From a virus: DNA of 47,767 nucleotides. The position numbers and the translations under genes were made by a program. How positions within the stretch are numbered: the first letter of the stretch is position 1; every line of letters begins with the position of its first letter. The stretch is from positions 1 to 47,767 of the IMG/VR virus record IMGVR_UViG_3300043099_000911. The stretch is one strand, 5' to 3'. A model generated the notes under the pieces. The model saw only the letters and a program-made list of their open reading frames with translations. It had not been told where the DNA came from and did no database searches. Below are positions 1 through 47,767 of this stretch, one piece after another.

Positions 1-375
1 GGCGTTGGTGTAGCTGTCGGTTCTGGTGTAGGCGTTGGTGTAGCTGTAGGCGGAATTGGCGTTGCTGTTGGTTCTGGGGTAGGCGTTGGTGTAGCTGTTG
101 GTTCTGGGGTAGGCGTTGGTGTAGCTGTTGGTTCTGGTGTGGGAGTGGGTGTAGCTGTCGGTTCTGGGGTAGGCGTTGGTGTAGCTGTTGGTTCTGGTGT
201 TGGTGTAGGTGTTGCGGTTGGTTCTGGCGTAGGCGTAGCTGTTGCTGTTGGTGTTGGTGTAGGTGTCGGTGTTGCGGTTGGTTCTGGTGTAGGCGGAATT
301 GACGTTGCCGTAGGAGTGGGCGTAGGCGTTGCCGTAGGAGTGGGCGTAGGAGTTGGTGTAGGCGTGCCAACGTTT
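1..375. repeat. 30-bp-class tandem repeat encoding a Pro/Thr/Glu stalk
   Basis: Degenerate tandem copies of a unit such as gtaggcgttggtgtagctg plus ttggttctggg (about 30 bp), with shorter 6-, 12- and 18-bp variants, fill the left edge. On the minus strand they encode [10 protein letters not shown]-type residues inside the partial tail gene. Copy number is truncated by the window edge. Slippage at such a repeat would change stalk length. Confidence 0.9.
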
Positions 376-1427
376 TGATCAACAAACCCAAAACAAACGG
401 TGCAGTAATTTTCACTGACTGTGTAGTTGAACGTCACACTGCTCATTGCGCCGTCGATGCGAATGATGTTAAAACCTTCTTCGCCAATAAACTGCGTGTA
501 CTGGAAATCCGGCCCTGTACCTACTGGATTTTGATATGTTGTTTCGCCGCCTGACGACCAAATCGGCGTAAACGGTCTTGGCGCGCCATTTTCATCGAGC
601 ACAATTACCGTAACTGGCGTTCCGCTTTGGCCCACACTCGCAAACGCGACTAGGGCGTCTGTGACAGGCGAACTAAACACCGCCGTAAACACACCGGCCT
701 GCGTGTTTTTAAGTTGCGTGCCAGTCGCCGGTACGCCGTATTCTGCCGGGAAATTTGAAGCCGCGTACATGCCGGGGTGCGGCTCCATACCGCCGCCGGT
801 CTGGGTAATCGCGACTGTAATGTTGTTCTGCCCGATTCCAGACGCCGTGGTGGAATCTACGCTAAGCATTCGCATCCACTTGAAACCAGAATCGCCAGTG
901 CAAGAAAAGTCATCGCAAGTCGCTAACGGGTTGTAGTTGTCGGCGACTGGGTTCGTGCAGCCATAAACACACGGAATACATGAGCCGTCGTCGCACGTTG
1001 CGTTGGGGTTGTAATTAGTGGCCGTGTCATCCGTGCAACCCTCAACACACGGCGCGCAAACTTGCTCAGCCGCATATGGCGCGGGCCAATTTACAAGCCA
1101 AGGTCGGGCTGCGTAACTGTACGCCCGCGCAAGTTCTCCGTATGTCGCATTTGTGTAAAGCCATACGCCTGTCTCATAGCGAACAACTTCATCCCCGTAT
1201 TGATAAGTTGCTCGGCCATAAGGTGCGTAGGGAATAGGAGAAAGCGTGCGCTCGCCTGCGGCCCAGCCAGTCATTTTGACGGGAGCTGTGGCCTCATCGC
1301 AACACGAGTCGCCGCGGCAAAACACCAACGTATCGCCTACAAACACGCGTTCAACGTCGTCATCGCCTATTTTGATAGACGTGATATTGCTGCTGCCTAT
1401 GTATGTATCGCTGTTTACCACTGGCAT
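1..1427 (-). CDS. Partial Pro/Thr-repeat tail- or surface-type protein (C-terminus off left edge)
   Basis: An open minus-strand frame begins at the ATG at 1425-1427 ([13 protein letters not shown]...) and runs off the left edge without a stop. It starts six bases after the stop of the upstream gene. The first ~90 residues look like a phage fibre or appendage head. Two Cys-rich units of the type [24 protein letters not shown] follow, a repeat I associate with proteins of marine phages and Bacteroidetes. A ~200-residue beta-rich domain comes next ([17 protein letters not shown]...). From base ~375 leftward the protein is a low-complexity repeat of [10 protein letters not shown] units encoded by a ~30-bp tandem DNA repeat. 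I infer a virion surface or tail protein with an extended Pro/Thr stalk, possibly glycosylated given the glycan genes elsewhere in the window. The C-terminal domain is not visible, so exact function is unknown. Confidence 0.75.
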
Positions 1428-1432
1428 AGCGA

Positions 1433-1756
1433 TTACTCAGCAACAATGTAGTACACGGTTGCCGGATCTTTAGTCGCCAGCGCGTTGTACCCGGTTTGGG
1501 TAATTTTGACGATGTTTGTAATCACCGTTGCGCCTGTGATTTCAGCGGCGTCGCTTTCTACGTAGTTGTTATCCGCACCACCAACCTGCACAGCTGTTTC
1601 GTCGTCAAGCCCGGCATATAGCTTATTCTGCTCGTAGTCGTAGAGCAGCTCACCGGGTTGTACGTTAATAGGCGCGCCGTCAGTGGCGTTCTCGGCCTCG
1701 CGGCGACGCCGCGGCATGTGAATAGCGCGAAAAACACGCGCTGGTTCTTCTGGCAT
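1433..1756 (-). CDS. Small tail-fibre-associated-like protein
   Basis: 107 residues, ATG start preceded by GGGGG five bases upstream. The central stretch [18 protein letters not shown] resembles the N-terminal modules of phage fibre/tropism proteins of the general form LxYDxxxNxLYxGD. The end, [20 protein letters not shown], is a motif common in phage fibre or baseplate-associated proteins (TxxxYxALxTKDxxTxYxIV). It lies directly upstream of the Pro/Thr repeat protein with a five-base gap, so the two are probably cotranslated and may assemble together. No enzymatic motif is seen. Assignment to a precise family is uncertain; a virion or tail role is inferred from motif and position. Confidence 0.6.
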
Positions 1757-1769
1757 AATAGCCCCCTAG

Positions 1770-2189
1770 TTACCGAAGAGTCGGCGTTTCAACTGTTACG
1801 GTCAGCGCAAAGTTTTTGCTACCAGTACCCGCCGGTTTAATCCACAAATACAGAAAACGCTGCGCATTTGACGGCGAGCCGTCGCGGTTCATATACGCGA
1901 CGTTTGTGTTCGTGTTTTCCGCGATGTCTACAACGTCCGGATCAGCAACAACGTCAGCAAAATCGGACAGGCTCAACACATGAAAAGACTCCGCCGGCAG
2001 AGATGCGTTCGGCTCTGTTTCTTGATTGCTTGAATAAAGATCCGCCGTAAAACCAGCTTTTGCACCAGTGCTCTGAACAAGCGAGTACCCGCGCAGAATA
2101 CCGCGATGCGGCATCGGGATCGGGATTACTGTTTCTTGGTTGCTTACCGCGGTAAACGCTTTTGTGCCGGACCAAATCGTGCTAGCCAT
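1770..2189 (-). CDS. Hypothetical protein, probable virion component
   Basis: 139 residues starting MASTIWSGTKAFTAV, with AGGTG upstream of the ATG. The sequence is rich in beta-prone segments (ETVIPIPMPHRGILRGYSLV; FLYLWIKPAGTGSKNFALTVTV) and lacks cysteines, catalytic motifs and membrane segments. I do not recognise the family. It sits between an 804-residue protein and two fibre-like genes in one transcription unit, so a small structural or decoration protein is the most economical guess. Confidence that it is a real gene is high; the function is inferred from location only. Confidence 0.55.
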   Translation of the reverse strand: MASTIWSGTKAFTAVSNQETVIPIPMPHRGILRGYSLVQSTGAKAGFTADLYSSNQETEPNASLPAESFHVLSLSDFADVVADPDVVDIAENTNTNVAYMNRDGSPSNAQRFLYLWIKPAGTGSKNFALTVTVETPTLR

Positions 2190-2199
2190 ATTTCACCTA

Positions 2200-4614
2200 T
2201 TACGAGTTTGCAACGGCACTGAGATCCACGTTTTGCGAATTCTCGTCCGGGTACGGGTCAATTGTCTTCTGCTTTAGGAAGAGAATAACGTCGCCAAGCA
2301 TTTCAAAAGCATTGCGCAACGAATCTTCCAGCTCCGGCATATCGGACTTGCCGTATCGGTCAGCGAACCGGTCGCCGTGCCAGTAAAACATAAACAGAAT
2401 GCGACCCAGCTTATCGAGCCCCTTAGACAACTCGCCCATGTATCGGTCAACGAGGCTGTCGTCGCGGACTGCGCGTAGCATGCCGCCGATCATAGCCGTA
2501 TCGAACACTTCTTTTTGCCCAGAATTTGCGGCGTCAAGAATCTGTTGAATATCGCGCTCTGGCATTTTGCCGAGCACACCTTTGTCGTACATCGGGTTCG
2601 GGTTATACACAGACCGGTCTGTGCGCATAGCGCTCATACCGCTGACAGGCACGCCGAGATCGATGCCAAGCTGCGTCGGTTGCGTTGTGCCCAGCACGCT
2701 CTCGCCGCCCATAACGGGACTAGGAATTGTCGGCGCGGTCGGAGCGTCGTTGACCATCATCGGCGCGCCGTAAGGATTAGCGTATTTAATCCGTGTCGCC
2801 ACCTTACGACTTGCCGCGGCCTTTTCGATAATGTCGCGGGCAGCGGCTTCGCGAAGTCCGTGATCTTTAACTAGATGCACAAGCGCGGCTGTAGGCGTAC
2901 CAATCAACCGGTCATTCACCGTTACATCGGTGCCGGAGTGATACACGGTTAAAGCCGCGGTCTTCTGCATTAACGCCAATTGCGCGTCAACTAAATTACC
3001 CGGCATGAGCGGCGGCGGGTCGCTTTCTCCGCAACCGCACACACCTTGATCCCCAACGTCAGCCTCCGTTTTGTCATCCTCGCCGGGCGCGCACTTTAGC
3101 AGCTTAAAGCCCTCGGGCACAAAAATGTCGCCCATCGAGTTACGCAGGCTCGAGCCCTGCTTTCCGTTTAAATGAATGCGCACGCCGTCGCGCCACTTGT
3201 CGTAGTTGAGCGGGTCAGTGTAGCAGCAAGGCGAGATGTGCCCCTTCGGCGGGTACTTTGAATGATCTTCTAGATGCACTTCATATGACGTTGTGCCATA
3301 CTCGCTTTCGCCAAGTTCGCGTAAAACACGAATAGGGCAAGTTGAATCGCCGGACTTGCTGATCAGCATTGCGCGCGACCTTCCGGTCGGCAGGCTGGTC
3401 GCCGTTTTGAGCCCGTCGAACCACTTATCAAACTCTTCGCCCTCAATACGAGTTAGGGCAAAGACCTGGTCGGCCCGAGTGTTGATCCACGTCGGCTGCC
3501 CGTCTACGCGAACAACTGTAACGAAATCCGCGCGCTTGCCGGCGCCCATGGGGTACAGAGCTACGTAGCAGCGCTCAATATCGCCGGGTTTTACAAGAAT
3601 GTCGTACAGTCCGGATTCGGTCGGGTTGAACAGTTTCTTTTCAACCTGCACCTGATACGGTACCGAAACGTTATCGCGGTCACGTTGGTCTACGATAAGC
3701 ACGCCGTCACGAAGCAGCTTTTCTTGGTCTTCTTCGCTGTAACCTTCGGGCAGTTTGGTCTGCACCGTGGTATCCATAGTGATAACCTTCAGACCCTTAA
3801 CCGAATCCGGAGTTTCGGGCGCTTCCGACAACACGCTGGCAATCTTGGTGACAGACTCGCGCGCAGTGGCCGCGGCGATAGCTTCTTTGATGATGTTCAG
3901 TCCATGAAACTCTTCGAGGGCCGCGGCTAACTCCGGCGCGTGTTGGCAGGTCTTAACAAGCACCTCGATGGTCTGCAGCCGGGCTTCCTTGAGGAATGTA
4001 GCCAGATTTAAAGTTTGCCCGATATCCTCAAACGCCTTCTGCGTGTTCATCGTGGCTGTTTTGGCCAGCGCCGGCATAACAGCCGTAATCATCTCTTTCA
4101 GCGTCGGCTTGGCTGAGCCGAACTTAGACGGCGACCGAGAAAGCTGCGTGAAATCTGGCTGTCGCTGGCCAAGCGCCGCCATGTTGCGATCGACGCCCTG
4201 GCCGAGCACGTTAGGCTTGCGGTTTACGAGGTAATTAATCCAATTTTCTTTGAGCGGCACGAACATGTCCTGATTTTTCAGGTACAGCAGTTCGTGACCT
4301 TTAAGGTCGCCATTAAGAAAGAACATCGGAGCATAGAGCCACAGCGACCCGACCTTAAACGCAAAAACGCCCACCGCCTTTGTGTTTTCGTTGTTGCGGT
4401 CGAGCAGCTGGAAACCGATCTCGTGGTCAAGCAGGCCGGGCGCCTTGTCTTGTAGATAGGCGTGGGCCAGGTTGCTGAAAGCCTGCTCAAACGGCGTGTC
4501 GTCGCCTTTGCCGCCCAAAGCGGCTGTCTTTACGCCATTCCGGGCGTATTTCGCCATGGCTTTAAGTTGGTTTGCAACAGATTTGCTGTGATTTTTGGCC
4601 ACGGCTGCCTCCAT
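2200..4614 (-). CDS. Large hypothetical virion-type protein, 804 aa
   Basis: 804 residues starting MEAAVAKNHSKSVANQ; no clear ribosome binding site precedes the ATG. The N-terminal ~150 residues include the coherent block FAFKVGSLWLYAPMFFLNGD. A mostly helical middle (~180-290) and a beta-rich region (~320-560) with a Cys cluster (GHISPCCYT, VCGCGES) follow. The C-terminal third has Pro-rich linkers (MMVNDAPTAPTIPSPV) and an acidic helical tail. No catalytic motif is visible. Length, mosaic composition and position downstream of the RNA polymerase genes and upstream of tail-like genes suggest a virion protein, but I cannot name a family. It could also be an internal protein ejected with the DNA. 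Confidence 0.6.
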   Translation of the reverse strand: MEAAVAKNHSKSVANQLKAMAKYARNGVKTAALGGKGDDTPFEQAFSNLAHAYLQDKAPGLLDHEIGFQLLDRNNENTKAVGVFAFKVGSLWLYAPMFFLNGDLKGHELLYLKNQDMFVPLKENWINYLVNRKPNVLGQGVDRNMAALGQRQPDFTQLSRSPSKFGSAKPTLKEMITAVMPALAKTATMNTQKAFEDIGQTLNLATFLKEARLQTIEVLVKTCQHAPELAAALEEFHGLNIIKEAIAAATARESVTKIASVLSEAPETPDSVKGLKVITMDTTVQTKLPEGYSEEDQEKLLRDGVLIVDQRDRDNVSVPYQVQVEKKLFNPTESGLYDILVKPGDIERCYVALYPMGAGKRADFVTVVRVDGQPTWINTRADQVFALTRIEGEEFDKWFDGLKTATSLPTGRSRAMLISKSGDSTCPIRVLRELGESEYGTTSYEVHLEDHSKYPPKGHISPCCYTDPLNYDKWRDGVRIHLNGKQGSSLRNSMGDIFVPEGFKLLKCAPGEDDKTEADVGDQGVCGCGESDPPPLMPGNLVDAQLALMQKTAALTVYHSGTDVTVNDRLIGTPTAALVHLVKDHGLREAAARDIIEKAAASRKVATRIKYANPYGAPMMVNDAPTAPTIPSPVMGGESVLGTTQPTQLGIDLGVPVSGMSAMRTDRSVYNPNPMYDKGVLGKMPERDIQQILDAANSGQKEVFDTAMIGGMLRAVRDDSLVDRYMGELSKGLDKLGRILFMFYWHGDRFADRYGKSDMPELEDSLRNAFEMLGDVILFLKQKTIDPYPDENSQNVDLSAVANS

Positions 4615-4667
4615 GCGGCTAATTTTACGATCGCGTCAATTACCTGATAATTTACCCGGATTTGCCT

Positions 4668-6554
4668 TTACGATCCACTATTTTGCGTTATAGGCTTCCA
4701 TCCGCTTGTCGGGCCTGTTAATCCAAATGTCTCGCCGCGGGCCAAAGTCGGCACGAAACTGCTGCCAGCTGTATCGCTAACGCCGCCGCGATGCGTTGCG
4801 TTAAGTAGGCTTTTCTGCTGATATGACCCCATCATACGTGTCATCCAGTCAGGATCTGTTGACGCGCTCGCCATGCCACGGATCATTTCTGGTTCGAACG
4901 GCGGCGGTTCTTTATGCGCCTCAATGTTTTTAATGCCGTACTTCTCTAGATTGCCGATAACCGATTTTCCGATTCTTGTGCCGATTGAATAATGCAGCAC
5001 AGGCCGTTCAAGATAGTGTCCGACCATGCTCTTTGGCGCGCCCTGCACGCTACCAGCTCGCGGCTGCCAGCTGCGCTCAAGCATGTTGTAGGGCACAACA
5101 TCGTCCGGTACGTAATCGCCGTACTCGCCGGTTAAACGCACATGATTGATTAAACCGCGCGATAACAGCTCAATGTTACGCCGGTGTGCGGTTATTCCGC
5201 TATTTTTCAGCACCTGCCGCATTGCGCTGACAAAATATCGACGGCCCTCGCCGACGCCCTTGTGGCGAACAATTTCTCCGGGGTTTGGCATACCCTCGGA
5301 TATAACATCGCCGGCTTCTAGTTCGTCTCCGCGCTTAACGCTAAGCGGCACATCTGTCGGCACATAATGTTCTCGGCTGTTAACAACGACATAATGCCCA
5401 CCCTGCGGCGCTTGTCGTATTTCTTGTACAACGCCGTCTACTTGCGAATGCGTAGCGCCGTTTGGATATTTTTCTGGCACCTGCACCAGCGCGTTTAGCG
5501 CCTTAAAGCCGGCGATTGCGCCAGCACCGCCTACGCCGCCAGAATGCTTTGAACTAATTTGACTTTGTGTTACAGGTTCTGCCAATGCTTGCGCGGCAGC
5601 GATCCCGACGTAGTCGCCAATGGGCGGCATTCTGTTTTTCTCGCGAATGCCGACGTCGCGTGAAAATACGCCGCCGTCGCTCGGGCCGCCCACCGTAGGG
5701 CTGCGTACAAGGATGTCTTTAACGCCCATGCCCTTGATGTCTTTAAGGATCTTTGGCGTCAAAATCGTATTGCGCTTATACGGCCCAACTGCGCGCGCCA
5801 AAAGCGCACCTTCGTTGTCCTCGTCGTCAACATCCGACGGAAATCCGCGCGTATCTGCGTCTTGACTGTCATCGTCGTCATCGGCTGTAACAAGCAGCCG
5901 ATGGTTCATTTGCGTAAGCTGTTTTGCAAAAAAACCGGCATCCGATGTAGCCGTCTTTAAATCGATCAGACCTTTACGCGTACCAAACGCTCCTGCAAAG
6001 TACTCTACCGGGCGCAGTCCCTGGCCATAGCCGCGCAGAACCGGAATCGGAATCGGCTCGTTACGATGATCGACGTACTGCATGTCAGAGCCAATAATGC
6101 TGTTTAACTGAAATTTGTTGCCTTTCACTCCGGAATAAACTTGGTGAAACAGCGGGTTGTCACTTGATTCGGCTTCGTTGTACACGGAGTCGATGAGGTC
6201 TTTTTGCGCCTGTGACGTAATCTCCAGAATTTTCATGTTGCGCTGTTTATCAGACAAATTTCGATTAGCGAGTACGGAGCGCAACTGCTGTCGAATTTCA
6301 TTCTGCTTTTTTCGCGCGGATATGGTGGCAGCCACGGCGTCTAGACCAACGGACAAACCGCCCGTCGTGTAAGAAGTTTCAGCGCCAATATCCTGCAAAT
6401 CTTTCATGACCTCGCGGTATTTGTCTGGATACCGTTTAGCGAGATCTGTAGCTAGACCGGTTATGTTCTTCTTCGTCAGCACGCGGTTGTAATCGCGCAT
6501 GTCTGGCGGAAGCGCATTGTTGATCAGCAGCTGGCCTAGCGTAGTTTTTAGCAT
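4668..6554 (-). CDS. RNA polymerase beta' subunit, C-terminal half (RpoC2-like)
   Basis: 628 residues matching the rear half of bacterial beta'. It opens with TTLGQLLINNALP (equivalent of TTVGRALL...LP), then GLSVGLDAV near residue 66 (equivalent of GISIGIDD). The bridge-helix region follows (PLFHQVYSGVKGNKFQLNSI, ~134-153) and then the trigger-loop region (GLRPVEYFAGAFGTRKGL and DAGFFAKQL, ~179-212). Next come an Asp-rich insertion (~224-246), GIAAAQALAEPVTQSQIS (~317-334) and a C-terminal part that includes SGITAHRRNIELLSRGL. The four cysteines of the second beta' zinc site are absent; I see no cysteine in the protein. Together with the fused gene at 7519-11967 it should form the catalytic core. 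The split point is like that between cyanobacterial rpoC1 and rpoC2. Confidence 0.93.
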   Translation of the reverse strand: MLKTTLGQLLINNALPPDMRDYNRVLTKKNITGLATDLAKRYPDKYREVMKDLQDIGAETSYTTGGLSVGLDAVAATISARKKQNEIRQQLRSVLANRNLSDKQRNMKILEITSQAQKDLIDSVYNEAESSDNPLFHQVYSGVKGNKFQLNSIIGSDMQYVDHRNEPIPIPVLRGYGQGLRPVEYFAGAFGTRKGLIDLKTATSDAGFFAKQLTQMNHRLLVTADDDDDSQDADTRGFPSDVDDEDNEGALLARAVGPYKRNTILTPKILKDIKGMGVKDILVRSPTVGGPSDGGVFSRDVGIREKNRMPPIGDYVGIAAAQALAEPVTQSQISSKHSGGVGGAGAIAGFKALNALVQVPEKYPNGATHSQVDGVVQEIRQAPQGGHYVVVNSREHYVPTDVPLSVKRGDELEAGDVISEGMPNPGEIVRHKGVGEGRRYFVSAMRQVLKNSGITAHRRNIELLSRGLINHVRLTGEYGDYVPDDVVPYNMLERSWQPRAGSVQGAPKSMVGHYLERPVLHYSIGTRIGKSVIGNLEKYGIKNIEAHKEPPPFEPEMIRGMASASTDPDWMTRMMGSYQQKSLLNATHRGGVSDTAGSSFVPTLARGETFGLTGPTSGWKPITQNSGS

Positions 6555-6555
6555 T

Positions 6556-6798
6556 TCACAACGAGTACTTTATCTCGTCAATGTTTTTGACCGTTATGTC
6601 TTTTACAAGCGTCGTTCTGTCAATTCCTAGCGCTTTTAACAAGCTTTGAAAGTTGCTATCGCCGGCCTGCGCTGTAACTATTGTTCCAGCGTCAGCTTCA
6701 ACTGCTACAAACAAAATGTTGCCAAAATTGTCTTCGACAATTACGCTGTGCGCGTCGGCGACATTTGGTTGCAGGTAGTGTTGCGATTTAACGCGCAT
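6556..6798 (-). CDS. Small hypothetical protein between the RNAP halves
   Basis: 80 residues, MRVKSQHYLQPNVADAH at the start. It overlaps the end of the upstream Ala/Pro-rich gene by 11 bases and ends one base before the start of the beta' C-terminal gene, so translational coupling is likely. It has beta-prone stretches (HSVIVEDNFGNILFVAVEAD) followed by an amphipathic helix and KNIDEIKYSL. No known domain is recognised. Being locked between the two polymerase genes makes a polymerase-associated or assembly role worth considering, but that is inference from position only. Confidence 0.6.
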   Translation of the reverse strand: MRVKSQHYLQPNVADAHSVIVEDNFGNILFVAVEADAGTIVTAQAGDSNFQSLLKALGIDRTTLVKDITVKNIDEIKYSL

Positions 6799-7495
6799 TC
6801 TTCATCAAACTCTTGTATAGGACCGCCGCCGCATCTGCCGCAACTTGCAGATTAATTGGCTGCTCTTCAGTGTTTCTGGCAACCGGATCGCCGATATATG
6901 AGGCCGCTTTCGGCTCGTCGGCGTCCCACCAATTGGCTGCTTTAACGGGCGGAATGGGCGGTACCGCTCCGCCGGTTTGCGCGGGGTCCATACCGTTGTA
7001 AACACCGCCGGCGGTCGCGGGATCAGTCGGCGCAGCGGGAGCTGGCGCGCCAGCACCGCCAGGTAGTGCAGTCTCCGGCGCAGGTGCGGCTGTCGAACCG
7101 GGCGGCAGCACAATGGCTTCCGGCGGTAACTGTACGCCCATAGCGTTCATAATCGCGGTGAGCTGCTGCTGCATGTTGTACAGACGATAATCAATCATCT
7201 GCATCATTTGCTCCGGCTTTAATTTCTGCTGCGCCGGAGCCACTTGTGCGGGCGGCATCGGCGGCATTGGCACAGGGGCCATACCAGCCATAGGATCAGC
7301 AGCGGCTGCGGCGGCTGCGGGATCTCCAGCGGGCGGAGCAGCGGCAGCGGCTGCCGGATCCGCCGGCATACCGCCAGCGGCCATACTAGGGTCAACCGCA
7401 GGAGCGGCGCCAGCGACCTGCGGCGAAAGTACAGCAGCAGATTTATTAAACCTTGTGCGCGCAAGCCGCAGTAGCTCAGAATTCACAATAGCCAT
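6788..7495 (-). CDS. Ala/Pro/Gly-rich hypothetical protein between the RNAP halves
   Basis: 235 residues with a strong AAGGAG ribosome binding site. A short basic N-terminal helix (NSELLRLARTRFNKSAAVL) is followed by a low-complexity Ala/Pro/Gly/Met linker to about residue 95. A Gln/Met-rich predicted helix (EQMMQMIDYRLYNMQQQLTA) follows, then a second Ala/Pro linker and a short C-terminal helical segment (ADAAAVLYKSLMKNAR). No enzymatic motif is present. Composition resembles phage scaffold, core or internal virion proteins. Its location directly after the beta/beta' fusion gene is unusual. I do not recognise a family. Confidence 0.6.
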   Translation of the reverse strand: MAIVNSELLRLARTRFNKSAAVLSPQVAGAAPAVDPSMAAGGMPADPAAAAAAPPAGDPAAAAAAADPMAGMAPVPMPPMPPAQVAPAQQKLKPEQMMQMIDYRLYNMQQQLTAIMNAMGVQLPPEAIVLPPGSTAAPAPETALPGGAGAPAPAAPTDPATAGGVYNGMDPAQTGGAVPPIPPVKAANWWDADEPKAASYIGDPVARNTEEQPINLQVAADAAAVLYKSLMKNAR

Positions 7496-7518
7496 GGAAA
7501 TCTCCTTGTTTCGCGTAG

Positions 7519-10500
7519 TTAATCATTTTCCACAATATGCACCGGCGTGTCGACCTCAATTTCGCCGCGGCGATACGCTGCGATAGCGTCCGCGGATGTT
7601 TTGTACACGCGCGCGGGCGATTTCTTATTCACTCGGTTTGACGCTACGTACAGCCCAGAGTGCAGCTCAGCTACCGGTGTAAAATGCGCTTTAAACGACG
7701 CCGCCGCAAATAAATTCTTACTGGGCAGCATTTTTTCTACTGCTTCTTTAGCCGCGGAATCAGTGCTGGGCACATGAAACTGCATGGCATCGCCGTCGAA
7801 ATCCGCTCCGAAACCTTTAGTCACAAGCGGACTTACTTCCATTGTTTTATTTTTCGTCAATTTCGGGTAGAACGCCATCATACCGTAGCGATGTAAAACT
7901 GGCGCGCGGTTGATTATGATCGGGCGCGAATCTAGCTGGTTTAGCAGCTCAGCCCGCGCAGCCTGGCTCTTACTGTCAAACGCGTTAATCGCTTCCATTC
8001 TCGGAAGGCCGCGCCGAACAAGTCCCCGCACGATAAACGGCTTGTAAATCTCCCAAGCTTTTTCTTCGGGCAGCGCGACGTGATCCATATCTAAATCGGC
8101 GTTCGGTGTGATCACTGCGCGACCTACTAAGTCCACTGTGGAGCTCAACAGCTTACGCTGCACAGTGCCATACTTCGGCGAGCTTCCAAAAATTTGCGAC
8201 AAAAAGCCGCGGACACGGCGCTCGACGTTTTTAGCTTGTACTGGGTCGCCAAGCCCGGTAACGCTTTTCATCGCGTCGTAAAGCCCTAGCCGCTCGTCAC
8301 CGACATCGTCTAACACACCGCTTGAGTCTTTTAATGCGCTATTTGCGTCGAGTAGTTCTTTGTACAAGTAGTTAGCGTCGGCAACTAGTGGTAACTTTTT
8401 CTGCCCCATAGTCGACACGGGACGAAACGCCGGCGGAATAACTGGCATCTTAGACAGCATCCAATTTTCTGGGTGAACACCAGTCTTTTCAGCAGTCTTT
8501 AAAAACGCTAAGCGGCGAACAGCAGCATCGCGCATCGTTTTACGGCCAGATTTGATATCCTCGCGCGCCTGCTCAATTGCCTTGGGTACGTTAATCCGGC
8601 TGAGCGCTGTCTTAATTGCCGCCGGGCCTGTTTGGTCGCCCAATTTTTCACGACCAGCGAGTACAGCACGAAACGTCTTTTCGGTTAACCCAAGTGTGCG
8701 CCGGATGGGTTCTTCCATTACGGGATTAGGCATTGATTCGTGCAGCGTAACTTTCGACCAGCGGTTGCCGTTATGCCCGCCAGTCAATGTTTCGTCGAAT
8801 AACCCGCCTGACTTCGGCCGTAAGCCGCCCTTCCAATCGACTGTTTCTGCATTTTGAATTTCGCGGTCGCCGGCAAGTTCATCGATGTCTTTATCCGTTA
8901 ATGCCATGATGTGCGTTTTGGTGCCTTGCCGCACAGTGTTAATTCCGGCACCGCGCAACTGCTCCACAAACTTACTGTAAACTTGCGGAATTTTTGGCAG
9001 CGGCGGCGAATACCCAGCCATGAACTGCGACCAATACTCCGGATTCGCCTGCCCCCGCACCATCTTGGCGTCACGAATAACTTGACCGGCGCCGTGCGAT
9101 AACAAAGCGCCGAGATCGAGCATGCCGACGCGTTTCGCGCCTTCGACGCCGCCTTTCGCCGGAGCGCCCTCAGCGGTATACCCGCCTGTAGACCGCCCCT
9201 GCGCCTTACTTTCGCTGGTGTGGTGTAGCTTCATAAAGAAGCGATTACCCGTCAACACGCCGCGTATTTTGCGGCCAGTAGTTGGGTCAGTTACGTCTTC
9301 TAAATCTTGCAGTTGATTTTTACGTAATTCGTCTTTTGCAAACTGTATGAGATCCTTAGCGCTGTCAAAGTCTTTTATCTTGTAGGGTTGGCCTGTCTTC
9401 TCTGCCACCTTACCCAGCGCGGCCTCCACAAGCTGTGACGGATTAATGCGGCTGGCTAAACCAAGCGGACTAACCAAAACCTCTAACGGCCGGCCTTGCT
9501 TGTCCTGCGGCATTTCGTCGTCAGCGATAATTTGAGCGACTACGCCCTTATCTCCGAAACGTCCCGTAAGCTTGTCGCCGACTTCCATCGGTGCTTGATT
9601 TTTCACAACAACGCTGAAACCGTTTTTTGTTTTTGCGACGTCTGTAACTACGCCGGGCGCATGATGCTCCCACGTAACTGAATTATTTGTGAAATTTGCA
9701 GACTTGCCGCGAAACACCTGACCGTATGTCGTCTCGCGTGCTTGGCTAACAAGGATTAGCGGATCGCCGTAATTTACTGTTGCGCCCTTTTTAATCACGC
9801 CGTTGTCGTCGAAATTGCTTAGCAGTTTTTTGTCATACTCGCCGGGAAACAAGCTGATAAATTTCTTTTTGTCGATGTGCGTATTGTCGTCGGCTTCTGC
9901 TTCGTGCTGGTACATGTGCTCAGAAGTCAGCCGCTTAGCCGCCGATTCCGACAGCACAATTGAATCGTCGTATACAGCGCCGCGGAACGGTAAATAGCCA
10001 ACGCGCATATTTAGGCCGAGCGCCGCAGTCCCCTTGTCGTCTGTGAAATTAGACCGCGCCAACAATTGCCCGGGTTTTACTGTGTCGCCCGGCTGCACAA
10101 GTGGTGTTTGCGTCCAGAACGTTTTGCGATTAAATGGCGCGTCGTTATACAGATCGATTGAGCGCTTATCGCCATTCTTGTCGCGTAAGATAATCTCATC
10201 TGGCGTTACAGCCACAACTTGAGCTACAGCATCTGCCCGGATAGCGCCGAGGCTTGTGCCCATATCATCTTCATATGACTTGTTTACGTCTTCAGCCATC
10301 GCGGACTGAATAAACGGCGCTTCTGGTTTAGTTAGCGGAAGCGCTTGCGTAAACATGCGGCTGCCCATGATTACGCGATGCCCCTTCATCATCGACTTCA
10401 GCGGTACCATGTTGCCAAGAGTCGAGAAAGACGCGTCCATACTCGGCAGCATGTATTCCGCCTTTTCGCGCGGAATGTAGGTCATCTTGCCGTTAACAAT

Positions 10501-11967
10501 TGCAGCCACCGCCGGCAAATCGCTCTCCTCTTCTCCCGGAAATACAATCGGGATGTCCGCTATTTCTTGCGGCGATTTGTATTCCAGTTTGCCAGTTTTC
10601 AGATTTTTGACTTGCGTGTAAATTTTGCCGTCGGCGCCCTTTACAGCACCGCGGGCAAATCGCATATCGACGCCGACTTTTCCGCTCTCTGGTGTGCGCA
10701 GATAATCAATAAAACCGAAATGGCTCGGCTGCACGCTGCGGCTTTCTACCGGCACTGCGTCAAGACTACCGATACCGCCCTCGCCAAGTCTGGTGACGCG
10801 CGTTTGGTGATCGAAAATTTCAGCCGGATTAATTTCTTCAAGGCTTGAGCCAAGCCCGCTGCCAATCAGCGCCGCAGTAATAGCTTTGTTGAACGCGCCG
10901 GTAGGAATGTGATCAAGTGTTTTTTTAGCCGTCGCTTTCCACAAAAGCTGCCTGACCATTGCGCGATCTTTTGTAAACCGCTCAGCGATCAAATCTTCCG
11001 GCCCGAATACCTGCTGAAACGCCATGCTGTCGCGGTCGTCTGTGTCGACCTCTTTACGATTTACAGCAATCAGCTTTTTTGTGATCTTCAGAATAGCGTC
11101 AGGCGTCAAGTTCTTTAGCGGCTCGCCGAGCGTGCGTTTTGTTACTTCTGGATCCATCTCCATTTTCGCAAACTCTTCGGCGATTGCGCGCTGCTTGCCG
11201 TCTGCGTCCAGCCCGGCCACAGGTTTGTAGACAAGACGGTTATAGAGTTTGTCTAATGTGCCGGCATCACCTTTGGCCATATTAACCGCGGTCAGCTCAT
11301 TGCCCCACGCCGATCGAATGTCCTGCTCCGACACCCCGACTGCTTTGAGTAGCGGCATGAGCGGAATTTGCGCCTGCCCGATGTTGATTTTAAATACACC
11401 GGTTTTTGGATCTAGATAATATCGATGCATGCGGCCTTTGCCGGGCAGCACATTTACATGCGCCTCGAGCTCGCCGTTGTCTTTCTCGCGCGTGTATACG
11501 CCAGGACGAAGACGCAATTGATGCGCTAGCGTATACTCAACGCCGTTGTGCACAAATGTGCCGGCGTCTGTCATGTACGGCACATTGGCCAGCGTCGCGC
11601 GGCGATTGGCGATCACTTCGCCGCTCTTATTGTCTGTCAGCTGCCAGGTACCGCGTAGTTTTCTCGCGAGGCTGCCGTGAGACAACACGGCCTGCTTATG
11701 GTCTTTTTTTGTAAACCGCTCTGGGCCTTCGTAGCCGACGTCGCTAATCGACAGCGTATACAGATCATTTTGAACTGGCTTTATCTGCTGCGCCTGTTGC
11801 GCAACAGTATCAAAAATGCCTTTGCGCGTAACCTCCGGCCGGAACGGCGCGACAGTTGCCGCAGACTGTTGCGACTGCTGGAAAATATTCTGGCGCAATG
11901 CGCCAATGTCGCCAAACGGTCTAGTTTGCGAACCGAGAATCGAATTTGACGATTCGGGTGTCGGCAT
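7519..11967 (-). CDS. RNA polymerase beta subunit fused to N-terminal half of beta' (RpoB-RpoC1-like)
   Basis: 1482 residues, GAGGTG ribosome binding site. The beta part (~1-1020) shows VPYMTDAGTFVHNGVEYTL, HFGFIDYLRTPESGKVGVD (equivalent of [20 protein letters not shown]), GDKLTGRFGDKG (797-808), and the beta C-terminal region LSHGAGQVIRDAK. From ~1022 it continues as beta': GGLFDETLTGG, WMLSKMPVIPPAFRP, LSSTVDLVGRAVITP, IIINRAPVLHRYGMMAF, and the catalytic metal site GADFDGDAM with DFDGD at 1389-1393. It ends ~90 residues later at AYRRGEIEVDTPVHI. Three Asp residues of the active site are present. No cysteine is seen, so the beta' N-terminal zinc finger is missing. It is probably a viral polymerase; no alpha, omega or sigma gene was recognised in the window. 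Confidence 0.95.
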   Translation of the reverse strand: MPTPESSNSILGSQTRPFGDIGALRQNIFQQSQQSAATVAPFRPEVTRKGIFDTVAQQAQQIKPVQNDLYTLSISDVGYEGPERFTKKDHKQAVLSHGSLARKLRGTWQLTDNKSGEVIANRRATLANVPYMTDAGTFVHNGVEYTLAHQLRLRPGVYTREKDNGELEAHVNVLPGKGRMHRYYLDPKTGVFKINIGQAQIPLMPLLKAVGVSEQDIRSAWGNELTAVNMAKGDAGTLDKLYNRLVYKPVAGLDADGKQRAIAEEFAKMEMDPEVTKRTLGEPLKNLTPDAILKITKKLIAVNRKEVDTDDRDSMAFQQVFGPEDLIAERFTKDRAMVRQLLWKATAKKTLDHIPTGAFNKAITAALIGSGLGSSLEEINPAEIFDHQTRVTRLGEGGIGSLDAVPVESRSVQPSHFGFIDYLRTPESGKVGVDMRFARGAVKGADGKIYTQVKNLKTGKLEYKSPQEIADIPIVFPGEEESDLPAVAAIVNGKMTYIPREKAEYMLPSMDASFSTLGNMVPLKSMMKGHRVIMGSRMFTQALPLTKPEAPFIQSAMAEDVNKSYEDDMGTSLGAIRADAVAQVVAVTPDEIILRDKNGDKRSIDLYNDAPFNRKTFWTQTPLVQPGDTVKPGQLLARSNFTDDKGTAALGLNMRVGYLPFRGAVYDDSIVLSESAAKRLTSEHMYQHEAEADDNTHIDKKKFISLFPGEYDKKLLSNFDDNGVIKKGATVNYGDPLILVSQARETTYGQVFRGKSANFTNNSVTWEHHAPGVVTDVAKTKNGFSVVVKNQAPMEVGDKLTGRFGDKGVVAQIIADDEMPQDKQGRPLEVLVSPLGLASRINPSQLVEAALGKVAEKTGQPYKIKDFDSAKDLIQFAKDELRKNQLQDLEDVTDPTTGRKIRGVLTGNRFFMKLHHTSESKAQGRSTGGYTAEGAPAKGGVEGAKRVGMLDLGALLSHGAGQVIRDAKMVRGQANPEYWSQFMAGYSPPLPKIPQVYSKFVEQLRGAGINTVRQGTKTHIMALTDKDIDELAGDREIQNAETVDWKGGLRPKSGGLFDETLTGGHNGNRWSKVTLHESMPNPVMEEPIRRTLGLTEKTFRAVLAGREKLGDQTGPAAIKTALSRINVPKAIEQAREDIKSGRKTMRDAAVRRLAFLKTAEKTGVHPENWMLSKMPVIPPAFRPVSTMGQKKLPLVADANYLYKELLDANSALKDSSGVLDDVGDERLGLYDAMKSVTGLGDPVQAKNVERRVRGFLSQIFGSSPKYGTVQRKLLSSTVDLVGRAVITPNADLDMDHVALPEEKAWEIYKPFIVRGLVRRGLPRMEAINAFDSKSQAARAELLNQLDSRPIIINRAPVLHRYGMMAFYPKLTKNKTMEVSPLVTKGFGADFDGDAMQFHVPSTDSAAKEAVEKMLPSKNLFAAASFKAHFTPVAELHSGLYVASNRVNKKSPARVYKTSADAIAAYRRGEIEVDTPVHIVEND

Positions 11968-11979
11968 AGTGACACCTCA

Positions 11980-12846
11980 TTAGTCGTCAGCTGCGACTCG
12001 TTTAAGCGCCGCCATTTGTTCGGGGTCGACGTGAATTGGCGCAATTCCGGCCATACGGGCGCGTGCCTTCTGAGCCTCTGCGACAGCTTTGTCGCGACCT
12101 CGCGCTCTAGTCCAGTCATATGTCATTTTGCCGGCAAGACCGCCAGTGCCGAGAACAGTCGCTACATAGGCCTTGTAGAGTGATTCATCTTTGTCGCCCA
12201 ACGCCTTCGCGACTAACCGGGCGGAATCAAACGGCATCCGCATAATACCCCATAAATTTGCGCGCTTTTCTTGCGTGGCGTCTTGTAATGCGCTAAAAGC
12301 CGAATCCAAAGCAGCCGCGTGCTTTTTGCTTAACAGCGCCCGCATGTACTGCTTCTTAGCGTCTTCAACTTGTTCTTTGAGATTTTCTTTGCGTTTTTCA
12401 TTTACCAGCTTGTTCATTGCGTGCGCGCCGGCTGCAGTGCCGCCCATGATGCTCGCAATTTGCGCTGTTTGAAACAACGCGTCGCGCGTGCCTTTGTCAG
12501 TCGTGATATTTTGAATGAGCTTGCCGGGCGCGCTAACCACGTTCGTGTAGATATCGGCTAGGCTGGCTAGCTTTTCTTCGTCATCAACGCCCTTAGCGCC
12601 GGGGCTAAATTTCGTGTACTTGCTTGGTTTTCTGTTCAGCTCGCTGACCAGGTGATACAACCGCGAACCAGATAATCCGAGCCCAACGCCGCCAAGCGCC
12701 AGACCACCAAGATTTTCTCCCATCTGCTTGGCCTGCGCTGGGTCGTAAAGTTTTGCCAGTGCAGCCCGCGCACGAGACTGCTCAATAGCGCCGCCGGGTA
12801 AAGCGTCGATAAGCCACTGAAACAGAGCTGTTTTTTCGTTTGTCAT
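11980..12846 (-). CDS. Hypothetical Gly-zipper membrane-associated protein
   Basis: 288 residues from the ATG at 12844-12846 (MTNEKTALFQWL). An in-frame extension upstream overlaps the preceding gene and looks spurious. It has a Gly-rich hydrophobic segment near the N-terminus (LGGLALGGVGLGLSGSRLYH), a second Ala/Gly-rich segment (ASIMGGTAAGAHAMNKLV), a strongly charged helix rich in Lys/Glu (~135-170), and a third hydrophobic segment (YVATVLGTGGLAGKM). The pattern recurs in several proteins of this window. Position immediately upstream of the RNA polymerase fusion suggests a virion-internal or membrane-interacting protein, but the family is not recognised. Confidence 0.55.
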   Translation of the reverse strand: MTNEKTALFQWLIDALPGGAIEQSRARAALAKLYDPAQAKQMGENLGGLALGGVGLGLSGSRLYHLVSELNRKPSKYTKFSPGAKGVDDEEKLASLADIYTNVVSAPGKLIQNITTDKGTRDALFQTAQIASIMGGTAAGAHAMNKLVNEKRKENLKEQVEDAKKQYMRALLSKKHAAALDSAFSALQDATQEKRANLWGIMRMPFDSARLVAKALGDKDESLYKAYVATVLGTGGLAGKMTYDWTRARGRDKAVAEAQKARARMAGIAPIHVDPEQMAALKRVAADD

Positions 12847-12848
12847 TA

Positions 12849-13196
12849 TCAGGCCTTTGGCGGTAGCATGCCGTAAACTTGGGCCCACTCAAGCCAAACA
12901 CGAAAATGTTTGTGATCCTCGGCCCAGTTATCCATTCGGCGCTGCAGTAAAAACCATCCGTTTACTATTTTATCGTTAACGTCGTCAAATTCCGCTTTCT
13001 GTGCCGGATCCCAAAGCTCAAACATTTTGCTTTTGAAATCAAGGCGTAAATCGAGATTTTCCAGTTCTTCCTTTTTTAAGTCTGCCGGCATCGCCCCGCC
13101 GACAACAGGAAAACCATCGGCAGTGCCCGGCCAATGCAAGCGCTCATTGCCGTGCATCGGACCGCCGCGCTCGCCAAAATACTTTTTCGTACTCAC
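12849..13196 (-). CDS. Hypothetical protein, GTG start
   Basis: 115 residues, predicted GTG start in a GTGA overlap with the preceding gene's stop, which argues for coupling and for this start. A later ATG (MHGNERLHWP) is an alternative. The protein is acidic and aromatic with many Trp (HWPGT, KMFELWDPAQKAEF, NGWFLLQRRMDNWAEDH, VWLEWAQVYG). No membrane segment or catalytic motif is visible. It belongs to a run of five small overlapping genes between 11.98 and 14.1 kb. Function unknown. Confidence 0.6.
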   Translation of the reverse strand: MSTKKYFGERGGPMHGNERLHWPGTADGFPVVGGAMPADLKKEELENLDLRLDFKSKMFELWDPAQKAEFDDVNDKIVNGWFLLQRRMDNWAEDHKHFRVWLEWAQVYGMLPPKA

Positions 13197-13609
13197 GACG
13201 CGTTATGCCCCAGACGATATTGCCGAACTTTTTTACGTGCTTTGGCTTTTTCGGCGTATAGCCGATATGTGTCGGCTAGTTCTTGCGCTTTAATCTCATC
13301 TTCTGATATTTGCGGCTCCATCATTTTCGCCGCGCCATACCCCAAGCCACTGCCGCCGAGGATCGATGCCGCGAACGGCAGCGCGTACATCGACTGCGCC
13401 CACCCAACGAGCGGCTTTGTTAGCGCGGCAATCTCGCTCGTACCCGGCAGTGATACCGATGTCGGCTTGTACTCATACAGCCCGCCGGCGCGCTTGTTAA
13501 ATTCGGCGACTTTGTCCAGCCGGGCGTCGAGCGCTTCCCCCGTTAATTGCTCTTCGGCACAGCGGGTGAGAAAGCCGAGCTTAAACGCATCTTGCGCGGT
13601 GATTTCCAT
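13193..13609 (-). CDS. Hypothetical protein with Gly-zipper hydrophobic segment
   Basis: 138 residues, GGAG ribosome binding site and a TGATG overlap with the upstream gene. The N-terminus AFKLGFLTRCAEEQLTG is a short helical motif of the form FxxGFxxKCAE that I associate with phage structural proteins. A hydrophobic Gly-rich segment (YALPFAASILGGSGLGYGAA) lies in the middle, and the C-terminus is basic and helical (EKAKARKKVRQYRLG). A virion-associated role is inferred from composition and context. No enzymatic motif is seen. Confidence 0.58.
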   Translation of the reverse strand: MEITAQDAFKLGFLTRCAEEQLTGEALDARLDKVAEFNKRAGGLYEYKPTSVSLPGTSEIAALTKPLVGWAQSMYALPFAASILGGSGLGYGAAKMMEPQISEDEIKAQELADTYRLYAEKAKARKKVRQYRLGHNAS

Positions 13610-14109
13610 CAGAATTCTCCGGGGAGGATGATCTTCTTTTTACCAGATTGCCCCGGAGAAACTGAAAAGTCAGGTTTAACGTGCTTGCCGGTATCGGCGC
13701 CCAACGACAGCGCGCCTGGCGTGTTTAATGTGAAATTTGCGCCAGCCGCCAGCGATACTTTACTTTTGCGATTCGGGCGGTGCCGCATGAACCAGGCATC
13801 AACATCAGGATCTGTTCTGTCGCCCTGTTCTTTGGCTTCTTTTGCCGCGGCGATCATCATGTCTATGCCGTTCTGCAAATCCATGCGGTCCGCCACCAGC
13901 CATTTTTTGCTGGGATTCGCGGCCATCATGTCGCGGAGCTGTTTGATCTCTAAGCTCAGCGCAGCGGCCCGCTCAAGAAATTCGCGCCGCGTTAGAACGA
14001 AGTACTCGCCGGTATCTTCGTCATGCAGGCAGATAAACCCATTTTGCGCGTAAAACTTCAGCCCGCGATACGTGTAGCATTTTCCGATCACGTCCTTGCG
14101 ATCAGCCAT
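13609..14109 (-). CDS. Hypothetical soluble protein
   Basis: 166 residues with a GAGG ribosome binding site five bases before the ATG. The N-terminus (GKCYTYRGLKFYAQNGFICL) is beta-rich, followed by a helical region (REFLERAAALSLEIKQLRDM) and a Gly/Ser/Lys-rich C-terminal tail ending KKKIILPGEF. There are no membrane segments and no recognised domain. It is translationally coupled to the following Gly-zipper gene (TGATG overlap). Unknown function; a small virion or DNA-metabolism accessory protein are both possible. Confidence 0.6.
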   Translation of the reverse strand: MADRKDVIGKCYTYRGLKFYAQNGFICLHDEDTGEYFVLTRREFLERAAALSLEIKQLRDMMAANPSKKWLVADRMDLQNGIDMMIAAAKEAKEQGDRTDPDVDAWFMRHRPNRKSKVSLAAGANFTLNTPGALSLGADTGKHVKPDFSVSPGQSGKKKIILPGEF

Positions 14110-14124
14110 TTGAACCTCGTTTGT

Positions 14125-14475
14125 TTAACCGCGCGGATACGGGCAAGCGCCAGTAGGGCAAGAGCTTGTTTTCGGCGAAGGCAGCGGTTTAACCTGCAGC
14201 CGCATCGACGGGTTTTGCGTCGGTTTCATTTCTTCAGCAGCTTGGCATGTCGGGCACTTCGTCCAGCTAATGCCGTCGCCAGAGCGCACTTTACCAGTAC
14301 CGCGGCAAGTCGGGCAATTGGGATCGATGGGCCGATTGGGCTTTACTTCTTTTTTACTAGGTAACAAAGCAGTATAAGCAGCCTCTGCAGCGACCACCCC
14401 GACAAAGTCTTGTTTGGGCGGTTCGGCATGTTTAGGCGCCACCGGGAAAAAGAGCAAAAACAACCACTCAAACAT
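14125..14475 (-). CDS. Membrane-anchored protein with CxxCxGxG zinc-ribbon-like motif
   Basis: 116 residues with AAAGGA before the ATG. The N-terminus MFEWLFLLFFPVAP is a short hydrophobic anchor or signal segment. Residues ~54-76 contain CPTCRGTGKV and KCPTCQAAE, two CxxC knuckles of the DnaJ-type zinc-finger style, which would bind one zinc ion. The C-terminus is Pro/Ser-rich with another Cys pair (SSCPTGACPYP). It follows the papain-like peptidase gene in the transcription order. The chaperone-like finger does not by itself define a function, and no J domain is present. Confidence 0.6.
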   Translation of the reverse strand: MFEWLFLLFFPVAPKHAEPPKQDFVGVVAAEAAYTALLPSKKEVKPNRPIDPNCPTCRGTGKVRSGDGISWTKCPTCQAAEEMKPTQNPSMRLQVKPLPSPKTSSCPTGACPYPRG

Positions 14476-14511
14476 GTGTTGTCCTTTTACGTTTTTTGCG
14501 ACACGTCTTCG

Positions 14512-15537
14512 TTATATGTTGCCGAGCGCGCCAAAACTTTTCAGCTTTTTCGGCGGCCAGCCATTTACACCAGAAATCGCGACCATGTATCGATTTTTGA
14601 TATCCGACCATTTCGCCCAAAATGCGCCGATCGGTATATCTATCTGCGTGCCGAAGATGCGCCGACTCCCGTCATTCCAATCTCCCCAGCTGTTTTGAAC
14701 CAGCACGAGCGGTTCGCCATACAGCTTGATAATGTCGGGACGATCGTCTACGCCGAGATATGCGAGCGCGTGCGCCCAAGAGCCCTGCCGACGCGAAAAA
14801 CCATTCTCATCGCGCTGCGATGAAAAACCCTCGCCGCCGCAGCTGCTTACGCAGTATCCGTTTGCTAAAAGGTCGCGAAGCGCTTCGTACGTTTCTACTT
14901 CAGTGATTGTCTGAACAAGATGATCTTTGCCAACAGCGCGCCATGTTTCAGGCGGCGTTCGGCTTCCGTAGATCCCCGCATTACGTGCGCTGTACTGCGT
15001 AAAATCTACATTGATTTCGTCGTACTTTTTACGCAACCACAGACCACTGTCATTCAACACAACCCGCGCCGCTTCTGCGCAGCTCCACCCGTCGCCGCCG
15101 TGACGGCGCCAGTTATAAATCGCCTCGGTGCTCAGCACGCCGTTTAGCCGCGCTGTGTCAGAAACGTCAGGCGCGCCCTCAAGCCTGCCACTGTTTTGAT
15201 CAGGCAAGCCGCTAGTAATTTCGCAGCACATTGTGCCAAGGCAGGCGTTACGCGTAGACCAACTGACACAATCGCCACGGCCCTGCGCGCCGCCCGGCAA
15301 GCAATCCGGGTACAGCGTTAAAATCTCCAGAAAAGGCAAACTTAATTTGCCCTTGCCTGTTTCAGCTAATCGATATTCCGCGCACGCCATCGCGCCGTCC
15401 GGAATACCGCCCGCCGCTTTAATCTGATCCCGCAGTGCTTCCGCTGCTTCTGGATTGCTGTACGCGCCGACGAAACCCTGCTCGTAAGCCTTGGCTACGT
15501 CGAAGACAGACTCGAAGAAGTGTTCGGTATCGGCCAT
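14512..15537 (-). CDS. Papain-like (C1-type) cysteine peptidase
   Basis: 341 residues from the ATG at 15535-15537 (MADTEHFFES), directly after the stop of the upstream gene. The papain-fold catalytic landmarks are in order: active-site Cys90 in GRGDCVSWSTRNA, His256 in GSWAHALAYLGVDD, and Asn282 in VLVQNSWGDWNDG. The ~85 residues before the Cys are short for a propeptide. No signal peptide is seen. Extra cysteines (MCCEIT, SSCGGEG) could form disulfides. Papain-fold enzymes hydrolyse peptide or isopeptide bonds. In a phage this could be a virion-processing peptidase or an enzyme attacking a host surface; a transglutaminase-like activity cannot be excluded. Neighbouring matrixin and membrane genes suggest an envelope-related role. 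Confidence 0.85.
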   Translation of the reverse strand: MADTEHFFESVFDVAKAYEQGFVGAYSNPEAAEALRDQIKAAGGIPDGAMACAEYRLAETGKGKLSLPFLEILTLYPDCLPGGAQGRGDCVSWSTRNACLGTMCCEITSGLPDQNSGRLEGAPDVSDTARLNGVLSTEAIYNWRRHGGDGWSCAEAARVVLNDSGLWLRKKYDEINVDFTQYSARNAGIYGSRTPPETWRAVGKDHLVQTITEVETYEALRDLLANGYCVSSCGGEGFSSQRDENGFSRRQGSWAHALAYLGVDDRPDIIKLYGEPLVLVQNSWGDWNDGSRRIFGTQIDIPIGAFWAKWSDIKNRYMVAISGVNGWPPKKLKSFGALGNI

Positions 15538-15538
15538 G

Positions 15539-15982
15539 TCAGTTAGTCGAGTTAATGATGATGTCGCAGGCTTTGCACAACGCCGCTGTGACTTCTGGCG
15601 TAATTTGAGCCACGTCGTCTGTCCCAATTGCGGTTTTAAACACAGCCTCGATGGCAACGTCCAAACCAGGATAACGCCCCACTTGCTCTACCGCTAGCTT
15701 GAGCGTGTTCGCCTGAAGTACGGCAAACCGCTCAGTATTGTTTACAAACTCGCCCTTATCGCGTGAAAGCACTGTGCGCAGCCCGGTGTAGATACTGGCA
15801 ACGCGCGCTTTGTCCTCCGGCGTCGCGTCAGCTAACAGTCCGGCAATCTTTGCGTCTGTTTCAACTGGCGGGGCCGGAGTTGGGGCAGGCGCGGGAACAG
15901 GCGGTGTGGGCAATTTACCCGCATCCGGAAAAAAGAACGACAACGCGAGTAAAACGCCGAGTACCCAAACTAAATTTTTCAT
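15539..15982 (-). CDS. Secreted or membrane-anchored hypothetical protein
   Basis: 147 residues. MKNLVWVLGVLLALSFFFPDAG is an N-terminal signal or membrane anchor, followed by a Pro-rich linker (PTPPVPAPAPTPAPPV) and a ~100-residue helical domain ending in a Cys pair (ALCKACDIIINSTN). It overlaps the upstream gene by four bases and abuts the papain-like peptidase gene, so all three are probably cotranslated. No family recognised. The layout (anchor, proline spacer, globular domain) resembles spanin or periplasm-facing accessory proteins, but I cannot assign it. Confidence 0.6.
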   Translation of the reverse strand: MKNLVWVLGVLLALSFFFPDAGKLPTPPVPAPAPTPAPPVETDAKIAGLLADATPEDKARVASIYTGLRTVLSRDKGEFVNNTERFAVLQANTLKLAVEQVGRYPGLDVAIEAVFKTAIGTDDVAQITPEVTAALCKACDIIINSTN

Positions 15983-16251
15983 ACAACACCCTGTGTCGCG
16001 TGGTTATGCTCGACAATTACGCGAAGAAGTACCGTGCACGCATCTACGCCTTCTTGATAACCCTCGGCGGCTAATTTGTCGCGAAGTTGCGTAACAGACA
16101 GAATATCGTCGACCAGCTCTACGGCGATAGAGGATTTCTGACCGGCGCGAAACCGTACAGTTCGGCCAAAAATCGCCGCAACTTGTTTCCAGTAAACACC
16201 AACTAATGCAGCCAGAAACGCAACGCCAAGTACCACCTGAATCGCTGTCAT
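15979..16251 (-). CDS. Small single-pass membrane protein
   Basis: 90 residues from the ATG at 16249-16251, chosen because a clear GGAG lies five bases upstream. An N-terminal transmembrane helix (VVLGVAFLAALVGVYW) precedes a basic-to-acidic cytoplasmic or periplasmic domain (VRFRAGQKSSIAVELVDDIL). The end is VEHNHATQGVV. It overlaps the following anchored protein by four bases. Size and topology fit a holin/spanin-type accessory or a membrane docking protein; no family was recognised. Confidence 0.58.
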   Translation of the reverse strand: MTAIQVVLGVAFLAALVGVYWKQVAAIFGRTVRFRAGQKSSIAVELVDDILSVTQLRDKLAAEGYQEGVDACTVLLRVIVEHNHATQGVV

Positions 16252-16287
16252 GTTAGCTCCAATACGCAAAGGGTTGAATGCATTTTA

Positions 16288-17103
16288 TCAGAATTGCGGC
16301 ACAAGCATATATGGACGCCCGTTAATCACAAGAGTGCCATGCACCTGCACCGTGTCTTTTCCGCCGGGTTTTGTTAGTTTTTTCCGCTTACCGTAAAGCG
16401 CCGCCATCTCGGCGATGTCGCCCTTTTGCGGCGTACTTACGTTCGGGTCGTAATATGGCGCCATCAGGTTACCTTTACCTAAATGCGCCAAACCGAGGGC
16501 GTGCCCGAGTTCGTGGCAAATTACGGCCACCGCCATATCGAATGTCCACTCTTCCGCCTCGTCAAACATCTGATCAAGCTGCATGTTTTGAGTCACGCCG
16601 CACGGCAATTCGCTCCAAGCAAGTGTGCCACCGCGGTCGTCTAAACTGTCGGCTTTGCCCTTGCCCGATCTCGCAAAAATGTTCGCGGTGCTTGGACTGT
16701 CTACGCGAATTGGATCGATGTTGCAGACCGCGGACCACTGCTCAAACGCCATGTCGTACGCTTGATTAGTTTGAGACTCAGAAATTCCGGGCAACGTAAG
16801 TTTTGAGTAATACGTAATTTGCGACATCGGCCATTTGCATGGTTGATCGCGGCCGGAAATATTGAAATCAGGTAACCCGCAACGGCGGCGAGCCATGACG
16901 TGCGCAGTACGCGGACCGACTACGCCGGTCTGCTCTAATCCGTTAAAAATCTGATACTGCCTAATCGCGGCTTCTAACGCCTTACCGCTAGTTTTTTTAA
17001 CCTGAGACCATTTTTGATCGCCGAAATATCCGAGCGTCTGCAGTTTACGCAAAATCTCGACCACTGGCATTACGTGATGTGGTGCCGGAGCTGCTTTAGC
17101 CAT
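16288..17103 (-). CDS. Matrixin-like (M10) metallopeptidase with N-terminal peptidoglycan-binding-like domain
   Basis: 271 residues with GGAGG six bases before the ATG. Residues ~10-72 form a PG_binding_1-like helical domain (LRKLQTLGYFGDQ, AAIRQYQIFNGLEQTGVVG). Then comes RRRCGLPDF with Cys75, resembling the cysteine switch PRCGxPD of matrix metalloproteinases. The catalytic domain has the zinc signature HELGHALGLAH (197-207) and a Met-turn in NLMAPYYD (213-219). This order is that of family M10A zymogens. The enzyme should cleave proteins extracellularly; activation would require releasing Cys75 from zinc. No signal peptide is visible. It may be virion-borne or exported after lysis and could degrade host surface protein. 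Confidence 0.9.
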   Translation of the reverse strand: MAKAAPAPHHVMPVVEILRKLQTLGYFGDQKWSQVKKTSGKALEAAIRQYQIFNGLEQTGVVGPRTAHVMARRRCGLPDFNISGRDQPCKWPMSQITYYSKLTLPGISESQTNQAYDMAFEQWSAVCNIDPIRVDSPSTANIFARSGKGKADSLDDRGGTLAWSELPCGVTQNMQLDQMFDEAEEWTFDMAVAVICHELGHALGLAHLGKGNLMAPYYDPNVSTPQKGDIAEMAALYGKRKKLTKPGGKDTVQVHGTLVINGRPYMLVPQF

Positions 17104-17119
17104 TACAAGCCTCCATTGC

Positions 17120-17533
17120 TTATTTGTCGGCTTGCGTCTCGTCCGCCAGCCGAAGAAGTTCGTTAATTTCTTCGTCGGTCGCGTTCTCGCCGACGTCCAT
17201 TATCGCGGCGAACAGCGCGTTACTTTCGCATTCTTCCGGATCGTCACCGCAGTGCTCTTGCCACAACGCGTCTAACCGCCGGCGCAAACGAACTGTGCGA
17301 AATCGCGGGAGTGTTCTCGCGTTTTTCAGCCAATCGACAATTGTGTCCTTGCTGTGCCGTTTTTGGCACAGCGCGATAATCTGCACGACGATAGAGATCG
17401 CCGTGAGAATCGTAATAATTGCGAACCGAGCCGATTTGCCAGCACGAAATGAGACCTCTGAAAACAGCTTCTCACTTGCCTGCCGTAGAACCGGACTCGA
17501 TTCGATTTTTGCAATAAGTGCGTCGTCAGACAT
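17120..17533 (-). CDS. Membrane protein, hypothetical
   Basis: 137 residues from the ATG at 17531-17533, which forms a TGATG overlap with the stop of the upstream gene. One strong transmembrane helix (FAIITILTAISIVVQIIAL) is followed by a basic region (TVRLRRRLDALWQEH) and an acidic C-terminus (ENATDEEINELLRLADETQADK). It lies between another membrane protein and the matrixin. A holin-complex or envelope-associated role is possible but not shown by the sequence. Confidence 0.6.
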   Translation of the reverse strand: MSDDALIAKIESSPVLRQASEKLFSEVSFRAGKSARFAIITILTAISIVVQIIALCQKRHSKDTIVDWLKNARTLPRFRTVRLRRRLDALWQEHCGDDPEECESNALFAAIMDVGENATDEEINELLRLADETQADK

Positions 17534-17937
17534 CACCAGCCGGCGTTTGAACGCATGCGCTCAATAGCAACCGTCTCCATGTATTGATACTTCATACGCA
17601 TAGCCTCAACCTTGACAGCCTGCCGGCCGGCAAGATACCGCCAAATAATCGCGGCGTTCGCGCTGAGCGCGCCGATAGCAACGCCAAGCGCCGTAATCGC
17701 TTTTGTAAGCTCTTGCGCCGCGTGGGCGTCAACCCAGCCAACAACTGACGCAGCGGTTACAAGATTAATACCGACCGATGTCACCATTGAAATAAATTCT
17801 GGCGTAATCCACTCTTTTTGCGGAACCGTAGCATCAGCCGCCGCGCTCAGTACGCGAAGCTCTTCGCGTAGGGCAGCTACAGTGCTTACCGGCGCGGGCG
17901 TAACATTGGCGGCAGCTGTCGTTGTCTTTTTTGTCAT
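17533..17937 (-). CDS. Two-helix membrane protein, holin-like candidate
   Basis: 134 residues with a strong AAGGAG ribosome binding site. After a Thr/Ala-rich start, ISMVTSVGINLVTAASVVGWV and ELTKAITALGVAIGALSANAAI form two hydrophobic helices. The C-terminus is basic and helical (RQAVKVEAMRMKYQYMETVA). Two short membrane helices with a charged tail fit class II holins and other small phage membrane proteins, but no family motif is diagnostic. It is coupled to the next membrane gene by overlap. Confidence 0.55.
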   Translation of the reverse strand: MTKKTTTAAANVTPAPVSTVAALREELRVLSAAADATVPQKEWITPEFISMVTSVGINLVTAASVVGWVDAHAAQELTKAITALGVAIGALSANAAIIWRYLAGRQAVKVEAMRMKYQYMETVAIERMRSNAGW

Positions 17938-17997
17938 GATTAACTCCTTGTGTATTCAACAATTCTCACTATCTGACCGCGTTTGTGCAATCAAAAT

Positions 17998-18999
17998 TTA
18001 GTTACTACCGAATAGCGGCGGGATTACCGCATGCAGCGCGCCAGCCCACAGCCCAATGTCTTGAATTTTCTCTTGAGCCGCTGGTGTCATGCCGGCCAGC
18101 GCGCCAATTGTGCGCCCAGCTACGTTAGCAGTGGCTAGCCCGACACCAGCCGACGCAAGTGTATTAATGACGTTAGCCGGGCTGACAATTGGCGAGCGCG
18201 TTTGCGCCGCAACGCCGCGCATAATGCCAGTCGTGGCGGCTGCGATTTGCGGCGCTGTGTGCCCGCCAACAATGCCAGCTTGACTGTAACCAGTAGCCGC
18301 ATCAGACCAAACCGCGCGGTTAAACGCGTCTACAGGAATAGTCGGCGCAAACAAACCGGTGTTTGATGGCGCAGCTGTTTTTTCTGCCGGAGTAGGTGTT
18401 TTGTTATTCGTGACCCAAGAGCGCAGATACCCCTGATTCAATGCTTTTGATGTGCCAGTTGCGCCGAGATGCCCGACACCCAAACCAGCGAGCAGCCCAG
18501 TAATCCCGAGCGGTTTGCGCAGGCGGCCGCGCTCTAAATACTGCTCAGGGATAATGTTTTCAGCTAACGTACCTGCGCCGTAACCAAGTCCGCCAAGAAC
18601 AAGACCAGAAACAATCGCATTCGATAACGGCGTGGGTCCGCCGAGCGCGCGATTAGCTGTATTCCAGCCGGAATTGACCATGCCAGTAAAACTGGCTTCT
18701 TTAACGACAACAGCGGAATAAATATCCGGAAGCGCTGTGGCAAACGCTACGCCGCAATCAGCGCCAAGCGAATTAGCATACGCTTGTTTGAGCGCGGCCG
18801 GTAATTTCTCTGGCGTACACACAATCAGTTTATTGGCTTCTGGGCACCACGCAACCGACGCAATAGCCAAAATACCGACATCGCTTGCCACTTTGTCGTG
18901 CATAGCGCGCAGCGTAAGCGCAGCTGGAAAAAGAACGCTAACGCGCTCCGGCACGTTTTGCCAATCAACTGCAGAGATATTATCGCTATTTTGCGTCAT
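17998..18999 (-). CDS. Gly/Ala-rich Gly-zipper protein, 333 aa
   Basis: 333 residues. The N-terminal ~110 residues are a globular domain (ALTLRAMHDKVASDVGILAI, CGVAFATALPDIYSAV). The rest is dominated by Gly-zipper hydrophobic stretches (SGLVLGGLGYGAGTLAENI; GITGLLAGLGVGHLGATGTS; ASAGVGLATANVAGRTIGALA) separated by an EKTAAP-type linker. This organisation recurs at 11.98, 34.2 and 46.3 kb. Such proteins in large phages are usually virion components and could insert into membranes during DNA entry; that is inference. I do not recognise a named family. Confidence 0.55.
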   Translation of the reverse strand: MTQNSDNISAVDWQNVPERVSVLFPAALTLRAMHDKVASDVGILAIASVAWCPEANKLIVCTPEKLPAALKQAYANSLGADCGVAFATALPDIYSAVVVKEASFTGMVNSGWNTANRALGGPTPLSNAIVSGLVLGGLGYGAGTLAENIIPEQYLERGRLRKPLGITGLLAGLGVGHLGATGTSKALNQGYLRSWVTNNKTPTPAEKTAAPSNTGLFAPTIPVDAFNRAVWSDAATGYSQAGIVGGHTAPQIAAATTGIMRGVAAQTRSPIVSPANVINTLASAGVGLATANVAGRTIGALAGMTPAAQEKIQDIGLWAGALHAVIPPLFGSN

Positions 19000-19008
19000 C
19001 TCGTTATT

Positions 19009-19299
19009 TTACAACCCAAGTAGATACTTCAAAAACGTGTACGACATAAACACCCAAATAATCGCGCCAATTGCGTAAGCAATCTTTTTATGCGGAAGCT
19101 TCGTGAACTCGGCGCTAAGTTCTTTAAACGGGGCGTTACGGAGTATCATCAGCGCGCGAATAAAATTGAGCACCTGAATGCGGCTCGGTTCTGGTATTTT
19201 CGCGTCTGGTTCTGGTGCGGGTGTCGGCAACGGCTCGGGCGACGGTGGGGGCACTTCTGGTGAAAACCAGTTTCGAATTCGAGTGATAATCGGCCCCAT
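19009..19299 (-). CDS. Small protein with Pro-rich linker and C-terminal membrane helix
   Basis: 96 residues. A basic start (MGPIITRIRNWFSPE) is followed by a Pro/Glu-rich linker (PPPSPEPLPTPAPEPDAKIP), a helical segment and a C-terminal transmembrane helix (IAYAIGAIIWVFMSYTFLKYL). It lies between two larger genes in the same unit. No family recognised; a tail-anchored membrane protein is the topology suggested. Confidence 0.55.
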   Translation of the reverse strand: MGPIITRIRNWFSPEVPPPSPEPLPTPAPEPDAKIPEPSRIQVLNFIRALMILRNAPFKELSAEFTKLPHKKIAYAIGAIIWVFMSYTFLKYLLGL

Positions 19300-19300
19300 A

Positions 19301-20722
19301 TTAGGCTAACCTATTTAAAACAGAATCGCCGTAATTTCTAATTGCCGAGGTTACCGGATTTTGTTTCGGGTACTGACCGCGTGCGATAGCCATATTCATA
19401 CGTTCGCGGTAACCAGGAATAAGCTCGGCGCGCCATGCTTCATTGTTTTGCTGCATATCGGCCGTAACATCCCCGCGACTTTTCACGCGCTGTAAATGCG
19501 AAAAAAAGTTCTGCCACAGCGTCTTATTGCGGTCTATTACCGGCGTCGTATTCATTAACTGCGCCCAGTACGGATTGACCTCTGCTGCTTTTACTTTCAC
19601 GCCTGTTGGGATAATCTGCGGGTCAGCGTGAAACCGAAATTTTGTCGGCGCGTGCGTGATACCCATGTGATACGGCACCGGATCGTCAACGTGCCACTCT
19701 TCCGGCGCTTTGTTCATCAACTCACGCAGAATAGCGTTTTTGCGGTCATATCGTTTAGCGTCGGAATGCGCTTTGGCCTCGCGGAGTTTTTTGATGATCT
19801 CCGGCATAGCCTCTTTTTCTACTTGCTCGACTTTTTTGTAGTAGGCGGGGTCTTCTTGCAGATGATCCTTGGCAATTTCGCCGGCGATTTGATTGTTGTC
19901 TGTGTGTTCGCGCTCATGTGCTTTTCCTTCGGCTAACGCCTTTGGAGGAAACTGACGATCGGGTACGTTGTCTGCCTCGCCGCCGTGGAGAAGTTCGCCG
20001 GCCGATTTTTTATGCGCGGTTTTAAGGCCGCAATACCCTGATTTTTTGCAGATACAATTGGCCGGGCATGTGCAACGCCCGGAGCAATTGCAGTCGTAGC
20101 TTACGTCGGTGTTACTAAACCTATGCCCGCTCGCCTTTTCAGCAGAGGTTTCGTAACACTTGCTGACGTCGTTCTCGCGCATCACGTTGCGGCGGCGGAC
20201 AGCTACTGTAATGTGAAACGGCTCATCGTTTTTGATAGCTGGCGTCAGCCCGTAAGTTTTTCGGAGCGCGGCGAGCTCCGGGCTGGATACCTGGATAAAC
20301 CAGACTTTGCTGACGCCGTCAATATTACTGACCGGCACTTCTTTAACCGGTCCAAGCGTATAGCGAAACGCGTGTCCGCGCTCGTTGATGTTCTTAGCGC
20401 CGATAGCTTCTACTTCGGCGGCTGTCATTACTGATATGTGCGCGTTTAGTAGATCTTTGTCTACGTTCGGCACGTTCATGGCGCCCGCGAGCGGCAACTC
20501 GACGCCCGGCGCGTTTAACGCGTCAAAAACACCGCGCACAAGCGCATTAGGTACGGACAGCAGCAGCCAGCCGCTTTTAGCCACATACAGCCGGCCGGAC
20601 AGACAATGCGTATTAACCGCGGCTTGGCTTGATTTAACTAACCAACCATGCGCATTACCCGACTGATAAGCCGCAGCAGCGCTGTCGGCCGAAAACGCGG
20701 ATAAAACCGATAAACCGTCCAT
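19301..20722 (-). CDS. 2H-phosphoesterase-like protein with Cys-rich module and DUF5661-like domain
   Basis: 473 residues from the ATG at 20720-20722; a TTG two codons upstream is an alternative. Two HxS/T motifs (AHISVMT, His ~95, and FHITVAV, His ~170), ~75 residues apart, match the 2H phosphoesterase (LigT-like) superfamily, which acts on 2',3'-cyclic or 2',5'-linked RNA ends and ADP-ribose cyclic phosphates. A compact Cys cluster follows at ~207-233 (CNCSGRCTCPANCICKK), likely metal-binding. Next comes an EHTDNNQIAGEIAKDHLQED block, which I read as DUF5661-like, then a basic helical C-terminus. The gene lies just downstream of tRNA-Asn, so tRNA end repair is an attractive but unproven role. 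Confidence 0.7.
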   Translation of the reverse strand: MDGLSVLSAFSADSAAAAYQSGNAHGWLVKSSQAAVNTHCLSGRLYVAKSGWLLLSVPNALVRGVFDALNAPGVELPLAGAMNVPNVDKDLLNAHISVMTAAEVEAIGAKNINERGHAFRYTLGPVKEVPVSNIDGVSKVWFIQVSSPELAALRKTYGLTPAIKNDEPFHITVAVRRRNVMRENDVSKCYETSAEKASGHRFSNTDVSYDCNCSGRCTCPANCICKKSGYCGLKTAHKKSAGELLHGGEADNVPDRQFPPKALAEGKAHEREHTDNNQIAGEIAKDHLQEDPAYYKKVEQVEKEAMPEIIKKLREAKAHSDAKRYDRKNAILRELMNKAPEEWHVDDPVPYHMGITHAPTKFRFHADPQIIPTGVKVKAAEVNPYWAQLMNTTPVIDRNKTLWQNFFSHLQRVKSRGDVTADMQQNNEAWRAELIPGYRERMNMAIARGQYPKQNPVTSAIRNYGDSVLNRLA

Positions 20723-20734
20723 AGGCAATCCAGA

Positions 20735-20806
20735 CTGCTCGAGTAGGACTCGAACCTACAACCCCAGCATTAACAGTGCCGTGCACTACCATTGTGCTAT
20801 CGAGCA
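20735..20806 (-). tRNA. tRNA-Asn (anticodon GTT)
   Basis: On the minus strand the 72-nt sequence folds into a full cloverleaf: a 7-bp acceptor stem TGCTCGA/TCGAGCA, a D arm with AATGGTA, an anticodon stem CGGCA/TGCTG around loop CTGTTAA (anticodon GTT), and a T arm GTAGG/CCTAC with loop TTCGAGT. The discriminator base is G and CCA is not encoded. It is nested tightly between the stop of a small gene (20808) and the start of the 2H-like gene. Confidence 0.95.
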
Positions 20807-20807
20807 A

Positions 20808-20984
20808 TTATTTACGAGGGGCGCTAATCTCCGCGGATTGCGTTACTGGCTCCGGGGCTGCCGAGGCGGCCGAGGCGGTCACGTGCTGAACGGCAGCTAA
20901 CGCAGAAAATCGCAAAAGAATCGAACAGACAAATGAGCCAAAAATTGCCGCCCAGCTAAGAGTTTTTCGCATCTTTGCTGTCAT
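20808..20984 (-). CDS. Small membrane or exported protein
   Basis: 58 residues from the ATG at 20982-20984, preceded by GGAG nine bases upstream; a longer in-frame version starts at 21047. It begins MTAKMRKTLSWAAIFGSF, a positively charged start plus hydrophobic segment (signal peptide or membrane anchor), then an Ala/Ser/Glu-rich tail. It overlaps the holin-like gene by 29 bases in a different frame. Overlap of a small exported protein with a holin-like gene recalls lysis cassettes (Rz1-type), but no lipobox is evident, so the role is speculative. Confidence 0.5.
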   Translation of the reverse strand: MTAKMRKTLSWAAIFGSFVCSILLRFSALAAVQHVTASAASAAPEPVTQSAEISAPRK

Positions 20985-21321
20985 TTCTGTAGTCTCCGTC
21001 GCGATCCCGTTCGTGCGTGATTTTGACACTAATGCCGGCACCAGCAATTACTGATATTAACAAATCACTGAGCGTGGAACCACCCATGCCGGCCAGTACG
21101 CAAATTCCGAGCAAACCAGACACATTTTCAGATTTTAAGTAGTTCTGGTACCAGATAAGCGCGATAGCGAGCCCTAAAAACCCAGCGTTTAACATAGCGC
21201 TTATTACAGAAAGCCAGGAAAGCCGCTTTGCGAAGCGTAAAAGCGTCGCTAGGCCGGCGAAAGCAGACACGCCAAAAGCACTGGCGAATACAGATAGCGA
21301 ATGAAAATATTCGTCTAACAC
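20956..21321 (-). CDS. Holin-like membrane protein
   Basis: 121 residues with three to four hydrophobic segments (VFASAFGVSAFAGLATLLRF; LSVISAMLNAGFLGLAIALI; VSGLLGICVLAGMGGSTLSD; LISVIAGAGISV) and a charged C-terminus (THERDRDGDYRNDSKD). Size, topology and the motif GICVLAGMGGSTLSDLL resemble phage holins of the LydA/superfamily-III type. It precedes a small exported protein that overlaps it, which fits a lysis cassette, although no obvious endolysin is adjacent. A structured RNA candidate lies directly upstream in its likely leader. Confidence 0.6.
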   Translation of the reverse strand: MLDEYFHSLSVFASAFGVSAFAGLATLLRFAKRLSWLSVISAMLNAGFLGLAIALIWYQNYLKSENVSGLLGICVLAGMGGSTLSDLLISVIAGAGISVKITHERDRDGDYRNDSKDAKNS

Positions 21322-21340
21322 GTTTTCGCTCTTACTGTTC

Positions 21341-21581
21341 GGTTACTTGCTAATTGTCGTAAGCCCCTGTGATCCCCTCCCACAGGTCCAAACCCCGGCG
21401 AACCGGGGCATTGCAATGACTTTCTAGGGTGTAAACTCAACCCCGTGCGGCATTCATTGCTCCACCTACCGTGTGCGCGGCCATAGCCTGACCACGGATT
21501 CCTGTCAAAACGCCTTGCATCCCTGCGCAGCGTTTTGCTTCCCTAACCAGTCGGCCACCACGACTAACTTACGACGTAACC
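21341..21581 (-). ncRNA. Candidate structured noncoding RNA (about 241 nt, six-hairpin wheel)
   Basis: No credible ORF fills the 294-bp gap at 21322-21615. On the minus strand its ends pair over ~200 nt: 21576-21581 with 21341-21346 (6 bp) and 21568-21575 with 21356-21363 (8 bp). Inside, six hairpins follow in order without crossing: 21549-21553/21561-21565, 21506-21513/21530-21537 (8 bp), 21469-21473/21493-21497, 21413-21419/21454-21460 (7 bp), 21393-21398/21403-21408 (6 bp, TTCG loop) and 21366-21371/21381-21386 (6 bp). A U-G pair inside the 21469-21497 arm supports the minus strand. I recognise no Rfam family. It could be a free ncRNA or a structured leader of the holin-like gene. Confidence 0.75.
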
Positions 21582-21615
21582 AATTTTACCAGTAAGAAAA
21601 GTTGGGCTGAAATTC

Positions 21616-22617
21616 TTACAGAATTTTCGCGGCAATTAAGCAGCCGCGAGCAACAGCATGAAGAGGATCTGCGGCGTGCCGCACAGTTTTAACGGGTAAC
21701 GGAAAGCCCGCTTCTTTGAGTTTTTTAGCGAATAACGGTACAAAACCGTTCGCCTGAGATGTGCCACCGCCGACAGCAATAACAAGCGGCTCTTTGAATT
21801 TAGGTAATAGTTTGTGCCCAGTTAACGCGGCAGACAGTTGCTTGGCCGTGTACTCAATTAACCTGTCGTAGTACGACGAAACAGCGCCAAGAATCGGATT
21901 ATCATTCGGCTCGCCCACTGTAAACTGCCCGTGCTCTTTTTCGGCCTGGACTACCGAGTCTGGCTCGGAAGTTGCCACGGCCGCCATGCGATCTACCCAG
22001 TCGCCGGACTTGGTAGTCGAAAATGTTACAGTCGGTTCACCGTTTAGCATTACGCAAACGTTTACCATACCCGCGCCAAATGACAGGCCGACACCGGTAT
22101 AGTCGTCATTTTCAAACTCCGAGTAGCACAGCGCCTCGGCTTCGTTAATCGCGCGCGGGACGTAGCCAGCCTCAGACAGGATGAGCTTTACTACGTCTTC
22201 GTGGTACCCGACGTCAAAATCGTCGTCGGTTTGATCAACAGGCTGCGCCGGAATACAAAACACGATTTTCTCGCTAGGAACAGCCGGGCCGCAAACTTCG
22301 CGCAGAATGAATGCAAGCACGCGTTTTGCGTCCTTTTCTTTCGGCGATACGACGCCGCGGTACATAGGGCGCTTGGCCGAGTCGTTGCGTTCAACGGCCT
22401 TTTCGATAGCGTCCTGACCCAGCAGAATAAACGCGCCAGATTCGTCCTTAACAAAAACACGGCCAGCCAACCCCTTCTCGATCATCTTTGTCGCGACGGG
22501 CGTAGTCGGCTTGATGACGTAAAATGCATCACGAAAGTCTTTGTATTCGACTTTGCCGTGTTCGCCGTCTTTGGCCATAACAACAAAAGATGTACCAACG
22601 TCTAGGCCTTTTGCCAT
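21616..22617 (-). CDS. Actin/Hsp70-fold ATPase (ParM/MreB-like)
   Basis: 333 residues, AAAGGA upstream of the ATG. The actin-superfamily nucleotide-binding motifs are present: phosphate-1 GLDVGTSFV at residues 4-12, phosphate-2-like GVGLSFGAGMVNV around 175, and the adenosine motif VIAVGGGTSQANGF around 290. SLIPAxP-like text occurs as FCIPAQPVDQ, and NEAEALCYSE matches the conserved connect-1 region. Members polymerise into filaments (plasmid segregation, cell shape) or act as chaperones. In a phage, DNA segregation or positioning of a replication centre is plausible. The membrane-anchored gene two bases upstream may be its partner. Related bacterial proteins of this length are uncharacterised. 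Confidence 0.85.
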   Translation of the reverse strand: MAKGLDVGTSFVVMAKDGEHGKVEYKDFRDAFYVIKPTTPVATKMIEKGLAGRVFVKDESGAFILLGQDAIEKAVERNDSAKRPMYRGVVSPKEKDAKRVLAFILREVCGPAVPSEKIVFCIPAQPVDQTDDDFDVGYHEDVVKLILSEAGYVPRAINEAEALCYSEFENDDYTGVGLSFGAGMVNVCVMLNGEPTVTFSTTKSGDWVDRMAAVATSEPDSVVQAEKEHGQFTVGEPNDNPILGAVSSYYDRLIEYTAKQLSAALTGHKLLPKFKEPLVIAVGGGTSQANGFVPLFAKKLKEAGFPLPVKTVRHAADPLHAVARGCLIAAKIL

Positions 22618-22618
22618 G

Positions 22619-23002
22619 TTATTTTCCTTTTAGCTGCGCAAGTTTCGACACGGAGGCTCCAATATCATCGTCTGATTCGGTGGTTTTGCCAAGTGTTGTT
22701 TTTTCGTTCTTGACAAAATCAGCTGTTTTTATAGCTGTAACAAACTTACGCTCATCAATTTCGATTTTTTCGCGGGCTGTGTCTTCGGCGGCTCTGGCCA
22801 CAAAATCCCGCGGTTTTTCGCGCTTTTCGCGCTTTTCGCGATTCGCGAATTGCGAATATTGGGCAGGTTCCACTTTCTGGAAATTGGAAAATGACCACCA
22901 AATTAGGTCCAGCCGCCCGACAGCGTATCCAGCTACATAACCAAAACCTACACAAATAGCGCCCAGAACGACGACATAAAAATACGGAATACTGATTAAC
23001 AT
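22619..23002 (-). CDS. Membrane-anchored protein, possible filament adaptor
   Basis: 127 residues, GGAAG upstream of the ATG. An N-terminal transmembrane helix (YFYVVVLGAICVGFGYVAGYAVG) is followed by a highly charged cytoplasmic region with a short KRE repeat (REKREKREKPRD) and a Lys/Asp-rich tail. It ends one base before the actin-like ATPase gene. By analogy with filament systems where an adaptor gene sits beside the ATPase, it may anchor filaments to a membrane; this rests on position and topology only. Confidence 0.55.
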   Translation of the reverse strand: MLISIPYFYVVVLGAICVGFGYVAGYAVGRLDLIWWSFSNFQKVEPAQYSQFANREKREKREKPRDFVARAAEDTAREKIEIDERKFVTAIKTADFVKNEKTTLGKTTESDDDIGASVSKLAQLKGK

Positions 23003-23694
23003 GCTTTCTTCCAGCCTTTGTGCGTTTTAAGCCGGCCGCTATTTAAACTGCGCATATGCCCGGGATTTAAATCGTTGTCGCGGCAAAATTGCTTTAGATT
23101 TGTAAATGTAACAGATTGCCCAGCTGGATTAATAAACGTATATGTCTTGGAGTACCGAGCCACAATAGTCGCGCGCCCGCGTTTTTGCGCATCCGCTAGC
23201 TGTTCTTTTGATATGCCGTGTACGCCGGCACCCATAGCGTGCGATTTATGCCCGCCGAGTTTCGCAAAGTGCATGTGCCGGCGTTTTGACATGCCAAAAA
23301 ACCCGCCGCCGTTAGCCACTACGCGCAGCCCGATCTCGCGCTGCTCCTGTGGCGTGAGCGCGGGACGGCCGGCGTAACTACGGTTCAGGCAAACATCCGG
23401 CCCTAAGTGCTCAACGTTTGTGAGCGCATCGCGTATGAGCTTCGTTTCAAGCTCGTTTAGTTGCCGCGTATTTTTCTTGCAATGCGGCAGCTTTGCCGCC
23501 CACAAAATGACTTTTAACGCCGTAATTTGATATTCTGCGTCATTTATGTCGTTGTAACGTTTGAACGTCTTTGACGATCCGAAATACATTACATCGTCTT
23601 CGGGGTGCTTCGCAGTGATGCGCGACCCGTAATAAAACTTATACCCAAGCTCTGGGTACAAAATTACGTAGATGTAATGCCAGCGATGCTGCAT
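22996..23694 (-). CDS. GIY-YIG-like homing endonuclease candidate
   Basis: 232 residues from the ATG at 23692-23694. Near the N-terminus HYIYVILYPELGYKFYYGSR and DVMYFGSSKTFKRY resemble the GIY-YIG nuclease core in the phage variant YxYxI...YYGS...YFGSS. The C-terminal 50 residues (TFTNLKQFCRDNDLNPGHM, SGRLKTHKGWK) match the intron-encoded repeat/NUMOD-type helix-turn-helix used for DNA recognition. The middle is rich in His/Arg/Gly. This is the layout of a free-standing homing endonuclease, a selfish gene common in phages. It overlaps the next gene by seven bases, so it sits cleanly in the transcription unit with no intron signature around it. Confidence 0.7.
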   Translation of the reverse strand: MQHRWHYIYVILYPELGYKFYYGSRITAKHPEDDVMYFGSSKTFKRYNDINDAEYQITALKVILWAAKLPHCKKNTRQLNELETKLIRDALTNVEHLGPDVCLNRSYAGRPALTPQEQREIGLRVVANGGGFFGMSKRRHMHFAKLGGHKSHAMGAGVHGISKEQLADAQKRGRATIVARYSKTYTFINPAGQSVTFTNLKQFCRDNDLNPGHMRSLNSGRLKTHKGWKKAC

Positions 23695-23755
23695 CACTGA
23701 ATCCGTTCAGCTCGATATTTCAGCCAGATCCTTCCGGCTGTTGCAGTCTATTTTA

Positions 23756-24169
23756 CTAAAACGACCGCAAAATCGTTTTGTGGCTGACAGGGTTGCCGTC
23801 AAGAATCGGCAACGTCTCAAAAACGCAAAATTCGCGTTCTAGTTGTTGAAAAGCCTGCGCGTCTTTTGCGCCAACGCCTTCTGGTAAATCGTCAATCCAG
23901 ATATCAACTTTATAACCGTGAGATAACACAACAGCGCGCTTTGGCGAGTGATTGCAAAATATGCAGCATTTAAGCCGACTGAAAATGTACGGCCCGAATA
24001 CCCTAGCAATTTCCGCGCGGCTTGCTGTTGAATCAGTGCGCCCAGTTACACATAGCACATCGTGGCCGCGCGTAACCGCTAAAGCTATAACACCGCGCCA
24101 AAAATCGATATCGCTGGTAAACGTGCGATCAAAATCAATTGCAATCGTTGTCTTCCGATACGGATTCAT
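23756..24169 (-). CDS. HAD-superfamily phosphatase (small)
   Basis: 137 residues with an ATGA overlap with the upstream glycosyltransferase. HAD motifs are visible: motif I IAIDFDRTFTSD (nucleophile Asp and +2 Asp), motif II VLCVTGRTDS and motif IV DIWIDDLPEGVG. It is short, with little cap, like nucleotidase or polynucleotide 3'-phosphatase domains. Substrate is unknown. Coupling to the GT9-like gene suggests a sugar- or nucleotide-phosphate in the glycan pathway, but an end-healing role on nucleic acid is equally possible. Confidence 0.78.
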   Translation of the reverse strand: MNPYRKTTIAIDFDRTFTSDIDFWRGVIALAVTRGHDVLCVTGRTDSTASRAEIARVFGPYIFSRLKCCIFCNHSPKRAVVLSHGYKVDIWIDDLPEGVGAKDAQAFQQLEREFCVFETLPILDGNPVSHKTILRSF

Positions 24170-25143
24170 TTTTTGGGCTCGTACTCTAGGTTCTGCATAT
24201 AACGCGAAATGATCTTGCCGACATCGTCAACCTCGATCATGTCCATGCATTTAGCGATCCACTGCCCATCTGCAAGTTTGACCGGCGAAACGCACAGACT
24301 GTTGTCTTGTTTGTCGTTATCGTTAAGCGGCACAACGCGGCTTTTCCAGCAACCACCGTGATCACAGCACGGCAGCATTCCGCATGTATGCAGAAAGTGC
24401 TGATTAGGCCCCTCTTCCCAATGCGCCGGCTCTCGGCCGCCAGCTACCACAATGCTCGCGCGGGATCGGCGTTTAAAGCGCGGATGCGGCGGAATAGCGT
24501 ACGACAAATGCGCTGGAAAGCTTACTTGACTGATGACGCCAAACGCGTTGTACACAAGTCTTATGAGCTGGCGTGTCGTCGTTTCGCCAACCATTCGAAT
24601 GACATTGCGCCCCGCCAGTTTTGGATGGTTGTGCTCTTTCGCGCCGACCTGCACAAACCACACATCAGGAAAGCAGCTGACCAATTCCTGATAACGCTGG
24701 AATGACCACGTTTTGGCAGTGAAGTCGTATTTGTGTCCGGCGTTAATCACCCAGTACGGTACATCACGGCCGAGTTTTTCGTGAATAGCTGAGTACCATT
24801 GCTGCTCCTGCGGGCTTATCGGCAGTATTCCGGCAAACTTAGTTGGCGGGATTGCTCGATTTAATTTTTTGGATAAGTCGTCAGTGAACGCGGTAATAAA
24901 ACGAAACGGCTTCGAGTTACTGTCGTGTACCTGCGGATACTCCATGCGAAACGTCGTAGATTCGCCGTCATCGTCTGCTATTTTTGTGATCAGCGGATTG
25001 AACTCAAAAATCTCGGGAACAGACACGCGCACGTCTGTTAGATATTCGCCCGGATACGCCTCATGCAGACTAGTGATGGCGTACAGCAGCATCACCAGGT
25101 CACCCGGGCTTTGCCGGTTAGTGAGAATGAGTTTGCGCGGCAT
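24166..25143 (-). CDS. GT9 (ADP-heptose LPS heptosyltransferase)-like glycosyltransferase
   Basis: 325 residues. The N-terminal motif SPGDLVMLLYAITSLHEAYP is the GT9 signature (xxGDxxxxxPxxxxLxxxxP). The C-terminal lobe has a GT-B nucleotide-sugar site, including WVINAGHKYDFTAKTWSFQR and VSQVSFPAHLSYAI. A Cys-rich part (HTCGMLPCCDHGGCWK) near residues 250-265 is unusual for GT9 and may bind a metal. Family members transfer heptose or other sugars from nucleotide donors onto LPS or related glycans. It is coupled to a HAD gene and lies next to another GT9 fused to a methyltransferase. Confidence 0.8.
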   Translation of the reverse strand: MPRKLILTNRQSPGDLVMLLYAITSLHEAYPGEYLTDVRVSVPEIFEFNPLITKIADDDGESTTFRMEYPQVHDSNSKPFRFITAFTDDLSKKLNRAIPPTKFAGILPISPQEQQWYSAIHEKLGRDVPYWVINAGHKYDFTAKTWSFQRYQELVSCFPDVWFVQVGAKEHNHPKLAGRNVIRMVGETTTRQLIRLVYNAFGVISQVSFPAHLSYAIPPHPRFKRRSRASIVVAGGREPAHWEEGPNQHFLHTCGMLPCCDHGGCWKSRVVPLNDNDKQDNSLCVSPVKLADGQWIAKCMDMIEVDDVGKIISRYMQNLEYEPKK

Positions 25144-25158
25144 AACGCACGTAACTTA

Positions 25159-26790
25159 TCACGCGCCGGCAGGATTACGAAGATGAAAATTGCCCATATT
25201 ATTTGCTTGAGACATATGTCCGTAATCCCAATCAGCAAAACGCAACTGCCTAAATTCATCCCAGCGAGCCTGGTCATGATACTCGCCAAGAATAAACCCA
25301 ACACGCGATATGTCGCAATTTCCAAGAATTGAATACTCACTACCTTCGCAGTCTAGTTTCAACAAATCAATTGTTGTGAAATTAAATCGCGCGGCTAACT
25401 GCTCTAGCGTAACTTTTTGCAGCGGCCGTTTGTCGGGCCAGTACTCGCCGACCGCGCGCGCAAGCACGGCATCCGCCGAGACGACTATAGACCCGCCAGT
25501 ACTAACGCAGTCTGGCCGAACAGCATTACATAACGCCAATTCGCCAGGCTCATAGCTACACGCAGCGTGCACAATTTCGGCGAAGTCGCCGACGTTGGCG
25601 CGGAGAGCATCGATATTTTCTGGACAAGCTTCGACGCATATAATTTTTGCGTTTGGATTTTTTTCGCGCACGAGCTTCGCGAATGTGCCGATGTGCGCGC
25701 CGATATCGACGACGACGCGAGCGCGGCCAATAACCTGCGGAATAATAGCTGTTTTGTAACAGTCATTTAAATACACGTCTTCAACAATTGTCAAATCTTG
25801 ATTGATGTTATTTCGCCGAACCATAAAGCTATGCGCGTTAATTAGCTCGTTATTTTGCACAGTTGGCAGCTCCTTTTTAGTTAACGCGGCAGCAAGCGCG
25901 ATAATATCCACGGCGAGCGGCGCGTCCGTACGCATTTGATATCTGTAATGCTGGTTAAACACAGAAATTTGCTGAGGTGTCATTTCTGCCAGTGCATGAT
26001 CTGGCACTAAATGCGTTACGTTGTCTGCAAAATCGTAGTACCGGATCGGCGTGTGCCCCGTCCACAAACCTATAGCCGGCGTTGTTGTAGCGCCGGCTAC
26101 ATGCAGCGGCCCGGAATCAATGCCGACAAATAAACTAGCTCGAGATATTAGCGCAGCAATTAATGCGGCGTCGCCAGTGCCCTGATTTTGCCACATCGAA
26201 TGCGACGCGTTCGGGCAAAACACGGTAACGTTATCAGCAAGCGGTGTGCGATTATCCCAGTCAAAAATTACAGGCACTAAACCAGCTGCTTGAAACGACT
26301 GACAAATTAGCGCAATAACAGAATGCGGTAAATTTTTTTTATCGATTGCCGTATTGCCTTGGTAGTGAATGCACACAACCGGCCATCGTCCATTAATTGG
26401 GTCTCTTCCGGTTATTTGTCGAAAATAATCATCAGCGATGTCTGCGGCGGTTGCCGACGGCAAAATTGAGTAGAAAAACAACTCCGGATCCGGCGTGATA
26501 CCGAATACCTCCTCAATACAACGCGCCGCCTTTGTAGACGGGACATTTTCAAAACTGCGGTCGCATTCATGCCAGTGAATATCCGCAATTTTGTCATACG
26601 TCTCTTCCGGAATTTGCTGTTCGCGCTCCGAAAAGGATCGGGCGCATAAGCCGTGCATTGCCGAGTGTTTGCCATAAAGACTTTGCACGTAGACAGTCCA
26701 TTCGGGCCGGTAGCGCTGCAGGTGCCGCAAAATAATGGTTAACTGCACGGCGTCGCCCAGGCCGTGCGTAAATTTTAACAATACACGCAT
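25159..26790 (-). CDS. GT9 glycosyltransferase fused to FkbM methyltransferase
   Basis: 543 residues from the ATG at 26788-26790. The N-terminal ~310 residues are GT9-like: KFTHGLGDAVQLTIILRHLQ at the start and GIDSGPLHVAGATTTPAIGL in the C-terminal lobe. After a linker the C-terminal ~220 residues form an FkbM-type SAM-dependent methyltransferase: VVVDIGAHIGTFAKLV, IICVEACPENIDALRANV, and DLLKLDCEGSEYSILG. The protein could transfer a sugar and methylate it, or methylate a neighbouring hydroxyl. I do not recall this fusion as common. It would act on LPS-like or virion-surface glycans. A separate FkbM gene lies at 37.3 kb. Confidence 0.88.
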   Translation of the reverse strand: MRVLLKFTHGLGDAVQLTIILRHLQRYRPEWTVYVQSLYGKHSAMHGLCARSFSEREQQIPEETYDKIADIHWHECDRSFENVPSTKAARCIEEVFGITPDPELFFYSILPSATAADIADDYFRQITGRDPINGRWPVVCIHYQGNTAIDKKNLPHSVIALICQSFQAAGLVPVIFDWDNRTPLADNVTVFCPNASHSMWQNQGTGDAALIAALISRASLFVGIDSGPLHVAGATTTPAIGLWTGHTPIRYYDFADNVTHLVPDHALAEMTPQQISVFNQHYRYQMRTDAPLAVDIIALAAALTKKELPTVQNNELINAHSFMVRRNNINQDLTIVEDVYLNDCYKTAIIPQVIGRARVVVDIGAHIGTFAKLVREKNPNAKIICVEACPENIDALRANVGDFAEIVHAACSYEPGELALCNAVRPDCVSTGGSIVVSADAVLARAVGEYWPDKRPLQKVTLEQLAARFNFTTIDLLKLDCEGSEYSILGNCDISRVGFILGEYHDQARWDEFRQLRFADWDYGHMSQANNMGNFHLRNPAGA

Positions 26791-26808
26791 TGTCACACCT
26801 GTTTTACG

Positions 26809-27393
26809 TTAACCTAGCTCTACTATACTGCCGGTAAAAATAAAATGCCACAAAAACTCAAGCACAAGACCCGCCTCGTATGACGACAGCTCGGTGTCGC
26901 GCACCCACTCGCGCAGCTGTTCGTACACCGATTTTGCATGGCGCAGAATTGCATGACGGCTAACATAAAACTGCGCGCAACAATTACAGCGCAGATTTGC
27001 AACGTCAATGCTAGCGCCCAGAATAGCTTCCAGCGCCGCACGTTCTTTTGTGACAAAACCGCACGCCCACGAATGCTCGGGTTGCGTGATTATCCTCGTG
27101 TCGTTTAAGTTGCGATAATCTGAGTCGAACTTAACTGCCCGCAAAACCTCGTCTATGTTGCTGCGCGCATGCCAAGCAGATCTGTGCGCGTGCAAGCAAA
27201 CTACGTAGTCCGGCAAGTTATCGTAGTTTGCTATTAGCCATTCTAAGTAAGCGCTGGCTTCCCGGCCTTTATTCGGCCAGTCTTCGGGAGCCATTCCGGC
27301 GCGTGAAATTACGGTATACGGAAACGGTAAAAGCTCTGTCCACGCCAAGTCTTCACTATGGTGCGCCAGTACTACATGCGCGCTAACATCCAT
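26809..27393 (-). CDS. DUF3431-family protein (glycosyltransferase-like)
   Basis: 194 residues starting MDVSAHVVLAHHSEDLAWTE. The features of DUF3431 are present in order: the VxxHxEDLxWxxLL start, NKGREASAYLEWLIANYDNL, VVCLHAHRSAWH, and a C-terminal Arg/Cys-rich half (LRCNCCAQFYVSR). Members are predicted glycosyltransferase-related enzymes of unsettled specificity. Position inside a glycosyltransferase block supports a role in glycan assembly. No signal peptide or membrane segment is seen. Confidence 0.75.
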   Translation of the reverse strand: MDVSAHVVLAHHSEDLAWTELLPFPYTVISRAGMAPEDWPNKGREASAYLEWLIANYDNLPDYVVCLHAHRSAWHARSNIDEVLRAVKFDSDYRNLNDTRIITQPEHSWACGFVTKERAALEAILGASIDVANLRCNCCAQFYVSRHAILRHAKSVYEQLREWVRDTELSSYEAGLVLEFLWHFIFTGSIVELG

Positions 27394-27413
27394 AGGTCAC
27401 CGCAAACCTGTCG

Positions 27414-28145
27414 TTAAAATTGCTCAATGTACGGATTCGTAAGCTCGACGGCTGACCAGTCAACCAGCGGTAAACCGCGTAGCGCACGGACGCGATTCAG
27501 ATCAATCTCTTTTTCTTTTTTTGAGCGACAACATGTTGCGTGATGCATAATCATCCGGCTGTCTTTTGGATCTACCATGTTATACATGAACATGCTGCAG
27601 CTATTGGCAAATACATTTGGATCCAACAACCGGTATGCGATCGCGTGCTCGCGCAAGTACGAGTTAAATACATCCTGATCGCCGTGATAGTGCTGAGAAA
27701 AATCTGTGTTTAGTATTGCATCAAACATCTGCGCCGTTTGCGGAGTGTGCTTGACTAAGAAAAATCCTGAGTTTATGTCGCCGGTCGCTTCGCCTGGAAC
27801 GAAGTCACTGGCTTTCTCTGCCATTGCAGCCAAGACCGCGTCAGATGCTTCAAGCAACGTTTTTGTCGCATACACCGCCGCCGCGTCAAAAATCTGAATA
27901 TCAACATCCGCTAAGCCAACCACTGTGCCGACAGGCAGCTCGCGCATACGCGCCGAAACAAACTCAATTTTTTTTCGCAGCATGTGATACCACAGCGGCG
28001 TTCGAAAATCGCCCGTGCCAGGAGCGGTGGCGTGAGCTGCGAGCACGCACACACGAATTTGCGGATGCGCAAGTGTTGAAATCGCGTGATAAGCCATACT
28101 CTGAAAGTTAGGCGTGTAGGTCATGTAAATCGGCAGCGTGGCCAT
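27414..28145 (-). CDS. Nucleotide-diphospho-sugar transferase (PF03407-like)
   Basis: 243 residues from the ATG at 28143-28145; an upstream in-frame extension uses TTG and overlaps the mutase gene. A DxD metal/nucleotide-sugar site is in VVGLADVDIQIF, followed by GDINSGFFLVKHTPQTAQMF and YHGDQDVFNSYLR, the NSGxxxxK and GDQDxxN motifs of nucleotide-diphospho-sugar transferases (GT-A fold). A final His-containing motif MIMHHATCC could complete the metal site. The donor and acceptor are unknown. It follows the UDP-galactopyranose mutase gene, so UDP-galactofuranose is one possible donor, by inference. Confidence 0.8.
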   Translation of the reverse strand: MATLPIYMTYTPNFQSMAYHAISTLAHPQIRVCVLAAHATAPGTGDFRTPLWYHMLRKKIEFVSARMRELPVGTVVGLADVDIQIFDAAAVYATKTLLEASDAVLAAMAEKASDFVPGEATGDINSGFFLVKHTPQTAQMFDAILNTDFSQHYHGDQDVFNSYLREHAIAYRLLDPNVFANSCSMFMYNMVDPKDSRMIMHHATCCRSKKEKEIDLNRVRALRGLPLVDWSAVELTNPYIEQF

Positions 28146-28152
28146 AGAATGC

Positions 28153-29241
28153 TCATTTGCTATTTTCAAAAATGGTCAAAGCGCTACCAATAACTTGGTG
28201 CATATCGTAATATCGATACTCCGCCAAGCGGCCGCCAAACACGTATCTGGTTTCTTGCTGCGCGCGTTTTGAGTACTGCGCGTATCGTGCGGTGTTCTGG
28301 GCGTCGTTAATTGGATAGTACGGCGTTTCGCCTTCGGCCCACGTTGTCGGATACTCACGTGTAATGTACGTGTTGTCCGTTTGCGCGCCGGTAAAATGCT
28401 TGTGCTCAATAATTCGCGTGTACGGCACAAGTTCTGAAGTGTAATTGATTATTGCATTTCCCTGAAAATCAGATATCGGCAAATTTTCGTGCTCAAACCG
28501 CAATGACCTGTAATCCAACTCGCCGTGCTTGTACTCATAAAACTCGTCAACGCGGCCAGTAAAAACTGTCTTGTGCGCCATTGCGTCCCAATGGTCGCGT
28601 TTTTCTAGGTAGTCGTGCCCGAGCAAAATATCGGCGCCCGCGAGCATGTTGCCGATCAGCGCGGTATAGCCTTTTACAGGAATACCCTGATAGCGATCAG
28701 TGAAATAGTTGTCGTCGTAGTTCAGCCGGATGGGCAAGCGTTTGATAATTGCCGCGGGTAAATCTTTTGGATCGCGCTGCCATTGCTTGAGCGTATAACC
28801 GCGAATAAACGTCTCATACAGCTCTTTGCCGACTTGCGACAGCGCCCACTCCTCTAAATTTTGTGGGTTAGCAATCGGCAGCCGAGCCAACTCAAGTTTT
28901 CGCCGCGCTTCTTCAGGAGTTCGAACGCCCCACAACTGATAGAGCGTAAACAGGTTAATCGGAAACGAGTAAATCATGTCGGAATGATTTACTTTTGGGC
29001 GGTTCACAAAACTACTGAACTCGCCGAACTGCCGCACGTAATCCCAAATCTTGTCACTGTTCGTGTGAAAGATGTGCGGCCCGTAGACGTGCGCCTCTAT
29101 CCCGTGGCGCTGCTCGGTGTAGCAATTGCCGGCAATGTGCTCGCGGCGGTCTATTACTAGAACCTTTTTACCGCGAGACATTGCCCGCTCGGCAAACACG
29201 GCGCCAAATAAGCCAGCGCCGACGATTAAATAATCGTACAT
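28153..29241 (-). CDS. glf: UDP-galactopyranose mutase
   Basis: 362 residues, within the usual length of the family. The N-terminal FAD-binding motif is DYLIVGAGLFGAVFAERA with a following KKVLVIDRREHIAGN. Hallmarks of the mutase follow: GIEAHVYGPHIFHTNSDKIW, YSFPINLFTLYQLWG, GYTLKQWQRDPKDLPA and YYPINDAQN. A conserved arginine lies in VFGGRLAEYRYYDMHQVIG. The enzyme converts UDP-galactopyranose to UDP-galactofuranose, a sugar not made by most animals and used in bacterial LPS/O-antigen and capsule. Carriage in a phage suggests that glycans on the virion or host surface incorporate galactofuranose. No upstream Shine-Dalgarno is obvious. Confidence 0.96.
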   Translation of the reverse strand: MYDYLIVGAGLFGAVFAERAMSRGKKVLVIDRREHIAGNCYTEQRHGIEAHVYGPHIFHTNSDKIWDYVRQFGEFSSFVNRPKVNHSDMIYSFPINLFTLYQLWGVRTPEEARRKLELARLPIANPQNLEEWALSQVGKELYETFIRGYTLKQWQRDPKDLPAAIIKRLPIRLNYDDNYFTDRYQGIPVKGYTALIGNMLAGADILLGHDYLEKRDHWDAMAHKTVFTGRVDEFYEYKHGELDYRSLRFEHENLPISDFQGNAIINYTSELVPYTRIIEHKHFTGAQTDNTYITREYPTTWAEGETPYYPINDAQNTARYAQYSKRAQQETRYVFGGRLAEYRYYDMHQVIGSALTIFENSK

Positions 29242-29253
29242 GCCGCGCCACGC

Positions 29254-29589
29254 TCACACCGAGTCAGGGGTAATTCCAACAGCCGTGTGCGCAGAAAAAA
29301 TACGCACAATGTATTGCTCGCCGTTGACCTGTCCAGCGTTTTTAGTTGCAAGAATAGCCGTTTTGTTGATTTCCATTGCGCGGGCTGGCGTAATGCATTG
29401 CGTCTCATAAGCGCGCTGCAGAATAGCTAACAAAATAGCTTCGGGGCGCGCAGACTCGGGGCTGTCAAAACCACTGCGGGCGGCTTCAGCCGGCTTGAAA
29501 GACAGAACAGCATCGCGCCCGTCGCCCGTAAGCTCGGCGCTATCGCCAAACAGCGATTTGATACTCGACAGGTAATCCATGTAAGCCAT
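29254..29589 (-). CDS. Small hypothetical protein
   Basis: 111 residues with AAGGAG seven bases before the ATG. The start MAYMDYLSSIKSLFGDSA is helical. The body has no cysteine, membrane segment or catalytic motif (PEAILLAILQRAYETQCITP; EQYIVRIFSAHTAVGI). It lies between the mutase and a structured RNA candidate; the latter could be part of its leader. Function unknown. Confidence 0.55.
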   Translation of the reverse strand: MAYMDYLSSIKSLFGDSAELTGDGRDAVLSFKPAEAARSGFDSPESARPEAILLAILQRAYETQCITPARAMEINKTAILATKNAGQVNGEQYIVRIFSAHTAVGITPDSV

Positions 29590-29626
29590 TTATCAACTCC
29601 TTGTTGTAGACCTCTTATTTATACCC

Positions 29627-29845
29627 GATACCGCGGTTATTGCGCAGGCTGAACGTTGGCAGCAGAACCGCTCGTATTCTGCTTGTGCTCGTGTTGCGTA
29701 GGGGCGAAAGGCGCGCTCGGATTACACTAGAACCCAGCAACCAACGTTCGGCACCGCGGCTGTCCGATGCGGTGCAATTTCGGTCGATCGAGAAACCGAA
29801 ACTCGCAGAGACCAAAACGGGCGCAGGAGGGAGTAACCGCGCATC
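29627..29845 (-). ncRNA. Second candidate structured noncoding RNA (about 219 nt)
   Basis: The gap 29590-29871 lacks a convincing gene. On the minus strand 29834-29841 pairs with 29632-29639 (8 bp, extended by GAT/ATC at 29627-29629 and 29843-29845), closing ~200 nt. Inside are 29795-29801/29778-29784 (7 bp), 29769-29775/29751-29757 (7 bp) and a 9-bp helix 29741-29749/29651-29659. That helix encloses GTTGC/GCAAC, a GGGTT/AATCC hairpin (29731-29735/29719-29723) and a GCAGAA/TTCTGC hairpin at 29662-29682. The GGGTT/AATCC stem contains a G-U pair, which favours the minus strand. No known family is recognised; it might be a leader of the gene at 29254-29589 or an independent RNA. Confidence 0.7.
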
Positions 29846-29871
29846 CGCCGCCGTCCGTGCGACTTTCCTGC

Positions 29872-30315
29872 TTATACTCCTTTTAAGATCTGACGAATGT
29901 GATCGAGATCTTGTCGGCTATCCTCGATTTGCTTTTCGAGAAAGATCTCAATCCACTTTTTGTGCGTTACCGTATCGTCGGTGTTTTTGATTTCGTCAAG
30001 CTGCGCAATGCGTTGTGTGTAATTCTTCACAACTTCGGCTTCCATATCAAACGCGTACTGCAGAATTTCGGTTGCTGTGGTGAGTCGCGGAAAATCGTTA
30101 GCGTCAACAGTCGGAACGCTGCCGAGACCGACAATCATGTCAGAAAACTGGCTGACATGTTTCATCTCACTCGCGGCCTGCTCGAGTAAAAACTCTTTGT
30201 ACTCGTGCGCATGCAATCCAGTAATAGCGCTTGCGTGGTGTAAGTAAAACTTGAAGTGTTTCCACTCGTTTTTTAGGTCGTCATTTAACTTGGCGACAAT
30301 TTCATTAAACTGCAT
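29872..30315 (-). CDS. Ferritin-like four-helix protein
   Basis: 147 residues. The sequence reads as four helices with carboxylate/His ligands at ferritin-like spacing: LNDDLKNEWKHFKFYLHHA (helix 1), AHEYKEFLLEQAASEMKHVS (ExxxE...ExxH, helix 2), ILQYAFDMEAEVVKNYTQRI (E...ExxxxYxxR, helix 3) and WIEIFLEKQIEDSRQDLDHI (E..Q...D, helix 4). This matches the ferritin/bacterioferritin superfamily, which oxidises and stores iron or protects DNA (Dps-type). Short loops and lack of a basic N-terminus favour bacterioferritin/ferritin-like over DNA-binding Dps. A phage-borne ferritin is unusual; the role may be iron handling or oxidative protection. Confidence 0.82.
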   Translation of the reverse strand: MQFNEIVAKLNDDLKNEWKHFKFYLHHASAITGLHAHEYKEFLLEQAASEMKHVSQFSDMIVGLGSVPTVDANDFPRLTTATEILQYAFDMEAEVVKNYTQRIAQLDEIKNTDDTVTHKKWIEIFLEKQIEDSRQDLDHIRQILKGV

Positions 30316-30386
30316 GGCAGGTCTCGATGGCGGTTGCTGAAACTGCTGGCCAGTTTAATCGGCGTGAATTATCCGCGCAAGCCGAT

Positions 30387-31100
30387 TTACAGTTTGCTGA
30401 GTATTTTTCCGATAAGCGGATGGCGAACGACATCACTGTCGGCGAACTCAAATGCGCCAATTCCTGCAACATTCTTTAGCCGGTTTGTGACGTCCATTAA
30501 CGCTACGTCTTTTGTGAATAAATCGCTTTGTCGCGGGTCGCCGGTCACGATGACTTTTGTATTGTCGCCAAACCGCGTCAGAAACAGTTTGAGCTGCGCA
30601 TACGTAGCGTTCTGTGCCTCATCAAAAATGCAGACAGCGTCATGGAACGTGCGCCCGCGCATATAACAAAGCGGCGCAAGCACTACAGCTTTATTAATGA
30701 CTTCTCGTTTGGCGCCCTGTTTGCCGAGCAAGATTTCCATTGTGTCGTACAGCGGCTGCATGTACGGATTTACCTTCTCTCCAAACGTGCCCGGAAGAAA
30801 ACCAAGCTTTTCGCCGGCCTCGACGATTGGCCGCGTCAACACAATTTTGGCAGCTTGTTTTGTCAGCACCTGATTAATCGCGTATGCCATTGCCAGAAAT
30901 GTTTTGCCAGAGCCGGCAGATCCGAGCAAAAAGCTGATGTGATTTTCTGCGATTACAGACAAAGCTGTTTTCTGCGCGTGCGTTCGTGGTTTGAATTCTA
31001 CAGCGGCGTATACGCTGCCTTCTTGCTTTTCTTTTCGTTCTTGTTTCCGGGCCTGCCGACGCGCCGACCTAGTGGCCACGCGCCGCTGTGCTTTTGCCAT
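30387..31100 (-). CDS. phoH: PhoH-family ATPase
   Basis: 237 residues, GGAG upstream of the ATG. A basic N-terminus (~1-30) precedes the ATPase core: Walker A GSAGSGKT at 60-67, the PhoH motif IVLTRPIVEAGEKLGFLPG, Walker B VCIFDEAQNA (160-163) and a C-terminal GDNTKVIVTGDPRQSDL. This is the PhoH/PhoL family, widespread in phages as a predicted RNA-processing or stress ATPase and often used as a phage marker. In the direction of transcription it follows a large Pro-rich gene and precedes the ferritin-like gene. A 7-bp stem-loop lies at 30357-30387, overlapping its stop codon. Confidence 0.92.
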   Translation of the reverse strand: MAKAQRRVATRSARRQARKQERKEKQEGSVYAAVEFKPRTHAQKTALSVIAENHISFLLGSAGSGKTFLAMAYAINQVLTKQAAKIVLTRPIVEAGEKLGFLPGTFGEKVNPYMQPLYDTMEILLGKQGAKREVINKAVVLAPLCYMRGRTFHDAVCIFDEAQNATYAQLKLFLTRFGDNTKVIVTGDPRQSDLFTKDVALMDVTNRLKNVAGIGAFEFADSDVVRHPLIGKILSKL

Positions 31101-31109
31101 AAAGAACTC

Positions 31110-33725
31110 CTAGCGCGTGGGTTGTAAAAATTGATTACCCGGTACTTTAGCGGTATTAGCGGTTGGCGTGGCTGTCGGTTGCGGCTTTATCGGGGGTTTC
31201 TGACTTTTTTGCCACGCGCTGTAGGCGACCTGCTGCGGTGACGGTTGTTTTGACGCGGCTGCCGTGTTTGACGGCATTTGCGTCATTGTCGGCCGCTTTG
31301 GCGCCGGGGCCGGCGAACCGGGTGTTGCAGGCTGCGTAGAGAACGGCGAAACAGACGGTTGCGGTTGCGACGGCGCGGTCGTGCCTGGAACAGCTGGTGC
31401 TGGTGTTTGATTAGAATTTGTTGTCACTTCAAACGCCGGAGGCAGCCCGCCATATTCCTTCATCAGCGCACTGCTCTGCGCAGAACTAAGTCTGTTATTC
31501 TGCCACAGATGTATAGCTCTGTTATAGGCCATTTCCGGCGAAGTGTTTGGCGGAAGTTTTAATGTTTGCAACATGTGTGCGTGATTGTACGGCGATTGGC
31601 TGTACGGTCCTGAATACGGTTTGCGCGCAGGCCCGGCCGCCTTTTTCTCTGTGCGCTTTTTACCCTGAATCACTTCCTTCTTCGTTTTCTTACTGCCTTT
31701 CGGTCGGCAAGAACCTTCGCTGTAAGCTTTTGCGCCGGGTACTGGCTCATAGCCGGCCCAACAACGCGCAGCTTTGCGCATCGTATTAACGCACTGTTGC
31801 TTTACCATTTCCCAGCCTTTTCGTGCCATTTGATCCTCGATAAATTTCTGCCGCTGCGGCGATCCCGGCGCGCCGTATCCGCTAAAAAACCAATTACCGT
31901 CTTGCGCCCAAGAGCCATCTTGCTTAGCAGCCGCCGAGTCCATACCAAGCGAGTTAGCTAACCAACCGCGAAAATCGCGTTTACTAGGATCTTGAAGCTC
32001 TTGATCTAATATCTGATCGAAATTTTGCTCGGTATATCCGCGAGCCTGGTTGTACATGAAATTTGGATCCGCCGACTGCTCCATAAACTGTCGCGCTTCT
32101 GGGCTGTATCGCGCGTAAGGGCCGACCTCTTCGCGAACTTTTGCGAGCTCGGCGGCCGCGGCGTCTGGCCCCTGTTTGCCGGCTTCTGTAAGCCGTGCGC
32201 GAATATCTGCTTCATCTGGCAAGTTCACGCCAAGCATCGGGGCGAACATTTTGCCAAGCCCGCCAATAGCGCCTGTTACAGTATTTTGCGCATCCTGTCC
32301 GAACGCGCCCATACTTGCCGCGCCCGCGCCCACTGCGCCGAGTCCGAGCACGCTCATAAGAAGGCTGCCCAAGCCACCACCGCCAAATGCAGTCATACCA
32401 ACGCCAAGAACAGCAAGCGGAATACCTAGCGCTAAGGCGCCCTGCGCTTCAGGCGGCATATTTTGAATCTGATTCCACATGTTGCCAATAAACGAACCGT
32501 CCTGCTGCGGCGTGGAATTAGGATTGACCGCTTTCCATTCGCGGTACGCCTTATCAACTTCGTCGCCAGCCGCTGTCTCAAATGACTTGTCAAATTCGGC
32601 GGAGGCGGGTGTGTTATTTCCAGCCAGCTTATCTTTCAACCCTTGCGCTAATGCCGGATTAGCTTTTACATGCTCGTCCATCAATCCGCGCATAGCCTGC
32701 TGCTTAGCTTCAGGCGTGGCCTTCTGGTCGTTCAATGTCCCGACAGTCGACTCATGCAACTTTTGAAAATTTGTCTGCGTGGGCTGTTGCTGCTGTTGCG
32801 GCTGTTGCTGCGGCGGTTTTGTTTCCTGCCCCGGTGACCCGCCAGGCCCAGAACCTGCGCTGCCCCATGCCTGCGGAGAATTGCCCGCCGCCGGTGCCGG
32901 TGCCTGCGGTGTGGCGGCCGGAGCGGCGGTAGGGGCTGCTGTGCCGGCAGACTGCGGCGTGTCAATTAACGTAGACGTATCCAGCGAACCATCGGGCAAG
33001 CGTTCGATATCGCGACCGGGGATTGACTGATTGAGCGGGTTTTCGGTTTTTACAATCGGCGGTTGCGTCGCCGCCGGGGGCGGAGCACCTCCAGGGCCGG
33101 CTCCGGCGCTACCCCATAATGTCGGCGAAGTAGCAGGATTTGTTACGGCGGCGGGCGCAGCCACAGCTCCGGCCGCCTGCGCGGATGCCGACGCCGGACC
33201 AGAGCCATATGCATACGAAGCCGATGGCGTCGGCAGTTTTGAGCCCACATAAGAGCCAACCTGCGCCGCTGCGTCTTGAATAACCTGCCCGGTAGATGGC
33301 GCGGCGGGGCCAGACTTAACAGCGCCGGTGCCCGACGTTCCTGACATATCGGGAACCATGCCGGGTGGCCGCCAAGTGGACTTTGGCTGGCCGTAACCGG
33401 AATTGCCGGGCTTACCAACCGGCAGTTTGGACCCGACATAATCTCCAAATTGCGCAGACGCGTTATAAATACTTCGGCCGGTTTGTTTGGCGAAGTTGTA
33501 AATACCCGCACGAGCTTGCGCATCGCCCATGCCGGGCCGATCAAATGCCCACCGTTGCGGCTGGCTACCGCCGGTCGAGGCCGGCGGCGCTGCAGGCGTC
33601 GGAGGGGATGCGGTCGATTTCGAAAGCGCCGCCACGCCGGGAGCGCCCGGTATACCGGCTGTTTTCAAGATAGCAACAGCTTTTGCGCGCTCAAGAATCA
33701 GCTTCGACGCGTTCTTCTTCGTCAT
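31110..33725 (-). CDS. Very large Pro/Gln/Ala-rich protein with Gly-zipper segments
   Basis: 871 residues from the ATG at 33723-33725, chosen because GAGG precedes it; it overlaps the cupin gene by 35 bases in another frame. The N-terminal ~330 residues are low-complexity Pro/Ala/Gly/Gln linkers with repeated motifs (FxxFGDYVGSKLPVGKP and YVGSKLPT; GSAGAGPGGAPP and GSAGSGPGGSPG). Residues ~380-480 hold two hydrophobic Gly-zipper segments (GIPLAVLGVGMTAFGGGGLG; LLMSVLGLGAVGAGAA). A helical Tyr/Gln-rich region and a basic Pro-rich tail follow. No enzymatic motif is seen. I infer a virion-internal or ejected protein with membrane-interacting segments; I recognise no family. Confidence 0.55.
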   Translation of the reverse strand: MTKKNASKLILERAKAVAILKTAGIPGAPGVAALSKSTASPPTPAAPPASTGGSQPQRWAFDRPGMGDAQARAGIYNFAKQTGRSIYNASAQFGDYVGSKLPVGKPGNSGYGQPKSTWRPPGMVPDMSGTSGTGAVKSGPAAPSTGQVIQDAAAQVGSYVGSKLPTPSASYAYGSGPASASAQAAGAVAAPAAVTNPATSPTLWGSAGAGPGGAPPPAATQPPIVKTENPLNQSIPGRDIERLPDGSLDTSTLIDTPQSAGTAAPTAAPAATPQAPAPAAGNSPQAWGSAGSGPGGSPGQETKPPQQQPQQQQQPTQTNFQKLHESTVGTLNDQKATPEAKQQAMRGLMDEHVKANPALAQGLKDKLAGNNTPASAEFDKSFETAAGDEVDKAYREWKAVNPNSTPQQDGSFIGNMWNQIQNMPPEAQGALALGIPLAVLGVGMTAFGGGGLGSLLMSVLGLGAVGAGAASMGAFGQDAQNTVTGAIGGLGKMFAPMLGVNLPDEADIRARLTEAGKQGPDAAAAELAKVREEVGPYARYSPEARQFMEQSADPNFMYNQARGYTEQNFDQILDQELQDPSKRDFRGWLANSLGMDSAAAKQDGSWAQDGNWFFSGYGAPGSPQRQKFIEDQMARKGWEMVKQQCVNTMRKAARCWAGYEPVPGAKAYSEGSCRPKGSKKTKKEVIQGKKRTEKKAAGPARKPYSGPYSQSPYNHAHMLQTLKLPPNTSPEMAYNRAIHLWQNNRLSSAQSSALMKEYGGLPPAFEVTTNSNQTPAPAVPGTTAPSQPQPSVSPFSTQPATPGSPAPAPKRPTMTQMPSNTAAASKQPSPQQVAYSAWQKSQKPPIKPQPTATPTANTAKVPGNQFLQPTR

Positions 33726-34104
33726 CTTTGACCTCATCGCCAAGCCGCACGACGTCTTTGTCGGAGTGATGCGTGCTGAATTCAAACAGCATGGATTCTT
33801 CTAAACCCTTGAACTTGTGCCACATACCCGGCGGAATGTGAAACGCCATATCGGGCGTTAGAACAAGCGTCGCGGCGTTATCGGGATCTTCGTCCCAGCC
33901 GTAACTCAGTAAAACTTTGCCGCGCTCTAAATACATCACCTCGTCTTTGACTTTGTGGTAGTGAAAGCTGCACTCCTTGTTCTTCTCGATGAACAGCTTC
34001 TTACCGCAATATCGCCCGTTCCAAATCCAGTCTTCGTAACCCCACTTTTTCTCCACGTATGTGCGCTGTTCGGCATTTAATACAAATCGTTTTGGGGCTG
34101 CCAC
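33691..34104 (-). CDS. Cupin-fold protein (sugar isomerase/epimerase-like)
   Basis: 137 residues, GTG start preceded by GGAG eight bases upstream. A single cupin barrel is evident: motif 1 SFHYHKVKDEVMYLERGKVL (HxH...E) and motif 2 PDMAFHIPPGMWHKFKG (PxGxxH). The N-terminal KKWGYEDWIWNGRYCGK matches phosphomannose isomerase type II-like cupins and WxcM/FdtA-like sugar-modifying proteins. Metal binding by the His/Glu cluster is expected. It could act on a nucleotide- or phospho-sugar in the glycan pathways of this window, but the substrate is unknown. Confidence 0.75.
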   Translation of the reverse strand: MAAPKRFVLNAEQRTYVEKKWGYEDWIWNGRYCGKKLFIEKNKECSFHYHKVKDEVMYLERGKVLLSYGWDEDPDNAATLVLTPDMAFHIPPGMWHKFKGLEESMLFEFSTHHSDKDVVRLGDEVKDDEEERVEADS

Positions 34105-34131
34105 GGGTATATCTCCGCTTAAGTATACAAA

Positions 34132-34208
34132 AAGCCGCTAGTAGCATTACAGCATGACTAGCGGCTTCTGGAAAGAGAAAAAGCCGCGAAGCGTTAGCTT
34201 CGCGGCTT
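34132..34208 (-). terminator. Tandem intrinsic terminators
   Basis: Two perfect hairpins lie between the stop at 34230 and the upstream cupin gene. In the minus direction the first is 34208-34197 with 34192-34181 (12 bp, TAAC loop) followed by TTTTTC. The second is 34167-34158 with 34141-34132 (10 bp) followed by TTTTTG. Both have the stem plus U-tract form of intrinsic terminators for the gene at 34230-34784. The first hairpin is also followed by a nine-T run in the plus direction, so it could stop plus-strand transcription too. Confidence 0.85.
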
Positions 34209-34229
34209 TCGTTCGATTTTTTTTTTCTG

Positions 34230-34784
34230 TCACACCGAGCGGGTCGGGCGCGCGGCGAACTGCCCCTTGATGTTCGCGGCCGGATTAGCCGGCGCGGGTT
34301 TCGGTTGGCCCGCTTCGATAGCCCGCAGGTATTCCGCAGATTCCGGGCTAACCGATGTATCAGTAGCGCCCATGTTCGGCGGTGTTTGGAAAGACACGCC
34401 GCCCTGATTGTTAAGGTCTACTGGACCGTTGACGCTGTCTACGATCTCTGGCTGCGGATTGACAGTTGCGGCGAAATTGCGCTGCATGTCCTGATTTGCC
34501 CTATAACGCTTAAGCATATCGGCTAAATACCCGCCGCCGTGATAGCCGCCATACGCGCCAGCACCAGCGCCGGCAAGCCCAGCCAGCATCGGCATCATGC
34601 TGCCGTTCTCGCGGTCTTCGTCAGACTGCATCGACCGCGCAAGGCCGTATGCGCCGAGACCCGTTAACGCACCGCCGCCGAGCATGCCAAGAACTTGCGG
34701 ATCCATGAGCGGATTGGCCTTTTTGTACTGGCCGGCAAGTTTTTGTGCGAACTGCCGCAGAATTTGAACGTCTCGACTGGGCAT
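34230..34784 (-). CDS. Gly-zipper hypothetical protein followed by terminators
   Basis: 184 residues from the ATG at 34782-34784, preceded by AGGAG eight bases upstream. A basic N-terminal helix (DVQILRQFAQKLAGQYKKAN) is followed by GMLGGGALTGLGAYGLARSM and LAGLAGAGAGAYGGYHGGGY, two Gly-zipper segments with an Arg/Lys flank, and a Pro/Asn-rich C-terminal tail. The layout matches other Gly-zipper proteins in this window. It is followed by tandem terminators, so it ends a transcription unit. A virion-associated role is inferred. Confidence 0.55.
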   Translation of the reverse strand: MPSRDVQILRQFAQKLAGQYKKANPLMDPQVLGMLGGGALTGLGAYGLARSMQSDEDRENGSMMPMLAGLAGAGAGAYGGYHGGGYLADMLKRYRANQDMQRNFAATVNPQPEIVDSVNGPVDLNNQGGVSFQTPPNMGATDTSVSPESAEYLRAIEAGQPKPAPANPAANIKGQFAARPTRSV

Positions 34785-34855
34785 GGGGCGTACTCCTAAA
34801 AGCAAAATGTGCGGATAACTGGTTTTATTCTAGCTATTTGCCAATGTGCGCACAA

Positions 34856-35125
34856 TCACATCCGGGCACATAGAGTTAAACCGATATATGTCCCGCAGCC
34901 CATGCCGAAAACAACTCCCAGCTGGCAAAGCCATTTTCTGGCAGGCGTTGGCTGGTTTGTCAGCAAAATCAGGCTTACGCCGCGGGTCAAAGCTATCATC
35001 ATCGCCATAATCACCGCGATTTTGACGTTTTGGTCGGCAATCGCGCGGGTGTAAATAACAATAACGACGTCTGAAATAACAGTGGCTACAAATGCCGTCC
35101 CGATGGTTTTTAGCACATCGATCAT
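34856..35125 (-). CDS. Small multi-pass membrane protein
   Basis: 89 residues from the ATG at 35123-35125; a GTG two codons earlier is an alternative. Three hydrophobic segments (TAFVATVISDVVIVIYTRAI; IAVIMAMMIALTRGVSLILL; GVVFGMGCGTYIGLTLC) fill most of the protein. It overlaps the HNH gene by four bases. Topology fits a holin or small membrane protein; no family was recognised. Confidence 0.55.
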   Translation of the reverse strand: MIDVLKTIGTAFVATVISDVVIVIYTRAIADQNVKIAVIMAMMIALTRGVSLILLTNQPTPARKWLCQLGVVFGMGCGTYIGLTLCARM

Positions 35126-35466
35126 TTGCACTTTCGTTTGAGCAGCGCCTTGTGGTATTCGCTGGCCATTTTGCGGACGTCTTTATTGTAGCAGTGATAA
35201 TTCATGAAGTGGCCGAACATAATGTGGCAGGGAGTCGCGCAAAGCGTCACGAGATTATGCGGATCACACTCCATAGACGGCATTATGCTTACCGGAATAA
35301 TGTGATGCACCTCGAGATTGACTGACCGGCCGCATGCTACACAAACCGGCTCTTTTAATAGATGAGCTGCCCGAACTGCCCGCCACTGATTCGCCCGGGC
35401 ACGCATCTCGAGAATACGCCGCGGTCGCCATGATACCGGCAATAGGCGAATAAGAAAATCGAGCAT
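35122..35466 (-). CDS. HNH endonuclease
   Basis: 114 residues from the ATG at 35464-35466. The HNH core is visible: VCVACGRSVN (first Cys pair), LEVHHIIPV (HH), MECDPHNLVTLCATPCHIMFGH (N, Cys pair and final His). This is the HNH zinc-binding nuclease fold, common in phages as a free nuclease or next to the terminase. A basic N-terminus (SWRPRRILEMRARANQWR) likely contacts DNA. It overlaps the next membrane gene by four bases. The gene could be a homing endonuclease or a DNA-processing enzyme. Confidence 0.87.
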   Translation of the reverse strand: MLDFLIRLLPVSWRPRRILEMRARANQWRAVRAAHLLKEPVCVACGRSVNLEVHHIIPVSIMPSMECDPHNLVTLCATPCHIMFGHFMNYHCYNKDVRKMASEYHKALLKRKCK

Positions 35467-35468
35467 GG

Positions 35469-35696
35469 CTAGCCCCGCGCACAATTCCCGCCATCGCAGC
35501 ATGTTTCGTTTATTACATGGCAGGTCTTACAGATGAGTTTCCCGCGAATATCCTCAAGCGCGCCCTGACACACAAAACACACTGGCGCTACTTGTTTGCT
35601 CCCGCCGACGTGCCGAGGAATGTATGGGCAATTCTGGCAGCCGTTTCCGCAGCACATGCCAATTGCTAGTAATCGCTCCCGAGACAGCGCGGTCAT
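35469..35696 (-). CDS. Cys-rich zinc-binding protein
   Basis: 75 residues with an ATGA overlap with the upstream gene. It has at least four CxxC-type clusters: MCCGNGCQNCPYIPRH (similar to the CCGxGCxxCPY motif of DUF5522), VCFVCQG, ICKTCH and TCCDGGNC. Two zinc sites are plausible. No enzymatic motif is present. It lies between a membrane protein and the HNH nuclease; a regulatory or DNA/RNA-binding role is possible. Confidence 0.65.
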   Translation of the reverse strand: MTALSRERLLAIGMCCGNGCQNCPYIPRHVGGSKQVAPVCFVCQGALEDIRGKLICKTCHVINETCCDGGNCARG

Positions 35697-35941
35697 TTCA
35701 TCAGTTTCACGACAACGTATGTGCCGAGAAACGCGCCAATAGCCAGCGGAATGATGTAAATGAAGTTCTTGGAATACGTAATCACGCCATACGCAGCCAA
35801 ACTGTATAGCACGGAGCTAGTTACGGCCGCTTTAAATGCCGCCCGCTTGCCTACGTAAATCACATACAGCGCATACAGGATGTCGATCAGGAAATACGCA
35901 ATAAATACAGCTGCAGCCACCGCCCAGCTAAAATCTTGCAT
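35693..35941 (-). CDS. Small membrane protein
   Basis: 82 residues with a TGATG overlap with the upstream gene. Three hydrophobic segments (AVAAAVFIAYFLIDILYALYV, a short central one around TSSVLYSLAAYGVI, and FIYIIPLAIGAFLGTYVVV) indicate a multi-pass membrane protein. No family motif. It belongs to a compact run of four overlapping genes at 34.9-35.9 kb. Confidence 0.55.
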   Translation of the reverse strand: MQDFSWAVAAAVFIAYFLIDILYALYVIYVGKRAAFKAAVTSSVLYSLAAYGVITYSKNFIYIIPLAIGAFLGTYVVVKLMK

Positions 35942-36291
35942 CAGAGCACCCCTGCCGTGAAATTGCGCTCGTAGGCCGCGTAAACCTCGCTATACGCCAC
36001 TCCCCACGCAGCGTCATGGGCGAGTTTGTTAAACAGCTCGTCCGTCGAGGCGGTATCCAGCATGTGGTTCCAGGCCCGCGCATGCGCCCACTCATGGAGA
36101 AGCACGTCAATCGCGCGGGCTTCGTCGAGATTATTGGCAATCTCGATAATGAACTTCTTGCCGTGTTTCCAGCACCGCCCTTCAAGCTTTTTATTTAGCT
36201 TTCGGCGGCGTACGCTAATCGGATAGGCGGGCGGGACGGTTTTCCTGAGCGAAGAAATAAGCGCCCGGTATGTTTTGAAAGAATTGGCCAT
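35941..36291 (-). CDS. Small HExxH putative metallopeptidase/nuclease-repair-like protein
   Basis: 116 residues from the ATG at 36289-36291, preceded by GGAG six bases upstream; a longer in-frame version would overlap the neighbouring glycosyltransferase gene. The zinc motif is in DVLLHEWAHARAWNHM (HEWAH), followed by FNKLAHDAAWGVAYSEVYAAYE, where a downstream Glu could be the third ligand. The overall size and position of the motif resemble SprT-like or other minimal gluzincin proteins. Substrate is unknown and it may be soluble in the host cell. Confidence 0.7.
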   Translation of the reverse strand: MANSFKTYRALISSLRKTVPPAYPISVRRRKLNKKLEGRCWKHGKKFIIEIANNLDEARAIDVLLHEWAHARAWNHMLDTASTDELFNKLAHDAAWGVAYSEVYAAYERNFTAGVL

Positions 36292-36352
36292 CCTTGGCTC
36301 CTGCGCTGGGGGCGTCCATGCCCGAAATACCGTACCAGCATGATACCAAGTG

Positions 36353-37348
36353 CTACGCAAATTCTTCCACAAATTTAACGGTAGAAATTAACGTAAATAG
36401 CTGTTTTCTGTCAGACTGCGCGCTAATGTTTTCCAAAACGTTATCTGGACAGATATCCAGCATTTTTGCCAGGTTTTGCGCAAAATCTAACCGAGACTGG
36501 TAAAGTTTTCGCAGTGTCTCGATGCGAATGAATTCCGGCGAAATTTGTTGCGTCACAAATGTGTCAATCGCAGTTTTAATCTCCGCGGGATCGTCGGGAA
36601 CGTGCAGCGTAAACCGGCCGTCCAGGTAATAATCGCGCCCCCCATTATTGAGCGTGGTAACCACCGGAAGGCCGGCCAGCATGTATTCCATCGACACCAG
36701 CATGGCGCCTTCTTCTTTAGAAAGCGCTAGCCCAACGTTCGCGCGGTTATAGCACGCGTTCACCTCAGCCGGCGACAGCCATGTGTTCGGAGGAAGCGTA
36801 TCGTTAACAATGCGAGTATCTGGAATTATTTGGCGCAACTGCTGCCCAAAGTCACGCGTGTAAGCCCGCCCGACTAACAGCAGATTCGGTATTCCGCGCA
36901 AAAGCTCGTGGCGCTTATAGGGTTCAAATGCCCCGTGATAAACAGCGTCAAACTCCCGCCCGGTTATTGCCGTCGTCGGGTAAAACGCGTCGGGGCTAAT
37001 GAATTGATTGTGCGGCGCGAACAGTACTGGAACACGCACCTGCCGCAGCTCAATAGCCTCGCGGTACGTGTTGGCCATAAAAACTATGCGATGATTCGGC
37101 AGAGTTGTTTGGACGAAATCAACAAGATTTTTAGCCCGCTGCACCTGATCCGCAAGCTCTACACGCCACGTATTGTACAACAACCACGTAACCGGTTTGT
37201 GTTTCAGCGCAATCGTGTTGGGATGCGGAATAAGCGCACTCCCGTCGCGAATCACCAATGACCACGCCGGAACGTAAAACACCAGCGGATCGCGATACAA
37301 CAAAAGAAAATGGCAGTCTGTTCGTAGATCGCCGGTGTGGTCGCTCAT
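36353..37348 (-). CDS. GT4-type glycosyltransferase
   Basis: 331 residues with a TAATG overlap with the upstream methyltransferase. The C-terminal lobe shows the GT-B/GT4 donor site GLALSKEEGAMLVSMEYMLA followed by GLPVVTTLNNGGRDYYLD, where the E-x7-E pair coordinates the nucleotide-sugar. The N-terminal lobe contains a short Rossmann strand (PHNQFISPDAFYPTTAI) and a conserved YRD. A retaining glycosyltransferase using a nucleotide sugar is likely. Acceptor unknown; it lies in the second glycan block. Confidence 0.85.
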   Translation of the reverse strand: MSDHTGDLRTDCHFLLLYRDPLVFYVPAWSLVIRDGSALIPHPNTIALKHKPVTWLLYNTWRVELADQVQRAKNLVDFVQTTLPNHRIVFMANTYREAIELRQVRVPVLFAPHNQFISPDAFYPTTAITGREFDAVYHGAFEPYKRHELLRGIPNLLLVGRAYTRDFGQQLRQIIPDTRIVNDTLPPNTWLSPAEVNACYNRANVGLALSKEEGAMLVSMEYMLAGLPVVTTLNNGGRDYYLDGRFTLHVPDDPAEIKTAIDTFVTQQISPEFIRIETLRKLYQSRLDFAQNLAKMLDICPDNVLENISAQSDRKQLFTLISTVKFVEEFA

Positions 37349-38064
37349 TATTGCGTGTTGCGCACAAAGTGGTAATCAGCGTCAGGTCCGTTTCCACAAA
37401 AATACAAATCAACGCTGTCGGGACGTACGGCGCGCGGAGATTGCAGGCGAAAGCCGAGCTGCTCAATAAACGGAATAGACTCTTGTACTTGCTTCGCGCC
37501 TATGTTGTATTCGACGTGTTGCAGCTCAACAATCATGTGCTGAACGTGCTGTAATACGTTTGGCATGCCGCGAAGAATGTCGAGCTCTGCGCCCTGCACG
37601 TCAAATTTAATCATGTCCGGCCGCGGAAATTTACGCCCAACTACAATACGATCTAGCGTGTCAGTGAAGCATTTTCGCTCAGATTTCTCGTCATAAATCT
37701 CGGCAGCGGCGGGCGACCACTGTACGTTTTCCTTGTAGTACGAATTGCCGCCTAGGTGCAACGGATGCGCGTAGTAAGTAACTTCGCGCCCAGGGGTGTC
37801 GCTGAGTAAGCCGATGTGGCTCGCTACGCCGGAGTTGGCATAAAACTCGTCCAGCTCAGCCAGCGCGTCAAACGCAATAATTGTTGCGGCTGGCCAAACC
37901 TGCTTGGCGTTTTTTGTCCAATGCAGCACTGCAGCGCCGACATCATAGATGACGCGCGGCTGAATCTGCAGCGTATCGCGCATGGCGTAGAGATAGTCAA
38001 TGTGCGGCTGCGGAATATTGCCGTCTTTGTGCAGATCGCGGTAATACGATGTGTGCTGATTCAT
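37348..38064 (-). CDS. FkbM-family methyltransferase
   Basis: 238 residues from the ATG at 38062-38064, in an ATGA overlap with the upstream gene. FkbM motifs are present: VIYDVGAAVLHWTKNAKQVW (SAM site), IIAFDALAELDEFYANSG and DMIKFDVQGAELDILRGM. A C-terminal acidic/aromatic end (DLYFCGNGPDADYHFV) follows. FkbM enzymes methylate hydroxyls on polyketides and sugars. Coupled to glycosyltransferases on both sides, it likely methylates a phage- or host-glycan sugar. Confidence 0.85.
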   Translation of the reverse strand: MNQHTSYYRDLHKDGNIPQPHIDYLYAMRDTLQIQPRVIYDVGAAVLHWTKNAKQVWPAATIIAFDALAELDEFYANSGVASHIGLLSDTPGREVTYYAHPLHLGGNSYYKENVQWSPAAAEIYDEKSERKCFTDTLDRIVVGRKFPRPDMIKFDVQGAELDILRGMPNVLQHVQHMIVELQHVEYNIGAKQVQESIPFIEQLGFRLQSPRAVRPDSVDLYFCGNGPDADYHFVRNTQ

Positions 38065-39239
38065 TGCACGCCGAGTTGCTGTAGAAAAGCCGACCACATG
38101 CCGCCTATTTTTGCCGCGTTAAGCTTGTCGATAATGAATTCGGCGCCAGTGGTTTTGACTTTGTCTTTCAGCGCTGTGTTGTTTTCCAAATAGTCCACAG
38201 CGTCCACGAAATTTTGCACAGCCTCTTCGCCAGAAAAGATACCGTGCTCGTCTCTGCTCAGCGCTTCAGTCTGCATAACCTGCGGGTTCGCGGCGGCCGG
38301 GAACGGCACCCAATGGCAATAGCCGTCGAAGTTCTCCGGAAGCGCGCCTAGCGGATACGTTACCGGCGTGCAGCCGAGCGCAATAGCGTCGGCTACAACG
38401 CAAGAAAACGTGTCTTTATGCACGTCGTTGTACGGCGTGTACAGCGGGTACAGAAAATACTCAGCTTCAGCGAGGTGTCGGTATAGCGTGAGCTTGTCGA
38501 CACCGTTGTGCGCCACAAAAAACGGATCCTGATGCGCGTGAATAACCATCAAGTAATCAAATGCGTGCAGCTCTTTGTCTGCATACGGTAAGCGCCGGAC
38601 GACGGCCGCAGCGACATTACCTCCGCGCGGCCAAGCGGCATGAAATACAAACTTATGCGGCTTACGTTGAATATTTTCAGAAAGCACTTGGCGAATAACG
38701 TCGTCCGGCTGCGGATTTGGAATTTTAACCGACTGCGCGCCGGGGCAGTTGCGAATTGTCGGCGCGTTCATGCTCTGCTCCCAGTCGGAGATATGCACAA
38801 AGCCAACTGCGAGATTGTGTTTTGCCGCGTACGCGTTTATTTCCGCAATGCCATAAATCCACTGCATGTGGCACCAGTAGATAATGGCTTGCGAAACCGT
38901 TATAGGCAGCATGTCGTATTCATGAAACCACAGACTGCTAACAATCACGTCAAACGCTCGATTTTCGACGCCGTTAAATTCGATGTCGCAGTACTGCACG
39001 CCGTTCACGATACGGCCGGAATTAAAGTACCGGCCGGCTTCGGCGTGTTGCTGCTCTAAGGCCGGCTCAAGTTTGTCGCTGGTAACAACAACTTCGTGAC
39101 CCAGCGCGGCAAGCTGCTCGGCGACAAGAATCGTACTCGTGTCGGTTCCTGAACCGCCGACGCCGCCAGTACGCAACGTGACGCCGTCGAGATAGCCGCT
39201 ACGCCGGCTGTTGCCAATAAGAATGAATACAATGCGCAT
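38061..39239 (-). CDS. GT-B-fold glycosyltransferase
   Basis: 392 residues from the ATG at 39237-39239. The start MRIVFILIGNSRRSGYLDGV and the Gly-rich GGVGGSGTDTSTILVAEQLA define an N-terminal Rossmann lobe typical of GT4-type enzymes. The C-terminal lobe has EYFLYPLYTPYNDVHKDTFS and ADAIALGCTPVTYPLGALPE, the donor-sugar region. No signal peptide. The acceptor is unknown; it is coupled to the FkbM methyltransferase in an ATGA overlap and follows a GlcNAc-transferase-like gene. Confidence 0.82.
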   Translation of the reverse strand: MRIVFILIGNSRRSGYLDGVTLRTGGVGGSGTDTSTILVAEQLAALGHEVVVTSDKLEPALEQQHAEAGRYFNSGRIVNGVQYCDIEFNGVENRAFDVIVSSLWFHEYDMLPITVSQAIIYWCHMQWIYGIAEINAYAAKHNLAVGFVHISDWEQSMNAPTIRNCPGAQSVKIPNPQPDDVIRQVLSENIQRKPHKFVFHAAWPRGGNVAAAVVRRLPYADKELHAFDYLMVIHAHQDPFFVAHNGVDKLTLYRHLAEAEYFLYPLYTPYNDVHKDTFSCVVADAIALGCTPVTYPLGALPENFDGYCHWVPFPAAANPQVMQTEALSRDEHGIFSGEEAVQNFVDAVDYLENNTALKDKVKTTGAEFIIDKLNAAKIGGMWSAFLQQLGVQ

Positions 39240-39240
39240 T

Positions 39241-40539
39241 TTACAGAGTCTTTTCGTACGGCGGGCTCCACTGCTTTTCCTCATCGAAAAGGTACATAAC
39301 TATTTTACGGGGTGGCGAGTCCGCGTAAAAATGCGCCATATGTTGCGTCACGTTAAGCATTACATGCTGCGGCGCTGTTTCCATCGTAAAATCATGTCGG
39401 TGTAACTCAGCGCCGGACTCGTTTTGAATGCCTAACGTCAAAAACTGCGGTTTTGCAAAATTAAGTGCGCGGAAAAACTCCGGATCCCAACTCACTAAAA
39501 TGTCATACTGTTTTGACACAAACTGCGCGTCATAGTCTGTCGGATTTGGCGGCTCTTTGACTTGCAGCGTGTAATCCTGAATCCGGCATTTCTTGAAATC
39601 AAATCCGCCAAAAACCTCATACTCGCGCAGGGTCCGGACTTTACCCAGCCCGTGTTTGCCCATGTCGATGCCGTTGTCCTCTTGGTCGAACAGCTGGCGC
39701 GTTTTCTGGCGCGCGTAAATATCACGCTCGCCGCTTGTCTTCTGTGTTTGAGACACCGTGCCGTGATCTTCCCAGTGCTTCGGCCTGTTGTTGCGGGTAT
39801 ATTCGTGCCAGATGTATTGGCGATACGGGCTAAAAAAGTCATAGCCACTTGTCCACGCCCGCACACTCATAGTCGTTTCTTCGGTATAGCCGCCGAAGTA
39901 AATGTCGGGGTCGTAGGGCACGTCTTGGATAAAACGGCCAGCCGTAAACAGAAAATGTCCGCTTAAAGTGCGCGCCCTGACAACACTCGTGCGCGCGGCG
40001 TAGTCCTGCACATAATGCGGCCGGCTCATCAGTAACTTGTCAGCGCTAAACTCGTACTGACTCATCAAACACGGCGTCGGATCGAAATGATCTTTGTCGT
40101 GCTCGAACGGCGTGAGATATGTTGACAGAATTGGTTTTTTAGCCAGTTCTTTTGCCTGGTAATAGTCCTCGAGCATCATCTCGTCCCAGTTCTGCGCAAA
40201 CCGGTGATGGCTGTCGAGCTGTAGAAAAAGAGGCTCGCCGCCGTATAGCGAGAACGTGATGTCGCGCGCCCAGCCCAGTCCTTGGCTTTCCGAGTAATGA
40301 TGTTTGCTAATTCGGAAGTTGGGCTGCTTGTCGTACTGCGTAATGTCTTCGGTTTCGTCGTATTGCCAACAGATGCCGAAGTTAAATAATCCCGGGTATT
40401 TCGCCTTCGTGATCATGTCAGCGATCGTGATCGGAAGCTGGGGATCACGATACGACGCAATAGCGACGAAAATCTTGAATTTTGCCGGCACGGATAAGCC
40501 CTCGCGGTGTGAGTACGGTCTGGTATACGTATAACTCAC
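39241..40539 (-). CDS. GlcNAc-transferase-like glycosyltransferase (GT60-type)
   Basis: 432 residues, apparent GTG start (MSYTYTRPYS). KIFVAIASYRDPQLPITIAD, then GICWQYDETED, SQGLGWARDITFSLYGGEPL and FLQLDSHHRFAQNWDEMML match the PF11397 GlcNAc-transferase (Skp1-type) fold with a DSHH metal site. CLMSQYEFSADKLLMSRPHY and FGGYTEETTMSVRAWTSGYD continue the family. The C-terminal ~130 residues are an extra, less conserved domain. Eukaryotic relatives add GlcNAc to hydroxyproline; phage relatives modify unknown acceptors, possibly Pro/Thr-rich stalk proteins such as the one at the left edge. Confidence 0.86.
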   Translation of the reverse strand: MSYTYTRPYSHREGLSVPAKFKIFVAIASYRDPQLPITIADMITKAKYPGLFNFGICWQYDETEDITQYDKQPNFRISKHHYSESQGLGWARDITFSLYGGEPLFLQLDSHHRFAQNWDEMMLEDYYQAKELAKKPILSTYLTPFEHDKDHFDPTPCLMSQYEFSADKLLMSRPHYVQDYAARTSVVRARTLSGHFLFTAGRFIQDVPYDPDIYFGGYTEETTMSVRAWTSGYDFFSPYRQYIWHEYTRNNRPKHWEDHGTVSQTQKTSGERDIYARQKTRQLFDQEDNGIDMGKHGLGKVRTLREYEVFGGFDFKKCRIQDYTLQVKEPPNPTDYDAQFVSKQYDILVSWDPEFFRALNFAKPQFLTLGIQNESGAELHRHDFTMETAPQHVMLNVTQHMAHFYADSPPRKIVMYLFDEEKQWSPPYEKTL

Positions 40540-40569
40540 ACGCGAATTTTTGGCAATGCTAAACAGCCT

Positions 40570-43500
40570 TTAATCGGCGCTGCTGTAGTCAGATCCGAAC
40601 AGAAAATCCTTGATTTTCTCAAACGTCGTGCGGTCGTCGTTCGGGTCGTCTTTGAATTCCTTTTCGGCCTTAACTTTGTGCTTTTTCGGCGATAGATACT
40701 GCTGATACGCCACGCCCGGAATCGGCGTGCCCATGTACAGCCGCGGCGCTCGTTTTCCGAGTGTTAAGCTCGTGCCCGGAATGATTTTTTTAATCGTGAT
40801 GCTCGGTCCGCCTAAGCTCACGTTTAATGCCAGATTGTCATTCACGGGAAACCGTTTATACCAGCGCAGGCTAGCTTCTTTGCTAATAGCCACAAGCTGA
40901 TCAGCGCCGCACTTACAGTTCCATTTGCGCAGCGACTTATTAATCCGCGAGTCCGGATCTTTGGCAGTGCTTGCGCCCGTATTCACGCGTTTCATGCCGC
41001 ACATACGCGAACAGAACGAATTACGGCGCTTTGCACGCTCGCCTTTGGGCTTGCTTTCAGTCACGGGAGCTTTAAGATTTCCGCCGTGCTCGCGCTCGTA
41101 GCTTTTACGGCCCTTCTCGTTCAGCCCGCCTTCTTCGTTCTTGCCTTCGCTTCGCTGCCAGGCCGGAGTACCCGCGGTTTTAGCTGTTTCTGCTCTGTGT
41201 TTAGCGATCATAGCGTTAATGGCTTCGCGATTATCAAACTCGTGCTTGCCGGCTTCAGCGTTATCGTCGTGCTCGCCGGTGAGTTCTATCCAACGAGCGT
41301 GCGCTTTGGATCCGGGCTGCTTGGCGACCTCTGCTTCATACTTAGCCAGATCAGCCATGGCGGTAGGCAATTCGGCCTTCTTCTCGCTGATGTTCGTGAC
41401 TTTTTTCCAGCTCTTGCTGTCGGGGTAGTCGTCGTCACCGGGCTTGGCGGGCTGTTCACCGCGCTCACGCTTCATCCGAATGCGATCCCACAAGCCCAGT
41501 CGTTTCCCGGCTTGTTTCTCATCGTCGCTGAGTTCGGCACTTGCGGCTAGTTTTGCAGTTGGAGTTTTCAGCGGTTTGTTTACTGCCTTTTGCCGGTCAG
41601 ACCAGCGCTTGTAGGCATAATAAGCAGCCAACGGCGTCGCAACTGCAGACGCGCCAATAGCGCCAGCCAGCCACGGGTTTGTACCCTCGGACGGCATGGT
41701 GACGTTGTAATTAATAACCGGCTTTGGCGGCGGGGGCGGAGGGTTGAAATGCTCATAAATATTATGCCCGGCAATACTGACGGCCGTACCAGCCGCGGGA
41801 ACTGCCAAACCCCATAAAGCAAGCGCGGCCAGTGGGGCGAGCGCCTGCTTCTCCCCAAACTCAAATGCCGCAGTTTTGGCGTGATTCTGCGAGCCAATTT
41901 CGCGGAGTAGTTCCCGGAAGCGCTCGTTGATGCGCTCTTTTTCGTTGGATAGGCGTTCCAAGATTTCGTCTCCTGTGCGCTCTCGGCGGTATCCAAGCAT
42001 TTTACCCAAAAAGCTCGGTTCTTCCGACTTCGAGATAAATCGCTGTACGTGTACGTTTTTAAGTTCTTCCGGCAAGTCATCGTGGCTGTCAAAGCGTAAC
42101 CCACGACCGCGCGCCTGCTGGGTACGGGACTCGTGCCAGTGCGGGTCCAGTAATTGAATGAGATTCGTGCCCTTTGTAGACAGGCCTTCAGCGCCGGCCG
42201 GGCCAATTAAAAGCGCCCTGAGCTTGCCGGCGTTGTAATCCGCCAACGCTTTTTGCCGCTGCTTGGTGGGAACGCCGCCGTGGAAGATCCCGTGCGGAAT
42301 GTTGTACTTAGAAAGCGCGGCGGCATACGGCTCAATACCGGCGCCGATATGATTCGAATAAATAATCGCCTTCTTGCGCGGGTCAGACGCCAGTAATTCA
42401 TCGAGGCGCTTGTAGGCTTCTTGCAGTTTGCCGGACTGCTGAAACGACCTGAAAGCATCGCTATCGATTCTAAACGGGCGCGTGCTTACGGAGTTCTGCC
42501 GCAAGCCTGTCAGAAAGCTATTAAGTTTGGCGAGTTCATCTTTGCTCAGCGGAAACTCCTGATCGAGCTTCCAGAGAAATCCAGGCGGAATCTTGGTACG
42601 CAGCGCCTTTTGAATCTTTTGCTGCGCCTGCGTCATCGGAACTTCGATCTTCTCTTCGTTAACGTTGACGCCTTCCGGAGTTTTGCTGGGCTGATAATCC
42701 ACGCGACCCTGCAGCAATTCCCGCAGTTCGCCCTCGTTCTTGACGACTGGACGTACGCCCGGCTTAATACCGCGCAGCCAGTTAATTAGCCCCGGATGCA
42801 CTGTCTTATAGCCGATGTAGCGCTTTTCGAATTCCTGCGGCGAGAGATTCTTTCTGGCGACGATAGAGATTAAGTTTGCCAGGTCGCTCGGCGAATTTGT
42901 GATGGGCGAGCCAGTGAGCAGAAGCACGCGTTTGGCCTGATTTGCCACGTCTGCTGCTGCCTGAGCTGCTGCGCCTCCGGGATTACGAATACGGTGCGCC
43001 TCGTCCATGATCACGGTCTCGGGCACCTTGGTGAACTTCTTGCCAAGGCCTAATCCCGTATAGCTCAGAATCTCCGGCTTACTGCCCTGTGTAAACTTCT
43101 CAACTTCTTTCTGGAAGTTCCCGCGCAGACTCGCCGGCGCCACGATGCCGTAATCTTCGTTGTATTTCTTCTTGGCAGCTTCCGCGGCGGCAAGCGCAGA
43201 AAGAGACTTACCGCTCCCCAGCCCGTGATACACAATCATCCGCGGGCTGTCTTCGGTGACTGTCTCCTGAATGCGCTCTTGGTGCGGCTGGAGATTAACC
43301 TCGGGAAGCAGATCGGCTTTCTTTTCCCCGTCACCTGAAATGACTTTGATGTATTTCGGGTCGATTTTGTCAGTCGTGTAATGATCCGTCATGGCCCAGC
43401 CGATCGGCCCAGAAAATAACGGCGATACTTTGAAATCTTCCGGCAGAGTGATCTCTAATCGCGCATCGCCGTAGCCGGAGTTCAGCTGCGGATGCGTCGC

Positions 43501-44097
43501 TAGAAATACGCGTCGCTCATAGCCGGGGATGTCGGTTGGTACGCCGCTGTCTGCGCCTGTACCGGCGAAACTAGGGTCCAGCCCTTTGGCCAGAATAGAT
43601 TTCAGGTTCTTGCTTGTCGTGCCGTGATAGAACGTCCGCGTAGCCGGCGCAGTCTCGGCAGCTACTTTCTCTTTCACATACCGCTGCATCGCTTTATTCT
43701 TATAGGCGTCGAGCATTTCTTTGATTTGCGCACTCTGATCGGGCGCCACCATCTTGCTCGGGTCGATTCCCCAGTTCCTCAGCGCCCAGCCACGTCGCGC
43801 AGTGGGGTTTTTTACAAACGGCCCGCCATGGCGTGATTTAAAATTCAGCCAGCGCTTGATCTGCCGCTCGTCTTCTTCTGGGATACGCCGGCCGGCTGCG
43901 TAGCGCTTATACCACTGCGCCCAGCCCTTCGGATCATGCTCGCTGATCCATTCGGGCTTCCATTCGCCCAGGCTGGCTAACCGCGGACCCTGGCCCCTGT
44001 ACAGCGCATCGTACACGCCCAGAGACTCCATTTGCTCTGGCGTGTAGTCCGGCTGAAACCTCGTAGAGATGTCAGGTTGTTGGGGCGCATCACTCAT
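40570..44097 (-). CDS. Chimeric ART-like / SNF2-type helicase / membrane / DUF6321-DUF4236-like protein
   Basis: 1175 residues from the ATG at 44095-44097. The first ~100 residues contain EWKPEWISEHDPKGWAQWYK and NPTARRGWALRNWG. Residues ~155-230 look ADP-ribosyltransferase-like (TFYHGTTSKNLKSILAKGL, RRVFLATHPQLNSGYGDARL). From ~290 an SF2/SNF2 helicase shows Walker A GLGSGKS, DEAH, LLLTGSPITN, a helicase C lobe (RALLIGPAGAEGLSTKG) and QQARGRGLR. Two hydrophobic segments follow (LAALALWGLAVPAAGTAVSI; LAGAIGASAVATPLAAYYAY). After a Lys/Glu-rich stretch, NEEGGLNEKGRKSYEREHGG and RRNSFCSRMCGMK are DUF6321-like. LALNVSLGGPSITI and APRLYMGTPIPGVAYQQYLS are DUF4236-like. A virion-delivered effector is one possibility. 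Confidence 0.78.
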   Translation of the reverse strand: MSDAPQQPDISTRFQPDYTPEQMESLGVYDALYRGQGPRLASLGEWKPEWISEHDPKGWAQWYKRYAAGRRIPEEDERQIKRWLNFKSRHGGPFVKNPTARRGWALRNWGIDPSKMVAPDQSAQIKEMLDAYKNKAMQRYVKEKVAAETAPATRTFYHGTTSKNLKSILAKGLDPSFAGTGADSGVPTDIPGYERRVFLATHPQLNSGYGDARLEITLPEDFKVSPLFSGPIGWAMTDHYTTDKIDPKYIKVISGDGEKKADLLPEVNLQPHQERIQETVTEDSPRMIVYHGLGSGKSLSALAAAEAAKKKYNEDYGIVAPASLRGNFQKEVEKFTQGSKPEILSYTGLGLGKKFTKVPETVIMDEAHRIRNPGGAAAQAAADVANQAKRVLLLTGSPITNSPSDLANLISIVARKNLSPQEFEKRYIGYKTVHPGLINWLRGIKPGVRPVVKNEGELRELLQGRVDYQPSKTPEGVNVNEEKIEVPMTQAQQKIQKALRTKIPPGFLWKLDQEFPLSKDELAKLNSFLTGLRQNSVSTRPFRIDSDAFRSFQQSGKLQEAYKRLDELLASDPRKKAIIYSNHIGAGIEPYAAALSKYNIPHGIFHGGVPTKQRQKALADYNAGKLRALLIGPAGAEGLSTKGTNLIQLLDPHWHESRTQQARGRGLRFDSHDDLPEELKNVHVQRFISKSEEPSFLGKMLGYRRERTGDEILERLSNEKERINERFRELLREIGSQNHAKTAAFEFGEKQALAPLAALALWGLAVPAAGTAVSIAGHNIYEHFNPPPPPPKPVINYNVTMPSEGTNPWLAGAIGASAVATPLAAYYAYKRWSDRQKAVNKPLKTPTAKLAASAELSDDEKQAGKRLGLWDRIRMKRERGEQPAKPGDDDYPDSKSWKKVTNISEKKAELPTAMADLAKYEAEVAKQPGSKAHARWIELTGEHDDNAEAGKHEFDNREAINAMIAKHRAETAKTAGTPAWQRSEGKNEEGGLNEKGRKSYEREHGGNLKAPVTESKPKGERAKRRNSFCSRMCGMKRVNTGASTAKDPDSRINKSLRKWNCKCGADQLVAISKEASLRWYKRFPVNDNLALNVSLGGPSITIKKIIPGTSLTLGKRAPRLYMGTPIPGVAYQQYLSPKKHKVKAEKEFKDDPNDDRTTFEKIKDFLFGSDYSSAD

Positions 44098-44708
44098 GTT
44101 TTTACCACCAGGCATTGGTTCTGGTGAATGTCTAATATTTGCGTCGCCGGAAAGAACTCTGTAATCGCCCTGCGGATTCCGGGGCAGCAGGCGTCGTCCC
44201 AGTCGTCAAACAGCATCGCGCCGCCGGGCACAATCTTTGGCCAAAACAGCGAAAGCGTTTGAATTGTTGAGTCGTAATGGTCCATGTCCATGTGAACGAA
44301 ACAAAACTCGTCGTGCACGTCTTTTGCAGACGCCGGCAGCCATCCGGGATAAAACCGACAATTCGGCTTGTCGTCGAGATACGCCTGCACGGCTTCCAAC
44401 GACGTATCGCCAAAGCTGCCCGTATGAAATTGATTGGGCATCGAATCGTCGCAGATAAATCCCTGAAACGAGTCAAATAATAGCACGTCTTTTGTTTCAA
44501 ATGCCGTGGCTAGAATTCGCGCAGCGCCGCCTTTGTACACGCCGCACTCAGCCACGTGCCCGGGCAAATTCTTGGCCGCGATATCGCAACAGACCTTGGC
44601 CAACAGCCTACGCTTTCCGCCCAATACAGAGCGGTCGGATTTCGCCTCAAACGCCCGGGCGAGCAGCGCATCAGCATCGGCGTAAGGGCACAACGAGCGC
44701 ACAGTCAT
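44094..44708 (-). CDS. TylF-type O-methyltransferase
   Basis: 204 residues, ATGA overlap with the helicase gene. A class I SAM site is visible as HVAECGVYKGGAARILATAF, followed by DVLLFDSFQGF, a metal-coordinating region FVHMDMDHYDSTIQTLSLFW and GGAMLFDDWDDACCPGIRRA. This is the TylF/macrocin O-methyltransferase pattern; family members methylate sugar hydroxyls. Placement beside glycan genes supports sugar methylation. An approximately 100-bp gap upstream (44709-44810) may contain a promoter but no clear sites are visible. Confidence 0.86.
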   Translation of the reverse strand: MTVRSLCPYADADALLARAFEAKSDRSVLGGKRRLLAKVCCDIAAKNLPGHVAECGVYKGGAARILATAFETKDVLLFDSFQGFICDDSMPNQFHTGSFGDTSLEAVQAYLDDKPNCRFYPGWLPASAKDVHDEFCFVHMDMDHYDSTIQTLSLFWPKIVPGGAMLFDDWDDACCPGIRRAITEFFPATQILDIHQNQCLVVKT

Positions 44709-44810
44709 TTTTCTACTCTCAGGCGGCGACGTGCGCTTTGATTTGCGCGCTAGAAATATACTGCGGGTATACCTGGCAACTCCAAAATAAAGTCACGGAG
44801 CCGGTGGGTA

Positions 44811-45614
44811 TTATTTCGGTTCTTGGGCGGTTTCAGCTTTATTAATCTCTGATTCTACCCAATCCGCGTATAAACTCACACGCGTAAATGCCGCCTCATC
44901 TGTGTATGTGCCGTCAGGTTTTTTATCCAGCGCCATTAAAAACGAGTTAATTCCGGCCAGCCTGTTACCAATAAACAACCCGCCGCCAGAATCGCCGGGG
45001 CAGATAAGAAACTCTAAGCCCGTGCGTTCAGCGCCTCTGCTTGCGTTGCACACCATAATATTGCGTTCCAGCGCCGAGATTTTATTGCTGCCGGCGCGTT
45101 TATGACTGTCGTATTGCTTGCCGCCTGTGTGAAACGTACCATGCCAGCCAAATCCGGCAATCGTGGCGTCTTTTCCCAGCTCGTCAGAGTCAGTGAATAA
45201 CGGCGTGTAAAACTCGAGCTCGAAGTCCTTGGGCGAATAGCACAGCGCCAAGTCGTGATAGCCGTAGAGCTCGTCTTTGTATTCCGGATGCTGAATGACT
45301 TTCGTCAACGCATGATTGCCGGACTCACGCAGAATCGACTGGTTCTCCGTGTGCGCAACAACATGCGCCGCGGTGAGCACCCAATGCGGCCGAATCACGA
45401 CAGCACTGGCGTAATGCACGATCTCTGTGTTTGGATCGTCAACGGGCCTGTGCGCTTTCTGCACAACAGCCCGGATCTTCATCACCCACGGAAACTTCTT
45501 GCCGAACTCGACGTATTGGCTATCCGGCGTATCGGGATCCCGCGTGCCGGAACTCGCGCGCCCAGTGCAGAGGAAAAAAATGATGATCGCTAGCAAAATT
45601 GTGTACGGGCGCAT
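44811..45614 (-). CDS. Secreted trypsin-like serine protease
   Basis: 267 residues from the ATG at 45612-45614, preceded by a strong AGGAGG. The N-terminus MRPYTILLAIIIFFLCTGRA is a signal peptide. The chymotrypsin-fold catalytic triad is clear: His84 in VLTAAHVVAH, Asp121 in YHDLALCY and Ser209 in CPGDSGGGLF. Cysteines at ~189 and 205 could form a disulfide. Trypsin-like proteases with signal peptides are unusual in phages; it would be exported to the periplasm or outside. With the papain-like and matrixin peptidases it suggests attack on host envelope proteins, by inference. Confidence 0.92.
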   Translation of the reverse strand: MRPYTILLAIIIFFLCTGRASSGTRDPDTPDSQYVEFGKKFPWVMKIRAVVQKAHRPVDDPNTEIVHYASAVVIRPHWVLTAAHVVAHTENQSILRESGNHALTKVIQHPEYKDELYGYHDLALCYSPKDFELEFYTPLFTDSDELGKDATIAGFGWHGTFHTGGKQYDSHKRAGSNKISALERNIMVCNASRGAERTGLEFLICPGDSGGGLFIGNRLAGINSFLMALDKKPDGTYTDEAAFTRVSLYADWVESEINKAETAQEPK

Positions 45615-45636
45615 ATTCGCCTCCTGCGGCTGTGCG

Positions 45637-46242
45637 CTATTTATTCGTATTGAGCAACTCCCAGTGATACGTCCGTAAGGCGTTTTTCCTTTTCTCCACA
45701 AACACCTGATACTGCTTGTGCAGAATACTCAGCTCTAACGCATACGTGTTCAGAAACGCATCAATACCAATTCCGGGAGGAGTAATCCCCGTAAACCGAT
45801 CCTCGGGTTTCCAGAGGTAATCATCAAAAATCATGATGCCGCCGGGGTTAAGCATCTCCCAGCACAACACGCCTGCATACAGCGTGTCTCGGGCGTCGTG
45901 ATCGGCGTCTATGTAGATAATGTCAAATCGTTGTTTTTGCTGCGCAAGTACGGGCAGACACGCTTTGATGTCTTGTTTAATTTTTGTGGCGCGCCCGGCA
46001 GTGTTCTTATCAAACAGCACCTCGTTTACGACCATTGTCCCGGGCCAGTGATCGACGCATACCAGTTCGTCTGTTGTGCCCGCCCTAATCACGTTGTCTA
46101 AAAACCAACACGCCGAGCGCCCTTCGTATGAACCGAGCTCGAGCACTCGCCGTTGGGTATTAGGCAGATTCGGTAATACGAGATCCTGCCACGTGATAAG
46201 CCGATTTGTAAACCAATCAGAAGTGAACTCATACGCTGTCAT
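45637..46242 (-). CDS. SAM-dependent class I methyltransferase (Methyltransf_24-like)
   Basis: 201 residues. The SAM-binding motif is RVLELGSYEGRSACWFLDNV, followed by ELVCVDHWPGTMVVNEVLF, FDIIYIDADHDARDTLYAG and LNPGGIMIFDDYLW. This is the class I methyltransferase fold of the Methyltransf_24/CmcI type; the acceptor is unknown. It lies between the secreted protease and a Gly-zipper gene at the edge of the glycan block. Confidence 0.85.
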   Translation of the reverse strand: MTAYEFTSDWFTNRLITWQDLVLPNLPNTQRRVLELGSYEGRSACWFLDNVIRAGTTDELVCVDHWPGTMVVNEVLFDKNTAGRATKIKQDIKACLPVLAQQKQRFDIIYIDADHDARDTLYAGVLCWEMLNPGGIMIFDDYLWKPEDRFTGITPPGIGIDAFLNTYALELSILHKQYQVFVEKRKNALRTYHWELLNTNK

Positions 46243-46251
46243 GTTTAAATC

Positions 46252-47523
46252 TCACGGGGTGCCGTCTTCTCGAAGTAGCTGGAATTCGCCGGGCGTACGC
46301 GTCAAACCGGGAATCCATCCGTTGCCTGCCGGCGTAACCGAGAATTGCTGGCTTATCCACGGATGTTTCTCGGTCAGGATTTTGTCCCACACTAAACGCG
46401 ACAATAAACCGCCCATGAATTGTTTGTTGGTCTGTACCGCGCCTTGAGAATACGCGTCAAGGCCGTCTGTTGATTTCTGCGCCGACCACCATGACGGGCG
46501 CAGTACTTTTAACTTCTTTGCGGCATCGGTAGCATACAAGATATCCGCATTCGACGGCGTGACGTCATACCGGTCGAGCACGCGGCCTAATTGCGGATTG
46601 GTACCTGATGGCGGCAGGATCACTTGCTGCCCGCCCAGAAGCGTATCGGCGCCAAACAAACCACGCGTAATCCAGCCCAGGTTGTCAGGTTTGGTGTTTT
46701 CGCGGTGAATAATCTTGGCCGGATTTGTCAGCAGCTTTTTCAGATTTGCCTTTGCTTCGTCCGTGCGAGCGCCGAATAAAACGTCACGAAGCTGCTTATA
46801 GCGCGGATTCTGCTCATTGACCGAATAGTAAGACGGTCCGCCCACTGTTTTGTTCTGCTGCCAGTAATCCGTGTCTGGACTCGCGCGATGGACGCCGAAT
46901 GCAATGCGGTTCAGTTCACGCCTGGCCATGCCGACATCCCCAACGTTCGCATTAAAGCCGGGCTTGTCGTAAATAGCGGCGTCGATAAATCGCTGCAGTG
47001 ACCCGGGTAACAGCTGCTCGAGTTTGCTGCTGGTGTCGTAATTCACCGGAAGAACCGTGTTCGAGATATACCTGCGCGCGCGGTCGCCTACGAGATTCGC
47101 CCCGAGCCCGCCAATAGCCGCTCCGCCAAGAATACGTTTGAGCGCTTTGGGCAGTCTTTTCTCGCCGGGCCTTTGCTCGGCTGCAAGATCGTAGAGTAAA
47201 CCAGCGCCACCGCCCAACGCACTGCCCAGCAGAATATCCTTGGGATGCAGGCCGGGCAATTGGGATTGCAGATCAGCTTGTTTTTGTGGAAGCTGCTTTT
47301 GCGCTTCTTGCTCGTCCTGCAATTTGCGGCGGTACAGGAGATACAGACTCAGGGCGCCGATACCAGCTGCCGGAAGCGCTGCTGTTAATAACCCGCCCGC
47401 TGCATCAGATCCCGGCCCGTACGCATTGGCTGTTCCGGGATCTGCGCTCTCCATGAGGCCAGGAGTACGTTGTGCGTACTGGCTCGCCGTCGTCGGTAAA
47501 AGAATCGGGGCGTCCGCTGGCAT
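46252..47523 (-). CDS. Large Gly-zipper membrane-associated protein
   Basis: 423 residues. A Gly/Ala-rich segment (GGLLTAALPAAGIGALSLYL) followed by LYRRKLQDEQEAQKQ is near the N-terminus. A second pair follows (ILLGSALGGGAGLLYDLAAE; LKRILGGAAIGGLGANLVGD). The rest is globular, rich in Asp/Lys and aromatic residues (YQQNKTVGGPSYYSVNEQNP), ending FSVTPAGNGWIPGLTRTPGE. The Gly-zipper plus RR/RK flank is shared with several other proteins here. I infer a virion or membrane-interacting protein; no family was recognised. Confidence 0.55.
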   Translation of the reverse strand: MPADAPILLPTTASQYAQRTPGLMESADPGTANAYGPGSDAAGGLLTAALPAAGIGALSLYLLYRRKLQDEQEAQKQLPQKQADLQSQLPGLHPKDILLGSALGGGAGLLYDLAAEQRPGEKRLPKALKRILGGAAIGGLGANLVGDRARRYISNTVLPVNYDTSSKLEQLLPGSLQRFIDAAIYDKPGFNANVGDVGMARRELNRIAFGVHRASPDTDYWQQNKTVGGPSYYSVNEQNPRYKQLRDVLFGARTDEAKANLKKLLTNPAKIIHRENTKPDNLGWITRGLFGADTLLGGQQVILPPSGTNPQLGRVLDRYDVTPSNADILYATDAAKKLKVLRPSWWSAQKSTDGLDAYSQGAVQTNKQFMGGLLSRLVWDKILTEKHPWISQQFSVTPAGNGWIPGLTRTPGEFQLLREDGTP

Positions 47524-47534
47524 TGGCGCACCGC

Positions 47535-47767
47535 TCAGCCTTGCGGGGCTTCTTCTTCTTTTTTCTTCCTGGGCTGGCTGTTGAGGTAGTTATACAGCGC
47601 GTATAACCCAGCACCACCCAGACCAACCGGAATGCCGTACATGAGCGCCGTCTGCAGATCCATTCCGCCGGGCGCACTACCGCCAGCAGGCGCCGGTGTT
47701 TCGGGAGACGGCATGGCAATTGGGCCCGGCTTGCCCACTGACTGTAACTTGCCCTGTGCCGAAGCTG
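47535..47767 (-). CDS. Partial Gly/Pro-rich protein with membrane segment (N-terminus off right edge)
   Basis: The frame is open to the right edge of the window. A GTG codon at 47736-47738 could start a 67-residue protein, but in-frame sense codons continue upstream to the edge, so the true start is probably outside. The C-terminus is a Pro/Gly-rich linker, a hydrophobic segment (LMYGIPVGLGGAGLYALYNY) and a basic-acidic end (RKKKEEEAPQG). It matches the Gly-zipper style of its neighbour. Function unknown; gene partial. Confidence 0.5.
   Translation of the reverse strand, partial: ASAQGKLQSVGKPGPIAMPSPETPAPAGGSAPGGMDLQTALMYGIPVGLGGAGLYALYNYLNSQPRKKKEEEAPQG

Follow-up and report, generated by a model that had tools for sequence, protein, structure and literature searches.

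The mRNA leaders bound by CsrA/RsmA (glgC, pgaA, moaA and ymdA) carry a hairpin for which SELEX gave the consensus RUACARGGAUGU, mostly with six-nucleotide loops closed by AC/GU, and for the CsrA/RsmE recognition hairpin NMR gave ANGGAN (PMC7652899). In the CsrB/RsmX/Y/Z sponges this type of loop motif is repeated at many sites. In phages, the ornate RNAs GOLLD and ROOL are large, conserved and structured, contain a pseudoknot and are of unknown function (PMC12286853), and csrA has been published for 30 of 2,517 phages (1.2%) in a 2020 study that did not assign a role to the gene (PMC7366521). BoxA, for which a gamma-proteobacterial consensus, GYTCTTTAANA, is available (PMC5725501), is a hallmark of long non-coding transcripts, and CRISPR arrays are one of its known settings (PMC7862264). 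The non-coding RNAs of jumbo phages have been left almost unexplored.

The RNA described here resembles the CsrA/RsmA-bound leaders in its 5' position and in an ANGGAN hexaloop of the SELEX/NMR type, but its fold is far larger, rigidly conserved and pseudoknotted, its target would be a phage holin-like gene, and binding has not been shown. With GOLLD and ROOL it shares the character of a large conserved structured phage RNA with a pseudoknot; unlike them it measures about 235 nt and not >600-800 nt, has no sequence or model match to either, adjoins a holin-like gene and not a conserved tRNA island, and was found in a single jumbo-phage group only. It differs from the sponges in having one invariant site, not many, and complex conserved junctions. 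It has a boxA-like motif upstream at many loci, as have the antiterminated rRNA and CRISPR transcripts, although it is the short leader of a protein gene and the motif is missing in the clade of the sequence analysed here.

The window, the whole stretch of 47,767 nucleotides (47.8 kb) of virus record IMGVR_UViG_3300043099_000911, is jumbo-phage DNA that carries genes for a multisubunit RNA polymerase of its own and for Volactin. The conserved RNA lies on the minus strand at ~21351-21580 (~230-235 nt), in the 294-nt gap between the Volactin gene and a gene for a 121-aa membrane protein; apart from the RNA, this gap is gene-free, as the initial annotation had it. The features are, in window coordinates:

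21345-21585, minus strand: whole conserved RNA (alignment A1); covariance model R1 matches 21347-21585 with 209 bits, cmsearch E 4.7e-65
21566-21580 with 21351-21365, minus strand: P1, closing helix; 13 of 15 pairs covary
21549-21565, minus strand: P2, hairpin AGUCG[UGGUGGC]CGACU with a conserved loop; 100% paired, 4 of 5 pairs covary
21506-21537, minus strand: P3, variable stem, 8 of 8 pairs covary; conserved tip GC[AGGGAU]GC, loop at 21519-21524
21469-21497, minus strand: P4, hairpin CCGUG/CACGG, 100% paired; loop GGUCAG...GYCG conserved, with the 3-bp P4a inside
21413-21460, minus strand: P5, 6 of 6 pairs covary; internal loop RAAURYCRCAC / UYGAAAGUY
21440-21444 with 21426-21430, minus strand: P5a, nested in P5; 4 of 5 pairs covary
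21393-21407, minus strand: P6, variable hairpin, 6 of 6 pairs covary; UUCG loop in the window
21366-21386, minus strand: P7, hairpin, 99.6% paired, 4 of 6 pairs covary; loop GGAGGGGAU conserved
21554-21558 with 21447-21451, minus strand: PK1, pseudoknot of 5 bp between GUGGC in the P2 loop and GCCGC in the P5 internal loop
21583-21591, minus strand: TGGTAAAAT, resembling an extended -10 element, immediately 5' of P1; promoter role inferred
20956-21321, minus strand: 121-aa holin-like protein whose GTG start lies about 25 nt past the RNA; three helices predicted
20808-20984, minus strand: 58-aa ORF following the holin-like gene, with a single hydrophobic stretch (ORF comparison)

Homologues were gathered from IMG/VR relatives of both flanking genes, among which 45 distinct intergenic sequences share a conserved block of ~235 nt, and 42 distinct sequences with a mean identity of about 68% were aligned (A1). 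The structure counted comprises P1, the hairpins P2-P7, the nested P5a and PK1, with 63 pairs and 2,630 pair cells. Standard pairs fill 96.3% of these cells, and changes on both sides with retention of pairing are found at 51 of the 63 pairs (537 compensatory cells). The covariation score of 0.582 was reached in 0 of 500 shuffles (0.278) and compares with 0.11-0.16 in controls in which the partners were slid, where pairing falls to 37-45%; RNAalifold recovers the same nested fold without guidance. The six hairpins inside a closing helix that the initial annotation had drawn from a single sequence (P2-P7) are all supported by this covariation.

The minus-strand fold energy is −95.8 kcal/mol (z = −3.15, with 0 of 200 shuffles as good), which agrees with the earlier view that such dense pairing is unlikely by chance. 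Both strands beat their shuffles, with z = −4.34 for the plus strand, so that folding energy alone cannot decide the strand; the decision for the minus strand, also the one first claimed, rests on the covariation asymmetry, since only 85.0% of cells would be standard pairs if the plus strand were the RNA. In principle there might be no RNA here but a DNA element, a diverged gene or merely folding by chance, in that both strands fold better than shuffles; the compensatory cells, the strand asymmetry and the loss of support when partners are slid all speak against it, and one-base length changes scattered through loops and stems rule out that a reading frame is conserved inside the element, so that we give this alternative practically no weight. 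None of the outcomes named as refuting the structured RNA (no covariation in homologues, a folding energy equal to that of shuffled sequences, a conserved protein in the gap) has materialised. We regard it as near certain that this is a new structured RNA family, while its function is inferred. A GGAGG...AUG in J4/5-P5 resembles a start site and was rejected, the AUG being AUA in many relatives.

Inspection of the individual helices shows which parts of the fold belong to the family. The inner ten pairs of P1 (GUCGUAAGUU/GGCUUACGAC) are kept as pairs and the outer five only partly (83-93%). Of the two perfectly pairing blocks of 6 and 8 bp from which the closing helix had been proposed, the inner one, GTCGTAAG/CTTACGAC, is the core of the conserved P1, whereas the outer one, GGTTAC/GTAACC, is private to the window's sequence in the alignment and stands outside the family fold. 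The hairpin annotated earlier with a TTCG loop corresponds to P6 and has covariation support; in the alignment its loop varies freely, as does the stem of P3. Outside P3, by comparison, the unpaired bases GGUUAG, GGUCAG, RAAU..CAC, GAAAGU and GGGGAUC are invariant. P5a and PK1 were absent from the earlier fold. PK1 is paired in 100% of the 42 sequences, with double changes at three of its five pairs (GUGGC/GCCAC, GCGGU/ACCGC and GUGAC/GUCAC occur as variants), and it is the only 5-bp match among 2,028 windows of unpaired columns; further pseudoknots sought in the same windows amounted to nothing beyond PK1 and the 3-bp P4a.

About 80 viral contigs from ~200-kb jumbo-phage genomes carry the RNA, in 47 distinct sequences. 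When 2.9 million viral contigs were scanned for a motif, 83 stretches matched, and at the 80 loci scanned with R1 the scores were 112-248 bits, so that all 80 of the 80 viral loci found by pattern are true members; viral contigs were scanned again with a different, independent pattern, which brought no further true members. In large phage records R1 finds one copy in 17 of 21 and none in the remainder. Among 85,000 bacterial and archaeal species genomes there were 105 motif loci, and in the 80 that were scanned with the model the best score was 17 bits over 28 nt; these hits are due to chance, and as only such fragments appear there, no copy in a host or prophage came to light. When 50,697 phage records were searched with the RNA by BLAST, only chance matches resulted. 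The holin-like protein had 0 matches in the same records and Volactin only two remote ones (34-35% identity), in huge-phage records of 485 and 595 kb, from which it follows that no cultured relative is known and that, as far as this collection goes, the RNA occurs in no cultured phage. Searches against the 4227 families of Rfam, at gathering and at permissive thresholds, matched only the tRNA in the window. The family is well proven and absent from Rfam. The suggestion of a tRNA-island RNA akin to GOLLD is not borne out, given the lack of an Rfam match and a conserved neighbour that is the holin-like gene and not a tRNA. The tRNA-Asn remarked on as nearby does exist, at 20733-20807, ~540 nt away behind two ORFs, but several relatives (L007, L014 and L024) have no such tRNA near the RNA, and it is not conserved.

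In all 80 of 80 loci found by a holin-like protein profile, the RNA stands 12-50 nt upstream of the holin-like gene on the same strand, and a separate count has the two together in 63 of 63. Because this downstream gene is constant while the genes upstream of the RNA differ among phages, the RNA is best seen as the 5' leader of the holin-like gene and not as a relative of GOLLD or ROOL, with the caveat that constant linkage would also be expected if the RNA were merely co-transcribed with the gene. In favour of a leader, a scan of the window shows no intrinsic terminator between RNA and gene; counting against it, no conserved Shine-Dalgarno sequestration was seen. The protein has 112-131 aa across relatives and three helices in an AF2 model of low confidence (pLDDT 56, too poor for a fold search). 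PHROG 6384, annotated as holin, is matched by 21 of 25 members at E <= 1 (best 9.8e-5), remotely by the window's own protein (E 0.31); members also match PHROG 785, and Pfam holins give E 0.5-2 only. The 58-aa ORF that follows has no family match, and a similar small ORF follows the gene in L027, L021 and L024. In one clade a PAS-domain protein takes this place (L019:10800-11456 and L215:7957-8589), with a small one-helix ORF elsewhere. In L137 (4588-4937) a stop or frameshift interrupts the holin-like gene, through a sequencing error or a real lesion; in L118 and L149 the gene is intact.

Signals upstream of the RNA bear on whether it acts in cis at all. A TGNTAAAMT-like motif is found directly 5' of P1 in 39 of 47 distinct loci, at the distance from P1 expected of a -10 element. 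A boxA-like GYTCTTTGACAA (<=1 mismatch), judged against a consensus of the GYTCTTTRAMA type, occurs upstream in 31 of 47 loci against 0.02 expected, 43-83 nt away (mostly 54-72), in most cases with a hairpin after it that varies in sequence from phage to phage (mean z −2.1); the motif is nearly absent elsewhere in the same genomes, and in the window's own clade the signal is not present. From the -10-like motif and from the boxA/hairpin two different 5' ends can be deduced, and the choice between them is unresolved. Besides a leader, such signals would suit a trans-acting structural or regulatory RNA, similar in kind to GOLLD, ROOL or OLE, that has its own promoter, is processed from the holin transcript and enters an RNP or RNA assembly, its linkage to the gene reflecting co-expression only. 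Its loops and junctions are conserved far beyond a simple leader, the -10-like motif sits exactly at its 5' end, the closing helix is long, as in processed RNAs, and boxA is typical of long non-coding transcripts. The complete linkage to the holin-like gene and the lack of an intervening terminator in the window nevertheless weigh against it, and the RNA is far smaller than GOLLD or ROOL and without an Rfam match; we consider a trans-acting RNA rather unlikely. The TTGACA of the boxA-like motif was considered as a -35 element and rejected, as its spacing to the -10-like motif varies and is far from 17. In Thermomonas flagellata (L352:341-1514) the boxA-like 16-mer of the phages, GTTCTTTGACAATTTG, occurs identically and once in the genome; it points into a CRISPR array of 18 repeats that begins 32 nt further on, a setting known for boxA. 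In one clade (L168, L174, L192, L197 and L230) a further hairpin, with a tip similar to GCGAAAGC, lies on the RNA's strand between the -10-like motif and P1.

The tip of P3 is C-ANGGAN-G in 46 of the 47 distinct sequences, 45 of which read CANGGAUG. Its loops AGGGAU, AUGGAU and AUGGAA change only at the two N positions, those at which CsrA accepts different bases, and a single RNA (L408) has lost the GGA. The tip thus looks like a CsrA/RsmE-type recognition hairpin, a likeness of sequence for which there are no binding or expression data; the P7 loop is a possible second, weaker CsrA site, inferred from reading the loop. An invariant site of this high-affinity type could also serve a sponge like CsrB or RsmZ that titrates host CsrA, and the best Rfam score other than the tRNA is in fact rsmX (17.1 bits, E 0.49). 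This score is far under the cut-off of 56, however, and GGA motifs are not clearly enriched, with 6.2 per RNA against 4.9 in shuffles and 1.3 against 1.0 for ANGGA, where sponges would have many sites; a sponge appears highly improbable.

The P3 motif was noticed first and csrA was searched for afterwards. The gene (PF02599) is found in 15 of 24 phage records and in one more, and by comparison of positions it is present in 16 of the 18 RNA-bearing records that cover the syntenic place, ~73-79 kb from the RNA, against the published 1.2% of phages in general; the window is too short to reach this place. By sequence, the gene products appear to be normal CsrA (MLVLSRK..., VRIGIEAP and a conserved arginine after strand 5). 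No csrA was detected in G019 and G057, which belong to one clade and keep the P3 site, and a repeat search of them also found none. RNA-less relatives of 244 and 197 kb are without csrA and without a holin-like gene of the same family. On the Volactin tree, joint absence of all three (RNA, holin-like gene, csrA) is limited to one clade and possibly one more branch; with so few independent contrasts, at one or two phylogenetic places, the co-occurrence of RNA and csrA is statistically weak, and their association is consistent but not statistically strong.

Taken together, we favour, at about an even chance, a CsrA-responsive structured leader that times holin expression in these ~200-kb phages. 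Observed are the fold with its pseudoknot, the minus strand, the single copy, the position, the lack of a terminator in the window and the ANGGAN tip; the mechanism built on them is inferred. Transcription would start at or shortly before P1, or, in the relatives that bear boxA, upstream of the boxA-like site, which may keep the untranslated stretch safe from Rho, and it would read through from the RNA into the holin-like gene so that both are co-transcribed. A CsrA dimer, made by the phage or by the host, could then dock on the P3 hairpin and perhaps bridge it to the P7 loop, although no binding data support this. Docking may act on the holin message through its translation, its stability or its elongation, and in this way would help to set the time of lysis.

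The single-stranded conservation of the RNA far exceeds the needs of a CsrA site. As CsrA alone leaves the large rigid fold and the invariant unpaired bases unexplained, a second input beside it, ligand or protein, is likely. The same properties could point to a leader of the riboswitch type, which would control the holin-like gene in response to a small molecule or ion, with the P3 tip incidental or secondary: the junction-rich fold, the pseudoknot and the invariant unpaired bases are those of aptamers, the position is 5' of the gene, and CsrA has a precedent for acting on a riboswitch-like leader, that of moaA (PMC7652899). Yet no known riboswitch family matches and no expression platform is seen, be it a terminator or a helix that sequesters the Shine-Dalgarno sequence, which makes a riboswitch with no essential part for CsrA improbable. 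Returning to the CsrA-responsive leader, its furthest extension, a class of junction-rich pseudoknotted RNAs that integrates CsrA with a second signal and decides the lysis time of jumbo phages (a "lysis clock"), is a possibility that we raise only tentatively. The proposed connection of a CsrA encoded by the phage with a structured leader and, through it, with a holin-like gene can be tested directly; if it is true, a large regulatory RNA would here govern when lysis occurs, which is rare, and there would be a hint as to why phages have csrA genes.

Other genes of the window, all on the minus strand, were also inspected. About 4 kb beyond the holin-like gene, a 271-aa protein (16288-17103) combines a peptidoglycan-binding domain with a matrixin-type metalloprotease and is possibly a lysis or tail enzyme. 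The actin-like Volactin homologue (21616-22617) matches PF25216 with E 1e-61 and is 73-80% identical across most of the group. The RNA polymerase genes lie at 7519-11967 and 4668-6554; beta-like (Rpb2) and beta'-like (Rpb1) parts are fused in one protein of 1482 aa, and the second gene encodes Rpb1 domain 5. A sugar-modification cluster at 25159-29241 encodes a glycosyltransferase/FkbM methyltransferase, a DUF3431 protein, a nucleotide-sugar transferase and a UDP-galactopyranose mutase.
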